A stretch of 64,000 bases of DNA from a virus, in IMG/VR virus record IMGVR_UViG_3300023174_000057, positions 102,765 to 166,764 of that record; one strand, 5' to 3'. Within the stretch, counting starts at the first letter, position 1, and every line of letters begins with the position of its first letter. Both the position numbers and the translations under genes were made by a program. Below are positions 1 through 64,000 of the stretch, piece by piece. Below the pieces are notes generated by a model. It searched no databases, had not been told where the DNA came from, and worked only from the letters and a program-made list of their open reading frames with translations.

Positions 1-1022
1 CGCAGTCCGCGAACGTGAAGGTTCGCGCCGCGATGGACAAGGACAAGGGCAAGACTGTCTCCACCGAGGTCCAGCAGGACGAGACGTTCGTCGGAAGTGC
101 CCGCAAAGCGAGCACCACGGACGGGGTGAAGATCGAGTCCAAGAAGTTCAACGCGACGGTCGTGAAGGACACCGAGGGTGACGGTCGCACGGTGGGTCCG
201 TCCACCAAGAAGACTGTCCCCACGGGCGGGGAGTCCTCCGAGGGGGAGACTGTCGCCAAGCTCAAGACCGCCGCTAAGAAGAGCTTCACGCTGGATGGCA
301 GCACCAGCATGAACGCGGACAGCGACGCGGGCACTGACGTGACGGGCGTGGTCGAGCACCTCAAGGGGGTCACCCCCAAGGTTACTTCCAGCGCCGACGA
401 CGATGAGATTTCCCGTGAGGGTCAGTCCAGCGATGGTGGCAAGGTCATCGCCAACGTGAAGACCGCCGCGAAGCGGAAGGTCACCCTCACGGACGTGAAC
501 TCCGTGGACCGAGAGATCAACAACCTCGACAACCGCACGAGGGCGGCACTCGCCCCCAAGGGCAAGCGAGACATCGCGGCCCTTGCGGGGGACACCCTTG
601 AGGAAGTGGTCCCGGCGAATGAGCCCGAGAACCGTGGGCGGATGCTGGCCGAGCAAGCCAAGGCGCAGCGTCTCGCGGCCCTCAAGGCCAAGGAGGCCCT
701 TCCCGTCGCGGAGATCGAAGCTGATGCTCCCGAGGAGGGTGACATCCCCGAGAACCACTGGAAGGCCCCCGTGAAGGCGGCGAACGCGACCCCCCCGGCG
801 AAGGTGGCGGCGAAGCCCCCCAAGTCGGTCGAGGATTTCGCCGTGAACGGCGACGAACTGGAGCTCGCCCCGGGCGTGAGGTGGAACAAGAAGCTCCACT
901 GGAAGACCCGTGTGAAGGAAGCCCTCCAGTACAGGGACCGTCCCGAGGTGCTCAACCTCATCCGGGGTTACGAGGTGCCGTCTGTGACCAAGGCCATCGA
1001 CGACGCCCTCGTGGCGAAGTGA
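1..1022 (+). CDS. Lys/Ala-rich repeat virion protein, 5' truncated
   Basis: The reading frame is open at the left edge (codons in frame from base 3), so this is the C-terminal part of a longer protein; about 340 residues are visible. It holds repeated segments around VAKLKTAAKKSFTL and VIANVKTAAKRKVTL, each preceded by an acidic Ser/Gly stretch, and a further partial unit at the edge. An Ala/Lys/Pro-rich linker (about residues 205-275) leads to a compact C-terminal domain with Trp residues (GVRWNKKLHWKTRV). I do not recognise the family. The repeats, charged linkers and position next to other virion genes suggest a head or virion-associated protein. A 36-base gap separates it from the next gene. 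Confidence 0.7.
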   Translation, partial: QSANVKVRAAMDKDKGKTVSTEVQQDETFVGSARKASTTDGVKIESKKFNATVVKDTEGDGRTVGPSTKKTVPTGGESSEGETVAKLKTAAKKSFTLDGSTSMNADSDAGTDVTGVVEHLKGVTPKVTSSADDDEISREGQSSDGGKVIANVKTAAKRKVTLTDVNSVDREINNLDNRTRAALAPKGKRDIAALAGDTLEEVVPANEPENRGRMLAEQAKAQRLAALKAKEALPVAEIEADAPEEGDIPENHWKAPVKAANATPPAKVAAKPPKSVEDFAVNGDELELAPGVRWNKKLHWKTRVKEALQYRDRPEVLNLIRGYEVPSVTKAIDDALVAK

Positions 1023-1058
1023 TCACCGTTTTCTAGCCTTTCACGCGGGGGTTGAGAG

Positions 1059-1784
1059 ATGTCCTCCCCTCGCAAAGCCTCCAGCCAAGTGTCGTGGTCG
1101 CTCCTCACCGAAGGGGTGACGCAAGCCCGCATCGAGGCGCACCGGGTCCGCCTGTTGGTGGACCGTGCGATGACCCTCGTGGAGACTTCTGTTGCCAAGG
1201 ATCACCTCTGGCAGGTGGGAGGGGACATCATCCAAGGGCTCCCGCAGCGCCTCTCCGAGCTTGAGCGCGCCCTCGACCGCACGAACTACGCCCTCGTCGT
1301 GATGGGCGAGGAGTTCTTGCGGGGGCGCATCGGCATCGACGACCGCACCGAGGTGGACGAGGCCATCAAGACGCACCCCTACGCGGGCGTTCGTGAGAAG
1401 CAGGACTCCGTCGCGGCCCGTGTCGCCACCCGCTACCTCCGGGCGCAGTTCGGTGCCGGGGCGGCTCCGAGCGCCGAGCACTGGTTCTTCGACAACCCCG
1501 AGAAGCGTGAGACTCGCGAGTTCGCGGAGACCGGGGCGCTCTCCAACCTCCCCCCCACGGCTGCGAAGGCCGTGAAGGAGTTCGCGGCTCCCGACCGTTC
1601 GGTGAGCGAGGCCAAGCAGGAGGCCAAGATCGCCCCGCCGCCGCCCCTCAAGATCGAGAAGAAGCCGGGGGGGAAACAGTTCAGCACCCTCAACCGTTTC
1701 CTCGTCGAGACCGAGCAGCCCAAGGCGGGCAAGAAGGTCCCGCAGGGGCGTGAGGACATCCCCAAGGCCAAGAAGGTGCTCTGA
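1059..1784 (+). CDS. Hypothetical helical virion protein with RVATRYL motif
   Basis: 241 residues. Start ATG 1059 follows a GGGGG stretch about 7 bases upstream. The N-terminal two thirds is predicted helical. It contains RVATRYLRAQFG at about residues 123-134, a short motif that recurs in other proteins of this window (18142, 19266 and 22307 genes). The C-terminal third is Lys/Pro-rich (APPPPLKIEKK). Its stop overlaps the ATG of the next gene as TGATG, which implies translational coupling. No enzyme motif is visible. Function unknown; a role in the head or neck is inferred from context only. Confidence 0.7.
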   Translation: MSSPRKASSQVSWSLLTEGVTQARIEAHRVRLLVDRAMTLVETSVAKDHLWQVGGDIIQGLPQRLSELERALDRTNYALVVMGEEFLRGRIGIDDRTEVDEAIKTHPYAGVREKQDSVAARVATRYLRAQFGAGAAPSAEHWFFDNPEKRETREFAETGALSNLPPTAAKAVKEFAAPDRSVSEAKQEAKIAPPPPLKIEKKPGGKQFSTLNRFLVETEQPKAGKKVPQGREDIPKAKKVL

Positions 1785-2353
1785 TGCCCTCCTCGTCTGG
1801 CGAGCCCGATGACCTGTACGTCATCAAAGCTGGGGACAAGCTCACGGCCACGGCGGGACCGCTCATGCGTGCGTCCGGGTGGCGCGCGGGGCAGTGGGTC
1901 CGTTACGTCGAGCCCCAAGTCCCGCCCGTGTCCGAGTACACCGTCGAGAAGTCGGACGGGGTGATGGCGGCTGGGATTCTCATGTACGGGTCGGAAAACT
2001 ACTCCAACCCCCGCGTCTCGACCTACCGCAACTACACCAGCTACCAGAACGCCTCGTCGTTCATGGCGGTGAGCGCGGGCTCCAGCGTGGTGACGATCCT
2101 CGTGAACGGTGGGCGTTACCTCACGCTCATGTACGAGACGATCTCTCTCGACGCCTTCGGTGTGAGGGCTGGGCCTCCAGCGGTGTACACGATCAACGAG
2201 TTCCTCAAGGTCAGCGAGAACGGGCTCCTGTGCAACGACCCCGACGCGCTGCTACTCATTGCCACAGGGGGAACCGACGTGATCACGGCGGGCGTGTGCT
2301 CGCGCATCCCAACCCCCAACAACGCCCAACTGGGTCTGGACCTCAAGTTCTGA
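1784..2353 (+). CDS. Hypothetical beta-rich virion protein
   Basis: 189 residues, coupled to both neighbours by TGATG overlaps (1782-1786 and 2351-2355). The sequence is rich in Ser, Thr, Val, Tyr and Gly with alternating hydrophobics, as in a beta-sandwich virion surface protein, and has no signal peptide or membrane segment. No family is recognised. Tight coupling to the SWIM-domain gene downstream suggests the two proteins are made and act together. Confidence 0.7.
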   Translation: MPSSSGEPDDLYVIKAGDKLTATAGPLMRASGWRAGQWVRYVEPQVPPVSEYTVEKSDGVMAAGILMYGSENYSNPRVSTYRNYTSYQNASSFMAVSAGSSVVTILVNGGRYLTLMYETISLDAFGVRAGPPAVYTINEFLKVSENGLLCNDPDALLLIATGGTDVITAGVCSRIPTPNNAQLGLDLKF

Positions 2354-3906
2354 TGGCACGCACCCCGGACACCACAGAGCTCGTTGACCGAATCCTCGCC
2401 CGTGCGCGGATCGCGGACTACCGCGCTCCCGTGAACGAGTTGTCGGGTGTTCGCACCTACCCGAGCGAGAAGCCCAGCAAGGGGATCGAGACGCCCAGCG
2501 GGGACTCGATCCATCACTCTCCCGGTGAGTCCCCAAGGGCCGACCGCGACCGTGCGGCCCCGATGCGCCCCGGCCAGAAGGACGAGCTCCTCCAGAAGAC
2601 CCCCGCCAACGTGGTCTTCAACACCCCCGGCCCGTCGAGCCAGAACGACGGGCAGAAGATCCACGTCCGCACCCCCGGCGAGCGCGGTGAGGACTACGGC
2701 CACCCCTTCAAGCTGAACGTCACCCCTCGACGGACGGCATCTGGGATCTACCCCTCCTACAGCGAGAAGCAGCGCGATCAGAGGGGCAAGGCCAAGGTCT
2801 ACTACAAGCGGTACTACAAGCGCAACCGTGGGAAAATCAAGGCTCGCGCCAAGCGCAACTACCTCCACAAGAAGAACAGCCCGAGCTTCAAGCGGAACAA
2901 GAAGTACCGCAACAGCAAGCAGTACGGCTGGCGGTTCAATCGCATCCCGTCCCGTGGGTACCGAGACCCTGCTGACCGCTCGCGGGACTACCGGGAGGTC
3001 AAGCGGGCTACGGTGGCCATCCCGTTCTACCACCCAAACTACGGGGAGGGCTTGGTCCTCGACGTGAGGGACCAAGACGTTCTCATTGAGCAGACGGACT
3101 CGATGGGCGGGGTGTATCTTGGAATCGGCACGGTGCCGTTCTTCACGTTCCTGCGCGGCGTTGAGTTCGACGACGAGGCGTCCATTGATGCCTTCTTCGA
3201 CCTCGCAGACGCGGACTTCGACCGTGACGGCGGGGACGACGGTGAGTCTCAGCGCCTCGCGACGTTCTACCGGGAGACGTTCCGGCCCGGGGACAACCTC
3301 GACCCGGGGCAGGGCGCTCAGAACTTGGGCGAGCCGTCTCCCGTGAACCCCTCCCTCCCGTACTACGACACGGATCACAACAGCCGCAAACCGGGCGAGG
3401 TGATGAACAACATCGGCCCGACCGACAACAACCCGGGCTCTGCCAAGGTGATCCCAGAGGGCCACGACTTTGAGAACCGCAAGGCCAGCGCCGTGCGTGT
3501 CGCCGCGAAGATGGCCGAGATCCTCCAAGGGATGGACCCGGGTATTCGGTCACGCGCGCGAGGTGTCACACCCAAGATCAAGCGCAGTGATCCGGGCAAC
3601 GTAGTCTACTCGTTCACGGTGCCGGGGAGCAAGGGGGAGTCCTACACCGTGAAGGTGAAGGGCGTCCCTTCGGGCAACGTGCGGACAATCAGCAAGATGG
3701 ACTTGCGCCTGTCCTGCACCTGTAATTTCTGGCAGTGGCAGGGACCGGAGCACTGGGCCAAGGCGGGCGACTACCTGTTTGGCAAGCCCCTTGGAACGGC
3801 TTCGCGCCCCACGGAGAAAGACCCGGACGGTCGCAACCGCCTGTGCAAGCACGCCGTGGCGGTGCTGGACCTGATCGGTCGCTGGCCCGCAGCGGGGAAG
3901 CGGTAA
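2353..3906 (+). CDS. Virion-type protein with basic region and C-terminal SWIM zinc finger
   Basis: 517 residues from ATG 2353, which overlaps the upstream stop; the frame is open further upstream, but that part lies over the previous gene and is rejected. Order: a Pro/Ser-rich N-terminus; a strongly basic Tyr/Arg/Lys stretch at about residues 150-215 (repeated KRYYKRN, KARAKRNY), typical of nucleic-acid contact; an acidic globular domain (about 230-310) ending in Asp-rich DLADADFDRDGGDDGE; and a C-terminal CxC...CxH SWIM-type zinc finger (LSCTCNFW ... LCKHAVAVL). SWIM fingers bind DNA or protein. The basic segment plus the zinc finger suggests a DNA-contacting head protein, but this is inference. 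RVAAKMAEIL at about 380 resembles the RVATRYL motif. Confidence 0.75.
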   Translation: MARTPDTTELVDRILARARIADYRAPVNELSGVRTYPSEKPSKGIETPSGDSIHHSPGESPRADRDRAAPMRPGQKDELLQKTPANVVFNTPGPSSQNDGQKIHVRTPGERGEDYGHPFKLNVTPRRTASGIYPSYSEKQRDQRGKAKVYYKRYYKRNRGKIKARAKRNYLHKKNSPSFKRNKKYRNSKQYGWRFNRIPSRGYRDPADRSRDYREVKRATVAIPFYHPNYGEGLVLDVRDQDVLIEQTDSMGGVYLGIGTVPFFTFLRGVEFDDEASIDAFFDLADADFDRDGGDDGESQRLATFYRETFRPGDNLDPGQGAQNLGEPSPVNPSLPYYDTDHNSRKPGEVMNNIGPTDNNPGSAKVIPEGHDFENRKASAVRVAAKMAEILQGMDPGIRSRARGVTPKIKRSDPGNVVYSFTVPGSKGESYTVKVKGVPSGNVRTISKMDLRLSCTCNFWQWQGPEHWAKAGDYLFGKPLGTASRPTEKDPDGRNRLCKHAVAVLDLIGRWPAAGKR

Positions 3907-3915
3907 GGTCGCACC

Positions 3916-4296
3916 ATGCCAACGTACACCTACGTCTGCACGTCCTGCGAGAGCCCCTTTGAGCGGTTTCTCTCCATTACCCGATGCGACGAAGCACAGT
4001 CCTGTGAGTCGTGCGGCGCACCGGGGCGGAAGACCATCTCGATGCCCAACTTCATCTTGAAGGGGGATGGCTGGACGGGCAAGAACATCAAGGTCGCGGG
4101 TCAGATGGCCGCGAAGAACCGTATCCTCGACAAGAAGCAGGAAGAGCGCAAGCGGGACGCTCCCGGTGTGCGCCTCGCGCCCAACGTGGACGGAGAGCGG
4201 GTGGACAACTGGGCCGACGCCCAGAAGCTCGCGGCGTCGAAGGGCAAGAACACCGAGAGCTACGACGCCAAGGTGCGTGAGGAGAAGGCCAAGTGA
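3916..4296 (+). CDS. FmdB-like zinc-ribbon protein
   Basis: 126 residues. The N-terminus MPTYTYVCTSCESPFERF...SCESCGAPG is a two-CxxC zinc ribbon of the FmdB/CxxC-SSSS type. The rest is charged and helical with Lys/Glu-rich ends. The gene at 31317 encodes a paralogue with the same MPTY start and zinc ribbon. In this family the ribbon is usually a small regulatory or binding module; the role in phage is unknown. The start codon lies 7 bases after GGTAAGG, which can serve as a ribosome binding site and also resembles the GGGCGTAA box seen before accessory genes. Its stop overlaps the next start (GTGA). Confidence 0.75.
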   Translation: MPTYTYVCTSCESPFERFLSITRCDEAQSCESCGAPGRKTISMPNFILKGDGWTGKNIKVAGQMAAKNRILDKKQEERKRDAPGVRLAPNVDGERVDNWADAQKLAASKGKNTESYDAKVREEKAK

Positions 4297-5042
4297 CCCG
4301 TCAGCGAGAAATCCCTTCGGTCCTGTACCGACAGCCCAACTACATCAACATGACCTACCCGATCCTCCCCGGGGTGCCCAAGATCCGGGTGTCTGGGGCG
4401 GCGCGTCTGAACGACGCCTACGGGAACGTCGCTGGCGTCGGCGGTGGCGGTGCCCTCCCCATGTTCGAGGTTCTCTCGGGAGCCACCTTCGCTTCGCCCA
4501 GCGTGCGCGCCAAGAAGGTCCCGTTTGAGGACACGAACCGGGGCGTGACCCGGATGATCTTCGACCCGGATGACTTCGCCACCCCGGCACAACCACCCGG
4601 CACGAGCTACCTCCCCACGGACGACCAGACGCTCTTCCTACGGGTCGAGACGTGGAACCCGGCACTGGGCGTGTGGAACCCGCCCGGTCCGATCACGATC
4701 ATCCCCCCCTACGACTTCTTCACCACCAAGGAGCCCGTGTTCACCGTGACAGGGTTGGCTCCCAACATGGCCCTCGGCGCGTGGCCCGCTGGACTGCCCG
4801 ACTTCATGCCCCCCTTGGTGATGAACTTCATGCTCCCGGCGTACAGCCAGACCATCTCGGTCGGCAACCTAGACGCGGGAAAGGTGCTGTTCACGGCGTT
4901 CCATCCCGGTATGCCCCCCACGGTGATCCTGCCCAGTACGGACATGGGTCTCACCGGGTCGGGCGTGCCTGAGTTCTTCGTCGGGTGCCCGGACGGGAAC
5001 ATCTGGTTCACGATCCGCATCGCCGTGGTCAACAGCGCCTAA
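4293..5042 (+). CDS. Virion structural protein, beta-rich
   Basis: 249 residues from GTG 4293, which overlaps the upstream TGA. The protein is rich in Pro, Gly, Thr and Val with many short beta-strand patterns and no charged coiled coil, as expected of a capsid decoration or tail surface protein. No catalytic motif or membrane segment. Family not recognised. It ends a coupled run of genes that starts at 1059; a leader of 155 bases follows. Confidence 0.65.
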   Translation: MTRQREIPSVLYRQPNYINMTYPILPGVPKIRVSGAARLNDAYGNVAGVGGGGALPMFEVLSGATFASPSVRAKKVPFEDTNRGVTRMIFDPDDFATPAQPPGTSYLPTDDQTLFLRVETWNPALGVWNPPGPITIIPPYDFFTTKEPVFTVTGLAPNMALGAWPAGLPDFMPPLVMNFMLPAYSQTISVGNLDAGKVLFTAFHPGMPPTVILPSTDMGLTGSGVPEFFVGCPDGNIWFTIRIAVVNSA

Positions 5043-5197
5043 GCCTCGGGGGCGGACCTCACCGTCATCTACGAGTGACCGTTCGCCCGCCCGTTTTCTC
5101 TTCTATCCCGTCACCGTAGGTAGGGCGGATTTCGTTCCCCCGCATGGATTGATCCCCGCCATGACAGGCGGAAACGAAACGAAACAGGAGACTCCCA
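5043..5197 (+). promoter_or_regulatory. 155-base leader with foldback before 5198 gene
   Basis: No gene fits here. The segment contains a pyrimidine-rich TTTTCTCTTCTATCC at about 5094-5108 that resembles other pre-gene CTATC stretches in the window, and TTTCGTT (about 5130) complementary to AACGAAA (about 5172), which could fold the leader just before the SD-like CAGGAG at 5186-5191. A promoter plus structured 5' leader is inferred. Confidence 0.3.
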
Positions 5198-5878
5198 ATG
5201 CCGTTCATCTGCCTCGCCCGTACCGACATCCCCGACAGCACCCTTCAGGTCACGGACCTCTGGCCCAACAAGAGCCAGACCAACCCCGTGATCGACCCCC
5301 CGGCGGTCGGCCCGCTGTACATCAACGCGGTGACGACCGCGACCGTGACCCTTAGCGGCGCGTTCGCCTTCACCAAGGCCATCGCGGGTCTCGCCGCTTA
5401 CCTCGTCGCCAACGTGCAAGCGTTGGGCGCGGGCGGCGCGGCCCTCACCCCGACGCAAGCCAACGCGGCGGCGGCGGCGATCATCACCCGGATGCGCTCG
5501 GGTCTCCCCCTTGCTCTCGCGAACATCAACACCGTCCTCGTGGCGGCGGCGGGCGCGCTCACGGAGCTCACCGATGCGGGCGGCTCCGCCTCGACGGGTG
5601 TCGTGTCGGATGTCCTTCGCATCCTCGCGGGCATCGCCTACACCGTCCCGGCGGGCACCGACGTTGAGACGGCGGGCGTGTTCGCTCCGCAAGCGGGTGC
5701 GGCGGCGTGGAACGCGGCGAACTTCGCGGACCACAAGGACATCCTTCCGACGGACTCGTCGTTCTACCAGAGCCTCGCCTACGGCAAGATCGCTGGCTTC
5801 AAGGCCGCGACCTTCTCGTACGTCGGCGTGACGGGTGCGGCGATCACCGTGTATGACGACGCGGGCGGCGCGTACTAA
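5198..5878 (+). CDS. Abundant-type virion structural protein
   Basis: 226 residues; start ATG 5198 with CAGGAG seven bases upstream. The N-terminus (FICLARTDIPDSTLQVTDLWPN) and the Ala-rich middle with alternating helical stretches (LTPTQANAAAAAIITRM) are of a type I associate with conserved virion proteins of unknown function in large tailed phages. The codon bias is extreme (almost all C/G third positions), as in highly expressed structural genes. It has its own leader upstream and is followed by a second beta-rich gene 12 bases downstream. Head decoration or tail surface location cannot be decided from sequence. Confidence 0.65.
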   Translation: MPFICLARTDIPDSTLQVTDLWPNKSQTNPVIDPPAVGPLYINAVTTATVTLSGAFAFTKAIAGLAAYLVANVQALGAGGAALTPTQANAAAAAIITRMRSGLPLALANINTVLVAAAGALTELTDAGGSASTGVVSDVLRILAGIAYTVPAGTDVETAGVFAPQAGAAAWNAANFADHKDILPTDSSFYQSLAYGKIAGFKAATFSYVGVTGAAITVYDDAGGAY

Positions 5879-5890
5879 GGAAACAAGACC

Positions 5891-6370
5891 ATGACCGTCT
5901 ACGCAGCCATCGGGGCTACAACCGCTTCCGCGCTCGGTTCCGCCGGGGCCTCCCCCGTAGCGGGACCCCGCGAGCTCCTTCACTTCGGACAGCCCAACAT
6001 CGCGTTTGGTGACAACGCCACCCCCGCGCTCTCCACCCCGGTGCAGATCCCGTTCTGCGGCGTCGCCGCCGTGACGGTGGGCGTCGCGGCGCTCCGTCCG
6101 GGTTCGCTGGTGGGCCTCTCGGTCAACCTCTCGGGTGCCGCTGCGGGTAGCAGCGCCATCTTCGGCGTGTACAAGAACGGCGTGATCTTCAACGCCGCCA
6201 CCATCGTGACCCTCATCGCCACGGACACCAAGGAGCACATCGCCTTCGAGGCGGGCTCCTACCCATTCGTGGCGGGTGACGTGATCGACGTTCGCGTCCG
6301 CACGGGCTCGGGCTGGTCGGCCACCACGGTGGACGCCGCCGTCCTCGTCGAGATCCAGACCTCCACCTGA
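5891..6370 (+). CDS. Small beta-sandwich virion protein
   Basis: 159 residues; AAGGAAACAAGACC precedes ATG 5891. Nearly all beta: short Val/Thr/Ala-rich strands with Gly turns, ending DAAVLVEIQTST. This pattern fits a small head-fibre or decoration protein; no family recognised. Transcribed with the 5198 gene (12-base gap). A 28-base hairpin follows before the next gene. Confidence 0.6.
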   Translation: MTVYAAIGATTASALGSAGASPVAGPRELLHFGQPNIAFGDNATPALSTPVQIPFCGVAAVTVGVAALRPGSLVGLSVNLSGAAAGSSAIFGVYKNGVIFNAATIVTLIATDTKEHIAFEAGSYPFVAGDVIDVRVRTGSGWSATTVDAAVLVEIQTST

Positions 6371-6392
6371 GATCCCCCGCCCCGCGCCATCA

Positions 6393-6420
6393 CGGTAGGA
6401 AGGCTTTTACCCGCCTACCG
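6393..6420 (+). promoter_or_regulatory. Hairpin CGGTAGG/CCTACCG just before 6423 start
   Basis: CGGTAGG (6393-6399) pairs with CCTACCG (6414-6420), leaving a 14-base loop that contains CTTTTAC. The ATG at 6423 begins two bases after the stem, and the nearest Shine-Dalgarno-like AGGAAGG lies in the 5' arm and loop, too far away unless the stem folds. It may be a weak terminator of the 5891 gene or a translation control element. CGGTAG-cored stems recur at 10169 and 38597. Confidence 0.35.
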
Positions 6421-6422
6421 CG

Positions 6423-6779
6423 ATGTCCACCGATGCCTACATCGGGAGCCCTTTCGTGTTCCAAGTTGGGTACTTGGACGACGCGGGTCAACCCATCACC
6501 GTTACGGGCGTGAACCTCACCCTGTTCGTGTTCGACGCGAACACAGGCGTTCGCACCACTCTGGTTTCGGCGGCACCTATGGCTCCTATCGTGCCGCCGA
6601 TGCCCAGCCGCTACTACTACGCCTATACGATCCCGCCTACGTTGGAAGACGGCACCCCGCTCTACGCGGAGTACCGAGCTACGAGCGTTCTCACGGGATT
6701 CGACGTGGTGGTTTCAGATACGCTGAACCTACACGCGAAGCCATCAGACCTCGGCCTACGCTCCCGGTTCGTGAGGTGA
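6423..6779 (+). CDS. Small Ig-like virion protein
   Basis: 118 residues with a single immunoglobulin-like pattern: VFQVGYLDDAGQPITVTGVNLTLFVFD ends an early strand pair, and a YYYAYTIPP...YAEYRAT strand pair follows, as in phage neck or surface Ig domains. The N-terminal half of the neck protein at 11480 has a similar pattern (GEYYASLTVPAMATPGDYRIRW), so the two may share a fold. The stop overlaps the next start (GTGA). Function unknown. Confidence 0.6.
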   Translation: MSTDAYIGSPFVFQVGYLDDAGQPITVTGVNLTLFVFDANTGVRTTLVSAAPMAPIVPPMPSRYYYAYTIPPTLEDGTPLYAEYRATSVLTGFDVVVSDTLNLHAKPSDLGLRSRFVR

Positions 6780-7015
6780 ACCCCGTGATCTGGCTCAAAG
6801 ACTTTCGTATGGCAGGGTTTCTCATTTCTCGCGGGTTCCCCATGTCCGACATGAGGCTGGACGCGCGTGGGGACGTTGAGATTTCCTTCAACGACGAGGA
6901 CCGCAAGGTTTCCGACTCCCTTCGCGAGTATCCGCAATCCGTGGAGTTCAAGTACGATACGTCTTGCAAGGTCGTCCACGACCTCATTCGTCTCAAACTC
7001 AGGAATGGGCGATGA
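6776..7015 (+). CDS. Hypothetical 79-residue protein
   Basis: Starts at GTG 6776, overlapping the upstream TGA, and ends in an ATGA overlap with the next gene, so it sits in a coupled series; an in-frame ATG at 6809 is an alternative start. Mixed charged sequence (DVEISFNDEDRKVSDSLREYPQSVEF) with no recognisable motif. Codon use is less biased than in the flanking structural genes, suggesting low expression or more recent arrival. Confidence 0.5.
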   Translation: MNPVIWLKDFRMAGFLISRGFPMSDMRLDARGDVEISFNDEDRKVSDSLREYPQSVEFKYDTSCKVVHDLIRLKLRNGR

Positions 7016-7530
7016 ACCGCAAACAGCGCCGCGCGGCGGAAAAGTCCGCTCGCCGGTATCCATTCAAAACGCAACGCACAGGGGAAAGAAAAGTCATGTC
7101 TCTCGCTCGCATCGAAGCCGACATCCTCGCCGCTCAAGAAGAGGGCAAAGCCGCCATCGCCAAGTACAACGACTACGCGAAGTCGGTGACCGAAGAAGTA
7201 CACAACCTGCTTCGCCAAGCGGGCCTGTTCGATGCGATCAATGCCCTTGAGATGGATCGACTGGAAGTCCGCAAAGAACTTCAAGCCAAGATCGAAGGGG
7301 TCAACGCGAAGATCTCAGAGCTTCAGAAGGTACGTTCTTACCTCGCGGCCCCCGCTCCCGAAGCCCCCGCCCGCGAGGAAGTCTCCGAGGAAGCCCACGA
7401 GGACGCCCCGGAAGTCACCCTCGTCGAAGAGCCCGCCGCCGAGAAGAAGACCCGCAAGAAGAAGACGGCACCCGCTCCCGAGGCACCCGCCCCTGTCGTC
7501 GCCCGAAAGCTCGAACGCCCCCAGTTCTGA
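7012..7530 (+). CDS. Helical charged protein, MNRKQRRAA start
   Basis: 172 residues from ATG 7012. It begins MNRKQRRAAEKSARR, a basic leader common in small phage virion or scaffold-like proteins. A long helix or coiled coil follows (about residues 28-105, IEADILAAQEEGKAAIAKYNDYAKSV...), then a Pro/Ala/Glu-rich low-complexity tail with KKTRKKK. Function unknown; a small assembly or chaperone role is possible. The next gene is 172 bases away behind a promoter-like box and structured leader. Confidence 0.6.
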   Translation: MNRKQRRAAEKSARRYPFKTQRTGERKVMSLARIEADILAAQEEGKAAIAKYNDYAKSVTEEVHNLLRQAGLFDAINALEMDRLEVRKELQAKIEGVNAKISELQKVRSYLAAPAPEAPAREEVSEEAHEDAPEVTLVEEPAAEKKTRKKKTAPAPEAPAPVVARKLERPQF

Positions 7531-7537
7531 TTCTTTC

Positions 7538-7570
7538 GGTTCCGCGCCTATACGAGCCCCCCTAGTGTAG
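7538..7570 (+). promoter_or_regulatory. Candidate late promoter before fibre gene
   Basis: GGTTCCGCGCCTATAC (7538-7553) closely matches 32516-32531 before the sheath gene and, less well, 37689-37704 before the tube gene. In the first two sites TATACGA is followed at exactly the same distance by GTGTAG (7565-7570), giving a 22-base spaced pair. All three lie in noncoding DNA before genes for high-copy virion proteins. Promoter function is inferred. Confidence 0.5.
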
Positions 7571-7605
7571 ATCCGACCCCCCGCGCCTCTTCTCCTATCA
7601 GGCCG

Positions 7606-7699
7606 GGACCATCCTATCAGTATCCCCCATCGCCCGAATGCTTCGGGTGGGGCTGGTAACTGATCCGACTACGACCCCTTCGCGGGTCTAGGATGGTCC
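7606..7699 (+). ncRNA. Three-way-junction leader RNA enclosing the ribosome binding site
   Basis: GGACCATCCT (7606-7615) is perfectly complementary to AGGATGGTCC (7690-7699) and closes a fold with two arms. Arm 1: ATCAGT (7616-7621) pairs with ACTGAT (7659-7664), with an inner CCCC/GGGG and CCCGAA (7633-7638)/TTCGGG (7642-7647) hairpin. Arm 2: GACCC (7673-7677) pairs with GGGTC (7684-7688). The 3' strand of the closing stem contains the AGGA ribosome binding site of ATG 7703. This is the architecture of a translational switch or autoregulatory element; I do not recognise a known riboswitch class. Confidence 0.55.
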
Positions 7700-7702
7700 A
7701 TC

Positions 7703-10162
7703 ATGGCCTCGATTCAGTACAACAAGATCCTCGCAGTTCCCTCTTCGGGCCTCAAGAACCCGGCGGCTCCCAAGGCCGTTGACAGCCTCGCCCTGTCTCT
7801 CGCTGAGACGAGCATTCAGCTCGGCGCGAGCGGCTTCTTCAAGCTGCTCGACAGCGCGGGCGACAGCCTCCTCAACGCCCAGAACTCGGCCATCTCGTTC
7901 GCCCCGGACGCGAGCTTCTCGCAGGACCTCACGGTCAGCGGCGACACCATCCTCGCGGCCCTCTCGGCCACGAACGCCTCGTTCTCGGGCACGCTCGGCG
8001 TGACCGGGGCGTCCACCCTCGGCGTGCTCCACGCGGGCGCGACGGACGTGGACAGCCTCTCGGTGGACGTGGACGCCTCGGTGGGCGGCGAGCTCACGGT
8101 CAGCGGCGACTCGAACCTCGCGGACCTGTACGCGGCGGCGGCTTCGTTCTCGGGTGACGTGTCCGTCTCGGGCAACCTGACGGTCAACGGCAAGGTCACC
8201 ACGATCAACTCGGACCAGATCATGGTCCACGATCCGATCATGGTGCTGGCCGACGGCAACACGGCGGACACCTTCGACATCGGTTTCGTGGGCAAGCGCA
8301 AGAACGGCGCGGCCTTCGAGAACGTGTCGTTCTTCTACGACCAGTCGGCGGGCGAGTTCGCCGTCGCCAACGTCGGCACGACCTACGGTCAGGACGGCAG
8401 CAACAACTACCAGTCCCTCACCGTGGCGTCCTACATGGACCTCCACATCGCGGACCTCGCTGCGGCCAGCGCGGACTTCTCTGCGAACGTGGCGATCTCG
8501 GGCACCCTCTCGGCGGGCAACACCACCGTTGCCGACCTGACGGCTGAGGACGGCACGTTCTCGGGCGACATCGCAGCGGTCAACGCGACCCTCTCGGGCA
8601 ACATCTCCGCGGTGGACGGCACGTTCTCGGGCGACATCTCGGCGGACGACATCTCGGCGGCGACGGCGACCCTCTCGGGTGCCCTCTCGGCGGCTTCGGC
8701 CTCGATCTCTGGCGCGGCCACCATCGGCTCTACGCTCGACGTGACGGGTGCCCTCTCGGCGGCTTCGGCCAGCATCACGGGCGCGATGTCTTCGGGCTCC
8801 GTCTCGACGGGGAACATCAGCGCCACGGGCTCGGCCACCGTTGCCGGTGCGCTCTCGGCGGGCGCGACGGACGTGGACAGCCTCGCCGTGGACGGCAACG
8901 CCTCGGTGGGTGGGAACATCACCGCCGTCGATGCGACCCTCTCGGGTGACCTCGCCGCCGTGGACGCGGCCCTCTCGGGCGACCTCTCGGCGGTTGACGC
9001 CACCCTCTCGGGTGACCTCGCCGCCGTGGACGGCACGTTCTCGGGCAACCTCGCCGCTGTGGATGCGACCCTCTCGGGTGACCTCGCTGCGGTGGACGCC
9101 ACCCTCTCGGGCGACCTCGCCGCCGTCGATGCGACCCTCTCGGGTGACCTCTCGGCTGTGGACGCGGCCCTCTCGGGCAACGCCACCATCGCGGGTACGC
9201 TCGGCGTGACGGGAGCCCTCTCGGGCTCTTCGGCCTCGTTCAGCGCCAACATCGCTGCGGTTGACGCCACCCTCTCGGGCGACCTCGCTGCGGTTGACGC
9301 CACCCTCTCGGGCGACCTCACGGTCGCGGGTGCGGCGGACCTCGACGCCCTCACCGCTTCGGGCGCGGTTCACTTCACGGCGACTGACGATGTCCTCTCC
9401 ATCACCATCCCCGCGATGGCGGTCACCGAGAACTACGCTCTCGAAGTCGAGGGCGGCGTCCACATGGACGGCCACCTCTACCTCGCCAAGACGGGCGGCT
9501 CGCTCAACCTGAGCAGTTCTCCCGTCACCCCCGACTTCATGGTCGATGGCAAGTCGGTCTTCGCCGCGCGTCTGCAATCGGGCTCGGCGTCGAACCCCGA
9601 CTTCATGGTGAACGGTCACGCCCGGTTCAACTCGGGCTTCGCGGTGGACAGCGAGGAAGTGGCCTCGATCCGCGTCGGCAACGTGGCGGGCGACGCCATC
9701 TCGTTCTCGACGGGCACGGACGGCCACATCCACCTCGACGCTGCCAAGATCCTCCGTCTCTCGGCGGATCAGGGCATCGCGACGAACCACACCGCGAACG
9801 CCTCGGGCGCGGTGGCGGCGAACCTCGCCGTCTCGGTCAACGCCACGGGGGACTTCGTCGCCGTGCGCGCCAACGAGAAGAACGCCATCGTCCTCGGCGT
9901 GTCGCTCGCCAGCATCGCTGGTGCGTCGTCGGCCAAGGGCAAGGTTGCCGAGTTCGGCAAGGTGGAGATCGCCGTCGAAGGCGGGGCCAGCATCGCCATT
10001 GGCGACCTCCTGTACCTGTCGGCCAGCGAGGCGGGCAAGGTCACGAACGTCGTCCCGGTTGACGCGGACAGCACCGCGTACCTCATGGGCAAGGCCCTCC
10101 AAGCCCCCGTCGCGGGCAAGGTCAGCATCGCGCTGCACCGCCAGTTCCTCTACAACAACTGA
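7703..10162 (+). CDS. Tail or head fibre protein with 11-residue repeats
   Basis: 819 residues. The N-terminal 170 residues are Ala/Ser-rich; a domain around residues 160-240 (LTVNGKVTTINSDQIMVHDP ... KNGAAFENVSFF) matches a widespread phage fibre module. Residues about 285-540 are tandem 11-residue repeats of the type LSGDLAAVDAT, expected to form a beta-helix or fibrous shaft. The last 90 residues (GVSLASIAGASSAKG...VSIALHRQF) form a compact beta end domain. Codon bias is extreme. It is a single-gene unit: promoter-like box and structured leader upstream, strong terminator downstream. Whether the fibre sits on tail or head cannot be told. Confidence 0.75.
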   Translation: MASIQYNKILAVPSSGLKNPAAPKAVDSLALSLAETSIQLGASGFFKLLDSAGDSLLNAQNSAISFAPDASFSQDLTVSGDTILAALSATNASFSGTLGVTGASTLGVLHAGATDVDSLSVDVDASVGGELTVSGDSNLADLYAAAASFSGDVSVSGNLTVNGKVTTINSDQIMVHDPIMVLADGNTADTFDIGFVGKRKNGAAFENVSFFYDQSAGEFAVANVGTTYGQDGSNNYQSLTVASYMDLHIADLAAASADFSANVAISGTLSAGNTTVADLTAEDGTFSGDIAAVNATLSGNISAVDGTFSGDISADDISAATATLSGALSAASASISGAATIGSTLDVTGALSAASASITGAMSSGSVSTGNISATGSATVAGALSAGATDVDSLAVDGNASVGGNITAVDATLSGDLAAVDAALSGDLSAVDATLSGDLAAVDGTFSGNLAAVDATLSGDLAAVDATLSGDLAAVDATLSGDLSAVDAALSGNATIAGTLGVTGALSGSSASFSANIAAVDATLSGDLAAVDATLSGDLTVAGAADLDALTASGAVHFTATDDVLSITIPAMAVTENYALEVEGGVHMDGHLYLAKTGGSLNLSSSPVTPDFMVDGKSVFAARLQSGSASNPDFMVNGHARFNSGFAVDSEEVASIRVGNVAGDAISFSTGTDGHIHLDAAKILRLSADQGIATNHTANASGAVAANLAVSVNATGDFVAVRANEKNAIVLGVSLASIAGASSAKGKVAEFGKVEIAVEGGASIAIGDLLYLSASEAGKVTNVVPVDADSTAYLMGKALQAPVAGKVSIALHRQFLYNN
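8545..9330 (+). repeat. Tandem 33-base repeats inside the fibre gene
   Basis: Repeated units encoding LSGDLAAVDAT with variants such as SGDLSAVDA and FSGNLAAVDA. The units keep the 11-residue register; third-base differences show old divergence plus recent copying (near-identical units around 8935-9170 and 9255-9325). They are coding, so length variation by recombination would lengthen or shorten the shaft. Confidence 0.8.
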
Positions 10163-10168
10163 GTGACC

Positions 10169-10246
10169 CGGTAGCCCTCGCGCTACCGACACTCCCCTGC
10201 CGGAAAACCTCCCAGAGGCATCGCCCTCTGGGGGGTTTTCTTTTTA
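10169..10246 (+). terminator. Double hairpin with rho-independent terminator
   Basis: A first stem CGGTAGC (10169-10175)/GCTACCG (10182-10188) is followed by a 15-base-pair stem, AAAACCTCCCAGAGG (10204-10218) with CCTCTGGGGGGTTTT (10225-10239), with one wobble pair, a six-base loop and then C-TTTTT. This is a textbook intrinsic terminator and isolates the fibre gene. Confidence 0.85.
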
Positions 10247-10262
10247 TAGGGCGGGGTGTTCG

Positions 10263-10673
10263 ATGTCCGACGAGAGCGCCCCGCAAGTCAACAAGTACCT
10301 TCACATGGGCCTCGGGGAAGCCGTGCGTAGGCTCCTCGACGTTGAGATCCAGTACCGGCACGGCCAGCGGGGGGAAGCCCTCGTGAAAGAACGCGACCTG
10401 ATTCTATCGGCCCTGAACCGGGTCGAGCTTCAGCTAGGGTTCGATTGCAACTCCGATGGGGTGCCCGACACCGTGGAGATTTTTCAGCAAGCTGCGGAAA
10501 CCTCCTGCTGCCGTATCACCTCGTTCGACCCTCCCGCCGCGCCCGCCCCCAAGGGGGAGTCCCTCATCGTTCTCGATTCCTCGCGGTCGCCCGACCCCCC
10601 CGCGACGGTCGAAACCGTCGCGGAGTCTGAAGGTCTATTCGCCCGACTGTTCGGAACAGGTAAGAAGAAATGA
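10263..10673 (+). CDS. Small virion-type protein with EF-hand-like calcium loop
   Basis: 136 residues. FDCNSDGVPDTVEIF at about residues 60-74 matches the DxNxDGxPDxxE loop of thrombospondin-type-3 or EF-hand-like calcium sites. N-terminal helices precede it, and a Pro/Ser-rich tail with a basic end (FGTGKKK) follows. Function unknown; a calcium-stabilised virion component is plausible. It is the first gene after the terminator and overlaps the next start (ATGA). Confidence 0.6.
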   Translation: MSDESAPQVNKYLHMGLGEAVRRLLDVEIQYRHGQRGEALVKERDLILSALNRVELQLGFDCNSDGVPDTVEIFQQAAETSCCRITSFDPPAAPAPKGESLIVLDSSRSPDPPATVETVAESEGLFARLFGTGKKK

Positions 10674-10954
10674 CCCCCTCGATCCCCTACCTCCTCGCAG
10701 CCTACGGGCTCACGTTCGGCCTGCAAAACAAGGCTCCGTTCCTTCGCGGGAAGTTTCGGTTCACCGATGCTCTGCTGAAGTGCAGCTATTGCACGGGGTT
10801 CCACGCAGGGTGGGTCACCTACCTCGCGTCCGTCCCGCTAGAACACTCGCACCTGACAAGGTGGTCCCTCGTCGCCGCCTTGGTGTGGGCGTTCGCCTCG
10901 TCGGCCTTCAGCTACTCCGTGGACACCGCCGTGCGACGCTTGGAGACTAAGTAG
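10670..10954 (+). CDS. Small inner-membrane protein, DUF1360-like
   Basis: 94 residues with two or three hydrophobic segments (PYLLAAYGLTFGL, and WSLVAALVWAFASSAFSYS) and the signature LLKCSYCTGFHAGW around residues 35-48, which resembles the CxxCxGFxxG motif of DUF1360-type membrane proteins. Function of the family is unknown; a holin-like or membrane role is possible but not shown. Coupled to the upstream gene. Confidence 0.6.
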   Translation: MTPSIPYLLAAYGLTFGLQNKAPFLRGKFRFTDALLKCSYCTGFHAGWVTYLASVPLEHSHLTRWSLVAALVWAFASSAFSYSVDTAVRRLETK

Positions 10955-10958
10955 CCTC

Positions 10959-11429
10959 GTGCCCCTCGTCGTCATCCCCCGTAACCCGTCTACGTCTACC
11001 TCGACGAACGTCGTCATCGACGGGGCCGTGTTCACGCCCCCCGGCGAACCCCCTATCTCGGGCGGCACGGGAACCCTTCGGTATCTGGGGATGGCCGTCG
11101 GTGCCCTCATGGACCCCGCAACGGGACAACTCAACCTGTTCCCCGTGAGCTCCCGCACGGAAGACAACCCGCAGATGTTCTACGGGTTCCTCACGGGCAT
11201 GGGCGGGTCGGGAATCATCGTCGCCACGGGGCGGGGTTCCATCGTCACCCCGCTGTCCGAGGACGAAGGACCCCTTGAACCGGGGAAAGACGTGTTTCTG
11301 TCTCTCGTACCCGGCTACGTCACCCAAGGGTACGAGATGGAAACCGAAGGCGGGGCGTACCTGCGGATCGGATACGCCCTCGACGGAACCCGCATCGTCC
11401 TCGCCACCGACACCCGCATTCAGTTCTGA
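10959..11429 (+). CDS. Small beta-rich virion protein
   Basis: 156 residues from GTG 10959, four bases after the upstream stop. Gly/Pro/Thr-rich with many strand-like stretches; LEPGKDVFLSLVPGYVT resembles IAIGDLLYLSASEAGKVT at the end of the fibre gene, suggesting a related small beta-barrel (DUF2190-like) fold. No enzymatic motif. Possibly a decoration or tip protein. Confidence 0.55.
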   Translation: MPLVVIPRNPSTSTSTNVVIDGAVFTPPGEPPISGGTGTLRYLGMAVGALMDPATGQLNLFPVSSRTEDNPQMFYGFLTGMGGSGIIVATGRGSIVTPLSEDEGPLEPGKDVFLSLVPGYVTQGYEMETEGGAYLRIGYALDGTRIVLATDTRIQF

Positions 11430-11479
11430 GAGACTGCCATGACCCCCAGAACACCGCAGAGCCCCTGTAGGAGGAACCC

Positions 11480-12250
11480 ATGTCAGTAGTCTTCAACCCC
11501 GGACAGACCATCGGGCAGGGTGATCTAGACATCTTCCTGACCAACGCGGGCGGGTTCCCGGCGAACGCCTACAGCATCACCTACGCCATCTACTACGTCT
11601 CCCCCGGACCGCCTGAGACGGAGGTGCTCATCGGGTCCGCCACCCGCACGCCCGTCAACCCCACGGTGGGCGAGTACTACGCCTCCCTCACCGTGCCCGC
11701 GATGGCGACGCCCGGTGACTATCGCATCCGGTGGACGTTCCAGCAGTTCGCGGGTTCGCCCCCGCAACAAGTGGTGATGGAGTGGGGCGTCGTCTCGGCA
11801 GGGCTCATCGCCGTGGGTGCGTACAGCACCCTCACCCAAGGGATGATCGACAAGTTGCGGATTTTACTCCGCGACAACGCTCCAGATCGCAACTACCACT
11901 TCAGACCCCCGGAGGCCGAAGGCAACATTGGCGCTTACAACCGCGTCTTCGGTTACGTCTGGCAGGACAACGAGCTCTTCGAGTACCTAGAGCGCGGCAT
12001 GGACTGGTGGAACATGATGCCGCCCTCTACGGGCGGCTTCACCCTCGACCAGATGGTCCAGCAGAAGCCCGAGTGGCGCACGGCGGTCCTCTGGGACGCC
12101 ATCACCCACGCTTGCTTCGCCCTCGCGTGCAACTGGGTCGTTGACGAGTTCTCGGTGAGTTCTGTTACACTACTTCACCTATCCCTGCCCGATGGTAGGA
12201 AGGTCGAGGTACCCATTGGCGAGCTCTACGACATCTGCACCGACGAGTGA
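11480..12250 (+). CDS. Neck-type protein, N-terminal part, fused to N-half of a split intein
   Basis: 256 residues; AGGAGG lies 9 bases before ATG 11480. Residues 1-110 are Ig-like, and 115-224 form a helical domain ending CNWVVDEF. Residues 225-256 (from TCG 12152) read SVSSVTLLHLSLPDGRKVEV...GELYDICTDE, an intein block A: position 1 is Ser, then the T, the DG turn and the I-x-E-L-Y end. The stop comes immediately after block A. The remaining intein blocks are encoded 936 bases downstream at 13186. The spliced product would join DEF to SYSIGGVSLDIEK, giving a 297-residue protein whose C-terminal sequence I recognise as typical of phage neck or tail-completion proteins. Splicing itself is inferred. 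Confidence 0.8.
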   Translation: MSVVFNPGQTIGQGDLDIFLTNAGGFPANAYSITYAIYYVSPGPPETEVLIGSATRTPVNPTVGEYYASLTVPAMATPGDYRIRWTFQQFAGSPPQQVVMEWGVVSAGLIAVGAYSTLTQGMIDKLRILLRDNAPDRNYHFRPPEAEGNIGAYNRVFGYVWQDNELFEYLERGMDWWNMMPPSTGGFTLDQMVQQKPEWRTAVLWDAITHACFALACNWVVDEFSVSSVTLLHLSLPDGRKVEVPIGELYDICTDE

Positions 12251-13196
12251 CCTGTCTCCCCGTCAAGTGTCCGTTCGGTACGGGTTCAACACCCGCGCCG
12301 TGATGGAGCTCATCTATGACGGGGAGCTCGTCCTACAGGGCCGCAAGATCACCGCTGCGAGCCTCGCCTCCCTCGTCGAAGGGGAGCACTACGTTCGGTG
12401 CCGGGAGTGTGGGGCGTCCGCCGCGATGATCCACTCGGCACACCTGAAGGCGTGTTCCGGCTTGGTTTCGCTGGGCGAGTACCTAGCGAAGCATCCCGGT
12501 GCGCCCGTAATGTCGGAGCGGAACAAGGCCCGGAAAGCCAAGACCCCGGCACAGCGGGTGGCTCAATCACAGAAGCTCAAGGCCCGGTTCCAGACCGACG
12601 AGGGTGAACGCACCCGCCGACAAATTGCAGACGCCTCGCGGCAGATGCAGTCGTCGGAGTCCGGGCAACGCTGCAAGGACCACCTCCGCAAGATGAACGC
12701 GGACCCCGCCGTCAAAGCGCAACGTAGGGCCGACACCAAAGCCCGGTGGGAGTCGGGCAACCTTCGTGAGACGGTCGAAGGGTGGCATCGCGAGCACCGC
12801 GACGAGTCCCTGTCGTCGGCCCTCCACGCTAGGCGCTACATCCAGCGAAAGCGTACCAAGCTCCACCTTGGGTTCAAGGCCCTCATGGAGAGCAACGGCC
12901 TCACCGGGTTCATCACCGAGCACGAGGTCGGGTACTACGCCCTCGACGAAGCCCGCCCCGACTTGAAGATCGCTGTCGAGGTAGACGGCTGCTACTATCA
13001 CTCTTGTCTCCAATGCGGGCTCAAGGGTCCGGGAGGCACGCTCCGCACGGACAAGGCCAAGACCACCTACCTGACCCCTCGCGGGTGGACGGTGATCCGC
13101 ATTTGGGAGCACGACATCAACCGCGACCCTATGGCGTGCCTAGAACGTATCCGCCGACACATCGCGGACAAGGGACGTGAGAACCATGCTGGATGA
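12216..13196 (+). CDS. Vsr-like (EDxHD-type) homing endonuclease between split-intein halves
   Basis: The frame is open from 12192; I prefer TTG 12216 because GAGGT precedes it by five bases (GTG 12267 and ATG 12303 are alternatives), giving 326 residues. It begins inside the intein N-half gene. A zinc-finger-like YVRCRECG...H...C (about residues 52-80) is followed by helical DNA-binding spacer modules, then a Vsr-fold nuclease: VEVDGCYYH and GWTVIRIWEHDI. This matches the homing endonuclease family known from fractured split-intein genes. It would cut intein-free alleles of the neck gene and spread the intein. Its 3' end overlaps the next gene by 11 bases. Confidence 0.8.
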   Translation: MASSTTSAPTSDLSPRQVSVRYGFNTRAVMELIYDGELVLQGRKITAASLASLVEGEHYVRCRECGASAAMIHSAHLKACSGLVSLGEYLAKHPGAPVMSERNKARKAKTPAQRVAQSQKLKARFQTDEGERTRRQIADASRQMQSSESGQRCKDHLRKMNADPAVKAQRRADTKARWESGNLRETVEGWHREHRDESLSSALHARRYIQRKRTKLHLGFKALMESNGLTGFITEHEVGYYALDEARPDLKIAVEVDGCYYHSCLQCGLKGPGGTLRTDKAKTTYLTPRGWTVIRIWEHDINRDPMACLERIRRHIADKGRENHAG

Positions 13197-13815
13197 AGCA
13201 ACCCGAGCCGCAATCCGCGAAGCCTACCGAGCGGGCACCCTCAAGGTCGAAGCCGTGGACCCCGCGACGGGCGCGGCCTCCCTACAGACCGTCACCGCCG
13301 TCCTGAAACACAACACCCACCACAAAGACATGGTGCGGGTGACGCTGGCGGACGGTCGCTGGGTGGAATGCACCGTGGACCACAGCCTCTTCGCGATGGC
13401 CGGGGAAGGCGTCACGCCCGTCCTCGCCGGGGAACTCCGCGTCGGGTCTGTCATCGCCACGGTGTCCCAAGGGGTAGCCGCGGGCGTCGGAGTCGCTTCG
13501 GTGGTAGCCCTACCCCCCGAGGAACACACCTACGACCTGTCCGTGCCGGGACCGCAGAACTTCGTCCTCGCCAATGGAATCCTCGCCCACAACTCGTACT
13601 CCATCGGTGGCGTCTCGTTGGACATCGAGAAGAGCTCCAAGTACGAGAGCCTGAAGCAGAACGCTGAGTCACAGTTCGACAAAGCGGCGGAAGCCAAGGC
13701 CCGCACCGTCAAGTTCATCCGTGGCATCCAGCAGCCCAAGTACGGCATCGGTATCCGCTCCAGTTTCGGACCGTTTGTAGGTAGAGGGGTGTTGAGCCCC
13801 CGTAATTTCCTTTGA
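13186..13815 (+). CDS. C-half of split intein fused to C-terminal part of neck-type protein
   Basis: 209 residues from ATG 13186 (AAGGGA ten bases upstream); GTG 13177 is less likely. Residues 1-136 are the intein C-part: block B (MVRVTLADGRWVECTVDHSLF, residues about 49-69) and blocks F/G (HTYDLSVPGPQNFVLANG...LAHN), with the terminal HN at 13588-13593. The first extein residue is Ser (13594). Residues 137-209 are the C-extein, SYSIGGVSLDIEKSSKYESL...GPFVGRGVLSPRNF. No homing endonuclease domain is inside the intein. It has no sense without the 11480 gene, which supplies block A and Ser1. Confidence 0.85.
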   Translation: MLDEATRAAIREAYRAGTLKVEAVDPATGAASLQTVTAVLKHNTHHKDMVRVTLADGRWVECTVDHSLFAMAGEGVTPVLAGELRVGSVIATVSQGVAAGVGVASVVALPPEEHTYDLSVPGPQNFVLANGILAHNSYSIGGVSLDIEKSSKYESLKQNAESQFDKAAEAKARTVKFIRGIQQPKYGIGIRSSFGPFVGRGVLSPRNFL

Positions 13816-13856
13816 ACCGTTCGTAGGCAGCGGGGTATTGACTCCTCGAATCAGAG
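13815..13856 (+). repeat. Second, diverged partial copy of neck-gene 3' end
   Basis: Directly after the C-extein stop, the frame encodes EPFVGSGVLTPRI, a diverged copy of GPFVGRGVLSPRN at the end of the C-extein (13769-13809). The two DNA segments align without gaps over about 40 bases at roughly three quarters identity. It runs in frame into the following nuclease ORF, but is best read as a leftover of the resident gene end. Confidence 0.65.
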
Positions 13857-13880
13857 CCCCCGCCCTCAACGAAAAGTATG

Positions 13881-13905
13881 GTATCGGGGTTGACTTCCCC
13901 GATAC
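13881..13905 (+). promoter_or_regulatory. Perfect 9-bp hairpin before second homing endonuclease
   Basis: GTATCGGGG (13881-13889) and CCCCGATAC (13897-13905) form a perfect stem with a 7-base loop, 19 bases before ATG 13925. There is no T-run, so it is more likely to affect translation or mRNA stability than to terminate. Late-transcript hairpins that hide start regions are known for phage homing endonuclease genes. Confidence 0.45.
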
Positions 13906-13924
13906 GGGGCTTACGATTCGGGTC

Positions 13925-15406
13925 ATGGAAGACCGACCCGAAGCCCCGTGCCCCGCCTGTAAACAATCCGTTCCCCTCAAGGGCCTCGCGAAGCACGCCT
14001 CGGGGTGTTCGCAATGGGGCACGCTAGGCGTGCCCGCGCTCCAGTTCAACTGGGACAGGTACTTCAAGCGCGGCGTCTACGCGGACGGGTTGACGGAGGG
14101 CACCGACTACGTTCGGTGCCTAGAGTGCCCGGACGGGGCGCGGGGAGACCGGGGCCTTCGCTTGATGGATCACGTCAAGAAGGTCCACGGCTTGACGAAA
14201 GAGGCGTACATCGAACGGCATCCGGGGGCTCTTCTCAACGTCCCCGGCACCCTAGAGCGCCGCAAGGCTACAGTATCGGAGCGGTACGACGGGGCGACCA
14301 ACGTGTTCCAAGTGCCCGACGTGAAGGATCGCATTCGGGACGTGATGGCCGAGAAGTACGGGGGCATGGGGGTGGGTTCCCCAGAGCTCCGAGCGAGGGT
14401 TGAGCAGACGAACGAGGTCCGGTATGGGAGTGCCAACCCGTTCGGGTCTGACAAGGTGCAGGAGAAGATTCGGGCGACGTGGCGGGAGAAGTACCAGTGC
14501 GACAACCCCAACCAGTCTCCAGAGATCATGGCGAAGCGTATTGCCACGAACCGCAAGACGCACGGCGCGGATCACTACGTCGAGACCGCCGAGTTCAAGG
14601 GGAAGTTCAAGGCGGCGAGCCAAGAGCGGTTCAAGGCGGACCATCCGATGCAATCGAAAGAGGGGCGCGAGTTGTGGGGTGCCGGATGCGTCGAGAAGCT
14701 GGGAGTAGATAACCCTCTCAAAGACCCGGACATCTATCAGAAGTCCTACGAGTCCAACCTCACCAACCACGGCGGGAAGCACTCGCAGCAGTGCCCGGAG
14801 GTGCTGGAGAAGGCACGGGCGACGTGGCGGGAGAAGTACAACACGGACAACCCGTCGAAGGTCGAAGCTGTCAAGCAGAAGATCAAGGACGTGTGGGAGG
14901 GGAAGTACGGGGTTCCGTTTCCGCCGCAGAGCTTGTGGCTGAACCAGACGCACTCGTCTCCCAACGGGCTGGAGCGGAAGGTTCAAGCGATGCTGCCCGT
15001 GTACGTCCTCTACACGGGTGACAAGACGTACAACGTGCGGTTGCCCGGTACGGCACGGGACAAGTACCCGGACTTCGTGGTGCTGGCCCCGGATCAGTTG
15101 CAAGCCTACCAGTCGGGGACGCCCTTGAAGTCCCTTCGGATTGAAGCCGCCATCGAGGCGTTTGGTTCGTACTGGCACGGCCCGGAGATGACCGGGGTAT
15201 CTCGCGAGGACCACTACAACGGGGTCATGGATTACTACGCCCGGTGCGGCCTTCGGTGTCTGATCCTGTGGGAGCACGACGTGGACAAGCGACCGGGCGA
15301 GGTGGCCGACCGGCTTCGGCGGTTCCTATCCGACGTGGCGGGGTCTGTAACCCATTCGGGCGTCGGGGCCGACCCGTCTGTTCTGGATTTTTTCCGAGGA
15401 GCTTGA
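13925..15406 (+). CDS. Second Vsr-like homing endonuclease with repeated DNA-binding modules
   Basis: About 493 residues from ATG 13925; the frame is open back to TTG 13838 but that part is the neck-gene remnant. Order: zinc-finger-like CPACKQS...H...C; a second finger YVRCLECP...H with EAYIERHPGA; then about seven modules of roughly 33 residues built on EKYG-NP-S-E-K (for example WREKYQCDNPNQSPEIMAK), which resemble tandem DNA-binding repeats of homing nucleases; then a Vsr-type catalytic end, IEAFGSYWHG and CLILWEHDV. The Asp of EVDG in the 12216 enzyme is Phe here, as in many related nucleases. Free-standing; its target is probably the neck-gene 3' end beside it. Confidence 0.8.
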   Translation: MEDRPEAPCPACKQSVPLKGLAKHASGCSQWGTLGVPALQFNWDRYFKRGVYADGLTEGTDYVRCLECPDGARGDRGLRLMDHVKKVHGLTKEAYIERHPGALLNVPGTLERRKATVSERYDGATNVFQVPDVKDRIRDVMAEKYGGMGVGSPELRARVEQTNEVRYGSANPFGSDKVQEKIRATWREKYQCDNPNQSPEIMAKRIATNRKTHGADHYVETAEFKGKFKAASQERFKADHPMQSKEGRELWGAGCVEKLGVDNPLKDPDIYQKSYESNLTNHGGKHSQQCPEVLEKARATWREKYNTDNPSKVEAVKQKIKDVWEGKYGVPFPPQSLWLNQTHSSPNGLERKVQAMLPVYVLYTGDKTYNVRLPGTARDKYPDFVVLAPDQLQAYQSGTPLKSLRIEAAIEAFGSYWHGPEMTGVSREDHYNGVMDYYARCGLRCLILWEHDVDKRPGEVADRLRRFLSDVAGSVTHSGVGADPSVLDFFRGA

Positions 15407-15409
15407 GAC

Positions 15410-15982
15410 ATGGATTCATTCATCCGTCCGTCACCAATTCGCGCGGTTCACTTCGCCAAGCAGAACGTCACCGAGACGCTTCGGGAGGTGTGGGACGAGG
15501 AGGGGGTGATGTACCAAGGGCAAATTCCATCCGGCGTCAAGGTGGGCGACCCGTTGGTGGTGCGACCCAGTGAGAGGGAGACGTGGTGGTTGGTCGTCGG
15601 GGGCACCGAGAGCGACCTCCGGGCTCGAAGGTGCCGCGCCCGGATCACCTTGATCCGTGACCGGGACGAGGTGGAGTACCTTCAGGGGGAGGTTGAGACG
15701 GCCCTGTTGCGGTTTGCTTCCCGCGAGTTCCCGTCGTATCGGGTAACGGTCGAACGGGACCGGGCTCCGCAGCGCGGGGCCACCCTGTTCGCCGTAGGCC
15801 CGGAGAAGCCTTTGCACTACGGGTCTGGGGGGAAGCTGTCGAAGGGGTGGGCGAACCTCGTTCTTGGGGACATCCCTCACGAGCGGGACGCGAAGCACCC
15901 TTACGTCAGTTCGATCAAAGTGGCCGACGTGGGCACCGAGGACGGTCTTCGGAAGTACCGGATTCGGGCCGATGTTCTCTGA
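15410..15982 (+). CDS. Hypothetical 190-residue protein between homing elements
   Basis: Start ATG 15410, three bases after the nuclease stop, with CGAGGAG upstream inside the nuclease end. No family recognised. It is a mixed alpha/beta protein with Arg/Asp/Glu-rich middle (RDRDEVEYLQGEVETALL). Codon use (more T/A third positions, TCGG-rich) resembles the adjacent nuclease gene more than the structural genes, suggesting it may have arrived with it. It could also be a displaced neck or connector gene. Its end runs into a nuclease remnant. Confidence 0.55.
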   Translation: MDSFIRPSPIRAVHFAKQNVTETLREVWDEEGVMYQGQIPSGVKVGDPLVVRPSERETWWLVVGGTESDLRARRCRARITLIRDRDEVEYLQGEVETALLRFASREFPSYRVTVERDRAPQRGATLFAVGPEKPLHYGSGGKLSKGWANLVLGDIPHERDAKHPYVSSIKVADVGTEDGLRKYRIRADVL

Positions 15983-15984
15983 CA

Positions 15985-16043
15985 TCGGCATCCAGTGTTT
16001 GATCCTGTGGGAGTCCGAGGTGAAGACCGACCCCGAGGGTGTG
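15985..16043 (+). pseudogene. Remnant of a third Vsr-like homing endonuclease
   Basis: The frame reads IGIQCLILWESEVKTDPEGV, matching the conserved end CLILWEHDV of the 13925 enzyme. No nuclease body precedes it. The DNA GTGAAGACCGACCCC-GAGGGTGTG at 16020-16043 is repeated with one change at 16659-16682. Confidence 0.65.
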
Positions 16044-16070
16044 GGCGATGGTCCAACCCTGTACGCCCGT

Positions 16071-16080
16071 GGGCGTAACG
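16071..16080 (+). promoter_or_regulatory. GGGCGTAACG box before 16088 gene
   Basis: GGGCGTAACG ends seven bases before ATG 16088. The same box with 6-7 base spacing precedes the genes at 16728 (+), 17284 (-) and 54375 (-). No normal ribosome binding site is present here. It could be a minus-10-like element for near-leaderless transcripts or a translation signal. Confidence 0.4.
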
Positions 16081-16087
16081 TCTACCG

Positions 16088-16615
16088 ATGCCCACAAGGT
16101 TCCCAACTGGTGTCACGGTGTCCGAGGCGTGGTGGGGCACCCTCCCCGACTCATCTCGAAAGAACTGGCGGAGGGTGTTTCGGGCGTATGCTCGGTACGG
16201 GGTCAAGGTCATTGCGGACCCCTCCCACCGTGTTAATTTTCAGGGTTACGTCTACTCAGAGGGTGAGGCATCGCTCTTCACCGACGTGAAGGGCAACGAC
16301 CCCGCTCTCGCCCTCCACGATTTAGCACACTGGCGGGTGGCCCCCGTTGAGCGTAGGAACCTCCCCAACTGGGGTCTGGGGGATTTCCCCAACTACGACG
16401 ACAAAGCCCCCCGCACGGTGGACTATGAAGTCGCCTTAGAGGAGGAGTCTCTCGCATCCACATTGGGTGGTTTCATGGCGGGGGAGATCCTCGGTCTGGA
16501 ATACCGACGCTATGTGATGCGCGCCCTTGATGGGGGTGACACGGAGAGCATCCACATCTTGACTCAGCGGGGTCTGCTTGTGAAGCGGCCACGGAGTTAC
16601 CGGGTGGTGTGGTAG
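16088..16615 (+). CDS. Conserved-type phage protein with HDLAHW motif
   Basis: 175 residues. LALHDLAHWRVAP at about residues 73-85 has an HDxxH arrangement that could bind metal, followed by Tyr/Asp-rich NWGLGDFPNYDD and a helical EVALEEESLASTL. I have no confident family; a metal-dependent hydrolase- or hydroxylase-like fold is possible. The gene is bracketed by a 24-base direct repeat (16020-16043 and 16659-16682) derived from nuclease remnants, which suggests it moved as a cassette. Confidence 0.6.
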   Translation: MPTRFPTGVTVSEAWWGTLPDSSRKNWRRVFRAYARYGVKVIADPSHRVNFQGYVYSEGEASLFTDVKGNDPALALHDLAHWRVAPVERRNLPNWGLGDFPNYDDKAPRTVDYEVALEEESLASTLGGFMAGEILGLEYRRYVMRALDGGDTESIHILTQRGLLVKRPRSYRVVW

Positions 16616-16658
16616 AGGGTCACGTCGGGTTGTGGGTCCCTCCGGGTGCGGGCTGTAG

Positions 16659-16718
16659 GTGAAGACCGACCCGGAGGGTGTGCGGGCACTTCTCGCGGCG
16701 CACCTCGCCGGGGCGTAA
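16659..16718 (+). pseudogene. Second remnant of Vsr-like nuclease C-terminus
   Basis: Reads VKTDPEGVRALLAAHLAGA then TAA. The first 24 bases repeat 16020-16043 with one difference, so this and the 15985 remnant are copies of one nuclease 3' end, now on both sides of the 16088 gene. The remnant's stop codon lies inside the GGGCGTAACG box (16711-16720). Confidence 0.6.
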
Positions 16719-16720
16719 CG
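16711..16720 (+). promoter_or_regulatory. GGGCGTAACG box before deaminase-like gene
   Basis: Ends seven bases before GTG 16728, the same spacing as at 16071-16080. It lies in the loop of CCGGGGC/GCCCCGG (about 16709-16727), a 7-bp stem that reaches the start codon. Confidence 0.4.
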
Positions 16721-16727
16721 TGCCCCG

Positions 16728-17078
16728 GTGAACCTCCTTCACGTCGCCGCGCGCATCGCCACGGACCTTCGCGGGAAGCAGCGTCAGGGCTACTACCTCG
16801 CCGCCGTGGGCGTGCGTCGGGACGGTGCCCTCGTGCGCGCTACCAACAAAGCGAGGTTCGCGAACGGGTACCTCCCGGTGCCGTCTACTCACGCGGAGGC
16901 GCGACTGTGCCGCAAGCTCGACGCGAGTGCGGAGGTCTACGTTGCAAGGGTGGTGGGGGACGGATCTTGGGCGATGTCTCGCCCGTGTGAGCGATGCCGT
17001 CTGGCGCTGGGGGCTCGCCGGGTGCGGCGGGTCTACTACACCATCGGCCCCGGCGAGTACGGGGTGATGGACCTTTAG
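16728..17078 (+). CDS. Cytidine/deoxycytidylate deaminase-like protein
   Basis: 116 residues from GTG 16728. Zinc-deaminase signature: HAE at residues 55-57 and PCERC at 86-90, so His55, Cys87 and Cys90 would hold zinc and Glu57 act as proton shuttle. The order strand, HAE helix, strand and PCxxC helix fits the cytidine deaminase fold at near-minimal size. Such phage enzymes convert dCMP, cytidine or a nucleic-acid cytosine; the substrate cannot be told. The N-terminus (HVAARIATDLRG) recalls the RVATRYL motif of neighbours. Its last 88 bases are duplicated at 17333-17420, and its stop overlaps the 3' end of the opposing gene. Confidence 0.75.
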   Translation: MNLLHVAARIATDLRGKQRQGYYLAAVGVRRDGALVRATNKARFANGYLPVPSTHAEARLCRKLDASAEVYVARVVGDGSWAMSRPCERCRLALGARRVRRVYYTIGPGEYGVMDL

Positions 17079-17284
17079 ATTCGGTCACCGTTCCCGTTGA
17101 CGTGGAACGTCTCGGTGATCGTGACGGTGAATCCGTTAGTTCGGCGGTGGATGCGGACGGCCTTACCGGGGCACCGGGCTTTCCACGTCTCGGACATCTT
17201 GTCGATGTCGCTCTGTATGTAGTGCGAAGGCAGCAGGGACAGGTCGGGACGGAGGGCGTCCGCGGGGACGGTGGTGATCTTCAT
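17075..17284 (-). CDS. Hypothetical 69-residue protein
   Basis: Minus-strand ORF with ATG at 17284-17282 preceded, six bases away, by GGGCGTAACA, as in neighbouring accessory genes. Sequence KITTVPADALRPDLSLLPSHYIQSDIDKM... has no recognisable motif. Its 3' end overlaps the deaminase-like gene tail to tail. It lies exactly between the two copies of an 88-base repeat, so it may have been inserted with that duplication. Confidence 0.5.
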   Translation of the reverse strand: MKITTVPADALRPDLSLLPSHYIQSDIDKMSETWKARCPGKAVRIHRRTNGFTVTITETFHVNGNGDRI

Positions 17285-17290
17285 GCGGGG

Positions 17291-17300
17291 TGTTACGCCC
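17291..17300 (-). promoter_or_regulatory. GGGCGTAACA box before 17284 minus-strand gene
   Basis: On the minus strand GGGCGTAACA ends six bases before the ATG. It forms the loop side of a GCGGG/CCCGC hairpin. Same box as 16071, 16711 and 54383. Confidence 0.4.
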
Positions 17301-17332
17301 GCACTGTGGGGGAGAACCTCTAGCGGGGCGTA

Positions 17333-17420
17333 GCGATGCCGTCTGGCGCTGGTGGCTCGTCGGGTGCGGCGCGTCTACTACACCATCGGCCCCGGCGAGT
17401 ACGGGGTGATGGACCTGTGA
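17333..17420 (+). pseudogene. Duplicated 3' end of deaminase-like gene
   Basis: 88 bases matching 16991-17078 at about 94% (differences near GGG/GTG, CGCC/CGTC, GCGGG/GCGCG and the stop). It encodes the last 28 residues including VYYTIGPGEYGVMDL and a stop, without the zinc site, so it cannot be an enzyme. It sits directly against the 3' end of the next minus-strand gene, as copy one does against the 17075 gene. Confidence 0.8.
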
Positions 17421-17421
17421 C

Positions 17422-17766
17422 TCAGAGCGAGGAGTCCTCGTCGGGGTCGTAGGGGCGCATCGGGAACGTCACCACGGCATCGGTGCCCCGGACAGAGAAC
17501 ATGGGGAGTCCGTCGATCTGGTAGTTCTCCATGTCGAGCGCCTCCGTCAGTCGCCTCTCAAAGGAGTACCGCTTGGCTTCCATGACGGTTCGCTCCAGAT
17601 CCCTCGCGGTTCCCGTCCAGTTCGGGAAGGTGAAGGTGAGGGCCGTGGGCGTGTAGGTCACTTCTGGGGTCCCCTTCAACCCGTGGTCGGCCATGAACTT
17701 TTTGGCTACCACAGAGACAGTCGCCGGGACGCTCAGGGCTCGTTTGATCAGTGTTGCGATGGTCAT
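17422..17766 (-). CDS. Hypothetical 114-residue protein
   Basis: Start ATG 17766 with GGAGG five bases upstream; it overlaps the upstream minus-strand stop as TGATG. N-terminal hydrophobic-basic helix (TIATLIKRALSVPATVSVVAKKFM), then an alpha/beta body and an acidic end (DPDEDSSL). No family recognised. Forms a two-gene minus-strand operon with the leader-motif gene at 17766-18080. Confidence 0.6.
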   Translation of the reverse strand: MTIATLIKRALSVPATVSVVAKKFMADHGLKGTPEVTYTPTALTFTFPNWTGTARDLERTVMEAKRYSFERRLTEALDMENYQIDGLPMFSVRGTDAVVTFPMRPYDPDEDSSL

Positions 17767-18080
17767 CACGTCCTCCCGACGATGGCCTTCTTCATGGCGT
17801 CGTTCCACTCGCCCCAGATGGCGTCTCGGGAATCCGAGTCGGTGGTCCCGTAGTCGGAGTTCTTGGCAATCAGCCGCCCGATGGCCTGATAGGCGCTCGC
17901 CACGTTCACAGCGGTCATCGCGATCTCGGCTTGGATCTGCTCCGTGACCTCCTCGTGACCTTCGTAGAGGCTGTAGGGGTTGTCGTCCATCGCCGTCTTG
18001 GTGACCAGCGGGAGGAGTTGGGCGCGGAGTTCCGGGCGTTGGTGGGCCAGACGGATGATTTTGGAACGGAGGTCGCTCAT
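17766..18080 (-). CDS. Small protein with shared RLAHQ-P-LR leader
   Basis: 104 residues from ATG 18080; the upstream in-frame extension crosses a palindrome and is rejected. Begins MSDLRSKIIRLAHQRPELRAQLLPLV, the same leader as the genes at 21225, 24976 and 32478, followed by an unrelated helical body (EEVTEQIQAEIAMTAVNVASAY). Transcribed divergently from the metallopeptidase gene at 18142 out of a near-perfect palindrome. Function unknown. Confidence 0.65.
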   Translation of the reverse strand: MSDLRSKIIRLAHQRPELRAQLLPLVTKTAMDDNPYSLYEGHEEVTEQIQAEIAMTAVNVASAYQAIGRLIAKNSDYGTTDSDSRDAIWGEWNDAMKKAIVGRT

Positions 18081-18145
18081 GTCCTGTGCCGTGGATAGGG
18101 AAGCTACCGTGACGGTGGCTTCTCTATCCACGGCACAGGGCATGA
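18077..18145. repeat. 69-base near-perfect palindrome between divergent start codons
   Basis: Centre at 18111. CCTGTGCCGTGGATAG (18083-18098) is perfectly inverted at 18124-18139; the inner arms also pair, with two G.T wobbles. Even the two start codons (18078-18080 on minus, 18142-18144 on plus) are mirror images. Each strand therefore offers the same leader, CACGGCACAGG-n-C-ATG, to its gene. This is an inverted duplication of one upstream region, likely a bidirectional promoter or initiation site. Confidence 0.85.
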
Positions 18146-19269
18146 CCCCTTGTGCTGTCCGTGTCGCCACCCGGTACCTCTCGGCCAAAGTGTGGGGCGA
18201 CCCCTCGGGGATGATCTCCGACTACCGGGGGGCGCTCACAGCCTTCCAGACGGGCCTCACCCGGGTCACCGAGTCCGCCACACAAACTTTCAGCCGCTAC
18301 ACTCCCTCGACCCCACGAGAGCAGGAGATGGTACAGAAGGCGGTGGCGAAGGCGACCCGTGGCGCTCTCTCTCACACGATGGTCCCGCTTATCCAGACGG
18401 CACGTCAGTTGTCCGAGTGGGTGCTCCAGACCCGTGTGATCCCCGCTGGCAAGGCCAAGGCGGTCGAGATGGCGGCACGCTCCGTTCAGAGCATGGCGCG
18501 GCTCCCGCAGGACATCCCCGATTGGTACGAGAAGAACGCTGCCCGTCTCAATCTCCTGCTGGAGGCGGCGTCGTGGCCAGAGAAGTCGGGGGAGGGGGAT
18601 GCCGCGTCACAGGTGGTGACCGTGGGGCCGTTCAAGGTCCACAACACCATCGGCGCGGACGCGAAGCAGTTCAAGGAGATCCAAGGGCTCGTCGAGAACG
18701 CGACTCGCGCTTTGTCCACCACGTTGGACTTCAAGAAAGTTCTCTACGGAGACGTGTACGTCGTCGGGCAACTGCGGCAGTCCCACACCCTCGCTTGGTA
18801 CAAGATTCAGTCGGACGACGTGTACGTTCGGTCCCTCGCCAAGAAGGGCGGGGACGATCTTCACTCTCTCGTCCACGAGCTCGGGCACCGCTACTGGTTC
18901 AAGTCCGCCACGAGCGACCAGAAGCGGAACATCAACATGCTCTTCATGGACCTCGGGACGGCACCCGCGCCGTCCGTGACACGTCCCACGGTCGGTGACG
19001 AGCTCCCTGTGTCCGTGAAGGGTGCCAAAGGCACCAAGTTCATCATCGTGAAGGACGACGGGATGTACTTCACGACGGAGCCCAAGGGCACCTTCCCTGT
19101 CCGTGAGGTCATGCGGCTCATCACCGAGAGGGCCAAGGGCACGGAGACTTTTCCCTCGCAGTACTCGATGACGGACAGTTCAGAGTTCTTTGCGGAGTGC
19201 TTCGCGTTCTACACCCTCGGGCGTCTCAAGCCCGACCTCGCCAAGAGGTTTGAGGAGGCTCTGTCGTGA
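18142..19269 (+). CDS. Zincin-type metallopeptidase, phage-associated
   Basis: 375 residues from ATG 18142. HELGH at residues 245-249 (in LVHELGHRYWFKS) is the HExxH zinc-protease motif. A third ligand candidate lies in SSEFFAECFAFY near residue 350, as in gluzincin- or WLM-like folds where a Glu or His follows. N-terminal part contains RVATRYLSAKVW and long helices. Probably a virion-associated or intracellular peptidase; the substrate is unknown. The stop overlaps the next start (GTGA). Note the divergent palindromic leader. Confidence 0.7.
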   Translation: MTPCAVRVATRYLSAKVWGDPSGMISDYRGALTAFQTGLTRVTESATQTFSRYTPSTPREQEMVQKAVAKATRGALSHTMVPLIQTARQLSEWVLQTRVIPAGKAKAVEMAARSVQSMARLPQDIPDWYEKNAARLNLLLEAASWPEKSGEGDAASQVVTVGPFKVHNTIGADAKQFKEIQGLVENATRALSTTLDFKKVLYGDVYVVGQLRQSHTLAWYKIQSDDVYVRSLAKKGGDDLHSLVHELGHRYWFKSATSDQKRNINMLFMDLGTAPAPSVTRPTVGDELPVSVKGAKGTKFIIVKDDGMYFTTEPKGTFPVREVMRLITERAKGTETFPSQYSMTDSSEFFAECFAFYTLGRLKPDLAKRFEEALS

Positions 19270-20087
19270 GCCCGTCGATCAGCAGGGTCGCCACCCGGCA
19301 CCTCATCCGCGTCGCGGCTCGGGACGCTTGCCGCGCCACGTTCCGCACCCGCACGGCGTCGGTGGACCTCACGGAGCGGGTGCTGGTGGCGGTTGCGGAG
19401 GGGGCGTACCTGTCTCACGGCGGGAACGTCCGTGTGGCGAGTCTCCTCTCCAAGCTCGCAGAGCTCGCCACGGCCCTCAAGCGGTTCCCCAACCTCTGGG
19501 AGAAATTGAAAGATCTCCTCGGGATCGAGAGCCTGTCGGACCTCCCGGGCCGGATCAAGGCGCTCCTCCAAGACGCCTACGGGGCGCTCCGCAAGCTCCT
19601 CACCAAGGCGTTTGAGACGTGGCCCCTCAAGCTGTTCACCCTGCCCGAGAGCAAGCTGTTCTCGATCAACAAGCTGCTGGAGGCCCTCATGAAGAGGTAC
19701 CCGCAGTTCGGCAAGTGGCTGGAGGCCAACGTCAAGCCCCGGGTCGATCAGTTCGACAAGTGGCTCAAGCAGCACCTCCCCACGGTCAGCAAGGTGCTGA
19801 TGGTGGGCATCTACGTCTGGCTGTGGATGAACACCACGGAGTTTGAGTGGGACATCAACGGCATCCTCGACGCGGCCACGGGGAACCTGTCCCTCGCGGA
19901 CCTCTTGGCGGGGTTGCCCGGGACCGTCCTCGGCGCGCTCTTGGGTACGCTCAACCTCGGGACGTTCACACTTCTCCCTGCCGCCCTCGCGGCGCGGGTG
20001 CTCTTCCTCCTCGGCAAGCGGTACCTCGTGTGGACGGGTTCGGGCTTCCAGTTCGACGAGGAAGCCCTCAGCGCCGACTTCGGCTAG
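19266..20087 (+). CDS. Helical virion-type protein with hydrophobic segments
   Basis: 273 residues from GTG 19266. Starts [20 protein letters not shown], again the RVATR motif. Residues about 55-160 are amphipathic helices ([24 protein letters not shown]). Two hydrophobic stretches follow: [15 protein letters not shown] at about 178-193 and [18 protein letters not shown] ... [17 protein letters not shown] at about 213-257. This looks like a membrane-active or ejected virion protein; that is inference. Coupled to the metallopeptidase gene. Confidence 0.6.
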
Positions 20088-20119
20088 TGCGGTATCACCC
20101 CTATCTTTCTCGGGGGGGT

Positions 20120-20626
20120 ATGGCTGACCGCGCCTTGCTCGTTGGGGTCAACACCCCGGTGCCCCGCTCAACGGGTGCGTCTGATGGTCGCCCTGTCCTG
20201 TACTTCGGCTACGGGTCGAACTTGAACGTGCCCATGATGATGGGGCGCGTGCCGCACGCCAAGCTCCTCGTCCCTGCGTTTCTCCCCTACCATCGCGTCG
20301 GGTTCGCGGGGCACAGTCGTCATTGGGGCGGCGGAACGGCGACACTCATCCCAGCGATGAGTGTCGTGCCCGGTGTCCTGTACCTGATGACCCGTGACGA
20401 CCTTCACGAGCTCGACAGGTCTGAGAACACCCCCACGGGCAACCACCGCCACAACGAGTACGTCTACGGCTGGGACGGCACCCGTTACGAGGCGTTCATG
20501 TACCGACAGGGGTCGGGCACCCCGGTCAACCCCCCCGACCCTCGCTATCTCTCGACCGTCATCGAGGGGCGTAGGATGCACGGATTTCGTTACGAAGACA
20601 TCCTACGAGAGGCACGACGCACATGA
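20120..20626 (+). CDS. Gamma-glutamylcyclotransferase-like (AIG2/GGCT fold) protein
   Basis: 168 residues from ATG 20120; the frame is open upstream over the previous gene and that part is rejected. YFGYGSNLN at about residues 30-38 is the YGSN substrate loop of the GGCT family, and LHELDRSEN near residue 97 carries the expected acidic catalytic region. GGCT enzymes release pyroglutamate from gamma-glutamyl compounds; in phages they are scattered and of unknown purpose. The stop overlaps the start of the superoxide dismutase gene (ATGA), so the two are made together. Confidence 0.8.
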
Positions 20627-21228
20627 CCCCCGGCACCCACAAGCTCCCGCCCCTGCCCTACGCCTACGATGCCCTTGAGCCGTGGATGGGCGCGGAGACG
20701 GCGCGGCTGCACCACGGCAAACACCACCAATCTTACGTTGACGGGCTGAACGAAGCTGAAGTCGAGCTCGCCAAGGCGCGGGCGTCGGGCGACATCAAGC
20801 TCGTCCCGTACTGGCAGACCCGGCGAGCGTTCAATGAGGGCGGGCACGTTCTGCACTCGATCTTCTGGCATTGTATGTCGCCCGACGGCGGCGGGCTTCC
20901 CACGGGCAACCTAGCCACCCTGATTGACCGGGACTTCGGCGGGTACAAGGCGTTCCGCCGTGAGTTCGTCGCCACGGCCAAGGGCGTCGAGGGGTCGGGC
21001 TGGGCGGTTCTCGTACTCAAGCGCGGGATGCGCGGTGGACGCCTAGAGGTGGCACCCGTTCACAATCACGAGAACCGTGCCCTGTGGCAGTCACAGGTGC
21101 TGCTCCCGATGGACGTGTGGGAGCACGCCTACTACCTCGACCACCAGAACGACCGGGAGGGCTGGGCCAACACCTTCCTCGATCACTTGGTCGATTGGTC
21201 CTACATCGAATCAAGGGTAAAAGCATGA
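20623..21228 (+). CDS. Iron/manganese superoxide dismutase
   Basis: 201 residues, normal length for the family. All motifs are present: N-terminal LPPLPYAYDALEPW, LHHGKHHQSYV (first metal His at 30), GGHVLHSIFW (second His), and DVWEHAYYLDHQN (Asp and third His). The outer-sphere residue is His in VHNHEN, as in some mycobacterial and archaeal enzymes, instead of the Gln of E. coli enzymes; GGH before the second His is manganese-type. Metal preference is therefore open. Converts superoxide to peroxide and oxygen. Rare in phages; coupled to the neighbours on both sides. Confidence 0.92.
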   Translation: MTPGTHKLPPLPYAYDALEPWMGAETARLHHGKHHQSYVDGLNEAEVELAKARASGDIKLVPYWQTRRAFNEGGHVLHSIFWHCMSPDGGGLPTGNLATLIDRDFGGYKAFRREFVATAKGVEGSGWAVLVLKRGMRGGRLEVAPVHNHENRALWQSQVLLPMDVWEHAYYLDHQNDREGWANTFLDHLVDWSYIESRVKA

Positions 21229-21935
21229 GCACTCTTCGTTCTAAGGTCATTCGTCTGGCGCACCAGAACCCCGCCCTCCGTCCGCACCTTCTGCCCCTCC
21301 TTCGAGAGAAGCGCGCAGCGGGGCAATGGAGGGAGGTGTCCCCTCGGGGATTGTCTCAAGAGACCCTAGATAGGGTCTGGGACATGTACAAAAACAGCTA
21401 CGCCAAGATCGGTCTCAAGGTCTCGTCCATCGGTGAGATGGTGTCCGAGTATGATGCTTGGCGTCTGGCTTACGATGGAGAGGTGCCCGTAGCCTTTAGC
21501 GTGGGGACCAAGACCTCGTTCGGCGTCAAGAGCGGTCTCTCTGGATCGGATGGGACGCCAGCGGGAAAGGACTCGATCAAGAGCCTCCTTTCTACCATCT
21601 ACAAGCAGCCGGGTTTCTATTCGGAGGTGTCGCACGCCGTCGAGCACATCGCGGCTAAAGCGGGAGCCCCGGCAGTTTGCGCGGTCTACGTTCCCAACAT
21701 CATTAAGAAGCAGATCGAGCCCGCTGACGACGGCATTCACTACTCCAGAATTTTGGGGGGTGTGGGCAAGGTCACCAAAATTCTCGTCGGTCGTCCGAGA
21801 GGTATTCCTACGACGGACTACGACCATCCCGTTTGCCCCATCGGGGACCCATCTCTTCGCACCTCTGGAGAGGTAGAGCCCGACGATTCTGCGGACTACG
21901 CCGCCCACATCGCGTGCCTTCTCTTTCAAGGCTGA
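21225..21935 (+). CDS. Protein with shared RLAHQ-P-LR leader
   Basis: 236 residues from ATG 21225 (ATGA overlap with the dismutase). Leader MSTLRSKVIRLAHQNPALRPHLLPLLREK, then an alpha/beta domain with VWDMYKNSYAKIGLKVSSIGEMVSEYDAWRLA, which resembles the start of an acetyltransferase-like fold (helix pair, then DGEVPVAFSVGTKTSFGVKSGLSGSDG). A GNAT-type N-acetyltransferase-like fold is possible but no clear acetyl-CoA loop is seen. The SGSDGTPAGKDSIKSLL stretch recurs in no other gene here. Confidence 0.6.
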   Translation: MSTLRSKVIRLAHQNPALRPHLLPLLREKRAAGQWREVSPRGLSQETLDRVWDMYKNSYAKIGLKVSSIGEMVSEYDAWRLAYDGEVPVAFSVGTKTSFGVKSGLSGSDGTPAGKDSIKSLLSTIYKQPGFYSEVSHAVEHIAAKAGAPAVCAVYVPNIIKKQIEPADDGIHYSRILGGVGKVTKILVGRPRGIPTTDYDHPVCPIGDPSLRTSGEVEPDDSADYAAHIACLLFQG

Positions 21936-21941
21936 ACGCGA

Positions 21942-22310
21942 ATGCCCCCTCGAAAGAAGAAGCCGTCCACCGCCGCGAGAGGCGACTGCTACGAAGCGGC
22001 TGGGAAGTATATGTTCGAGAACTGTCTGATGGACCCCCAGTGCGGGCTGCGGGTCGTTCACGGAGAGGTCGCTGGGCAGGGGCCGCTAGAAGGCGTCACC
22101 TTCGGGCACGCTTGGGTTCTGGACGGCGACACGGTGATTGACCGCTCGAACGGTCGGAGCTTGCGGATGCCCAAGGTCGTGTACTACGCGCTGGGTTCCA
22201 TCGAGCGCATCGGGAACCTGCACACCTACACCTGGGACGAGGCCAAGAAGAAGATGCTTCAGTTTGGGCACTACGGCCCGTGGGACCTCAAGACCCGGAG
22301 CGGGCTATGA
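21942..22310 (+). CDS. Small phage protein with Cys-His arrangement
   Basis: 122 residues. Basic start (PPRKKKPSTA), then GDCYEAAGKYMFENC, GPLEGVTFGHAWVLDGDTVID and FGHYGPWDL. The order Cys (about residue 16), His in GHAW (about 53) and Asp in VID looks like a papain/NlpC-type triad. I remember this as a conserved phage protein of unknown function; cysteine peptidase or amidase activity is inference. Overlaps the next small gene (ATGA). Confidence 0.6.
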   Translation: MPPRKKKPSTAARGDCYEAAGKYMFENCLMDPQCGLRVVHGEVAGQGPLEGVTFGHAWVLDGDTVIDRSNGRSLRMPKVVYYALGSIERIGNLHTYTWDEAKKKMLQFGHYGPWDLKTRSGL

Positions 22311-22435
22311 AGGAACTGTTCACCCTCCCTTCGGTGAAGCGCGAGCCCGTACCGGCGACGGTGCTGGACGTGCTCCGCGACGGCGGCGGGGAGCCTTCCG
22401 CCCGGAGGGTTGCCTCCCGATTTCTGGGGCGGTGA
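22307..22435 (+). CDS. 42-residue protein ending in RRVASRFLGR
   Basis: Small ORF from ATG 22307, coupled by ATGA to the gene before it and ending just before the hairpin at 22439. Translation MKELFTLPSVKREP...LDVLRDGG...ARRVASRFLGR. The ending is the RVATRYL-type motif of larger neighbours, which supports it being real. Confidence 0.5.
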   Translation: MKELFTLPSVKREPVPATVLDVLRDGGGEPSARRVASRFLGR

Positions 22436-22438
22436 CCC

Positions 22439-22464
22439 CCTCCGGGCGTAATAGCCCCCGGAGG
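22439..22464 (+). promoter_or_regulatory. Hairpin hiding the ribosome binding site of the vWA gene
   Basis: CCTCCGGG (22439-22446) pairs with CCCGGAGG (22457-22464); the loop starts with CGTAATAG. The 3' arm contains GGAGG, five bases before ATG 22470. Folding would block initiation. A GGGCGTAA match lies at 22444-22451 but at a different spacing from the accessory-gene boxes. Confidence 0.5.
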
Positions 22465-22469
22465 CCACA

Positions 22470-24938
22470 ATGGCAACGAAGTCAAAGACCCAGACCAACA
22501 TCACCAAGTTCGCTCTCCGTAACTTCAAGGGCACCCCCACCCGCTACTTCCGCTGCGAGGCGGAAGACATCACCGCGAAGGCGACCGTCGAGGTTCGCAA
22601 GCCTTCGCACCACATCCTCGTGATCGACCGTTCGGGCTCGATGTACGGGGACATCGGGGACGTGAAGGGCACCGTCGAGAAGCTCCTCACCCTCTCCGAG
22701 TTCCGCGATCCGACGCTGAAGGTGTCCCTCATCTCCTACTCGTCGCAGGGCGACGTGAAGCTGCACTTCAGCAAGGTGACGGTGGAGGACGTGATGCGGG
22801 CGGGCTCCCCGTACCTCGGTGAGATCCGCAGCATTCACGCCACGGCCCTCACCTGCATCTCGCAGGGCCTCGCGATGGCAGAGACCATCGTGGACGATGC
22901 CGATACGACGTGCGTGACGCTTCACACGGACGGTTTCGCCAACGACCGGAGCCCCACGGCGGAGGCCCGCGACATCAAGGCAGCGGTCGCGAAGCTCAAG
23001 ACGCACCCCAACCTGTTCGCGAACGCCATCGGGTACCGGGACTACTGCGACTACAACCTGCTGGCGAGCATCAGCAACTCCCTCTCGGGCGTGTGCGTGC
23101 AAGCCAAGGGCATCAAGGCCGTGTACGAAGCGGTCTACAACACCACGAAGCTCCTCGCGGGCACCCTGTCCCCCGCCATCGAGGTGTCTCGTGGCAAGGC
23201 CGACTACGCCATGTTCGTGTCCCGCAGCGCCCGCAAGGTGCTGGGGATGACTGACACCTTCACGGTGCAGGGGCTCTCGCCCACGGACGACAAGACGGCG
23301 TACCGCCTGTTTGAGATCACGGCCAAGGACTACGCCGACCTCGACGCTCCCGTGAGCGGCGAGAACGCCCCGGTGGAGCCTGTCCTCGCCTTCGCCCGGA
23401 CGCAGATCTCGGCGGGCAACCTCAACGCGGCCAAGTACGCCCTCGTGTCCACCCGGTGCGGCGAGCTCCTCGGGAAGCACTCACGCGCCCTCGTGGCGAG
23501 TGACATCGCGGCGATGGCTGACGGCACGGAGGGGTACCTGTTCGACCGCGTCCCGTTCACCCCGTCGAACGGCTACGGGCTCGGTGCCACGGGGCCTTCG
23601 GTGCTCACGGTGCTCACCTACCTCAACGGGCACACGGACACCCTCTCGGTGGACCTCCCGACCTTCTCGTCGGGCTACAAGCGGCGCGGGGTCAAGCGCA
23701 TCCCCGGCACGCGCCTCGCGGACGGCACGGTGGAGGAGCCCACGGTGTCCTCCAAGGTGCGCGAGGGCGGGGACGGATGGGTGAAGGTCAACAGCTTCGA
23801 CCTCAACCGCAACACGGCCAGCATCAATATGCTGGTGAGCCAGCCCATCGACCTGTTCCCGAAGGGGTCGTCCCAGCGGGTGGCGAGCGTGGCGGGGGTG
23901 TCCCTCGACGATCTCAAGAGCTTCAACAACTACACGGTGGTGGGCGACGGGATGCTCAACGCCTCGTCTCTGCCCCTCCGCACGTCGGATCAGAAGGTGA
24001 TCGTCGGGCTCGCTTCCCTCGGGCTCCACCTCGCCAATGCCAAGGCGGGCCAGCCCTTCACGCTCGACCTGTCGGGCCTCCCGCTGGTGGACTACGACCT
24101 CAACGTGGGCGGGGTGGACCACACCACGGTGACGCGCCTCGCGCGCCTCACGGTGCTGTCCAAGATCCTCAACGGCATGGTGAAGGGCGACGCGAGCGGT
24201 CTCACCTCGGAGCAGGTGGACGAGCTCAAGAAGCACTACCTCACCCCGTCGATGTACTTTTCGCCGCCCACCACCACGGAGTACGCGGTTCTCGCGGACG
24301 CCATCGCCACGGGCAAGGTGGACACCAAGCTGTCCTACAAGGTGGACCTCGGGACGCCCGACATCACGGGCACGGGCAAGCTCAAGAGCGGCAACGAGTA
24401 CCTCCAGCGGCGCTTCACGCTCACCTTCATGGGCAAGGACGTGGAGAAGCCGACGCTGGACTACATCACCCTCACGGACTCGACGTGGGGCATCAAGAAG
24501 CTGTCGGCGCGGACGACCCTCGACGCTGTGGACGAGCTCTCCTACCCGATCTACGAAGGGATGCTCGGGCTGGGCGACGGCAAGGTGCTGAAGGATCTTC
24601 TGAAGGGCGTGGGGTGCGTGGACCCGGACCGTTTCCTCGCGGACCTCAAGGGAGTGAACGCCTCGGAGGCCGTGCGAGAGGCCATCCGGTTCGTGGAAGC
24701 AGCCATCGAGGCCGTGTATGAGACGGTTCGCCCGCTGGCGTTCTACGTCGGCGCGACGGGGCTGGTGCCCGACTCCCTCGGGGCCAAGGCGATGACCGCT
24801 GAGGAGTTCGCCACGGCGTACCCCAACGCCAAGCTCTCCAAGGCCGAGAAGGAGGAGGGCAGCTTCCACGTCCTGCCTGACAACACGGTGCTGACCGTGT
24901 ACGTCAAGGGCGAGTTGTTCAGCCCCTCGGCCCACTGA
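22470..24938 (+). CDS. Von Willebrand factor A domain protein
   Basis: 822 residues. An ATG at 22470 follows GGAGG. The vWA domain begins near residue 47: ILVIDRSGSM supplies the MIDAS DxSxS (residues 53-57), and a conserved Thr and a TDGFAND loop (about 150) complete a metal-ion adhesion site. Beyond about residue 250 come beta-rich segments and helical stretches (about 560-640, 690-790) with no recognised domain. vWA proteins bind partners through a metal and often work with AAA+ ATPases; none is in this window. Codon bias is strong, so it may be abundant. Could be an adhesion or assembly protein. Confidence 0.75.
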   Translation: MATKSKTQTNITKFALRNFKGTPTRYFRCEAEDITAKATVEVRKPSHHILVIDRSGSMYGDIGDVKGTVEKLLTLSEFRDPTLKVSLISYSSQGDVKLHFSKVTVEDVMRAGSPYLGEIRSIHATALTCISQGLAMAETIVDDADTTCVTLHTDGFANDRSPTAEARDIKAAVAKLKTHPNLFANAIGYRDYCDYNLLASISNSLSGVCVQAKGIKAVYEAVYNTTKLLAGTLSPAIEVSRGKADYAMFVSRSARKVLGMTDTFTVQGLSPTDDKTAYRLFEITAKDYADLDAPVSGENAPVEPVLAFARTQISAGNLNAAKYALVSTRCGELLGKHSRALVASDIAAMADGTEGYLFDRVPFTPSNGYGLGATGPSVLTVLTYLNGHTDTLSVDLPTFSSGYKRRGVKRIPGTRLADGTVEEPTVSSKVREGGDGWVKVNSFDLNRNTASINMLVSQPIDLFPKGSSQRVASVAGVSLDDLKSFNNYTVVGDGMLNASSLPLRTSDQKVIVGLASLGLHLANAKAGQPFTLDLSGLPLVDYDLNVGGVDHTTVTRLARLTVLSKILNGMVKGDASGLTSEQVDELKKHYLTPSMYFSPPTTTEYAVLADAIATGKVDTKLSYKVDLGTPDITGTGKLKSGNEYLQRRFTLTFMGKDVEKPTLDYITLTDSTWGIKKLSARTTLDAVDELSYPIYEGMLGLGDGKVLKDLLKGVGCVDPDRFLADLKGVNASEAVREAIRFVEAAIEAVYETVRPLAFYVGATGLVPDSLGAKAMTAEEFATAYPNAKLSKAEKEEGSFHVLPDNTVLTVYVKGELFSPSAH

Positions 24939-24975
24939 CCCCTCTCGGTAGCCCCTTTATCCCCGCGAAGGGTGT

Positions 24976-25449
24976 ATGGGCACCCTTCGCACCTCCCTCA
25001 TCCGGCTGGCTCATCAGAACCCCAGCCTCCGTCCTCATCTTCTCCCCATCCTCAAGACGGCCCGGAACTCGTTTGAGTTCCTCCTGTCCGTAGGGGTGAA
25101 TCACGACATGGCGGATGCCGTGCGGATGGACCGGGGCGGGTCCACCGAGAGCAACGCCGACGAGAGCTACGTCGAGCTCGTCCAGTACTCCCACCATGGG
25201 ATCAAGAACTTCTTGGACGGCGAGCGGGTAGGACGCTCGGTTCTCAAGGTCAAGCGGATCGAGACCCAGCGTCGGAAGCTCACCCTGCTGATCGAAGCGT
25301 CCCCTCCCCCGGCGACAGAGGATGAAGAGGCCGTTCTCTACGGGGCCGAGAACCTCTTGGTGGAGGTCCTCCGTGAGGAGTTCAACCGCTACGGCGGCGA
25401 GTGGCTGTACCTCGACGTGTTGCCCGAAATCTCCGTCGAAGTCCTTTGA
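24976..25449 (+). CDS. Protein with shared RLAHQ-P-LR leader
   Basis: 157 residues. Leader MGTLRTSLIRLAHQNPSLRPHLLPIL, then an alpha/beta domain (SFEFLLSVGVNHDMADAVRMD ... YVELVQYSHHG) with no recognised family. AAGGGTG (24967-24973) just before the ATG can pair with CACCCTT (24980-24986) inside the gene, placing the start codon in a hairpin loop. 37 bases separate it from the vWA gene. Confidence 0.6.
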   Translation: MGTLRTSLIRLAHQNPSLRPHLLPILKTARNSFEFLLSVGVNHDMADAVRMDRGGSTESNADESYVELVQYSHHGIKNFLDGERVGRSVLKVKRIETQRRKLTLLIEASPPPATEDEEAVLYGAENLLVEVLREEFNRYGGEWLYLDVLPEISVEVL

Positions 25450-25451
25450 CG

Positions 25452-25724
25452 GTGGGGGTCCGGGTCTCGGTGAAATTTAAGACCCACACGGACGACCGCC
25501 TCATCCCAGAGGGCTTCCTCGTGCGCGAGCACGACGAGGAAGCCCTCGACCCGGCCATCCGTGTCACGGGGTGCCGTTGGGTCGCACGCCACGAAGAAAT
25601 CCACTCTCCGTGCGAGTGGCACTCGTGGCATCAGTCCTACCCTGCTGCCGTACTTGCCGCCCGGATTCACGCGGGCCAGCCCTGCATCGGGACGGAGGGG
25701 CGACGGAAGCGCCGTGCGCGGTGA
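25452..25724 (+). CDS. Hypothetical 90-residue protein
   Basis: Likely start GTG 25452, or TTG 25446, which overlaps the upstream TGA. Contains Trp/His/Cys-rich CRWVARHEEIHSPCEWHSWHQ, which could bind metal, and a basic end (EGRRKRRAR). No family recognised. It lies between a leader-motif gene and a membrane protein gene. Confidence 0.45.
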   Translation: MGVRVSVKFKTHTDDRLIPEGFLVREHDEEALDPAIRVTGCRWVARHEEIHSPCEWHSWHQSYPAAVLAARIHAGQPCIGTEGRRKRRAR

Positions 25725-25751
25725 CGCGCCTATCACCCGTGGAAGGTGGAC

Positions 25752-26051
25752 ATGGCAACGAGCAAAGCCGTAGATTGGTTGGAGACAGGGTGGAAGGTGC
25801 TGGCCGTTCTGGTCATCCCGCTCCTTGGGTTGGGCGTGTCCATGTACACGGACGCTTCTGTAACCCGCGAGAGGGTCATTCAGATCCAGCATCGTCTCGA
25901 CGAAGATCGCACACAGATCGAGTCGGTGAACACCCGGATCAACCAGATCGCGCTCACGGTGCAGGACACCAATGGGCAGATCCGCGAGCTCCGCACGGTG
26001 CTGGACGTGATCCGATCCCAAGTGACCCGTTCCTCGGAGGCTAGGCCATGA
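25752..26051 (+). CDS. Membrane-anchored coiled-coil protein
   Basis: 99 residues from ATG 25752 with GGAAGG upstream. One transmembrane segment (VLAVLVIPLLGLGVSMY, about 16-32) and then a long coiled coil (about 40-95, RERVIQIQHRLDEDRTQIE...). Layout fits a small virion or lysis protein such as a spanin-like component, but no proof. A CGCCTATCAC stretch 15-25 bases upstream resembles the late promoter box weakly. ATGA overlap with the next gene. Confidence 0.6.
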   Translation: MATSKAVDWLETGWKVLAVLVIPLLGLGVSMYTDASVTRERVIQIQHRLDEDRTQIESVNTRINQIALTVQDTNGQIRELRTVLDVIRSQVTRSSEARP

Positions 26052-26338
26052 GTTCTCACCGTGTGCTGGAGGTGATCCTCGGCGTCGTCACCCTCGTTTC
26101 TGTCGTCTCTGTCCCGGTCCCGCGTCGGTCCCCTGTGATGGCCCCGTCCAAGGTCCATGTAGACGTTCAGCGTATCGAGGAGTTGCACCGGGTGTCCCAA
26201 GCGCAGCGCGCCGACGTTGCGCGTATCACCCGCGACACCCAAGCTCTCGCTGACCTCTTGCGGCAGCGCGACGGTGGTACGGTGCTGAGGCCCGACACCC
26301 GGGCACCGGAGAACGAAGAGTATGAGTGCAGCCAGTGA
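26048..26338 (+). CDS. Small protein with N-terminal hydrophobic segment
   Basis: 96 residues. Residues 5-25 (RVLEVILGVVTLVSVVSVPV) look like a signal anchor; there is no lipobox Cys, so it is not an outer-membrane lipoprotein. The rest is helical and charged (VQRIEELHRVSQAQRADVARITRDTQALADLL), again coiled-coil-like. Probably a partner of the 25752 protein, with which it overlaps. Confidence 0.55.
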   Translation: MSSHRVLEVILGVVTLVSVVSVPVPRRSPVMAPSKVHVDVQRIEELHRVSQAQRADVARITRDTQALADLLRQRDGGTVLRPDTRAPENEEYECSQ

Positions 26339-26603
26339 CATCGCGAAGAAGCTGACCGACGACGAGAACAAGCAGATCACGGGGCTCCACCGACAGGCCC
26401 AAGAGATCGTCCACGCCATCGGCCAGACGGAGGTTCGCAAGGCGAAGCTCCTGTCCCAACTCGCGGACGTGGAAGAGCAAGCGCAGGGGGTGATGAACTC
26501 GGTGGGGGCACGGTTGGAGCTCCCGCAGGGCGTGCCGTGGCACATCACCCCGGATGGCAACGTCGTCGTCGTGGACCCCAAGACGGGCCAGCCCGCGCAG
26601 TGA
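26322..26603 (+). CDS. Small coiled-coil protein
   Basis: 93 residues; overlaps the previous gene by 17 bases. Mostly one long helix (about residues 5-60, IAKKLTDDENKQITGLHRQAQEI) and a short beta end (WHITPDGNVVVVDPKTG). No membrane segment. Third of three small helical genes; possibly an assembly factor. Confidence 0.55.
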   Translation: MSAASDIAKKLTDDENKQITGLHRQAQEIVHAIGQTEVRKAKLLSQLADVEEQAQGVMNSVGARLELPQGVPWHITPDGNVVVVDPKTGQPAQ

Positions 26604-26612
26604 TGGTGACCG

Positions 26613-27071
26613 ATGGCGAAGTTCGCACAGCAAGAACTTGAGGCCATCGGCAAATCGTGGATCAAGTACATCAAGCAGGAAGCCAAGAAGGACGCGGCCA
26701 AGAGCAGCTACGTCCCGCGCTCGGGCGATTTCTACGAGAGCTTCTCGTTCACCGTAGACCGGGGGGTCATCATCCTCTACTCCACCTACGAGTGGCTTGA
26801 GATCATCACCAACGGCACGCGCGGCAAGTACAAGATGCCGTGGCTCACGCAGGAGCGTGGGGTCCACGTCGTGCCCATTTGTCAGCAGGACGGCACGATG
26901 GCCTTTCGCACCGCCCCGCTGACCGTGGGCAGGGCGTGGGTCCACCCCAAGATCGCAAAGCACACGTTCATCAACCGCGCCTATGAGCGCGCGGTGCAAG
27001 ACCACCTCGACGCCCTTGTCACACGGATCGTTGACGATGCCGCCACCACAGCAAGCAAACGGAAACGGTGA
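26613..27071 (+). CDS. Tail-completion or neck protein, HK97 gp10-like
   Basis: 152 residues. The order of an N-terminal helix, a GDFYESFSFTVDRGVIILYSTYEWLEIITNGT strand region, MPWL, RTAPLTVGRAWVHP and a C-terminal helix is what I would expect of HK97 gp10-like tail-completion proteins, which close the tail tube at the neck. It stands in the neck-gene region ahead of the sheath, which fits. Assignment is by pattern only. Confidence 0.5.
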   Translation: MAKFAQQELEAIGKSWIKYIKQEAKKDAAKSSYVPRSGDFYESFSFTVDRGVIILYSTYEWLEIITNGTRGKYKMPWLTQERGVHVVPICQQDGTMAFRTAPLTVGRAWVHPKIAKHTFINRAYERAVQDHLDALVTRIVDDAATTASKRKR

Positions 27072-27624
27072 GGTCACCATCGTGGCCCTGACGGACCTCG
27101 TGGTCCTCCCCGACCTCGGGCTGAGGTTGACGAGGGGGTCCAAGATCGTGGTCCCCATGTCTGCTGCGTTGAAGTCTCGGGATCTCTCCAAGGCCAAGGT
27201 GGACGGCATCGTGGCCACGCAGACCCTCCGCTCCGCTGCGATCCGCGCCCAAGAGAACGTGTCCTCGGACACGGTCACGTCTCAAGCTCCCCGGCACAAC
27301 CCGCTGGACCTGATCCCCCTTCTCGACGCTCTCGCAGTTCTCACGGAGGAAGTCCGTGGGCTGCGCCGAGACCTCGCCCGGGCACCTGCCCCAGCCCCCG
27401 CTCTCGACCTCGCCCCCTTGGTGGCGCAGTTGCAGACCGTGGCGGCGGCGAGCCCGGTGAGGGCGGCACCCTCCGTGGCGCTCCCCGACGAAGCCGTGTT
27501 CATCCCCTCCAACCTCACGGGTGGGGACCTGTCTGCGAGTCTCAACGTCACGTCGGAGAGCAGTGACGACCCCGGTCTCGCAGACGCAATGCGGGCGCTC
27601 AAGGCGGCAAAGAAGAATCGGTAG
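27037..27624 (+). CDS. Hypothetical virion-associated protein
   Basis: 195 residues from ATG 27037, overlapping the previous gene by 35 bases. The N-terminal domain (VALTDLVVLPDLGLRLTRGSKIVV) is a small beta fold, then helices with an Ala/Pro-rich linker (ARAPAPAPALDLAPL) and a C-terminal amphipathic helix with basic end. Family not recognised. Followed by an 88-base leader before the actin-like gene. Confidence 0.55.
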   Translation: MPPPQQANGNGEVTIVALTDLVVLPDLGLRLTRGSKIVVPMSAALKSRDLSKAKVDGIVATQTLRSAAIRAQENVSSDTVTSQAPRHNPLDLIPLLDALAVLTEEVRGLRRDLARAPAPAPALDLAPLVAQLQTVAAASPVRAAPSVALPDEAVFIPSNLTGGDLSASLNVTSESSDDPGLADAMRALKAAKKNR

Positions 27625-27715
27625 GGTATCGGGTACTTCGTCTCTGGGAACGTGACCTCAACGAAAACCGTGACCGCTGCGTGCAAGCAATCAAGACCGC
27701 ATTGGGAGTGCTGTG

Positions 27716-29926
27716 ATGGCCGGAAAAGACAAGCAAGATCAACAGGTTGGGGCGGGGTTGGACGTGGGTACCATGAATGTGGTCGCGGCGAGGAAGTCCT
27801 CGTCGGGGGTCGAGACCCGTCGTGTGCGCGACGCCTTCTTGGAGCTCCCCGTGGAATCCAAGAAGATGCTGAAGCTCTCGAACGTGAGCTACGTCGAGCG
27901 CGCGGACGAGCTTCTCATCCTCGGTGACGCCGCGATGGACACGGCGAACATCTTCGGACGGGAAGCGCGTCGTCCGTTGTCGGCGGGCTTGGTGAGCTCG
28001 TCGGATGTGGACGCGATGGAGATCCTCGGGCTGCTCATCAAGAACGTGCTGGGCGAGCCCAAGGTGCCCAACGAGCACTGCTATTTCTCGGTCCCCGCCG
28101 CCCCCGTGGACAAGCCCGGGCAGGACGTGATCTACCACCGTGGGGTGCTGGAGAAGATCGTCCGTGAGTGCGGGTACACCCCCACGGCGGGCAACGAGGC
28201 GATGGCGATTGTCTACGCTGAGACCGCCAAAGAGAACTTCTCGGGCATCGGCATCTCGTTCGGTAGCGGGATGACCAACTGCTTGTCGGGAGACACGAAG
28301 GTTCCTCTTCTTGATGGAACCGAGAAGACGATGGAGGAGTTGGCGAACGGGGCTGCGGGCGAGTCTTTCTGGGTCTACTCCAGCACTCCCGAAGGTCAAA
28401 TCGTTCCGGGTCTAGCACACCACCCCCGACAGACCGGAGTGCAACCCGTTCTCCGCGTCCACCTCGACGACGGGACGCATTTCGACTGCACCCGCGACCA
28501 CCGGGTGATGCTTCGGGATGGGAGTTTCCTTGAGGCGGGAGACCTCGCGCAGGGAACGAGCTTGATGCCCTTGTACCGTTATCGGACGAAGTTCCGCACC
28601 AATTCCTATCAGTTTGTCAAGGACAACTCGACGGGGAAGTGGGTCAGCGAACATCGTGCGGTTATGGAGCACGTTCTTGGTCGTCCTCTTCTGCCCGGAA
28701 AGCAGGACGAGGTGATTCATCACCGGAACTACTGCGGGACGGATAACCGCCCTGAAAACCTCCAAGTGATGTCCAATCGAGAGCACCGTGAACTCCATGA
28801 GAAGCTCGGAAAGGGAAACAGGGATCGGACTCTCGGGAAGACGTGGGAGACGTTGTACGGCCCGGAGCGAGCATCGCAAATGAAGGCGAAGCTCAAAGCA
28901 TCTCGGAACGAACCTGAAGCACGCGCTGCCATTCTGTCTGGAGCGGCGCGGGGGTCGGCGCGCATGGTGGAACTCCGCAGCGGGAAGACTTGGGGCGAGT
29001 ATTTCGGTCTAGAACGGGCAGAGGAGATCCGTGCCCAGATGTCGCTCCCCAATATTCGTGAGAAGATGCGGGTCGGGGCAGCGAAGGGTCGAGCCGCGTG
29101 GGCTGGAGAAATCACAGGAAAGAGACTCTCAGATATTTACGGTGACGAGAAGGCCGCAGGGATCAAGTCCAAGCAATCCGCCGCCAAGAAGGGACTCTCT
29201 CTCGCGGAGATCGTCGGGGACGAAGCGAAGGCCCTCGAAATCCGTAAAGGGCTGTCCGCATCCCGTATGGGGAAGGCTGGAAAGTACGAGAGGACTCCCG
29301 AAATCAGAGCGAAGATTGCGGCATCCCTGCGGGCTCGCAAAAACGTCCAGCTTGAAGCCCCCCACAACCACAAGGTTGTTAGCGTGGAAGACCTCGGAGT
29401 CACGGTGCCCGTGTACGATCTGACTGTTGACGAGCATCACAACTTCGCGTTGTCTTGCGGGGTTTTCGTCCACAACTGCGCCCTCGCGGTCAACACCATC
29501 GAGGGGCTGTCGTTCTCCGTGGGGCGCGGCGGCGATTGGATCGACGGCGGTGCGGCCAAGTCCATCGGCAGCACTGCCAGCCGCATCTGCGCCATCAAGG
29601 AGAAGGGTGTGGACCTGAACGCCCCGCAGGGGCGCGAGCAGGAAGCCCTCACGTTCTACTACAAGAACTTGATCGAGTACTCCATCGACCAGATCGCCCT
29701 TCAGTTCGCGAGCGTGCAGGGGAAGTTCACTCTCCCGAAGCCCGTTCCGATCATCGTGTCGGGGGGTACTTCCAAGGCGGGCGGGTTCTTGGAGCTCTTC
29801 AAGAGCGTGTTCGACCGCAAGCGCAAGCGGTTCCCGATTGAGGTGAGTGAGATCCGCGCCTCTACCGACCCGCTCAACGCGGTCGCGAACGGGTTGCTCA
29901 TCCAAGCGATGCAGGAGAGCGAGTGA
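27716..29926 (+). CDS. Actin-like ATPase (ParM/MreB type) interrupted by an intein
   Basis: 736 codons from ATG 27716 (GGGAG eight bases before); the spliced protein would have 337 residues, normal for bacterial actins. Phosphate-1 loop GLDVGTMNVVAAR (about residues 13-25), phosphate-2 loop GISFGSGMTN|CALA, and adenosine loop IIVSGGTSKAGGF are present. Such proteins form filaments that move DNA or organise phage replication; the role here is unknown. The intein (28280-29476) sits exactly in the phosphate-2 loop, where interruption destroys ATP binding until splicing. Set between neck genes and the tail terminator. Confidence 0.82.
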   Translation: MAGKDKQDQQVGAGLDVGTMNVVAARKSSSGVETRRVRDAFLELPVESKKMLKLSNVSYVERADELLILGDAAMDTANIFGREARRPLSAGLVSSSDVDAMEILGLLIKNVLGEPKVPNEHCYFSVPAAPVDKPGQDVIYHRGVLEKIVRECGYTPTAGNEAMAIVYAETAKENFSGIGISFGSGMTNCLSGDTKVPLLDGTEKTMEELANGAAGESFWVYSSTPEGQIVPGLAHHPRQTGVQPVLRVHLDDGTHFDCTRDHRVMLRDGSFLEAGDLAQGTSLMPLYRYRTKFRTNSYQFVKDNSTGKWVSEHRAVMEHVLGRPLLPGKQDEVIHHRNYCGTDNRPENLQVMSNREHRELHEKLGKGNRDRTLGKTWETLYGPERASQMKAKLKASRNEPEARAAILSGAARGSARMVELRSGKTWGEYFGLERAEEIRAQMSLPNIREKMRVGAAKGRAAWAGEITGKRLSDIYGDEKAAGIKSKQSAAKKGLSLAEIVGDEAKALEIRKGLSASRMGKAGKYERTPEIRAKIAASLRARKNVQLEAPHNHKVVSVEDLGVTVPVYDLTVDEHHNFALSCGVFVHNCALAVNTIEGLSFSVGRGGDWIDGGAAKSIGSTASRICAIKEKGVDLNAPQGREQEALTFYYKNLIEYSIDQIALQFASVQGKFTLPKPVPIIVSGGTSKAGGFLELFKSVFDRKRKRFPIEVSEIRASTDPLNAVANGLLIQAMQESE
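28280..29476 (+). mobile_element. HNH-containing intein of 399 residues in the actin-like gene
   Basis: Begins Cys (CLSGDTKVPLLDGTEKTMEEL, block A), block B VLRVHLDDGTHFDCTRDHRV, blocks F/G VYDLTVDEHHNFALSCGVFVHN, then Cys as first downstream residue. Inside lies an HNH nuclease: EHRAVMEHVLGR, VIHHRNYCGTDNRPENLQVM and EHRELHEKLG. Four modules of the GKTWETLYGPERA type follow, typical of DNA-recognition repeats in homing nucleases. All splicing residues are present, so it should be active. Base composition is somewhat lower in G+C than the surrounding extein. Confidence 0.92.
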
Positions 29927-30192
29927 TGGAGCCCGCCCCGTGCGACTACTCGGCCCTGTCCGACCGTGGCGACACCCCCCCATGCTGGGGTGAGGTCACC
30001 CTCGTCGAAGAGGTTGAGATGTCGGGCGGCGACCGTGTGGCCGTCCGAGCTTGCGGTGGGCACCGGGGGATCACACATCACGGGCACTACCTTGAGGAAG
30101 GAGCCCCGGTATCGCCCGAGGAGGTGGGGGTTCCCGAAGAATTGACCGCCCTGTGGGATGATGTCCCCGCCAGTTTCTTCACCGACCTCTGA
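29926..30192 (+). CDS. Hypothetical 88-residue protein
   Basis: ATG 29926 overlaps the actin-like stop (TGATG). Cys/His/Gly-containing sequence (CDYSALSDRGDTPPCWGEVTLVEE ... RACGGHRGITHHGHY), possibly metal-binding. It may be a partner of the actin-like protein by position. No family recognised. Confidence 0.5.
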   Translation: MEPAPCDYSALSDRGDTPPCWGEVTLVEEVEMSGGDRVAVRACGGHRGITHHGHYLEEGAPVSPEEVGVPEELTALWDDVPASFFTDL

Positions 30193-30198
30193 GGGCTC

Positions 30199-31317
30199 AT
30201 GTACTACTTCCTGACCACGGCACTGTCTCGGCGCGTTGTGCAGGAGCTCCGCGCGTTCTGGGCTACGCACCCTCGGTACCAAGACTTGGTGGACAACATC
30301 CAAGGGAAGTACTCGTTTGAGCAGCGGCCTCAGTACGGGATCGTCGTCAAGGTCGGCGCGGCCAACCAAGTGCAGCTATCCCCCGACAACTTCGTCGGGA
30401 CCGTCCAGAGCTACGTCACCCTCGCGCGCATCCCGGGCTACACGGGGCTGTCCTGCGAGTGGGTGCGTGAGGACAGCCTCGCGATCAAAGCCAATGGCGG
30501 GCGGTTCCCCACGCTTCCGGGCACCTACTACATTGAGATGACGGAAGACGATCAGTTCTACGTTGACCCGCTGCTGGAGATTCGCAACGAGCGCCTCACC
30601 ATGACCACCTCCAGTGAGGGGGTGCTCCAGCAGGTGCCCTACGAGAAGTCACTGCGACTGATCGAGGTTCCCGGTGGGCGGCTCTACGTCGAGGGGACCG
30701 ACTACACCATCGGAGACGACGGTGTGACCGTGTACCTGCGGGAGCCCCTTCTCATGGGCACGGCGCTGTCGGCCACCTACCGCTACACGGGGGAGACCAC
30801 CGGGCCGTGGGAGGCCAAAGCCCTGTACGGCTACAACAAGGCCATCCCGGGTTGTGTGCTGGTGTTCGGTCGGCGGGCCAAGAAGGGCGACCGCTTCGCG
30901 GTGCTCGTCACGGACACCCGTGAGGACTCCTACTTGGAGTACGGCGGTCGGTGGGACCTCACCGTGGACATTGATATCATCGCCCGTGACGTGTACGCCC
31001 AGCGGGAGATCGCGGACCTGACGGCGATGTACCTCTGGTCGTCTCTTCGGCCCAACGTCATCAACGAGGGCATCGACATCTCGGAGGTGTCGATGGGCGG
31101 GGAGACGGAAGAGGTGTTCGACGAGAACGCCGACGACTACTTCTACAACTCCACCATCTCGATGACGGCGCAGACGGATTGGTTCAGCTTCGTGCCCATC
31201 GTCCCGCGCATTCTCTCCGTGGCGCAGACGGTGACCGGGCTCCCCAAGGAGCTTGAGATCCGTGCCTTCCGCGACCCGTTCTTCGGTGCCAAGTTCTCTT
31301 ACGAGACGGTGTCCTGA
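30199..31317 (+). CDS. Neck or tail-terminator protein
   Basis: 372 residues, just upstream of the sheath region. Beta-rich with TLARIPGYTGLSCEWVRED, repeated YTIGDDGVTVYLREPL and DVYAQREIADLTAMYLWSSLRP near residue 270, where helix and flanking strands resemble tail terminator (T4 gp3/gp15-like) assemblies. The order neck, terminator, sheath, tube supports the assignment; sequence alone would not. TGATG overlap with the zinc-ribbon gene. Confidence 0.55.
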   Translation: MYYFLTTALSRRVVQELRAFWATHPRYQDLVDNIQGKYSFEQRPQYGIVVKVGAANQVQLSPDNFVGTVQSYVTLARIPGYTGLSCEWVREDSLAIKANGGRFPTLPGTYYIEMTEDDQFYVDPLLEIRNERLTMTTSSEGVLQQVPYEKSLRLIEVPGGRLYVEGTDYTIGDDGVTVYLREPLLMGTALSATYRYTGETTGPWEAKALYGYNKAIPGCVLVFGRRAKKGDRFAVLVTDTREDSYLEYGGRWDLTVDIDIIARDVYAQREIADLTAMYLWSSLRPNVINEGIDISEVSMGGETEEVFDENADDYFYNSTISMTAQTDWFSFVPIVPRILSVAQTVTGLPKELEIRAFRDPFFGAKFSYETVS

Positions 31318-31745
31318 TGCCCACCTATCGTTTCCAGTGCGACTCCTGCGGGTTGTCCTTCTCGGCGCGGGCGCGCATGGATTCCTTGGAGGCCCCCTGC
31401 GAGTGCGGCAAGCTCGGCAAGCGTACCCTCCCCCAAGGGGTGAACGTCACGGTGTCGGGAGGCGGGACGGACCTGCTGAAGGACACCGGGCTCACGGGGA
31501 TCGACTACAACTTCGACCGGGCGGTGGGGGAGTCGTCCAAGAAGAACTGGCAGGGCATCGCACAGCGCCAGCGGGAGAAGCTCGACCTCGTGCGTGCCAA
31601 CGGGGTCACGGGTTGGGATCTCTCCCGCACCCCGGACGGTGGTTACCGGGTGATGGACTCTGATGAGCGCGCCGCCAGCGAGCAATCTCGTGGGTTCCAT
31701 TTCAAGGTCATGAAGCACGCGAAAGACAAGGGCCTACTGAAGTAG
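31317..31745 (+). CDS. FmdB-like zinc-ribbon protein, paralogue of 3916 gene
   Basis: 142 residues. MPTYRFQCDSCGLSF ... APCECGKLGKRTLP is a zinc ribbon like that at 3916 (MPTYTYVCTSC), followed by a Gly-rich stretch and a helical body (SSKKNWQGIAQRQREKLDLV). The second Cys pair is CEC rather than CxxC. Role unknown. Ends in a hairpin shared with the convergent minus-strand gene. Confidence 0.7.
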   Translation: MPTYRFQCDSCGLSFSARARMDSLEAPCECGKLGKRTLPQGVNVTVSGGGTDLLKDTGLTGIDYNFDRAVGESSKKNWQGIAQRQREKLDLVRANGVTGWDLSRTPDGGYRVMDSDERAASEQSRGFHFKVMKHAKDKGLLK

Positions 31746-31760
31746 ACCCCCGGTGGGGTC
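31745..31760. terminator. Hairpin between convergent genes
   Basis: GACCCC-CGGT-GGGGTC (31745-31760), a 6-bp stem with a 4-base loop, spans the stop codons of the zinc-ribbon gene and of the opposing gene at 31759. No T-run, so termination would be weak or protein-assisted. Confidence 0.4.
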
Positions 31761-32478
31761 AGCGGTCGGTGCGGGCTCCGCCAGCGATGACCCAAGCAGC
31801 CCACTGGCTGATCACCTCCGGGGTGATCTTGGAGATGAGCTCCGCGTCCTTCATCTTCCACTTCTCGTCGCGGGGGTCGAACACGTTCAGCAGAACGTCG
31901 CGGTTCCCCAGCGCGATGGCGCGGTTGGGGGCTCCCCCCAGACCCATGCCACGAAGACGGCTGGGGTAGAAGAACTCACCAGCCTTCCCAGACCGATCAC
32001 CGACAGACACGAGACCAGCGTCCACGAGCATCTGCTTGATCTCGACGCGGCGATCCGACACGCGGGGCGCGGTGGGCTTCTGCCTTCCGGTCGCCGGGGG
32101 GCGGAGCATCAGTTCGCGGAGAATGTCCTTGTGGCGCATGACATCCCCCACGGTGGTGGCGTGGAGGAGGTCCGGTGCCTGTTCCAGCATCGCTTCCAGA
32201 AATGCCTTGGCATCCGCGAGGGTCTTCGGTCGGGTCGTCACGGCTTGGCCCGAGGGCGTGAAGGTGACGGTCCACCCGCTGCGATCCAAGCTCTTGTAGA
32301 TCGACCACGGCCCGACCACCATCGCATCGAGCTCTTGGGAGCCTCCGCCCGTGATCGGGATCGTGATCTTCTCCCTGCGGAAGTTCAAGTCCGCCGTCTT
32401 GAGCAGCGGGAGGATGTGCGGGCGAAGTGCGGGTTGGGCATGGGCCAGACGGATGATCTTGGAACGGAGAGTGTTCAT
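31759..32478 (-). CDS. Protein with shared RLAHQ-P-LR leader, minus strand
   Basis: 239 residues; ATG 32478. Leader MNTLRSKIIRLAHAQPALRPHILPLL, then an alpha/beta body (DAMVVGPWSIYKSLDRSGWTV, TLADAKAFLEAMLEQA) and RDEKWKMKDAELISKI near the end. No known family. It is the only minus-strand gene between the neck and sheath genes. Upstream DNA has GGGGAGG as a ribosome binding site. Confidence 0.6.
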   Translation of the reverse strand: MNTLRSKIIRLAHAQPALRPHILPLLKTADLNFRREKITIPITGGGSQELDAMVVGPWSIYKSLDRSGWTVTFTPSGQAVTTRPKTLADAKAFLEAMLEQAPDLLHATTVGDVMRHKDILRELMLRPPATGRQKPTAPRVSDRRVEIKQMLVDAGLVSVGDRSGKAGEFFYPSRLRGMGLGGAPNRAIALGNRDVLLNVFDPRDEKWKMKDAELISKITPEVISQWAAWVIAGGARTDR

Positions 32479-32515
32479 TCGTACCTCACACCTCCCCAGC
32501 GATAAACTTTCAAAC

Positions 32516-32548
32516 GGTTCCCGCCCTATACGACGGGCTTTCGTGTAG
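32516..32548 (+). promoter_or_regulatory. Candidate late promoter before sheath gene
   Basis: GGTTCCCGCCCTATAC (32516-32531) with GTGTAG at 32543-32548, the same two boxes and 22-base span as at 7538-7570. It lies between the minus-strand 32478 gene and the sheath gene. Confidence 0.5.
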
Positions 32549-32630
32549 CGCCCACGACTTCTCTGTGAGCTTTCGCGCCGGGGTGGTCCCGCCGTGTCCG
32601 TCAGCTTCGGGGGTGCTGCACGGAGTCTTC

Positions 32631-35600
32631 ATGCCCAGCATCCTCACGGGCGGCTACGCCCCGCCGGGGGTCTACACTCAGACCTTCTTCGGCGCGACCC
32701 AACTCCCTCCCTCGATCCCGCCCCTCGTCCCGACGTTCATCGGCACGGGCTCGGAGATCCTCGTCCAGAGCAACCTCGCCGTGGTGCGTGGGAGCTCGGC
32801 TTCGGTCGATCAGCAGATCGTCCGTGAGGACGAGGCTGGCCGTGCGGTGGTGAGCATCGCTCCCAGCGGCGCGATCAGCCTCGGGGCGTTCGACGGGACC
32901 ATCAACCGCTTCCGCGTCAAGAACTACCCCATCGTCAACGGGGATGGCTCGGGCACGACTGCGACCGACTCCTCGTCCATCTCCGTGACCGTCAACGGTG
33001 AGCCCACCGTGGTGCTGGGCCTCAACGGCGCGACGGGTGTGGTCGAGATCTCGGACTTCCCCGCTGCCACGGACGTGGTGCTCTGCACCTACTACTTCAA
33101 GCGCACCGACACTCGGGTGACCGACAACGTGTCGGCGCAGGTGACGGCCACCCCTGCGTCCATCAACGGGAGCGTCGGGCAGAACTTCACCTTCGCCTCG
33201 GGCACCAACCAGTTCAAGCTCTCGGTGGACGGGCTGGCCCAAGTGACCGTGAGCTTCCCCATCGGGACGTTCGCCGCTGCGGTGGTTGCGGCGACCCTCA
33301 ACGGGACGGTCGGCATCGGTTCTCTGGTCGCCAGCACGTTCATCAACAACCTCGGTGAGACGTGCGTCCGTCTGTCCGCTGACAAGTCCCTCACCATCGG
33401 TGATGGGACGGCCAACGGTGTGCTCGGCTTCGTGGCGGGCGCGGCGACATCCCGCAACCGCACGTTCTACACGTTCAACGGCCCCATCGTGAACGGCAAC
33501 AACGGTGGCGTCACCACCACCAACCCCGCCGACGTGGTGGTGCTGGTGGACGGCGTGGCGGTGACCCCCACCTCGGTCAACGGTCGCACCCGTGCGGTGA
33601 CCCTTCCCTACGCCCCCAAGCTCGGGAGCACGGTCACCGTCCAGTACTACTTCAACGCTTGGCAGGACACGTTCGACTACCTCGCCAACACGGGCGTGAC
33701 TGCCATCACCCGTGCGGCTGTGACCCCTAACAGCAACGGCGCGGGTCTGTACGTCAACGGCGCGGACTACATCCTCAAGAACGACACCATCGTGTGGGGC
33801 ACGGCGGTGCTGGTGAACTCGGGCCTCCACACGGAGGGCTTCGCTACCTTCGGTAGCTCGCAGGTCTCGGCGCTGCTGGTGGACAACGAGGCGTTCATGG
33901 CCGAGTGCGCCCGCGTGGTGGACACCTCGGGCACCGTGTCGGTCGCCAGCAAGACGCAGTTCCAGCTTCCGTTCCAGCCCACGACGGGCAACGGGCGCGG
34001 GAACCCGCTGGGCAGCACCCAGTACCAGATCATCTCCAACGGGCGCATCGACCTCCCCACGGATCAGCCGGAACTGGTCACGGCCTACTGGGGCTTCAGC
34101 GTGCAGGACGCTCTGGAGCGCGGCTCGGTCACCGTCACCAAGGTGGACAGCACCACCAGCACGATCACCCTCGCGGTGGAAGTGCCGGAAGGGGCGACCG
34201 TCTACGCCAACTTCTACTACAACACCCTGACCGATCAGGCGTTCATCGGCTCGTCTCGTGGATTCACGGTTACGACCGTCACGGCGGGTACGTCGGGTGT
34301 CGGAACCTACTCGATCACGGACGGCAACAACCTGCCCGTGTACGGGGTGACCTACCTCGGCAAGGGTGCGGGTCTCACGGGCATCGAGATCGTGTTCCCC
34401 TCGGGCTCGGAGTTCCTCTCTGACGCCCGCATCGAGGGTGGCGCACCGACGCTGGAGACGGTGTCGGTCCAGTTCGCCACGTCGGACACGACCCCGGCCC
34501 GCTTCACCGCCCCCGGTGCGGGTCCCTACAACACCGTTGCGGGTCAGTCGAGCAACCTCGCGCTGGAGATCGACGGCGCGGCTCTCGCGGGTGGCACCAT
34601 CAACCTCACGGTGCCCTCGGGCGGCACGCGCGGCGGTGCCTTCGCGCACGTTCTCAGCAACGAGATCCCCTACGACGCGGCGTCGGGCGACACGTCCTAC
34701 GTCATCACGGCGGGTGTCAACGACACCGTGTCCCTTCTCGTGGACGGCGTGAGCCTCACGGCCACGGCGGGCGCGGGCGGCACCCAAGACGCTGCCGACT
34801 TCGTAACCGCCATCAACGCGGCGGCGGTCGCGGGCGGCGCGGCGAACCCCTACTACGATTCGGCGGGGACGTTCTCGTCGGGTTTCACGGTCTTCGTGAA
34901 CAAGTACGACCGGATCGTCTTCCACTATCGTGGCGACGTGTCGGGCGCGTCGGGCAACCTCACGGCGACTCTCACCCCCGGTGTCTACGCCTCGGCGGCG
35001 ACCCTCGCGACGGAAATCGACACCCAACTGGGGGCGCAGATCGGCACCCTTGGGGCACCCTTCGCGGGTCTGGCCCTCACGGTCACGGCGACGGCTACGG
35101 GTGCGCTGCGCTTCACGCTCACCAAGGCCACGGGCGATGCCTCGGGCTTTTTGGAGTTCGTGACGGGGGGCACCCCGGCGCGGGACTTCTGCATCGTCGC
35201 GGGTATCGACACGGGCACGGTTTCCGGCAACGGCACCAAGCTCTACAGCGGTCCCATCGCGGCGCACTACACGGTGACGACCACGGGGCTTCGCACCCCC
35301 TACGACCGCATCCTCCTCCGCAACCGCATCTTCCCCGGCGCGGGTTCCATCGCCCCGTTCCACGCCCTGTCCTTGTGCGTCCTGCAATCGCAGGGGGGTA
35401 ACGGCGCGGCGCTGGCGGGTCTGCCCTCGACCCTCTCGGGCTCGGCGGCGTACACTGGCTGCGCCCTCGGCCCGACGCTCACGGCTGACCCCGGGTTTTC
35501 CGGGCAGTTGAACACCTTCGGTGACGCCCGCGACGGCCAGCCCACGGTGACCTTCTACGACGGGTCAGACCCCCTCTACCCGGCGAACAACGTCTTCAAG

Positions 35601-37574
35601 CTCACGGTGAACGGCACCCTCATCACGGTGAACTTCACGGCGAGCTCGTCGGGGACGGTCACGGCCATCGGCCCTGCGGGTGTCGGTGCTTCGGTGCTCG
35701 GGCAGATCAACGCCGCTCTCGCGGCGGCACCGGGCACTGTCGCGGCGTCGCAGGAAGGTGCAACCATCCGCATCTACGCCTCGGGCACTGCGAACCTCGC
35801 GCAGAGCTCGGCGCTCATCGTCGGTGACGGCAACGCGAACACAATCCTCGGGTTCGCGGGCGGCACCATCGCCACGGTGAACTCGATCACCCCCAAGCAA
35901 CTCGCTTCGGCGCTTCAGTCGAACGTGGACAACACGGACTTCGTGAACTGGATGCTCGATCCCGCCACGCTGCTCATCACGCCGGGGTACTTCCAAGGTG
36001 AGGCTCTCGCCAGCACGGCGACGAGTGCCACGAACCAAGAGTACCTGTACGTTCAGAGCCGCTCGCTGGGCACTGCGTCCAGCATCCTGTTCGATGACGC
36101 GGCCACCAATAACGCCCTCCGCACGGGGAGCGGTCTGGGAGTGGTCGCGGGCAACGGGTCGAACGGCGAAGCCGCCATCAACGGCTTCTTCGTCACGTCG
36201 TCGGACCCCGCCAGCGGGTCGGGCTCCGCGAACACCTCGGTGCTCAACTTGGGTACCGGGCAGGACGGCATCATCGGCCAGACCTACGTTGACGATGTCA
36301 CCGGGCTGACCTTCACCATCCTCCCGCGCGCGGGCGGACTTCTGTACCCCACTGGCGGCACGGCGACCCTCTCGTTCCGGGTCTCCACGACCTTCGTGAC
36401 GGACTCCAACATCCCGACGCTGGCGATCCCCGGCGTCGAGCTCACCGTGGCCAACACGGCGGGCGTGGCGGTGGGCGACACGGCGCTGGTCGAGACGTTC
36501 AAGCGTGGTGGGGCAGAGCCCGCCATCGGTGAGCTCTACTACGTCAGCTACAACTACACCAAGACGGACTTCTCGGCCAAGCTCTTCGCCCGCATCCAAG
36601 ACGTGGTGAACGAGTACGGCGCGGTGTCGCCCGACAACCCCCTGTCGCTGGCGGCGTACCTCGCCTTCCTCAACGGGGCGGCGGTCATCGGCTGCATCCA
36701 AGTGCCGAAGACCCCGGGTCTGGCGACGGCGAGCGAGGCGGCGTACCTCGCGGCCATCGACGCCTCGTCGGGGACCTCCCTCCCGGGCTTCGTGTCCCCT
36801 GCGGTGCTGGTGGTCCTCACCCCGGCCACGCAGTCCCTCGTCCGGTACATGACGATCCACTGCGACACGCAGAGCTCCATCCGCTTCAAGTCGGAGCGGA
36901 CGGCGATCTTCGGCTTCGCGGCGGGCACCCGTCCTGACCAAGCCATCGCCTTCGCCCAAGTGGCGGGTGACACCCGGGTGCGCTTCGTGTACCCGGACAT
37001 CACCTCCATCTCCCTCACGGACGTTCTCGGTGCCACGAGGACCTACCTCGTGGACGGGCGCTACCTCGCGGCGGCAGTGGCGGCGAGCACGACCGCTGCG
37101 ACCATCGACCCGGCGACCCCGTGGGAGTCCCGGCAGTTGACGGGCTTCACCTCCCTCAACCGTCGCCTCGACGCGGTGACGATGAACCAGTTGGCCGTGG
37201 GTGGCATCACGGTGCTGGAGAACCGCCCGCCCTTCATTCGCATCCGGCACGGTCTGACCTCGGACACGACCAACATCCTGACGAAGACCCCGACCGTGAT
37301 CCAGATCGCGGACGAGATCCAGAAGCGGGTGCGGGCGACGTGCGACCCCTTCATCGGGGCCAAGTTCTTGCCTCAGATCATCGGCCAGATCGAAGGGCGT
37401 CTCAGCGAGATGTTCAAGGCGGCGGTGCAGGAGCAGATCATCTCCAGCTTCACGGGCATCTCCGTGACCACGGACCCGACCGACCCCACGGCGGTGATCG
37501 TGAACGCCTACTACCAGCCCGTGTTCCCGCTTCTCTATGTGCAGATTACCCTGCGCGTCTCTTCTACCCAGTGA
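32631..37574 (+). CDS. Giant tail sheath protein
   Basis: 1647 residues from ATG 32631 with GGAG five bases before it (GTG 32565 is less likely). N-terminus PSILTGGYAPPGVYTQTFF is typical of phage sheath proteins. The last 200 residues are the conserved sheath domain: GGITVLENRPPFIRIRHGLT, TPTVIQIADEIQKRV, CDPFIGAKFLPQIIGQIEG and YQPVFPLLYVQITLRV. Between them lie over 1000 residues of beta-rich insertions; Ig-like units such as VLVDGVAVTPTSVNGRTRAV and LGSTVTVQYYF recur. Usual sheath proteins are 400-700 residues. They stack around the tail tube and contract during infection; the insertions probably decorate the outside. Confidence 0.9.
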   Translation: MPSILTGGYAPPGVYTQTFFGATQLPPSIPPLVPTFIGTGSEILVQSNLAVVRGSSASVDQQIVREDEAGRAVVSIAPSGAISLGAFDGTINRFRVKNYPIVNGDGSGTTATDSSSISVTVNGEPTVVLGLNGATGVVEISDFPAATDVVLCTYYFKRTDTRVTDNVSAQVTATPASINGSVGQNFTFASGTNQFKLSVDGLAQVTVSFPIGTFAAAVVAATLNGTVGIGSLVASTFINNLGETCVRLSADKSLTIGDGTANGVLGFVAGAATSRNRTFYTFNGPIVNGNNGGVTTTNPADVVVLVDGVAVTPTSVNGRTRAVTLPYAPKLGSTVTVQYYFNAWQDTFDYLANTGVTAITRAAVTPNSNGAGLYVNGADYILKNDTIVWGTAVLVNSGLHTEGFATFGSSQVSALLVDNEAFMAECARVVDTSGTVSVASKTQFQLPFQPTTGNGRGNPLGSTQYQIISNGRIDLPTDQPELVTAYWGFSVQDALERGSVTVTKVDSTTSTITLAVEVPEGATVYANFYYNTLTDQAFIGSSRGFTVTTVTAGTSGVGTYSITDGNNLPVYGVTYLGKGAGLTGIEIVFPSGSEFLSDARIEGGAPTLETVSVQFATSDTTPARFTAPGAGPYNTVAGQSSNLALEIDGAALAGGTINLTVPSGGTRGGAFAHVLSNEIPYDAASGDTSYVITAGVNDTVSLLVDGVSLTATAGAGGTQDAADFVTAINAAAVAGGAANPYYDSAGTFSSGFTVFVNKYDRIVFHYRGDVSGASGNLTATLTPGVYASAATLATEIDTQLGAQIGTLGAPFAGLALTVTATATGALRFTLTKATGDASGFLEFVTGGTPARDFCIVAGIDTGTVSGNGTKLYSGPIAAHYTVTTTGLRTPYDRILLRNRIFPGAGSIAPFHALSLCVLQSQGGNGAALAGLPSTLSGSAAYTGCALGPTLTADPGFSGQLNTFGDARDGQPTVTFYDGSDPLYPANNVFKLTVNGTLITVNFTASSSGTVTAIGPAGVGASVLGQINAALAAAPGTVAASQEGATIRIYASGTANLAQSSALIVGDGNANTILGFAGGTIATVNSITPKQLASALQSNVDNTDFVNWMLDPATLLITPGYFQGEALASTATSATNQEYLYVQSRSLGTASSILFDDAATNNALRTGSGLGVVAGNGSNGEAAINGFFVTSSDPASGSGSANTSVLNLGTGQDGIIGQTYVDDVTGLTFTILPRAGGLLYPTGGTATLSFRVSTTFVTDSNIPTLAIPGVELTVANTAGVAVGDTALVETFKRGGAEPAIGELYYVSYNYTKTDFSAKLFARIQDVVNEYGAVSPDNPLSLAAYLAFLNGAAVIGCIQVPKTPGLATASEAAYLAAIDASSGTSLPGFVSPAVLVVLTPATQSLVRYMTIHCDTQSSIRFKSERTAIFGFAAGTRPDQAIAFAQVAGDTRVRFVYPDITSISLTDVLGATRTYLVDGRYLAAAVAASTTAATIDPATPWESRQLTGFTSLNRRLDAVTMNQLAVGGITVLENRPPFIRIRHGLTSDTTNILTKTPTVIQIADEIQKRVRATCDPFIGAKFLPQIIGQIEGRLSEMFKAAVQEQIISSFTGISVTTDPTDPTAVIVNAYYQPVFPLLYVQITLRVSSTQ

Positions 37575-37619
37575 TTTCGCGGGGTTAGACCACCTCTTCG
37601 ATCACGGTTGACGGGGGGT

Positions 37620-37660
37620 GGGGTTCGTAGTGAGGTGAGTAACCCTCTACTACGAACCCC
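37620..37660 (+). terminator. Strong hairpin after sheath gene
   Basis: GGGGTTCGTAGT-GAGG (37620-37635) pairs with CCTC-T-ACTACGAACCCC (37644-37660), 12 plus 4 base pairs around one bulge, with an 8-base loop. No T-run follows, so it may stabilise or process the sheath mRNA rather than terminate. Confidence 0.5.
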
Positions 37661-37688
37661 GCCTGTCCCGTCTGTGCCCCGCCGCCAC

Positions 37689-37704
37689 GTTTCCCCGCCT
37701 ATAC
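37689..37704 (+). promoter_or_regulatory. Candidate late promoter before tube gene
   Basis: GTTTCCCCGCCTATAC matches 7538-7553 and 32516-32531 at about 13 of 16 positions. The following GTGTAG box is absent. The start of the tube gene is 63 bases on. Confidence 0.4.
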
Positions 37705-37766
37705 CTCTGCTATCTTGACCGGGTTGGGGGCGTTAGTCGCCCTATCACTCCGCGAGAGGTAGACCA

Positions 37767-38570
37767 ATGGCAAACCTAGACCGCACCCCGCAGAACGGCA
37801 CGCAGGGCAGTTCGTACCTGTACGACTTCGGCACGTCGCCCAACACTCGGACGGCGGTGAGCCAGAAGGTCCGCATTCTCGCTCCCGTCTTCGGGGCAGA
37901 GACCAAAGCCCTCTACCAGATGGGCGTGGTGAGCAACTTCACCCCGAACGCTTCGACGCGGGCAGCGGAAGAAGTCCGTGGCATCGGCTTCGGTGACATG
38001 ATCGCGGAGCTCGTGCCCACGGTCACGGCGGCGCACACGGCGACCATCGAGCGCGCCCTGCTGTACTTGTCGAACATCTGCCAAGCCGTGGGCTACGCGG
38101 CGGGTGTGGACGGTCCGGTGCGTACCCTCGCGCACCACCGCTGGCCCTTCGACGTGGAGCACCAGTTGGTCTTCTCGTCCCTCGCGGACCAAGACCTCGG
38201 CGTGGCGAACACTGGCACCAGCCTCCCTGCAAGTGGTGGTTTCGGACAGGGTGTGAAGCCCGTCCGTTATCCCGTGGTCGCGAACGGTCAACCCGTGGCT
38301 CCGGGTACCCCCCTCCCTCCTGCTCCCGGGCACTCGGCCATCATCACGATCTACGAGGCTTGCTGGATGACCTCGTGGACCTACGGAGCGGCCACCAAGG
38401 ACGCGGGGCAGATGGCCGAGACGGCAGAGATCACGATCTCTGACGTTCACGACTTCGCCAGCACCTACGGCGAGTTCCTCCCCACGGGCAACGATCCCAC
38501 GTCGGGTCAGCTTGGCTCGATCCGCTTCGGCATCGGCACGCGCGGCGGCGCACAGCCTCTCGCGGCCTGA
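37767..38570 (+). CDS. Tail tube protein candidate
   Basis: 267 residues, next gene after the sheath. Start ATG 37767 with GAGAGG upstream. Mixed alpha/beta with GIGFGDMIAELVPTVTAAHTATIERALLYLSNI (a helix that often follows the tube beta-barrel strand) and later EITISDVHDFASTYGEF. The extreme codon bias and the single-gene unit (promoter candidate before, terminator after) fit a high-copy protein. The assignment rests mainly on gene order. Confidence 0.65.
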   Translation: MANLDRTPQNGTQGSSYLYDFGTSPNTRTAVSQKVRILAPVFGAETKALYQMGVVSNFTPNASTRAAEEVRGIGFGDMIAELVPTVTAAHTATIERALLYLSNICQAVGYAAGVDGPVRTLAHHRWPFDVEHQLVFSSLADQDLGVANTGTSLPASGGFGQGVKPVRYPVVANGQPVAPGTPLPPAPGHSAIITIYEACWMTSWTYGAATKDAGQMAETAEITISDVHDFASTYGEFLPTGNDPTSGQLGSIRFGIGTRGGAQPLAA

Positions 38571-38596
38571 TCTCCCACTCCCAACGCTGGTATCAT

Positions 38597-38635
38597 GAGG
38601 GCGCGGTGGGTTTACCTACCGCGCCCTCACTCTTT
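38597..38635 (+). terminator. Rho-independent terminator after tube gene
   Basis: GAGGGCGCGGT (38597-38607) pairs with ACCGCGCCCTC (38618-38628), and GGG/CCT extends the stem inward to about 14 pairs with a TTTA loop. ACTCTTTT follows. The stem carries the CGGTAGG-type core seen at 6393 and 10169. Confidence 0.8.
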
Positions 38636-38648
38636 TCGGAGACGCACC

Positions 38649-39809
38649 GTGGCACTTTCGCTCAAAGACCTCCAAGAAGTCATGCAGCCCCTCTCGGACC
38701 TTGGAAAGGGCGAGGAGACCTTTGAGGTCAACGGGCTCCAGATCACCCTCCGCAACCTCACCCCGGAGGAGGAAATCGCCACCCAGCGGTACGCCCGCTC
38801 GGCCCTGCTGGAGGGCGATGCGAACGACCAGATCAGCGCCCTCGACTACCTCGACAAGTTCCGCGCCGCGTGCCTTGGCTACGCCATCGTCCAGATCGGG
38901 AAGCTGGACTTCCGTGCCGTGAGCACCGTCGAGACGGGCGAGAAGCTCCCCAACGGCGTCGCCGTGAAGGTCAAGAAGCACGAGGCCATCATCAAGGTGA
39001 TGGAGGGCTGGACCCGGACGATGGTCACGGCCATCTTCCAGCGGTTCACGGCGCTCTCTGATCGCCTTGACTCCCTCGTGGACAAGAACATTCAGTACGA
39101 CGACGACCACATCGACGGCGAGGTCGCTCGGTTGGAAGAGAAGATCGCGGAGCTCAAGGCCACGAAGGCGAAGCGCGTCGCCGGGGAGACCGATCCCCGC
39201 AAGGACGCGAACAATCTCGCCGCGAACCGGGCCAAGAAGTCGGAGCCCCAGCCCGAACCGGAGACGGAGGCCCAGCCCGAGAAGGAGACGTGGGAGACCG
39301 CACGGAAGAACCGCGTCGCCAAGGAGGAGCCCTACGCCGTCGAGGTGCCTGACACGGTGCCCAAGGCTGTGGCCGTGGAGAGCGCCCCGGTGGAGGAGAG
39401 CGCCGCGCCCACGGAAGTCCCTCCCCAGCAAGCTCGGAAGTCCGTCTTCGGTGAGCGTCCCCCGGTGCGGGAGACTCCCAAGGTCGAGCCCGCCAAGGTC
39501 GAGAGCTCGTTCGACCAGATTGAGTCGTCCTTGGTGGACACGGACGACCCCGGGGTGATCGAAGCCGAGAACCGACGCATCATGGCCGAGAGGGCCAAGA
39601 GAATGGCTTCCCACCTGTCGGCGCGCGAGGTGGCCCAAGCCGTGGAGAAGACCACGAACGAGATCAAGCAGACGGGGGAAATCGGGGGCGTGCCTGTGTT
39701 CTCCATGCCCGTCCAGAACCTCACCCCGGAGACGGCCAAGCCGGTGCGTCAGCCACCTCCGGTGACGAAGTCGAACGTCAACCCCAACTTTCGCCCCGCG
39801 AAGGGTTGA
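38649..39809 (+). CDS. Tail assembly chaperone candidate, first part
   Basis: 386 residues from GTG 38649 (GGAGA six bases before); the frame is open through the terminator to 38595 and that is rejected. N-terminal domain (about 1-165): LTPEEEIATQRYARSALLEGDANDQISALDYLDKFR and an acid/base helix; then a long Lys/Glu/Pro-rich linker (about 165-340) and a short end (FRPAKG). Lies between the tube and tape measure genes, where tail assembly chaperones sit. The next gene begins in the same frame directly after the UGA. Confidence 0.55.
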   Translation: MALSLKDLQEVMQPLSDLGKGEETFEVNGLQITLRNLTPEEEIATQRYARSALLEGDANDQISALDYLDKFRAACLGYAIVQIGKLDFRAVSTVETGEKLPNGVAVKVKKHEAIIKVMEGWTRTMVTAIFQRFTALSDRLDSLVDKNIQYDDDHIDGEVARLEEKIAELKATKAKRVAGETDPRKDANNLAANRAKKSEPQPEPETEAQPEKETWETARKNRVAKEEPYAVEVPDTVPKAVAVESAPVEESAAPTEVPPQQARKSVFGERPPVRETPKVEPAKVESSFDQIESSLVDTDDPGVIEAENRRIMAERAKRMASHLSAREVAQAVEKTTNEIKQTGEIGGVPVFSMPVQNLTPETAKPVRQPPPVTKSNVNPNFRPAKG

Positions 39810-41003
39810 TTGAGTGCCCCCGACACCACGTCCATGTACGGGGACCTCCTGCGGCTCCTCGTACCGGGGTTCCTCACGACCACCATCGAGCTAGAGGGAC
39901 ACCGCTTCGGGCTGCGTTCTCTGTCGCAGCCTGATCTCGACTTTTTGCGCCACTGCGTGCGGGAGGGTGATCCGGCGTGGCGGTATCACCTCGTGGCTCA
40001 CAGCCTGTGGATGGTGGACGGCCTCCCCCTGCTGGAGTCCAAAGGTATCGCCCACAAGGTGGCCCTCGACCACATCATGAAGGCGAGCAGGACGCTGGTC
40101 CGCGCGATGCTCGGCACCGCCTACGGGTTCTACACCCGGATGCGGGAGGCCAACTTCTACCTTGAGGCGTACCTGTACGAGGACGAGTCCCGGCGCTTGT
40201 GGCGGGGCCTCTCCAACGGGCAGTACCCCCTGCACACCAAGGCGGCGATCCCCGGAATCGAGCGGTTGGGCCAGAACTCTATTCAGTCGTCGTGGGTGTC
40301 TTGGAACCGTCTGGAGGACGAGAGAGACGCTCAGTCCTTCCACTGGTCGAACACCAAGGTGCTGGTGTCCCTTCAGTCCTACAAGGGCTACGAGAAGCTC
40401 CACGGGCGGGACCAGAGCCGGGAGCAGAGCGAGGACGCCCGTCGTCAGAGCGTGATCGAGAAGGCTCGGCAACGGTTCCGCCACGGCCCGGAGAAGACCA
40501 CCACGGGAGTCTCGCAGAGGTCGGACGTACAGCGGGTGAAGACACCCGAAGAACTTGAAGACGAGATGCGTCGGTGGATCGCGGGCGAGTTCGACGACCA
40601 CGACCAGATCGTGGAGGCGTACAAGAACCGCCTTCGCGACGAGCAGTTGGAGCGGGAGCGCCAGAAGGAAGCCTTTCTGGAAGATCTCCGCGCGCAACGG
40701 GCACAGGAGGAGGAGACCTTTGGGGTGTCCAAGCCCCTGCTGCGCCCCATCACCCCAGAGCAGATGGCCGTGCTGCGAGCGGGGCAACCCTCGTCCGGGG
40801 CGAAGTTCATCGCGGAGGCAGACCCCGTTTCTCGTACTTTCAACCGCTATCTACGACCGACCGTCGAGGCCGGGAACTTGAGCGTAGACGAAGCGGGCCG
40901 CATCATCGAGAGACCCCCCACCGTCGCGGCTCCTGCCCCGTCTCTCAACGAGCGGATAGCATCCCGAAAGGTCGTCCTCGATGCCGATGAAACTCAAGGT
41001 TGA
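39810..41003 (+). CDS. Tail assembly chaperone candidate, second part
   Basis: 397 residues if started at TTG 39810; ATG 39834 lacks a ribosome binding site. The gene follows the previous stop with no gap and in the same reading frame (AAG GGT TGA TTG), so readthrough of UGA could fuse the two. Helical N-terminal half (LDFLRHCVREGDPAWRYHLVAHSLWMVDG), then a long charged helix (KTPEELEDEMRRWI...) and a C-terminal helix (NERIASRKVVLDADE). Overlaps the tape measure gene by 23 bases. Confidence 0.5.
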   Translation: MSAPDTTSMYGDLLRLLVPGFLTTTIELEGHRFGLRSLSQPDLDFLRHCVREGDPAWRYHLVAHSLWMVDGLPLLESKGIAHKVALDHIMKASRTLVRAMLGTAYGFYTRMREANFYLEAYLYEDESRRLWRGLSNGQYPLHTKAAIPGIERLGQNSIQSSWVSWNRLEDERDAQSFHWSNTKVLVSLQSYKGYEKLHGRDQSREQSEDARRQSVIEKARQRFRHGPEKTTTGVSQRSDVQRVKTPEELEDEMRRWIAGEFDDHDQIVEAYKNRLRDEQLERERQKEAFLEDLRAQRAQEEETFGVSKPLLRPITPEQMAVLRAGQPSSGAKFIAEADPVSRTFNRYLRPTVEAGNLSVDEAGRIIERPPTVAAPAPSLNERIASRKVVLDADETQG

Positions 41004-44000
41004 GCTCGACTTCGACACCGCCAAGAGGGCGGCGAACAAGGCCAGCAAGGACATCGCTGAGGGTTTCAAGACCGCGATGGAGAGCGCCTTGGCCAACAAG
41101 GCGTTCCTCGGCCAGCGTCTCCGCGCGAACGAAGCGGTCATCCTCAAGTTCCAGAAGGACCTTGCCAACAAACAAATAGCACTGGAGGAGCGGGAGCGCG
41201 TCCGCAAGGAGAAGGCCGACAACCAGACCGCCGCCAAGCTCCACGCCCTTCGCACCAAGTACTTGGAGGATGAAGCCGCCGTTCAGGCAGAAACGGACGA
41301 GGATCGGAAAACCGCTCTCAAGGACCAGTTCGCTGAGACCAAGAGGCTCCGCGACCTGTACGAGGAGATCGAGCAGAGCTCTGAGCGGTTCAACGACAAC
41401 ACCCAAGGGATCGTCCGTGGGCTCCTCGCCAGCGCGAAGACCACCGAGAAGCTGACCAAGCGGATGGAGGCTGCGGCTGAGGCTGCGGATGACATCCAGA
41501 AGACGTTCGACAACCTGTCGGTTCAGAACCTCGGTGAGAACCTCACCGACGTGGCCGACAAGTTTGGCGACGCCCTCAAGAACGGCATCGACCTTGAGTC
41601 CATGTCGAAGGACCTCGGCAAGGGGATCGGCAAGGCCCTCGGCCAAGGGATGAAAGCCCTCGGGGGTGGTGGCGCGGGGATGATGGCGGCGGCGGGGGCT
41701 GTCGCTGGGGCCGTTGCGGGTCTCGGGCTACTCCTCGCGGCGTTTGTCGCCGTGGACAAGAAGGTCAAGGAGTTCAACAAGGACATCATCAAGACTCACG
41801 GCGCTCTGTCTCTCATGCGGATGGGTGGTGGAAACCTCAACCGAAGCCTTCAAGTCATCAAGCACACCGTCTCGGATCTGTCGGCCAACTTCGGCGTGAG
41901 CGAAACTGACGCCAAGGCTCTGTTCGACACGCTGGACAAGGGTGGCATCACCCTTGATCGTCTGACGCATGGGGCAAGAGACGCGGCGGATCAGCAGAGG
42001 GTGCTGAACCAAGCCCTGCGGGATATGCACTCCATCGCCAACGTCTTGGGGGTGGGTCTGTCGGACTATGCGAATGACCTCACAAACTACGTCAACGATC
42101 TCGCCTCGTCCACGCAGACGGTAAACGACTCGTTCGCTCAGATCGCGAAGATGGCCAGTGAGAGCGCCTTCGGAACCCGGCGGTTCTACTCAATGGTGAC
42201 TCAAGCCACGACGGGGCAGGCGGCGCTGAACGTGAGCCTAGAGCAGACAGGAGACCTCCTCCTACGGATGTCCAAGATCATGGGTGCAAAGAAGGCTGTG
42301 GAGGCTCTCGGTGCCGCTGCTGGGGACATGGGAGCTCTCTCTGCTCAAGACCGCATCAAGCACGTCATCCTTGGTGGCGCTAGAGGGCGACGGCGTGTCG
42401 GTGTCGAGGCTCGGCAACAAGCCTCGACGCTGGCCGGGGACGTGACCCGTGCGGGTAACGAGGGGATGAAAAATGCCCTCACTCAAGCACTGACTTCTGC
42501 GGGACTCACGGACAAGGGCATCTCAGAGGCCGTAAACGCTCGTGATCCGACGCGGCTGGTGAACGCTCTTGGGAAGCTGAACCAGAGCCAGCAAACCCGT
42601 CTCGTCGCACACCTCCGCGACCAAGGTACGGATGAGGCGAACGCTCTGGCTCGGAGACTCGACCAACAGGTCAGCCTCTCACGCGCCGCTGGTGGGAGTC
42701 TATCCGCGACCGTGAACGCAATGGAGACGTTCAGTGCGGGAGGGTCCATCGCCTACAAGCTGGACGAGGTAGAGAACCTTCTCGGTGGTCGCTTGGAGAA
42801 CCTCAACGCGACACAACGCGCCGCCGCCGAGAACCTCACGGGGATGTCGGGACATCAGTACGATGCCATGCGGGACTACTCTCGCGCTTTGCAGGGGAGC
42901 TTCGGCATCCTTGAGAGTCACATGGGGGAGAACGTCGAAGCGAATGCGGAGCTCGATAAGCACCTCGTGAAGATGTACGGGGCTACGATTAGAGACGGAA
43001 AGATCGTGTCCGCCCATTTGGATGCGAACGGGAACGTCGCCCGCGAGACGGGAGAGGAGATCACACGCGCCAACGACCTCTCCCAAGCCTACACACGGGC
43101 CACGGGCGACGACATCACAAAGCTCCGCGAGGAGACCACCTCCATCGCCTACCAGACGATGGACGCCACAACCTCCGTGGCAGACATCCTAGAAAACAAG
43201 GTCGCCATGTACATCCAACGTCTGTACGAGTGGGCAGACGGATGGCTGGGGCCGTTGTTGGCGAGGCTCCTCGAAGGGAGCGAGCGGGAGGCTTTTGAGC
43301 AGAAGAGGGCTACAGCGACCGTTTTTGAGAAAGAGATCGAAAAGCTCCAGAAGCAGAACGAGACAGAGCGGACGCAGATGGCCCGCCTGTCCGTGACCGC
43401 GACGAGTTCCACCAACTCAGAGGAGAGGGCGCGGGCCAATCAGGAGCTTCAACAACTCCAGCAACGGCAAACTCGACGCACCCAGCAGATCCAAGGCTAT
43501 CGCGAAGCCACTCAACGGGTCCGTGAGGGTAACACCTACGACACCCGCAATGTGGCGGTTCAGTACGATGACAAACAGTCTCAGCGGGAAGAGGCTCAAG
43601 TACGAGGCCCACGCGGAGAAGGTGGTGCGGGGGCTTTTGCCGCTGGTAGGTCCACGAGCGGTCAAACTATCAAACGGACGATGAACTTTGCCTCTCACGA
43701 GGAGGCTCAGGCTTACATCCGCGCGCATCCAGAACAGAAAGCCCGGATTATCGGGGAAACTCAGATTTCCGCTGCGGATGCTCTACGCCGTGTTCAAGAA
43801 CGCATGGGCATGACCGCTGAAGAGCGTGCAGGTGTCGCAGCGCCCGCTGCGGGGGCTGCGCCCGCTGCTGCCCCGACGACCCCCACTGCACCCACTCCAG
43901 CGAGGCCGACGCCCACCGCGCCTACCACCACGACGGCGGCACCCACGGCTACACCTACACCTGCTCGCCCAGCGCCCACCGCCCCCGCTGCACCCGCGAC

Positions 44001-44616
44001 CCCCGCCCAACAAGCTCGCGATCCCGGTGCCGTGGCCACACAGGACGCAGCGGACGAACAGCGCCAGCGGGATGATCGGGACCGACGTGAACGGCAACGC
44101 ACCGAGCAACAGCGCCAGCGCGATGCCGAGAGACTCCTCAAGGGCAAAGACCTTGGGGACGGGCTGGCAACGAGCCGTCTCCCTGACGCCATCGCGGAGG
44201 CCGACGCCAAGATGCGCCTCACGGAGGCCCTCTTCAAGGAGGGCAAGAGCGAGGATGACATCGCCCGAATTCTCAGGGGTGAGAACCTTTCGGACACAGA
44301 CCGAGCGGGCACAGAGTCGGGCAACCTCGTGAAGTCACTGGGCCTTCGCCGCTCACAGGTCCACCAAGCCCAAGAGGACTTCATCTACCAGAACCGTGGT
44401 GGCCAATCCATCGTCACCCCGATCAGTTCGCAGGACAGCGTCATCGGGGCCAAGCCCGGTGGTGCCCTGTCCAACCTTGCGGGGCGCGCGGGAGGTGCCG
44501 GGAACGTGAACATCCACATCAACGGTGGCGACGAGCGCCGGGTGTTTGAGGTGGTCAAGCGGGCCATCCAGCAAGCCGGGATCACCCCGAACCGTGTCCC
44601 GGCGGGAGGCACCTGA
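40981..44616 (+). CDS. Tape measure protein
   Basis: 1211 residues. Long coiled coils at about 1-180 (KQIALEERERVRKEKADNQTAAK), a hydrophobic segment GMMAAAGAVAGAVAGLGLLLA at about 230-250, more helices to about 690, then a Pro/Thr/Ala-rich linker near 950-1020 (PTTPTAPTPARPTPTAP) and a charged helical end. This layout is that of phage tape measure proteins, which set tail length at about 1.5 angstroms per residue and help DNA pass the inner membrane; a tail near 180 nm follows. Start ATG 40981 (ATG 40987 also possible). Its stop overlaps the next start (TGATG). Confidence 0.88.
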   Translation: MPMKLKVELDFDTAKRAANKASKDIAEGFKTAMESALANKAFLGQRLRANEAVILKFQKDLANKQIALEERERVRKEKADNQTAAKLHALRTKYLEDEAAVQAETDEDRKTALKDQFAETKRLRDLYEEIEQSSERFNDNTQGIVRGLLASAKTTEKLTKRMEAAAEAADDIQKTFDNLSVQNLGENLTDVADKFGDALKNGIDLESMSKDLGKGIGKALGQGMKALGGGGAGMMAAAGAVAGAVAGLGLLLAAFVAVDKKVKEFNKDIIKTHGALSLMRMGGGNLNRSLQVIKHTVSDLSANFGVSETDAKALFDTLDKGGITLDRLTHGARDAADQQRVLNQALRDMHSIANVLGVGLSDYANDLTNYVNDLASSTQTVNDSFAQIAKMASESAFGTRRFYSMVTQATTGQAALNVSLEQTGDLLLRMSKIMGAKKAVEALGAAAGDMGALSAQDRIKHVILGGARGRRRVGVEARQQASTLAGDVTRAGNEGMKNALTQALTSAGLTDKGISEAVNARDPTRLVNALGKLNQSQQTRLVAHLRDQGTDEANALARRLDQQVSLSRAAGGSLSATVNAMETFSAGGSIAYKLDEVENLLGGRLENLNATQRAAAENLTGMSGHQYDAMRDYSRALQGSFGILESHMGENVEANAELDKHLVKMYGATIRDGKIVSAHLDANGNVARETGEEITRANDLSQAYTRATGDDITKLREETTSIAYQTMDATTSVADILENKVAMYIQRLYEWADGWLGPLLARLLEGSEREAFEQKRATATVFEKEIEKLQKQNETERTQMARLSVTATSSTNSEERARANQELQQLQQRQTRRTQQIQGYREATQRVREGNTYDTRNVAVQYDDKQSQREEAQVRGPRGEGGAGAFAAGRSTSGQTIKRTMNFASHEEAQAYIRAHPEQKARIIGETQISAADALRRVQERMGMTAEERAGVAAPAAGAAPAAAPTTPTAPTPARPTPTAPTTTTAAPTATPTPARPAPTAPAAPATPAQQARDPGAVATQDAADEQRQRDDRDRRERQRTEQQRQRDAERLLKGKDLGDGLATSRLPDAIAEADAKMRLTEALFKEGKSEDDIARILRGENLSDTDRAGTESGNLVKSLGLRRSQVHQAQEDFIYQNRGGQSIVTPISSQDSVIGAKPGGALSNLAGRAGGAGNVNIHINGGDERRVFEVVKRAIQQAGITPNRVPAGGT

Positions 44617-45692
44617 TGCCCAGCCAGTACATGATCAAGTCGGCGTTTCAGTCGCCCCTCGACGCCTACGACGGGAGCGGGAAGCGCCCGGTGGTGTTCG
44701 ACATCATCGGCCCCGACCGGGTGACTTCTCTGCTCCCCGACGACCTCCGTCTGGTCCTCCACGCCAACCCTCAGTCAATGGCGTTCACCTACGCCAAGAC
44801 GATCTCGCGTCAGCAGACCCTCGCGGGCTACGTCGAGACGCACTGGGGGAGCAACCCCACGGAGATCTCCTTCACGATGACCACGGGCGGCTTCATGCGC
44901 CTGTACTCGGGCCTGTCCTACACGACGGGGCCGACGCCCTCCAACGACCTGATCCAGCCCGCCAGCATGAAGGCTGTGGACGTGCGGGGCACCCGCCGGG
45001 ACACCATCGCCTACGACAAATTCTTGGATATGCTGGCCCTGTTTCACAACAACGGGGCCGTCTACGACAGCCGTGGGACCATCGCCTTCCAAGGGCAAAT
45101 CCTCTGCACCTACGACGAGGGGTCGTGGTGGGGGTGGTTCACGAGCTTCTCCGTGGACGAGACCGCCGACAAGCCCTACCAGTTCACCCTCAACGCGAGC
45201 TTCACGGTCGAGCGAGAGCTCCACCGCACCAAGAGCGTCTACGTCCCACGGGACGTGACGCGTGGCCCGACCTCCCAAGGACCGAGTGCCGGGACGACGG
45301 GCGGGGGCACGGCGCAAGATCCAGACTTCCTCCGTCAGGTCACGGGTAGCGATTTGGACTTCCTCGACCAAGAAGAGAACTTGACAGGGGACGCCAACCA
45401 GCAGGTGCCGACGCCCGCCAACCGTGAACGGGGTACTTCTCGCACGCCCGGGACGGGTGGTCGCGCCACCAGTGGTCGCACTAGCACTAGCAGCAGTGGT
45501 GGCGGTAGCGGCACCCGAAGTAGCAATCGAGGGACGACCAACACGGGTGGTCCCTCCTATTCGGGGGGTGCTTCAGCGAGCACCTCGCGCCCCAACCCGT
45601 CACCGCAAGCGCCCAACGGTGGGCAAGCTACGTTCTCTTCTTCCTCTTCCGCCCCCTCTGAAAACCAATCACGGGCGCTAACCAGCGGTTGA
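44616..45692 (+). CDS. Baseplate protein of tube-initiator type
   Basis: 358 residues, following tape measure with GGGAGG before ATG. Residues 30-210 contain LVLHANPQSMAFTYAKTISRQQTLAGYVETHWGSNPTEISF ... FTMTTGG, a pattern I associate with baseplate hub or tube-initiator proteins of large myoviruses, in which an NP turn precedes a long strand. The 45700 gene shares it. C-terminal 110 residues are Ser/Gly/Thr-rich and low complexity. Probably connects the tape measure end to the hub. Confidence 0.6.
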   Translation: MPSQYMIKSAFQSPLDAYDGSGKRPVVFDIIGPDRVTSLLPDDLRLVLHANPQSMAFTYAKTISRQQTLAGYVETHWGSNPTEISFTMTTGGFMRLYSGLSYTTGPTPSNDLIQPASMKAVDVRGTRRDTIAYDKFLDMLALFHNNGAVYDSRGTIAFQGQILCTYDEGSWWGWFTSFSVDETADKPYQFTLNASFTVERELHRTKSVYVPRDVTRGPTSQGPSAGTTGGGTAQDPDFLRQVTGSDLDFLDQEENLTGDANQQVPTPANRERGTSRTPGTGGRATSGRTSTSSSGGGSGTRSSNRGTTNTGGPSYSGGASASTSRPNPSPQAPNGGQATFSSSSSAPSENQSRALTSG

Positions 45693-45699
45693 GAAGCAC

Positions 45700-47004
45700 A
45701 TGGCGAAACAAGTCCACCAGCCCGCCGCGCTCTTCGCAGGTATCCCTGATGTCGTCGGCACCTCCACGGGGGTCACCTTTGGTCGCGCCATCGACGTGCA
45801 GGAGGGCATCCCCCTCTACGGGTCGAGGTCGTACCTCCGCACCTACTCGCCGTTCGTCATCCGGGTGGTGCTCCCCAGCATCATCGGTGGCGACCAGAGC
45901 ACCCTGCTCCAGACGCAGCTTGCCCCCGAACGGCAACCTCCCGCTCCCGAGGCCCCCACGGTGCGGTCGAGTAATCGCGCCGTCACCTACTCACAGGCCA
46001 TGCAGGGTCCGCGTGTGGACCCCACGGGCATCGGCGCGTACCAGAGGTTGGTGCGGAGCGGGGAGGCCCTCCCCGGCCTCTCGGAGGCGTCTGAGGGGTC
46101 GCTGGAGGACGCCTACAACCAAGCCCTCTTCCAGCAACAGTTCTCGGAGCAGCAACGGAATGTCAGCACCGCGCCCGCGTCCACCCGCAACGGTGGTGAG
46201 ACCCCGGCGCTCACCAACGACACGACGGCGCTGTCTCTAGCCCTCCAGATCAAGCGCCTGTCGAAGATCCCACCTCTCCTCATGCTCGTCAACCCGTCGA
46301 GCATGAAGGTGGCCTACGCCAAGATCGCCCAGTTTCAGAACCGCAATCGGTACGGGTACGTCTACGAGGCGTGGGGCGAGGAGATGCCCAAGCTCTCCTT
46401 CACGTTCAAGATCGGGGCGTACATCGCAGGGCTGAACAGCCCCACCCAACAGGGCTCCGTGGTGTCGGGCCTCCAGCGGGCGTCCCGCAACGACAGCGCC
46501 TCGTGGCAGCAACTCATGAACCTCCTCGCCCTCTTCCAAGGCGGGACGTACTTGCAGGACACGGAGCAGAACACCCGCGCCTTCCCAATGGTCGGTAACC
46601 TCGCCATCGAGTACGACCAGATGGTGTACGTCGGGCACATGGAGAACTTCACCTTCACCGACGACGAGGGCCACCCTCACGGCGGCATCGAAGTGGGCAT
46701 CGAGTTCGTGGCCAACAAGGTCTTCGACCTCGCGCCCCAGCCCGGGGAAATCGGCCCTCTCCGTGCGCCGTCCAATCCCGAACCGAGGGACCACGGTGGC
46801 CGAGGCTTCCTCGCCCGCACGGGATCGGGGTCGAGCTTGTCCCTGTTCCGTATGCCCGGTATTGGTGGGGACTCGTCAATCACTACGGACATCAACCGCG
46901 CGTGGGTGAGCGCCACTCAAGAAGCTCCAGCAGTCGCCCCCGGCACGGTGTCAGGTCTCGGCGGTGGTAACTCCGAGTCCATTGTGTTCTCGCGGAGGCG
47001 TTGA
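45700..47004 (+). CDS. Baseplate protein, paralogue of 44616 gene
   Basis: 434 residues. Shares the pattern LMLVNPSSMKVAYAKI ... YEAWGEEMPKLSFTFKIGAYIAG and then SASWQQLMNLLALFQGG, with the preceding gene's LVLHANPQSM and DKFLDMLALFHNNG, so the two are related. A Pro/Ser-rich N-terminal part and a Gly/Ser end surround the domain. Likely a baseplate ring subunit. Short gap to both neighbours. Confidence 0.6.
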   Translation: MAKQVHQPAALFAGIPDVVGTSTGVTFGRAIDVQEGIPLYGSRSYLRTYSPFVIRVVLPSIIGGDQSTLLQTQLAPERQPPAPEAPTVRSSNRAVTYSQAMQGPRVDPTGIGAYQRLVRSGEALPGLSEASEGSLEDAYNQALFQQQFSEQQRNVSTAPASTRNGGETPALTNDTTALSLALQIKRLSKIPPLLMLVNPSSMKVAYAKIAQFQNRNRYGYVYEAWGEEMPKLSFTFKIGAYIAGLNSPTQQGSVVSGLQRASRNDSASWQQLMNLLALFQGGTYLQDTEQNTRAFPMVGNLAIEYDQMVYVGHMENFTFTDDEGHPHGGIEVGIEFVANKVFDLAPQPGEIGPLRAPSNPEPRDHGGRGFLARTGSGSSLSLFRMPGIGGDSSITTDINRAWVSATQEAPAVAPGTVSGLGGGNSESIVFSRRR

Positions 47005-47005
47005 C

Positions 47006-50000
47006 GTGTCCATTCAAAATCGCCCTTACGTTGGCACTTGGGCCGCGAACAAGCGCAACGTCGTCCAGTGGACGCCTGACTTTTTGGTGTACCTCAACGG
47101 AGACACCTCCCTCCCGGGGTGCAACGTCTGCCACCACAACATCAACCTCAACGAGTTCATCAACTCGATCTCCGTGGACTTCTCGACGGAGCCCGGTGCG
47201 TCGAACTGCTCGTTGGCCTTGGCGATCCCGCGCCATTACGGGGACTCGATCTTCCGCGACGGCAACACCCTGCTGCGACCGGGGCTGGAGGTCCACGTCT
47301 ACTTCCGGGGCTACTTCCCGATGAAGGGGCTCCCTTCGCCCAACTCGCAGCCCGTGGCGGGGATCAACCTCTCGGACATCCCCCAGTACCCGTACTACCC
47401 CGTGTTCCACGGCGTCGTCACGAACGTCACCCAGAGCTACTCCGGGGGATTCTACACGGCGAATATGTCCTGCAACGGGATGCTGCACTTCTGGGAGTTC
47501 CAGAAGCTATCCGGCGCAGAGGGCGGCTCCTTCTTCGGCGCGCGGCCCGACAACAGCGGCATCCGCACCACCATCAGCGGTCACCCCATGACGGGCATGA
47601 CCCCCTACGCGATCATCTACAACCTCTACCGGGACACCGCTGGCATCGCGGATGGCGTGGGCTTCGCTCTCTCGTCGCGCACGAACTACGGCGCGGTCAA
47701 CAGCACCACGAATGACCCCCTGTACGCCCTCACCCTGCGCTACTGGGAGCAGCGGTTCCGCAACAAGATCTACGGACTGCGGATGCACGGTGCTTCGGGG
47801 CAGTTGTTCACGGCCTCGCAGCAAGCCTACCTGTCCATGTACAACACCAACAGCTATGGTGGGTCGGCGGGCACGGCGAACATCAGCGGGTCGGCGGCGA
47901 CGCCCAACACCAACATCTGGGCGCAGGACCCCGCCCTCCTCCTTGGGCTGCGCGTCCGGGGTGCAGACGGACGGGTGCTCCGTCAAGCTGACACCCGACT
48001 GCTCGCGTCGGGCAACGGTCGCGACCAGATCGGTCTGGACGTGTCCAACCTCCAAGCGTACCCGACGAACGTCGGCAGCTACGGCAACGTCAACCTCTGG
48101 GAGTCCACCTACGAGACCAAGATGGCCGTCGCCGGGGCGGTGACGCAGGTCAGCGGCTACGAGTTCTTTCAAGACTGCGACGGTGACCTCGTCTTCAAGC
48201 CGCCGCTGTACAACCTCGACACCTCTTCGTCCCGGGTCTACCGCATCGAGCCCGAGGACATCGTCTCCCTCACGCTCACGGAGGCAGAGCCCCAAGCCAC
48301 CTACTGCATCGTGAAAGGCGGGGCGTTCAGCAACATCCAAGGGGTGATGGACGAGTCCCAGTTTGGGATGCGGTCCACTTACGTTGACTACAAGCTCGTG
48401 GCGCAGTTTGGCTGGAAGGAAGCCAGCGTCGAGAGCCACTACTTCACCGACCCCAAGGCCGCGTTCTTCTTCGCGATCAACCACTTGGACCGCACGAACG
48501 CCGGGACGAACTCTGGCAACGTGGTGATCCCGCTGCGCCCTGAGATCCGTGTGGGCTACCCGGTGTACATCGCCCACATCGACTGCTTCTACTACGTCAC
48601 GGCGGTGGCCCACTCGTTCAACCTTGGCGGGGAATGCACCACCACCCTCACGCTCACGGCGCGGCGCAGGAAGTTCTTGGCCCCGGCGTCGGAGTCATCC
48701 GTGAGAAACGGTGCCACGGCGTCGGATGCCACCCTCTCGCAGATCGACCTCTCCAAGACGGCCAACCCGGTGCTGGCCCTTCAGAAGTTGGACGAGAGCG
48801 GTGTCCCGCGACTGATTGGGTTCCCGAACGTGGTGATGGCTATCGACCCGACCACCATCAACCCGCTCTTCTCTGTCTCGGGCTTCCAAGCCTTGGACCG
48901 GGAGCTCCGGGGGACAGGTCGAAATGGTGCGCGCACGGAAGCGGACAATGACCGACGACGACTGTTCGTCTGGCAGTTCATCCAGCAGATGCTCACGCGC
49001 CGACCCCCGCTGCTCTCGCCCGCCGATCAGGTGCAGGAACCCTCAAACCAACCGCCCCCCACGACGGACTTCCTCGCTCGGAATCAGTCCCAGACGTACG
49101 TCGTTGCGGGCCTCCCCGGCGGCGCGAACGGTGCCACGGTATCCACGGGTTTCGTCGTGTCCGTGTCGGACATCCAGACCGCCCTTGAGGTCTACCAGAC
49201 CACACGATCTCGCGCCCGTGAAGCCCGATCCGAACTCCAGCGGCGGATCATCGCCCAGCAGCAAATTCTCCGTGCGAGGAACAGCACGCCTCAAGCACAA
49301 GAACAAGCTCGGATCGAAACGGGGAGGCTTCAGGGGCGAATCACAACCCTCAACTCCAACTTCGACTTCGTGTCGGCACAGCCCGCCAACGACGTGGTCC
49401 GTTCGTACTACAGCAGCTACAACACCCTTGCGGGGGTGGTCAACGAGGTCACGACCAACCAGCCGAATCGCTTGCAAACGACGGCGGTGTCCAACCGTCT
49501 GAGCATCACGGACAACGCCGGGAAGGTCATCCTCATGTCCTACCTGATCGGGCAGTTCCGCGTGCCCCAAGGTAGCTCCGGGGACATCCAGACGGACCCT
49601 TCGGGCACGGTCAACCAGAGTGCCAACCTCCTCCAGCACCTCTCTGACCGCAAGGCGAGCCTCAACCTCACGGTGCCGGGGTACTACAGGTACTACTCGG
49701 CGTCGCATCCCAATCCCGACCAGCAGGGCTACCTCCCCATCTCCCGCGAGGTGCTTCTTGGTGGTCAAGCCGAGACGATTCAGTCCGTCCCTGTGGGAGC
49801 GTCGGTCAGCCGCGAGGGCAGGATCATCGGGCGAACCTCACGCGAGGTGGCCTACCAAGAGACCCACCTCACGGGCCAACAGGCAGCGGCGTACATCATC
49901 CAAGCGTGGCGGCAACTCCACAACGGGCAGAGCCCACCGAATGGTGTCGCGCAACTTCTGGTGTCTCAGTGGGCACTGGAGACGGGCACCGGACGGCGGA

Positions 50001-52372
50001 TGATCAACTACAACTTCGGGGGCATCAAAGCCGTGCGAGGCGGGCTCCGTACCCGGTATGGGACCACCGAGGGTGCCGTCTCCACGGGAAACTTCCAGCG
50101 CGCTCGTCTGTGGTTCCAAGCCTATGGGTCGCCCGAGGAAGGTGCCCTGCACTTCGTCCGAATTCTCTCCGCAGGGATGCACCGCGAAGGTCTCGCCCAG
50201 TACATCCGTGCCTTGGAGGGGGGCACAGAGCGCGCTGTCGCAGCGGCCAACTACGTCCGTCAGCTTCGGCGCACCAACTACTTCACGGGCGATGTCGAGG
50301 ACTACGCCAGCAACGTCAGCCGCATTTCCACGGGGGTCGCCAACACTTGGGTGCAGAACGCTTCCACGAGCGGCACGCCCCAAGGCACGGGGGCGGTCCC
50401 CGTGGACCCCGCCGCGCAGACCAACGAGCCCCCGCAGACGGTCCGTATCCCAGAGACGGAGCTCTCCACCAACGTGGTGCGCCCTGCCACGCAGACGCCG
50501 GGGGTGCCAGAGTCTCGTCGGGGTGAGTATGTGGACGTGCTCCCCGGGCACACCGCAGAGAAGGGTCTGAAGGTGCGGGTCATCACGGACTCGTCTCCGC
50601 GCGTGGTCCCGACGAACCTCATCTACTCGATGACGTTTGAGGTGCGGGGGACACAGGCCCTCACCAACACGTCGGTCATCGCCTTCAACCCGGCGCAGCC
50701 CCGGCAGTTCACGGACTTCGTGAACGCTTGTCTCGCGAACGGCGGGCCAAGGGAGTTCGTGCGTGCCCTCGCCAACAGGTTCAAGGCTCAAGCGGGACAG
50801 GGTGCCACGACCGTCACCCGCCCCGACGAAGCCTCCGTGCGGTCCCTCATCGACGCCGCCGTGGCCGGGATCGAGGGTCTGTCCTCCGCACGGGGATTGA
50901 TCCCCACCCCAGCCGACCTGTCCCTCGTGGATCGCGGCACCCCGGGTCGAGCCGTGGTGCCACGGCAGACGGCCCAAGACTTGGGCCAATCGGCCTTCAT
51001 CCCCATCCAGAACATCACGGGCGGGAGGCCCAATGACTACAACCCCTCGCCGTTCCGACCCATCCGAAACAACGGTGAAGGGGCATCGATGCAGGTGCTC
51101 CACGCCAAGGCGGCAGCACTGATCCGCGAGGTCACCAAGTGCAACGAGCCGGAACTGCGCGAGGCGCAGACTCTATTGGCACCGCTACGCACCATTCAGA
51201 GCGTCCCCCCGGAGGTGATCCGTCTCATCGCGCCTTGGGAGGACTGTCTCAAGAAGCTCTTCCGACAACCGACGCTCCCGCAGTTTGGGCCGTTTCGGCC
51301 CCAGACATCACTGCAACTCACGGAGACCAACCTCGACGATTTCTCGCCTGTGTTCCCCGTGTCCGACGCACAGGGCTACGAGCACTACGGCTCCTACCAA
51401 TACGGGCGTGGGCTGACCATCGAACCGGGAGGAAACTACGAACGGTTGATGGCCACGGACCCCTTCCAGTACATCTCCGACGAGGCGCGGGAGAGGTTTC
51501 TCCAAGCCCTCCGTAGCAGTGCTGATGGGCGCGCTGCGCGTGTCGCACGGGTCATCCGCGAGATCGCCAACGACGAGAACTTCCGCAACAGCCCCGGTGC
51601 CCAGATCGCCCTCGACTACGCTCGCAGGGCGGGGCAGAGCGGTTCCGACCGCACGGCGATGCTCGCCTTCGGGATGCGGAACTACATCATGTCCGACCGG
51701 GACGCGGTCATGAAGATCCCGGTCAACAACGCGGCTTTCCAGTTGTCGGAGCTCCGACCGTTGGGCCAGCAGGACACCTGCGCGTGCCGGGGGGCCGAGA
51801 GCGACCTTCTCCTCGCGGCGTACATGGCGGGGTCAGAGGGGTTCACCCAGATCGTCCAGACGGAGGACGAGGCCACGAACTGGGTGCGGGGACAGATGGT
51901 CCAAGCCGCAGCGTCGTGGTCGCAAGCTCAGTCGCGGATGCGTGGGATGGCCACGGAGCAGGGGCGGCGGTCTCTCTTGGACTCCGTGGACGGGTGGCAG
52001 GGCTTGGTCAACAGTTTCCGCGAGACCAACACCACCTTGGCGAACAACCTCACACAGGGGGTCTCCCAAGCGGTCGAGCGCCGAGACGCCAACTTCAACC
52101 AAGTGATCGAGAACACTCGCCGTTCCTTGGGCATCACGGATGCGCCCACCACGACAGCGCCACCCACGCCACCCAGAGCTTCGATCACCACCACGCCTCT
52201 GACAAACCCGGTGATCTCCCCCACGACTCCGACCGTGCGAGCGGCACCGAATCCGCTCGCCATCGTCACCCCAACAACGGTGCCGAACATCGTTCCGTCA
52301 CAGAGAAACGTACCGGAGCCGCCGATTGCCCCGCCCGCGACCACCCCACCCGTGCCCCCGCGCCGTCAGTAA
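47006..52372 (+). CDS. Baseplate hub protein with embedded peptidoglycan hydrolase domain
   Basis: 1788 residues from GTG 47006 with GGAGG seven bases before it (an earlier in-frame start at 46964 lies within the previous gene). The N-terminal ~560 residues resemble gp27/gpD-type hubs: LRPGLEVHVYFRGYF, FHGVVTNVTQSYSGGFY, and a region ending FYYVTAVAHSFNLGG. At about 955-1110 lies a glucosaminidase/lysozyme-like domain, VSQWALETGTGRRMINYNFGGIKAV, where the Glu in ALETG is the catalytic candidate. The rest is helical and Thr/Pro-rich (PTTTAPPTPP). The hub would puncture and locally digest cell wall during injection. Confidence 0.75.
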   Translation: MSIQNRPYVGTWAANKRNVVQWTPDFLVYLNGDTSLPGCNVCHHNINLNEFINSISVDFSTEPGASNCSLALAIPRHYGDSIFRDGNTLLRPGLEVHVYFRGYFPMKGLPSPNSQPVAGINLSDIPQYPYYPVFHGVVTNVTQSYSGGFYTANMSCNGMLHFWEFQKLSGAEGGSFFGARPDNSGIRTTISGHPMTGMTPYAIIYNLYRDTAGIADGVGFALSSRTNYGAVNSTTNDPLYALTLRYWEQRFRNKIYGLRMHGASGQLFTASQQAYLSMYNTNSYGGSAGTANISGSAATPNTNIWAQDPALLLGLRVRGADGRVLRQADTRLLASGNGRDQIGLDVSNLQAYPTNVGSYGNVNLWESTYETKMAVAGAVTQVSGYEFFQDCDGDLVFKPPLYNLDTSSSRVYRIEPEDIVSLTLTEAEPQATYCIVKGGAFSNIQGVMDESQFGMRSTYVDYKLVAQFGWKEASVESHYFTDPKAAFFFAINHLDRTNAGTNSGNVVIPLRPEIRVGYPVYIAHIDCFYYVTAVAHSFNLGGECTTTLTLTARRRKFLAPASESSVRNGATASDATLSQIDLSKTANPVLALQKLDESGVPRLIGFPNVVMAIDPTTINPLFSVSGFQALDRELRGTGRNGARTEADNDRRRLFVWQFIQQMLTRRPPLLSPADQVQEPSNQPPPTTDFLARNQSQTYVVAGLPGGANGATVSTGFVVSVSDIQTALEVYQTTRSRAREARSELQRRIIAQQQILRARNSTPQAQEQARIETGRLQGRITTLNSNFDFVSAQPANDVVRSYYSSYNTLAGVVNEVTTNQPNRLQTTAVSNRLSITDNAGKVILMSYLIGQFRVPQGSSGDIQTDPSGTVNQSANLLQHLSDRKASLNLTVPGYYRYYSASHPNPDQQGYLPISREVLLGGQAETIQSVPVGASVSREGRIIGRTSREVAYQETHLTGQQAAAYIIQAWRQLHNGQSPPNGVAQLLVSQWALETGTGRRMINYNFGGIKAVRGGLRTRYGTTEGAVSTGNFQRARLWFQAYGSPEEGALHFVRILSAGMHREGLAQYIRALEGGTERAVAAANYVRQLRRTNYFTGDVEDYASNVSRISTGVANTWVQNASTSGTPQGTGAVPVDPAAQTNEPPQTVRIPETELSTNVVRPATQTPGVPESRRGEYVDVLPGHTAEKGLKVRVITDSSPRVVPTNLIYSMTFEVRGTQALTNTSVIAFNPAQPRQFTDFVNACLANGGPREFVRALANRFKAQAGQGATTVTRPDEASVRSLIDAAVAGIEGLSSARGLIPTPADLSLVDRGTPGRAVVPRQTAQDLGQSAFIPIQNITGGRPNDYNPSPFRPIRNNGEGASMQVLHAKAAALIREVTKCNEPELREAQTLLAPLRTIQSVPPEVIRLIAPWEDCLKKLFRQPTLPQFGPFRPQTSLQLTETNLDDFSPVFPVSDAQGYEHYGSYQYGRGLTIEPGGNYERLMATDPFQYISDEARERFLQALRSSADGRAARVARVIREIANDENFRNSPGAQIALDYARRAGQSGSDRTAMLAFGMRNYIMSDRDAVMKIPVNNAAFQLSELRPLGQQDTCACRGAESDLLLAAYMAGSEGFTQIVQTEDEATNWVRGQMVQAAASWSQAQSRMRGMATEQGRRSLLDSVDGWQGLVNSFRETNTTLANNLTQGVSQAVERRDANFNQVIENTRRSLGITDAPTTTAPPTPPRASITTTPLTNPVISPTTPTVRAAPNPLAIVTPTTVPNIVPSQRNVPEPPIAPPATTPPVPPRRQ

Positions 52373-52938
52373 GGGCGAGGGGTCACCCACGGGGCGCACT
52401 CCTCGTGGAGAAATCCAAGATTCCCGCCGCACCAGACCCCGGGCTTTCGCGACCCGCCGAACGGGTGCATCGGCTCCTCGCAGCGTGGACACGTCGTCAG
52501 CGTGCGCTTGACCTCCAGCGTCTCAGGCTTCTTCTTCCAGACCCCGTCCCCGCCCTTTTCGCGGAGGTAGTTCCAGTAGGGCGCGGCGAGGTACGGGGGG
52601 TCGAAGAGCGGGCAGTCAGGGAAGTGCTCGGACAGCGAGAGCCCGATACGGGGGTCTTCCTCAAAGAGCTTGTAGGCCATCTTCCGGGCGATCTCGTAGT
52701 AGCTGCGCCAGATCCCCCGCTCCAAGTCCTCCTGCGGGACCTTCTTGGTGTAGAACACCTCACGGATCGTGTGGCCCTGCACCGACCCTATGCTCACGGT
52801 CAAGCCCAGCACGGTCTGCTGCGCGAACGGGTGTGGCTCGTGGATCACCGTCACGGACAGGTGGGGGTGTTTCTGCGGGGTCACGTCCCCCAGCACGATG
52901 CTGGTGATGAACTCCGGGTCGATATCAACTCTTGGCAT
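52366..52938 (-). CDS. Hypothetical protein with C-terminal zinc-ribbon-like cysteines
   Basis: 190 residues; ATG 52938. TCPRCEEPMHPFGG and later WCGGNLGFLHEEC could form a zinc site. The N-terminal 100 residues are alpha/beta. Family unknown. Convergent with the hub gene (7-base overlap). Its start overlaps the end of the HNH gene fragment by 14 bases, so it was probably the second gene of an operon led by an HNH gene. Confidence 0.6.
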   Translation of the reverse strand: MPRVDIDPEFITSIVLGDVTPQKHPHLSVTVIHEPHPFAQQTVLGLTVSIGSVQGHTIREVFYTKKVPQEDLERGIWRSYYEIARKMAYKLFEEDPRIGLSLSEHFPDCPLFDPPYLAAPYWNYLREKGGDGVWKKKPETLEVKRTLTTCPRCEEPMHPFGGSRKPGVWCGGNLGFLHEECAPWVTPRPY

Positions 52939-53134
52939 CGTCTAGCCACGACAGGTCAAGGGTCCATTGGTGCTGTGACCGCTCCCGCCACACACGGAAC
53001 GCTTCCGTGACGTGCGCCGTGGTCTGCTCTGGTGTCCACCCGTTCACTCGGTCGAGATGGATCATCGCCCGATCACCGTTGCCGTGACTGACCTCGTTGC
53101 TTCCCGGACACACATAGGGTAAGCCCCTATTCAT
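52925..53134 (-). pseudogene. Detached C-terminal end of HNH gene
   Basis: Minus-strand frame encoding DRAMIHLDRVNGWTPEQ ... TEAFRVWRERSQHQWTLDLSWLDD. This matches the end of the intact HNH gene at 53935 (RAHLMKVNDW, QWRKRSNVTWTLDLTWLKD) and I recall the same ending in other phage HNH proteins. It lacks the nuclease domain; upstream of it the frame is cut by the GIY-YIG gene. It is the old 3' end of the HNH gene, left behind when the gene was invaded. Confidence 0.7.
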
Positions 53135-54017
53135 GTCGAAGCCTTTCGGTGAGATCTACGTCATTCGGAACCGTGTCAACGGAAAACTCTACGTCGGTCA
53201 AACCACCCAAGGCGTGGCCTACCGATGGAAGGGTCACATCAAAGGGTTGGGGAACGGTAGGACGTATCATGGGTTGAAGGGGGCGATGGAGAAGTACGGG
53301 GTTGAGAATTTTTCGTTGGATGTACTGGACACGGCGGATACCCGAGAGGGTCTGGATGCGAAGGAACGTGCATGGATCGCATCCCTTGGTAGTTTGGTGC
53401 CGGGAGGGTACAACCTCAAAGACGGGGGGCAGGAAGGTTCTGCGTACTCTGCCGAATCCAGAGAACGGAATCGGCAAACCCAGCTAGGTAAGAAACACAC
53501 CGCCGAGTCCAAGGCCAAGATGAGTGCCGCACGAAAAGGGAAGCCCAAGTCGCCCGAACACGTTGCGAAGGTTCGCGCGGCACTTCTAGGTCGCAGACCT
53601 TCGGACGCCGCTATGGCCCGATCCCGCGAAGTTTGTACGGGACGCAAGATGTCTGATGAGTTCAAGGAAAACAACAGGCGAAAGCATCTTGGGAAAAAAG
53701 ACTCGGATGCCACACGGGAAAAGAAACGTCTAGCCCTTCTGGGTAGGAAGTTCTCAGATGCGTCTATCGCGAAGATGAAGGCCACCAAGAACACCCCTGA
53801 AGCCTTGGAAGCTGCTCGGCTCCGTTCTACGGGCAAGAGGCACAGCCCCGAAACGAAGGCGAAGATCGGTGCAGCTAGTCGGAACAGGAAGCCGACCTTC
53901 GGAAGATCTCCGAAGGTGTTGTTGCCCGATGCCGTCAACGGAAATCCTTCAACCACGTCAAATCCAGAGTCCACGTCACGTTCGACCGTTTTCGCCACTG
54001 ATCAAATGACTGACTGA
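53133..54017 (+). CDS. GIY-YIG homing endonuclease with NUMOD3 repeats
   Basis: 294 residues. GIY-YIG domain at 5-95: EIYVIRNRVNGKLYVGQTTQ, with the catalytic Arg in YRWKGHIK and Glu in DAKERAWI. About six NUMOD3-type DNA-binding repeats follow (GKKHTAESKAKMSAARKGK, GRKFSDASIAKMKATKN and so on). The gene lies opposite to the HNH gene; its last 83 bases are antisense to that gene's end. An ATAGGG/CCCTAT hairpin lies directly before the start. Homing enzymes of this type cut alleles lacking them. Confidence 0.9.
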   Translation: MSKPFGEIYVIRNRVNGKLYVGQTTQGVAYRWKGHIKGLGNGRTYHGLKGAMEKYGVENFSLDVLDTADTREGLDAKERAWIASLGSLVPGGYNLKDGGQEGSAYSAESRERNRQTQLGKKHTAESKAKMSAARKGKPKSPEHVAKVRAALLGRRPSDAAMARSREVCTGRKMSDEFKENNRRKHLGKKDSDATREKKRLALLGRKFSDASIAKMKATKNTPEALEAARLRSTGKRHSPETKAKIGAASRNRKPTFGRSPKVLLPDAVNGNPSTTSNPESTSRSTVFATDQMTD

Positions 54018-54375
54018 TGTGGTCGTCTGCCGTATCCCCCGACCAGTCGTTCACCTTCATCAAGTGCGCCCTACTAACGTGGGCTAGTCCTACCTGTACG
54101 GCGAACCCAAAATGCTTCGTTTTATGGCACGGGGGGCATAGGGCTTCCAGCCCGACGAGCTTCTGGACGTGGTTCACGTCATCGTACTCCCACCGCTCGT
54201 GGCACTCCACGGGGTGCTTTCGCCCCCGCCCGCCGCAGACCTCGCACTTGTGACCCGCCCGCGCGTAGGTAGCCTTACGGAGCCGGTCCCATTCCGAGGG
54301 GCGCAACTCGGAACGGAGATTCCAGCCCCAAGTCGATTGCGGGACGAGTTCGACGATCAATTTCGCGGGCGGCAT
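53935..54375 (-). CDS. HNH endonuclease-like protein
   Basis: 146 residues; ATG 54375. CEVCGGRGRKHPVECHERWEYD ... ALCPPCHKTKHFG contains the two Cys pairs and the His/Asn-type core of a phage HNH domain; the C-terminal helical end (SFDQWRKRSNVTWTLDLTWL) is found again in the fragment at 52925. GGGCGTAAGG precedes the start by seven bases. The gene is complete because its 3' end was apparently supplied with the GIY-YIG gene. Confidence 0.75.
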   Translation of the reverse strand: MPPAKLIVELVPQSTWGWNLRSELRPSEWDRLRKATYARAGHKCEVCGGRGRKHPVECHERWEYDDVNHVQKLVGLEALCPPCHKTKHFGFAVQVGLAHVSRAHLMKVNDWSGDTADDHISQSFDQWRKRSNVTWTLDLTWLKDFR

Positions 54376-54382
54376 CGGTGAA

Positions 54383-54392
54383 CCTTACGCCC
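54383..54392 (-). promoter_or_regulatory. GGGCGTAAGG box before HNH gene
   Basis: On the minus strand GGGCGTAAGG ends seven bases before the ATG at 54375, the same spacing as at 16071 and 16711. It is not near a nuclease remnant of the 16 kb type, so it is an independent example of the box. Confidence 0.4.
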
Positions 54393-54428
54393 GCGACCCT
54401 ATCCCTTCTATCCCCCACGGTGGTAGCG

Positions 54429-57400
54429 ATGCCCACGGACCTGAACATTCTCAAAAAGGCGTTTCAGAACGCGACGGCCACCTACGAGACGGTGACGCCG
54501 GGGAACGAGCCCCTCACTCGTAGGGAGTCCGTACAGGCCGAACAGGTCTTCGGTGCTCCAGCGATCCCCAACGAGGTGGGCGGATGGGTGGCCTCGGGCG
54601 GGTTCCCGTACCAATCCACGGAGTACCTCGTGGGCTCTACCGCCTTCCCGATCCAGACCGGGGTGATGCCCCCGGCGCGAGGGTACAGCGAGACGAATCC
54701 CGGCGCGGCGGGCTACGCCGACGTGGACTTCGTCCCGTACAACTGGGGCACCAACCGCTTCGGCAACAAGGGCGGCGCGCTCCTCGGGCACCCGATTTCT
54801 TGGGAGGTCGTCGGCCCCACGGCGAAGTCCCCGTACCTCCACTGGCAGTGGGCGGTGAATGGCAACACCATCTCTCTGGAATTCGGAGCGACTACCGTTG
54901 CGCTCACGGGTGGTGGCGGGTCCGTCCCCACGGTAAAAGACGCCTACAACCTGTCGGCGGGCGGCATCGGTGACTACAACGGGGGCCTGTACGTCCTCGT
55001 GACCCTCACGGGCGGCGAGGCAGACGCCACGGGCGCGGGGGCGCTCCTTGGCCCCGCCAGCCCTCTCACCCCGACCAACCCCGGCACTTCCTCGTTTGAG
55101 GTGTTCCGTGTCAAGAGCTACGCGGGGCAGACGATCACTCTGGAGACCGGCAAGCTCTTATCGGGCTACTTCACGGTGCCGCTACTGACTCCCAAGATCA
55201 AATCGATCACCCTCATCCGCCCCAAGGTTACACGTCTGGCGGCGTTTCCGTTGGTGGTCGGTGGGGCACAGCGCAACCAAGTGTTCACCTTCCTCCCGCC
55301 CGAGACGGCGGCGCGCTCGGAGCTTCTCCCCCCGTACATCGGTGCTGGCACCTGTCCCGATTGGTCGGTGAACGGCATCGGCACCATCGTGAGTGACGGG
55401 AACTACGGGGAAGACACACCCCTCCCGGTGCCGCTGCCCCTGTACCGACTCGACGGGTACATCGACGCTTCGTTGAACGTCCTCAACCAGATGCAGGTGA
55501 ACGTCACCCTTGGTGCGGGTCAGTCCATCACCCAAGGGCAGATCGTTCGTGTCACGTCTCACGCCCGAGATGCGGTCACTTCTTCCCAAGAGCCCAGCGT
55601 ATTCGGTTACTTCGAGTCTCTCACCAACCTCTTTGGCTCAGGCACGCTCGACCTCCGTCGCATCCCAGAGGTGAATCCTGCCACGGGGGAGGTTTTCTAC
55701 GGTCCCGGACCTTCGGGCGGGGTGACCGACTTCGTGTCTGTCGAGGTGTACGACCCGATCAGCACGGTCTTCACCGACCCGGTGCTGAACGTCGCGAAGG
55801 TGGCGGCGACAAGGCTCGACCACCTCATCGACCCCCGCAACGCCCCGTACACGTTTCAGCGGTTCTCTGGGACAGACTCGCCCGTTGGTACCGCCACCCC
55901 GCCGGGGGCTTCGATCTTCGACACGGTGACGGATTCCCCCAACCCCGGCAACCTCACGGAGCTCGGGTTCCGCGTGGTGCTGTTCCCGGCCAAGGAGGTG
56001 TCGGGGGACGCCGTACCCGACTTCGACAACCCGATCATCAGCGAACGGGTGGTGCTGGACCCCTCGCTGCCCGCGACGACGGTGCAGACCATCGAGGTTG
56101 ACTACGCCGCAGGCGTCCTCTACCTGTCGCACCAGCCCGTGCCGGGACCGGGCTGCACGGTGGCTACGGGCATCTACGGCACTAGCGGGAACAACCCTCG
56201 GGGTGAGATCGTCCTGTTCGCCTCGTGCGTGCCGTACTCCCGCGAGGAGACGCAGCGCGGCGGCGGCATCCGGGTGAAGGCCACGCGCCCGGTGAGTGAC
56301 CTCAACCCCTTCGGAGAGCACGACGCCTTCGACGTGTACGGGAAGCGGTGTCTCGCCACCCCATCGCCCGTGGGACCATTTTCCTCGGGGTCGAACCTGA
56401 CCATCACCCTAGATACGGGTGAGTTCCCACCGCAGACGGGATGGTTCTACTTCGTCGAGGTCACGGGAGGGACCGTCTCCTTGGTCTCCCGACCGAACTA
56501 CTATTCTTGGTACGACGGCGCGAGCCCCGGCGTTCTCTACTCGGTGTCCGTGAACGGTGGTCCGTACACCATCACGGCGGACACCAAGGTGGTGTTCATC
56601 AAGGGGCCGTGGAACCAAGTCCCGACGACGGATCTCTGGTACGCGGGCACCACGCGGGGCTCTTCCAAGCGCGCGGACTCCCTCAACTTCAAGGGTGCGA
56701 ACGTCTCCCTCGGTGCGGACGGCTCGGTCACGGTCCAGACCGTCGCCACTCTCGACGAAGCCTATCGGGCGGGTGATACCTCTACCCCCGGTGCGGGACG
56801 GGTCATCACCGTGGACGGCGGGGCGGTCGAGGCACAGCCCGATGCCGCGGACAACAACGACACCTTCCGGTCCAGCTTTCGGGTGTCCGTGGCCGACGTT
56901 TCCGGGGCGAAGTCCCTCACGGGCTTCGACTTCAAGTCGAACGCTTCTGCCCTCATCGCCACGGCTGACCCCTACGCGGGGTTCAGCGACCGACGTGTGT
57001 TCGCCCCGACCTCTACGAGCACCACACTCCCCCCCGGCTTCACGGTGGACGTGACGGGGGATGTGGTAACGGCGACGGGCCAGTTCTTTTGGCTCGCGGG
57101 CACCTATGCGAGAACCCTGCTGATCTTCACCGTGGACCTCATCGAGATCGAGGGCGTCACCTACGTCATCGAAACCTACGGTGGGTCGGGAACCCAAGTC
57201 GTCATCCGCAACCTCGACGGGACCGCCCCCGTTCTCGCTCTCGTGGGCGTACAAGCGACGGTCTACCGCCCAAGGCTGATCACGAACCGTGGTGCGACGG
57301 GCACCCCCGCCGACAACTACAACACTTGGATCACGGCACAGGAGCAGAGCGAGGCGGTCGCGGGTCAGCCCTTCGGCGCACTGAACCTCTTCGCGGGTTC

Positions 57401-58838
57401 GTCTACCGCCATCGCCCCCGGTGACGATGGTGGGAGCACGGCGGCGCTGGCCTTCTGGTCCCGGTACAACTTCTTGGGCGTTGAGGTGAACGCCACACTC
57501 AACTGGCACGACACCTTCGGGCGCTTCAACTCCATCATGAGCACGACGTTCATGACGGGCGGTGCCTACCCCGACTACCTGTACCGGGGGGATTTCGCCA
57601 CCCGTGCGGTGAAGGACACGATCTTCCCGACAGCGCCCGCCTTCGGGCACATCGTCGAGGAGTATTCCGACGTAGAAGCTCGGTACGACTACCTGTCCCT
57701 CGTGCCTCTCATCCCCGGTGGTGCCACCTACAACGCCACGGCGACGGACGTACTTACGGGTGAGGTGACCGTCACCTCGGCGCTCTTGGCCGACCTGATC
57801 CCCTACGGGTCAGCGATCTTCGAGCTCACCAGCGTCAACGGAGACCCCGCCAAGCGGGGTCTGTTCCTCATCACTTCGGGTGCGGCGGCACTGCCGTTCC
57901 CAAACACGTCTTTCTGGCTGCGTGACCTCAACGGCACCGTGGGCACACTGACCCTCGCCCCGTTGTCCGTGGTCAACGGGAACACCCTCACCTTCCGGCT
58001 GCACTTCTCGACCTCCATCGGGAAGCGCAAGGACACCCTATACCTCGACACGGCGCTCGCGGCGGTGTCCCACACCGCATCCCAATCTCTCGGCGTGGGG
58101 CTCGAAACCAACGCCGTAGGTCTGGTCATCAGCGCGCCCATTCGGTATGTCGGTGCCCTCAATGAGGACCGCCACGCCTACCGGGTGACTACTGCCACCA
58201 CTCCCGGCTCGGGGGTATCCCCGTCGAACATCGAGACGGCGGCGCTCGACGTAGAGGGCTACCACAAGGCCGAGGACTACCTGTACCTGTCGTCGCGGAC
58301 CATCACCAAGCAGATCAACAGCCAGCTAGGGCAGAGCTTCGGGTCCACGAACAACCCAGAGTGGCACTGGATCGACGGGAGCCATTACTGGCAGGGGGCG
58401 GGCAACGTCAAGAAGATCAAGTTCCCCCTAGACCTCCCTCGGTCCAGCACCCGTACAAACAGCGCGGCGGCACTCACACACCGCACCCGTCTCACGTCCG
58501 TGATCGTGACGGGCACCTTCGGCGCGGGAGTGACCCCGGCCTACGCGGAGCTTCACAAGATCACGGTGAACCCCGCCGCCGTGCCCACGTCTACGCCTAT
58601 CTATCTCGGTCCTGCCGTGACTCCCATCGCAACGACGTACAACCTCGCCGCCCTCGGTGACACCCAATACACCATTGGTGTGTGGGCCGACAACGCGGGC
58701 ACGGTCCCCGTCTACGTCGATAACACTTCGACGGACTACTACTACCTCACGATCACATCGAGCAACAACACGGGCACAAACGACCGCATCTACGGTGTTT
58801 CTATGGTCTACACCGACCCCGGCCCGCGCAACTACTGA
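54429..58838 (+). CDS. Very large baseplate or fibre protein
   Basis: 1469 residues from ATG 54429; the frame extends back to 54378 without a good start. N-terminus PTDLNILKKAFQNATATYETVTPG, then almost entirely beta-rich, Gly/Thr/Pro-rich domains. No depolymerase motif recognised. Position after the hub, before other large structural genes, points to a baseplate wedge, spike or tail fibre. Two CTATCCC stretches just upstream (54398-54416) may belong to its promoter. Confidence 0.65.
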   Translation: MPTDLNILKKAFQNATATYETVTPGNEPLTRRESVQAEQVFGAPAIPNEVGGWVASGGFPYQSTEYLVGSTAFPIQTGVMPPARGYSETNPGAAGYADVDFVPYNWGTNRFGNKGGALLGHPISWEVVGPTAKSPYLHWQWAVNGNTISLEFGATTVALTGGGGSVPTVKDAYNLSAGGIGDYNGGLYVLVTLTGGEADATGAGALLGPASPLTPTNPGTSSFEVFRVKSYAGQTITLETGKLLSGYFTVPLLTPKIKSITLIRPKVTRLAAFPLVVGGAQRNQVFTFLPPETAARSELLPPYIGAGTCPDWSVNGIGTIVSDGNYGEDTPLPVPLPLYRLDGYIDASLNVLNQMQVNVTLGAGQSITQGQIVRVTSHARDAVTSSQEPSVFGYFESLTNLFGSGTLDLRRIPEVNPATGEVFYGPGPSGGVTDFVSVEVYDPISTVFTDPVLNVAKVAATRLDHLIDPRNAPYTFQRFSGTDSPVGTATPPGASIFDTVTDSPNPGNLTELGFRVVLFPAKEVSGDAVPDFDNPIISERVVLDPSLPATTVQTIEVDYAAGVLYLSHQPVPGPGCTVATGIYGTSGNNPRGEIVLFASCVPYSREETQRGGGIRVKATRPVSDLNPFGEHDAFDVYGKRCLATPSPVGPFSSGSNLTITLDTGEFPPQTGWFYFVEVTGGTVSLVSRPNYYSWYDGASPGVLYSVSVNGGPYTITADTKVVFIKGPWNQVPTTDLWYAGTTRGSSKRADSLNFKGANVSLGADGSVTVQTVATLDEAYRAGDTSTPGAGRVITVDGGAVEAQPDAADNNDTFRSSFRVSVADVSGAKSLTGFDFKSNASALIATADPYAGFSDRRVFAPTSTSTTLPPGFTVDVTGDVVTATGQFFWLAGTYARTLLIFTVDLIEIEGVTYVIETYGGSGTQVVIRNLDGTAPVLALVGVQATVYRPRLITNRGATGTPADNYNTWITAQEQSEAVAGQPFGALNLFAGSSTAIAPGDDGGSTAALAFWSRYNFLGVEVNATLNWHDTFGRFNSIMSTTFMTGGAYPDYLYRGDFATRAVKDTIFPTAPAFGHIVEEYSDVEARYDYLSLVPLIPGGATYNATATDVLTGEVTVTSALLADLIPYGSAIFELTSVNGDPAKRGLFLITSGAAALPFPNTSFWLRDLNGTVGTLTLAPLSVVNGNTLTFRLHFSTSIGKRKDTLYLDTALAAVSHTASQSLGVGLETNAVGLVISAPIRYVGALNEDRHAYRVTTATTPGSGVSPSNIETAALDVEGYHKAEDYLYLSSRTITKQINSQLGQSFGSTNNPEWHWIDGSHYWQGAGNVKKIKFPLDLPRSSTRTNSAAALTHRTRLTSVIVTGTFGAGVTPAYAELHKITVNPAAVPTSTPIYLGPAVTPIATTYNLAALGDTQYTIGVWADNAGTVPVYVDNTSTDYYYLTITSSNNTGTNDRIYGVSMVYTDPGPRNY

Positions 58839-58841
58839 CCA

Positions 58842-59360
58842 ATGGACGGCACCATGAACCCGCTGGACATCATCTACGCTTGGCAGTCGGCCCTTCTCGC
58901 CGTGGTGATCGTCGGCCTCACCCAAGGAGCGAAGGCTGGCATCGAGGCGTACCTCCTCATCAAGAACAAGGGCACCACCAAGACGGGCAAGGAGCTTCGT
59001 GGCGAGGTAGCCATCCTCGACCGGGCGGTGCTCCCCCTCGTGCCCCTCGTGTCGGGTGCCCTCATGGGCGCGTTCATCCCGATGCGCCCGGAGGTGCTGG
59101 TGCAGTACGTCAACGAGCACGGTGGTGGTTCCCGCCTCGCCTACGCCATGTGGGGCGCGGCCATCGGGCAGTTCTCGGACTACCTGTATCAGCGGTTCAA
59201 GCGGATGCTCCCGGCGCAGCCCACCGCGCCCCCGGTAGCAACGGGCACCTACTCCGTGACACCCCCCGCGGAAGAAGCGGCACCCGCGCCCGCCCGCGAC
59301 GACAGCGAGGGCCGGGAAACCATCCCGCCCGCGTCGATTGACGCCCCCCGACAAGACTGA
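58842..59360 (+). CDS. Small membrane protein, holin-like by layout
   Basis: 172 residues; ATG 58842 or, more likely by context, ATG 58854. Two hydrophobic segments: YAWQSALLAVVIVGLTQGAK (about 8-27) and LPLVPLVSGALMGAFIP (about 65-82), then AAIGQFSDYLYQRFKRM and a Pro/Ala-rich acidic tail. Resembles two-helix holins in layout but is also compatible with a structural membrane protein. No lysis gene neighbours are seen. Confidence 0.5.
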   Translation: MDGTMNPLDIIYAWQSALLAVVIVGLTQGAKAGIEAYLLIKNKGTTKTGKELRGEVAILDRAVLPLVPLVSGALMGAFIPMRPEVLVQYVNEHGGGSRLAYAMWGAAIGQFSDYLYQRFKRMLPAQPTAPPVATGTYSVTPPAEEAAPAPARDDSEGRETIPPASIDAPRQD

Positions 59361-59380
59361 CCTCGTAGAGTAGGACGCCC

Positions 59381-60166
59381 ATGAGAATCTACGCGGACGT
59401 GAACCGTCTCCCGGACCTCCCGGTCAACGAGACGGACTCGGTCATCATCCAAGTGTCCCCGACGCCTCCTGTGGGCACCTACACGCCCGTCAACGGCAAG
59501 TTCGTCGTGGACATCCCTGACGGGGTCGTTCCGCCGACGATCAACGAGACATCGCGGCTGATCAACCCGCTCAACAACGTGGTGGACTCGATCTTCCAAG
59601 GGCTCCTGCGGGCGTTCCCCGGCTATCGGAACGCCTCTTACAACCCCCTGCTCACCTCGACGGACCTCGCGCTCCTCGACACGACGGCGACGTTCCCGTT
59701 CAATCCCGGCCCCCCCGTGCAGTTCTGGTCCACGAGGGCGCAGACCGGGAGGGTGGGTGTTCCCGCTGGAGTCGCGCCGAACTCCGTGGCGATGCTCGCG
59801 GAGAACCCGCACCCCAACCCGCCGCGACCGGGGCTCCTCATCACGGACACCATCGACATCGGTCCCGCCACGGGCGGTGTGGGCGCGAACAACTTTCTCG
59901 TGTACTGGAAGGTGTACACGATGATGGTGACCGAAGACGTGATGGACTACTCGACCGGAATCAACAGCCCCGCGCTCAAGAACCTCGTCGAAGTCCAGCA
60001 GGACATCGTGGATGTGTACCTCTCGGTCAACGACGGAGGGGGGTATACGCCCGTAACCCGTCTATCCCCCTGCGTAACGTGTGACCCCGGCACGCTGGTT
60101 CGTCTGGCGTTCGTGAACCACAACCCGACCAAGGTCTACCTCGCCGCCTACGCGGTTCTGTTCTGA
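59381..60166 (+). CDS. Virion structural protein, baseplate-associated
   Basis: 261 residues; AGGA five bases before ATG 59381. Beta-rich with PVNETDSVIIQVSPTPPVGTY and a helical middle (LKNLVEVQQDIVDVYLSV), ending LVRLAFVNHNPTKVYLAAY. No family recognised. Short gap to the next large gene suggests they are made together. Confidence 0.6.
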   Translation: MRIYADVNRLPDLPVNETDSVIIQVSPTPPVGTYTPVNGKFVVDIPDGVVPPTINETSRLINPLNNVVDSIFQGLLRAFPGYRNASYNPLLTSTDLALLDTTATFPFNPGPPVQFWSTRAQTGRVGVPAGVAPNSVAMLAENPHPNPPRPGLLITDTIDIGPATGGVGANNFLVYWKVYTMMVTEDVMDYSTGINSPALKNLVEVQQDIVDVYLSVNDGGGYTPVTRLSPCVTCDPGTLVRLAFVNHNPTKVYLAAYAVLF

Positions 60167-60177
60167 AAGGTGCCCCA

Positions 60178-63100
60178 TGCCTGAGAGTTTCGGCCCCGGA
60201 GTCTCCCGCACCCTCTCGGCCCTCGCCCGACAGTTCGCTGCCGTGGTGTGGCAAGCCGACAAGCCCCCGCTGGACAGTGAGCTCAACCTCATGTCGCAGA
60301 TGGAGTGGGAGAACCTCTCGCAGATGGTGCGAGCACAGGTTCACTCGGGATTCTACCTCGATCCGACGCGCTGCGAGGCCGACTACGTCACCGACCCGCT
60401 GAACGCCAACCAGTTCCTCATCACCCCGCCCGTGGACGTTCTTGGGAACGTCGAGGACTCGTCCCCCCTGTACGCGGTGGTGAACGGCTGGGTGATCCCC
60501 GTCGCGGGCACCAGTATGCCGGAAGGCGGTGGCGCGGACACGACGGCCAATCGTGTGCGGCTGTACCCCCCGCCGACGACAGACGCCCGGACGGACCTCG
60601 TCTTCGTGGAAGTGTGGCGCACGCTGGTGTCGCCCACCCCCTCGACGGTCAACAAGCCCTCGTCCACGGATCTCTGGCGGTACGGCAACACCCTGTACGG
60701 GGGGACCAACGTCCCGGACCAGATGGAAGATCCCTCCATCGGGTTTGAGACCACGAAGCGGGTTCAGCTTCAGTACCGCATCCGCGTGGTGGGCAGCGGT
60801 GACTCGGCGGGCGTGTCGATTGACTTGGTCACCTACCCGGACGGGCTCACGGACCCGCAGGTGCTCGCGCAGGGGACGGCAGCGAGCCCCCTCGGTGGCT
60901 TCACCTTCGCGAATATGCGGGACCAGCTTGGCGATCCCTCTCTCTGGCGCGCGGGTGACGGTGCCCCCACCAACGCTCTCGGGACCATCGACGGCTACGT
61001 CTACGCGATCCCGATCTGCGGTGTGTTCCGTCGCAACACGGCGGCGTTCACGGCCATTGCCACGGGCGGTAACCCGAACCAGAACGGTGCGGACGAGCGG
61101 ACCCCAAGTTCTCATGGGCTCGTGGACCCTCTGGCGGGTGCGAGGCTCCTTGGCCAAGCCACCCTCGCGTCCTCCCTCTCGGAGACTCTCACGGGTTGGG
61201 TGACCCTCAACAATTACTCGGCCTCGGCCCTCAACGACCCCAATATGTTCCCGGTGGGCGTCCTGCGGCGCTACCTCGTGCTGGGGTCTGGGATCAATCG
61301 TGAGATCATCGCGATCAACCTCAACACCGATCCGGTGGGGCACCCGAACGACATCTTCATCGACCTCGCAGGACGTGGGCGCGGCGGCACGATGGCTCGG
61401 CAGCACCCGGCGGGCACGACGGTGTCCCTGTACAACAGCCGCCCGGACGGGCTGTACGCCGACCAGATCGCCCCGACCGACATCCTCGACATGAGGCGCT
61501 CGGTCAACTTCGGGGATTGGGACTACACCCGACTTCTCCAGAAGGGCATCTCGGCCCTCGTCCAGAACAACCTCCGCACGGCGTTCAAGCAGTCGGGCAC
61601 GGGCGGTGACTCGGTGGGTCCCGTGACCACGGAGGTCAGCTACTTCAGCGCGACCGTCTCGCCCCCGAACCACGTCGCCCAAGTGGACGGGGCGAACGGC
61701 ATCCGCAACGTGTGGAGCGACAGCGCAGCGTTGCAGAGCGATGTCACTGTCATCCTTGACGACCAAGCCGCACTGAACACCAACAACTACACGACGACGA
61801 CCTTCAACGCGACCATCGCCGCGCAGTGGACCGTTGGGGCGGATTTCCAGCCCAACGGGTTCATGAACAAGGGCACCGGACCGAAAGGTTGGACCAACGG
61901 CTCGGTGGTCTTCGTGGACATCGGTGGGGCGAGCGGGCTCCAAGGGGCTCGCGCGGGCATCCTCAACAACCAACAGGCGGTGAGGTTCCTGTCGCCCAAA
62001 GAAGTCTGGCGATCTGGGGACAACGAGTTCGCCTCCCACCACCCGTGGACCCTGCGCTTCGTCGGCGGGGTGAGCCTCAATGCCCCCACGGCGGTCCCTC
62101 CCACGGTCGATACGAACGCCTACCGTGCGGGGTACATGACCTCGCCGCAACCCACCAACGTATCCCCGACCTACGGGGACAACCCCGGCCCGATGTTCCC
62201 GTTGGCCTCGGCCAACTTTGAGCGCCCCTTCATCGTCCTCGGTGGGGTTCTCAACCCCGCCCTTCGGTTCACGGGCCTCGTGGCGACCGGCACGCTCATC
62301 AACAACATCATCAGCGGGCAGTACGAGATCGTGATCCCCACGATTGATTGGGACACCTTCGCGCTCACGCTCGGCAGGGGCGGAAACCTCCGGGGGTACC
62401 TGTCCAACAACGGCGCGGACTTCACGGGTCTGTCGTCCAAGATCTACGTCGTCGTCTACGGCGACAAGGACTATCGGGACAACAACGGCGCGTTCCAAGT
62501 GATCGGCGCGGGCACTTCTGCCGTCACGGGGGGTGCATACACCCAGAACGTGACGAGCAACGTACACCGTATCGTCGTCCGACCGCTCTCGTCGGACTTC
62601 GATGATTTTGCTGCGTCCGCGAACACGGTCACCATCGAGTTCCGTTCGATGGACATCAACGCGGAGGACGACAACGGCCTCGCCAACCCGCCGCACGGCC
62701 TCGCCGTGGTGCTCACGGACCTCCAAGGCACCAACACCACTCGGTACAGCAACACGACCCCGTGGGGGGATGTTTCCCAACCGCTGGAGGAAGACGGTTC
62801 TTCCCCGGCCAAGCTCGTCCCTGTGGCGTCCAAGGCCACGCTCACGATGGACCTGATGTGGTCGCCCAATCACGGGTCGTCTCCTCGGGTGCCCGACCAG
62901 ATCACTCGCTTCGCGGTGGCGAGCGCCCCCGCAGAATTCGTGCGGACCCCGGCCTCGGTGACGGACTCGCAGTTCATCTTCGACACGGGTTACCCGAACG
63001 GCACCCCGGTGTACGAGTCCACGCAGGTTCAACTCTGGAACCGACTCCCCAGCCGTGGCATCGCCGCACCCTACGCCCCCTACACGAGCTTCGGCGGCGC

Positions 63101-64000
63101 GGTGGTTGGCCTCACGGAGCAGGACCGCGAGGCAGAGCTCTTCGTGGACCCCGGCTCCAAGACGGTGGTCTTCCGTCCTTTCACGGCGAAGACCTCGATC
63201 ATGAAGGGGTTCAGCGTCGTCCCGGTGCCCGGACCCACGCTCGTCGGTACCTCCGACTACCCGAACCTTAACCCCAAGAACGCTCTCGGTATCTTCGTCT
63301 CGTCGATGACAGCGGCCTACGCGGTGCCCCCGGAGTTCATGCCGCGCTTCGGTCGGCAGGACATCCCGTACCACGTCCGCACGGGCACGACCGACCCCGT
63401 GTACCCGGGGATCAACCACCTGTTCGCGGACGGACCCACAGCGACCGATCAGGTGTTCTACATCATCGGGGGCTTGGACAACGGCTCGGCACCGGGCGTC
63501 TTGTCGGTGCTCATGAACACCCTCACCTCGACGCTCAATCCCAACAACTACGGCACCAACGTCACCGTGGGTGGCCTTGCCCACGGGGGCTACGCGGCCC
63601 GGAAGGTGACCCTCACGGACGTGGTGAGCTCGGACCTCGGCGTGGGGTTGAAGGGCATCGAGCTCCCCCCCTACCTTGGGATCGCCCGCCTGTACGGGGT
63701 GTACGAGCAGTCGAACTTCGTCGCCACGATGGTGGGCAACGGCAACGTCGGGGCGTTCCAGAACAGCGACCGGATCACGCCCATCAACAACCCCCCGGTC
63801 AACCTCCTCCGCGAGGATGCCACCAAGCAGACGCTCTTCATCCGTCAGGGAGGTGCCAACACCTTCACGAACCAGAGCGACTCGCACACCTACATCGTCC
63901 CTGACACGGCCTTCGACATCACCCGCATCCCCAGCTACGCCGCGGGGCAGACTTTTGACGACTTTGATTACGTCGTCGAGTGCGTGGTCTTCGGGTTTGG
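60178..64000 (+). CDS. Giant baseplate or fibre protein, 3' truncated
   Basis: Open from ATG 60178 (GAAAGGTG upstream) to the right edge with no stop, at least 1274 residues. Start PESFGPGVSRTLSALARQF then WQADKPPLDSELNLMSQMEW, a motif common at the N-terminus of large phage baseplate proteins, and VEVWRTLVSP. The remainder is beta-rich. The long antisense frame over the same bases (60027-63887) is a shadow of high GC third positions. Confidence 0.75.

What the first reader, a model, noticed from the sequence alone, without database searches (positions are those of the whole stretch)
12152..13593. Split intein with an unusually short N-part, Ser1 and a Vsr-like homing gene in the gap
The neck gene stops after intein block A (32 residues, starting with Ser at 12152), a separate homing nuclease gene follows, and the other 136 intein residues with the C-extein start at 13186. 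Fractured genes with split inteins and EDxHD-family nucleases are known from environmental phage sequence. What stands out here is the combination: a very short N-intein with Ser instead of Cys, a split between blocks A and B, and insertion in a virion neck protein just before SYSIGG. A Ser1, Cys-poor intein is of interest as a trans-splicing protein. Splicing is inferred, not shown.
Basis: partly seen in the sequence, partly recalled or inferred. Interest (0 to 1): 0.85.

Follow-up and report, generated by a model that had tools for sequence, protein, structure and literature searches.

The report
Phage connector gene split by intein
A phage virion protein is made in two pieces that a split intein should join after translation, with a homing nuclease gene between them; related phages carry the same gene intact, split, re-fused, in swapped order or in three pieces, showing the life cycle of such an element.

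Summary
The reading holds. Window 11480-12250 encodes a putative head-tail connector N-extein plus a 32-residue N-intein starting at Ser (12152). A Vsr/EDxHD-type nuclease gene follows, then a 136-residue C-intein plus C-extein (13186-13815). The N-tail scores 35.9 bits against an independent intein profile; no shuffle of 2000 and no other ORF tail comes near. Uninterrupted relatives read DEF|DYSIGG, so removing the intein restores the protein, with +1 Asp replaced by Ser.

Ser1 plus a short N-part is not unique (PolB16 OarG, 15 residues), and the window intein has two cysteines. It is a new fractured-gene member at a new host site.

The surprise is the family. Of 107 resolved contigs this site is empty in 77, split with nuclease in 21, split without it in 2, contiguous in 6, and in one the C-half gene precedes the N-half. 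Elsewhere the nuclease is fused to the C-intein. Six genes carry a second, Cys1 split intein and so come in three pieces. One contiguous intein retains the C-half's ribosome-binding site and start codon, so there a split intein was re-fused by deletion of the nuclease gene. Splicing and homing are inferred, not shown.

The parts
11480..12151 (+). N-extein, residues 1-224 of a putative head-tail connector (neck) protein, ending ..NWVVDEF
   Evidence: 22 homologous loci; uninterrupted homologues run on as DYSIGG; weak connector PHROG 17327
12152..12247 (+). N-intein, 32 aa, Ser1, block A; followed by the stop codon at 12248-12250
   Evidence: 35.9 bits against an independent N-intein HMM, 0 of 2000 shuffles reach it; extends TIGR01445 from position 34 back to 10
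12192..13196 (+). Free-standing homing-type endonuclease gene (longest ORF; conserved part starts near 12252): Zn-finger-like Cys/His region and C-terminal Vsr/EDxHD-type nuclease (VEVDGCYYH ... WEHDI)
   Evidence: PF04480, PF18741, TIGR00632; profile hits 3r3p I-Bth0305I and 1cw0 Vsr; dN/dS 0.24 against L001
13186..13593 (+). C-intein, 136 aa: NX motif VLKH, block B TVDHSLF, blocks F and G YDLSVPGPQNFVLANGILAHN
   Evidence: PF14890 6.8e-13, TIGR01443 2.8e-9; PDB intein matches to 1.9e-12; invariant NX and block B His in 18 relatives
13594..13815 (+). C-extein SYSIGG..SPRNFL (73 aa) with Ser+1, and the stop codon
   Evidence: Same segment in uninterrupted homologues; +1 is Asp in 69 of 77 empty sites, Ser or Thr in all 30 intein-bearing ones
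13925..15406 (+). Second homing-type nuclease gene (DUF7487 repeats, Vsr-like C-terminus) directly after the connector gene; probably a separate insertion at the gene's 3' end
   Evidence: PF24308 1.2e-48, PHROG 3339 homing endonuclease 1.6e-20; dN/dS 0.21
13814..13853 (+). Displaced second copy of the connector gene's 3' end (EPFVGSGVLTPR after the real ..GPFVGRGVLSPRNFL), between the gene and the second nuclease gene
   Evidence: Seen only in the window and L001

Best explanation
This is a fractured virion gene. The connector is made as two polypeptides, each ending or beginning in part of one class 1 Ser1/Ser+1 intein split between blocks A and B (32 + 136 residues). The parts associate and fold into one HINT domain. 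Ser1 attacks the Phe(-1) peptide bond, assisted by the NX and block B histidines; Ser+1 of SYSIGG takes over the N-extein; the last Asn cyclises; and ..VVDEF-SYSIGG.. is left as one connector chain. The nuclease gene in the gap is the mobility module: it should cut intein-free connector alleles (DEF|DYSIGG) in co-infecting phages, and repair copies intein, nuclease gene and the Ser+1 codon across. In relatives the nuclease decays or is deleted, leaving a split intein without nuclease or a re-fused mini-intein. Shown: anatomy, profile matches, homology, empty sites, conservation, selection, swapped order, deletion scar. Inferred: fragment association, splicing chemistry, nuclease activity, homing.
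For: Both halves match intein models and complement each other. Catalytic positions are kept: Ser1, +1 Ser/Thr and NX His in all split members, block B TxDH, block F Asp and terminal HN in the aligned relatives. A contiguous relative (L141) is modelled as a HINT domain at pLDDT 95.7, with its least certain stretch at the split point, and matches solved inteins including cysteine-less Aes123 PolB1. 77 of 107 resolved contigs have the empty site, joining where predicted. No intact second copy of the gene was found in the window's record or six others. Window against L001: dN/dS 0.24 N-extein, 0.23 C-intein, 0.24 nuclease; no amino acid change in the N-intein. In L043 the C-half gene lies before the N-half gene, one copy each in the record, so only joining of separate proteins can rebuild the chain. 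L046 and L039 are 98-99% identical contigs that differ in this gene by an 80%-identical tract between the two insertion sites, as expected for homing-linked exchange. No intron RNA family is found in the window.
Against: No splicing, cleavage or virion data exist. The 32-aa tail alone matches no intein model in Pfam or NCBIfam. The two intein parts are both on average acidic, so simple charge attraction is not evident. The nuclease lacks an obvious start codon next to its conserved N-terminus. The window record is a fragment of 166,764 bases, so an intact copy elsewhere cannot be excluded. All relatives are metagenomic contigs.
Confidence: 0.9

Rival explanations
1. The intein only cleaves or is inactive, and the connector now works as two non-covalently assembled pieces.
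For: Each half is an ordinary gene with its own start, and splicing is not shown here.
Against: All splicing residues, including Ser1, Ser/Thr+1 and the terminal Asn, stay conserved across deeply diverged members, and the C-intein is under purifying selection. Contiguous re-fused versions keep the same residues. Asp+1 is replaced by Ser or Thr wherever an intein is present.
Confidence: 0.06
2. The gap is a group I or other RNA intron with a homing gene, removed from the transcript.
For: Phage homing genes often sit in group I introns.
Against: No Rfam match in the window; gap-flanking codons read as intein in frame with both exteins; L043 encodes the halves in swapped order; contiguous versions are translated through.
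Confidence: 0.01
3. Assembly artefact or a decaying pseudogene.
For: All sequences come from metagenomes.
Against: The same layout occurs in 21 contigs at widely different divergence; dN/dS is about 0.23; no intact second copy is seen.
Confidence: 0.02

Closest known systems
Fractured genes with split inteins and EDxHD nucleases (Dassa et al. 2009, NAR 37:2560; not held, known from memory and citations)
   Same: Host gene broken into two separately coded halves by a split intein with a free-standing nuclease gene between them; nuclease of the Vsr-like/EDxHD type.
   Different: Host here is a virion connector. The split lies early (32 aa N-part), the inteins have Ser1, and the same site shows re-fused, swapped, nuclease-fused and three-piece forms. 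That Dassa's examples had about 100 aa N-parts in replication and metabolic genes is from memory.
PolB16 OarG split intein (PMC10189870)
   Same: Atypically split, short N-part, Ser1/Ser+1, NX-motif histidine preceded by Lys/Arg, class 1 architecture.
   Different: N-part 15 aa against 32 aa; DNA polymerase host. In this family block B His is always present but its necessity is untested.
Aes123 PolB1, CP21, LCGC14 cysteine-less split inteins (PMC12707363, PMC11923092)
   Same: Ser1/Ser+1 chemistry and NX His; the contiguous relative's model matches Aes123 PolB1 (9hth).
   Different: Those are split late (N-part about 115-120 aa) and sit in PolB; the window's N-part is 32 aa.
AceL-TerL, GOS TerL and VidaL atypically split inteins (mostly from memory)
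   Same: Short N-part split between blocks A and B; phage or environmental origin.
   Different: AceL-TerL and VidaL use Cys1 (memory); GOS TerL is Ser1 with Cys+1 and lacks the NX His (PMC10189870); different hosts.
MIJ3 split PolB intein with HNH gene (PMC6892783)
   Same: Jumbo phage gene in two ORFs with a homing gene between, Ser1.
   Different: HNH nuclease and polymerase host; only a single allele described.

Membership tests
Class 1 intein (HINT) | Nucleophile at position 1, block B T-x-x-H, block F Asp, terminal His-Asn, Ser/Thr/Cys at +1 | tested here: met
   Ser1, TVDH, YDL, HN, Ser+1 in the window; Ser1 and Ser/Thr+1 in all site-2 members, the rest invariant in alignment
Class 1 intein (HINT) | HINT fold | tested here: met
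   Model of contiguous relative L141 pLDDT 95.7, top Foldseek hits are inteins; the window's two-chain complex itself not modelled
Class 1 intein (HINT) | Protein splicing activity | not testable with these tools
   Needs co-expression or purified halves
Atypically split intein | Short N-part (tens of residues), split between blocks A and B, halves on separate genes | tested here: met
   32 + 136 aa, separate ORFs; 31-43 aa N-parts in 24 split or swapped members
Cysteine-independent (Ser1/Ser+1) intein | No catalytic Cys; NX-motif His, usually after Lys/Arg | tested here: met
   Ser1, Ser+1, VLKH; NX His in all 24 split members, Lys/Arg before it in 22
Cysteine-less intein (literally no Cys) | No cysteine anywhere in either part | tested here: not met
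   Window has 2 Cys; relative L046 has none
Class 3 intein | Cys at the block F position that is Asp in class 1 | tested here: not met
   That position is Asp (YDL) and invariant; class 3 definition from memory
Fractured gene | Two gene halves with split intein parts and a free-standing nuclease gene between | tested here: met
EDxHD/Vsr-like homing endonuclease | Sequence similarity to I-Bth0305I/Vsr with conserved acidic and His residues | tested here: met
   3r3p 8.3e-5, 1cw0 0.009; E223, D232, E243, H250, D267 invariant in 15; exact assignment of the EDxHD letters not made
EDxHD/Vsr-like homing endonuclease | Cuts the intein-free allele at the insertion site | not testable with these tools
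   Indirect: L046/L039 allele exchange
Phage head-tail connector (neck) protein | Homology to a known connector family | tested here: inconclusive
   PHROG 17327 weak; Tunturi_5 homologue annotated so; no PDB sequence hit, low-confidence model

The most novel reading that the evidence does not exclude
In this phage connector family split inteins run through a full homing cycle at the level of gene architecture: split with nuclease, nuclease decay, split without nuclease, and re-fusion to a contiguous mini-intein. Several phages naturally build one virion protein from three polypeptides using two different split inteins (Cys1 and Ser1), and one encodes the halves in swapped order.
Probability: 0.75. 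Interest if true: 0.82.

Novelty: new variant of a known kind. Interest (0 to 1): 0.72.

Why it matters
How split inteins arise, and whether they can turn back into contiguous ones, has mostly been argued from single examples. Here one site in one gene shows the empty state, split with nuclease, split with nuclease remnants, nuclease fused to the C-intein, swapped halves and re-fused forms, in one case with a readable deletion scar, so direction and mechanism can be tested. Natural three-piece genes with two split inteins provide pairs whose mutual specificity can be tested, and L046 is a naturally cysteine-free, Ser1/Ser+1 split intein with a 31-residue N-part, useful for protein ligation without reducing agents.

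Tried and rejected
Group I or other RNA intron: no Rfam match. Class 3 intein: block F Asp present. Intact second connector copy: none in the window's record or six other records; also none of either half beyond the swapped pair in the L043 record. Nuclease or gene remnants explaining the swap in L043: none. Charge complementarity of the halves: not seen, both acidic on average. Solved-structure match for the connector: none useful (model pLDDT 66.6). The founding fractured-gene paper is not in the library. A literature search for TnsA-like homing nucleases with inteins gave no listed paper using the term. Tail duplication at the gene's 3' end as a general signature of the second nuclease: only in the window and L001.

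Full report
WHAT IS THERE. The window is part of a 166,764-base phage record. ORF 11480-12250 encodes 224 residues of a conserved virion-type protein and then SVSSVTLLHLSLPDGRKVEVPIGELYDICTDE and a stop. A nuclease ORF follows (12192-13196 at its longest), and an ORF from ATG 13186 encodes 136 intein residues ending GILAHN, then a 73-residue C-extein beginning SYSIGG, up to the stop codon at 13813-13815.

IS IT AN INTEIN. The C-half matches PF14890 (6.8e-13), TIGR01443 (2.8e-9, ending at the junction) and TIGR01445 only from position 34 of 83. Joining the 32-residue tail in silico raises TIGR01445 from 26.0 to 32.5 bits and extends it to position 10; in L008 and L014 it turns no hit into 21.9 and 18.5 bits. 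Against an HMM made only from the N-parts of six contiguous relatives the window tail scores 35.9 bits; 2000 shuffles reach at most 14.6 and the next best of 286 window ORF tails 3.2. Alone, the tail matches no library model of inteins.

EMPTY SITES. Homologues without the intein read ..NWVADEF|DYSIGG... Over 107 contigs with a resolved site, 77 are empty, 21 split with a nuclease gene, 2 split without, 6 contiguous and 1 swapped; some contigs are near-copies from related samples. The +1 residue is Asp in 69 of 77 empty sites (6 Ser, 2 Ala), but Ser or Thr in all 30 intein-bearing ones (27 Ser, 3 Thr), which is what a Ser/Thr+1 nucleophile demands. No intact copy of the gene was found in the window's record or in six others.

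CHEMISTRY. Every site-2 member begins with Ser and has Ser or Thr at +1. The histidine of motif NX, described as specific to Ser1 inteins with Ser/Thr+1 and critical in three tested cases (PMC10189870), is present in all 24 split or swapped members, after Lys/Arg in 22. Block B T-x-D-H and the block F Asp are invariant, which argues for class 1 and against class 3. A contiguous relative (L141), aligned with the other members, is modelled at pLDDT 95.7; residues 31-40, the split point, are its weakest block; Foldseek returns solved inteins, among them the cysteine-less Aes123 PolB1 intein. The window intein has two cysteines; L046 has none.

NUCLEASE. The family has a Cys/His zinc-finger-like region (weak ROS/MUCR matches) and a C-terminal domain matching I-Bth0305I (3r3p, 8.3e-5) and Vsr (1cw0, 0.009). 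Window against L001 gives dN/dS 0.24 for the nuclease, 0.23 for the C-intein and no replacement in the N-intein, so both modules are maintained.

THE ALLELE SERIES. (a) Split with nuclease: window, L001, L008, L014, L031, L032, L034, L036 and others. (b) L144: nuclease with an in-frame stop. (c) L040, L078: split, gap about 100 nt, holding remnants of the nuclease ends in other frames. (d) Contiguous: L039, L047, L048, L137, L141/L142. In the intein tree the contiguous forms (including L035 at another site) need six changes, four forced by well supported branches. (e) L043: the C-half gene precedes the N-half gene, a single copy of each in the record, with no nuclease remnant. (f) L185, L186 and, shortened, L153: the nuclease is fused in frame to the C-intein.

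DIRECTION. L138 and L139 (split) read ..ATAAAAGAGGAG-GGTGAGGAGTAATG before the nuclease and ..CAGCAAAGGAG-CGTATGATGGAC at the C-half start. L141 (contiguous, about 81-83% identical) reads ..ATAAAAGAGGAG-CGTATGATGGAT. The simplest reading is one deletion between two AGGAG ribosome-binding motifs, leaving the C-half's ribosome-binding site and start codons inside the joined frame: a split intein became contiguous. Insertion of a nuclease gene into a contiguous intein would not explain why an initiation site was already there. Other contiguous members carry no such scar, so their direction rests on the tree and on the shared nuclease position.

MOBILITY. L046 (split with nuclease, site 1 empty) and L039 (site 1 occupied, site 2 contiguous) are 98-99% identical contigs on both sides of this gene, but only about 80% identical between the two insertion sites. 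This is the pattern of allele exchange by homing with co-conversion; which allele is the newcomer is not settled.

A SECOND SITE AND THREE-PIECE GENES. At LLRDN|(N)PD seventeen of the surveyed contigs carry another atypically split intein, with Cys1 and block B TGGH, whose gap holds a TnsA-like nuclease (PF08722) or, in L080, an HNH nuclease. Six genes are split at both sites and so encode the protein in three polypeptides (L034, L040, L042, L045, L078, L138). L035 has a related contiguous intein at a third site near the gene's 3' end, the place where the window has its second nuclease gene.

WHAT IS KNOWN. Fractured genes (Dassa et al. 2009, not held; cited in PMC3229294 and PMC6892783), atypically split inteins, and one Ser1 atypically split intein (PMC10189870) are known, as is the homing cycle of gain, decay and loss (reviewed in PMC7765530). 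The window locus is therefore a new member at a new host site. I found no report, in the open-access papers searched, of split inteins re-fused by nuclease loss, of swapped halves, or of natural three-piece genes with two split inteins; much of the intein literature is not in that library, so this is not proof of novelty.

SHOWN AND INFERRED. Shown: sequence anatomy, profile complementarity, empty sites, conservation, selection, swapped order, deletion scar. Inferred: association of the halves, splicing chemistry, nuclease activity and homing. Virion function of the host protein is weakly supported.

Noticed in passing
window 13814-15406: Second homing-type nuclease gene (DUF7487 repeats, Vsr-like end) directly after the connector gene, with a displaced second copy of the gene's 3' end (EPFVGSGVLTPR) before it; the tail duplication is shared only with L001.
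   Followed up: partly
L034, L040, L042, L045, L078, L138: Connector gene in three pieces with two different atypically split inteins (site 1 Cys1, site 2 Ser1); L040 and L078 retain no intact nuclease gene at either site.
   Followed up: yes
L043 4983-6433: C-half gene lies before the N-half gene, one copy each in the 113-kb record.
   Followed up: yes
L138/L139 vs L141: Contiguous intein carrying an internal AGGAG and ATGATG where the split sisters start their C-half: scar of nuclease gene deletion.
   Followed up: yes
L185, L186, L153: Nuclease fused in frame to the C-intein, with a separate N-half bearing a longer tail; L153 is in a MAG labelled Altiarchaeales and looks like a phage contig.
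   Followed up: partly
L039, L045, L141, L080 site-1 gap: Site-1 gap nuclease is TnsA-like (PF08722) in the phages tested but HNH in L080: different nuclease families in the same gap.
   Followed up: partly
L021, L080, L112, L115, L116: Empty site 2 with Ser instead of Asp at +1, possibly the scar of a precisely lost intein (L035 shows the same).
   Followed up: no
window 27713-29926; record C1:83728-85053; C1:44984-45919: Three more inteins in this phage, all contiguous Cys1: an actin/ParM-like protein with an HNH-like insert, a terminase-like protein and a ribonucleotide-reductase-like protein, the last two with long inserts that look like homing endonuclease domains.
   Followed up: partly
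L147 3846-5693: Related intein in a QueC-like/amidotransferase-like gene, a relative in another host gene.
   Followed up: no
window 7703-10162: 819-aa repetitive protein (ATLSGDLAAVD-type repeats, bactofilin-like match), with an 834-aa open frame on the opposite strand, probably a composition effect.
   Followed up: no
L004 near 6561: Connector gene homology stops at about residue 185 with a frame end close to the contig end; possibly another insertion site.
   Followed up: no
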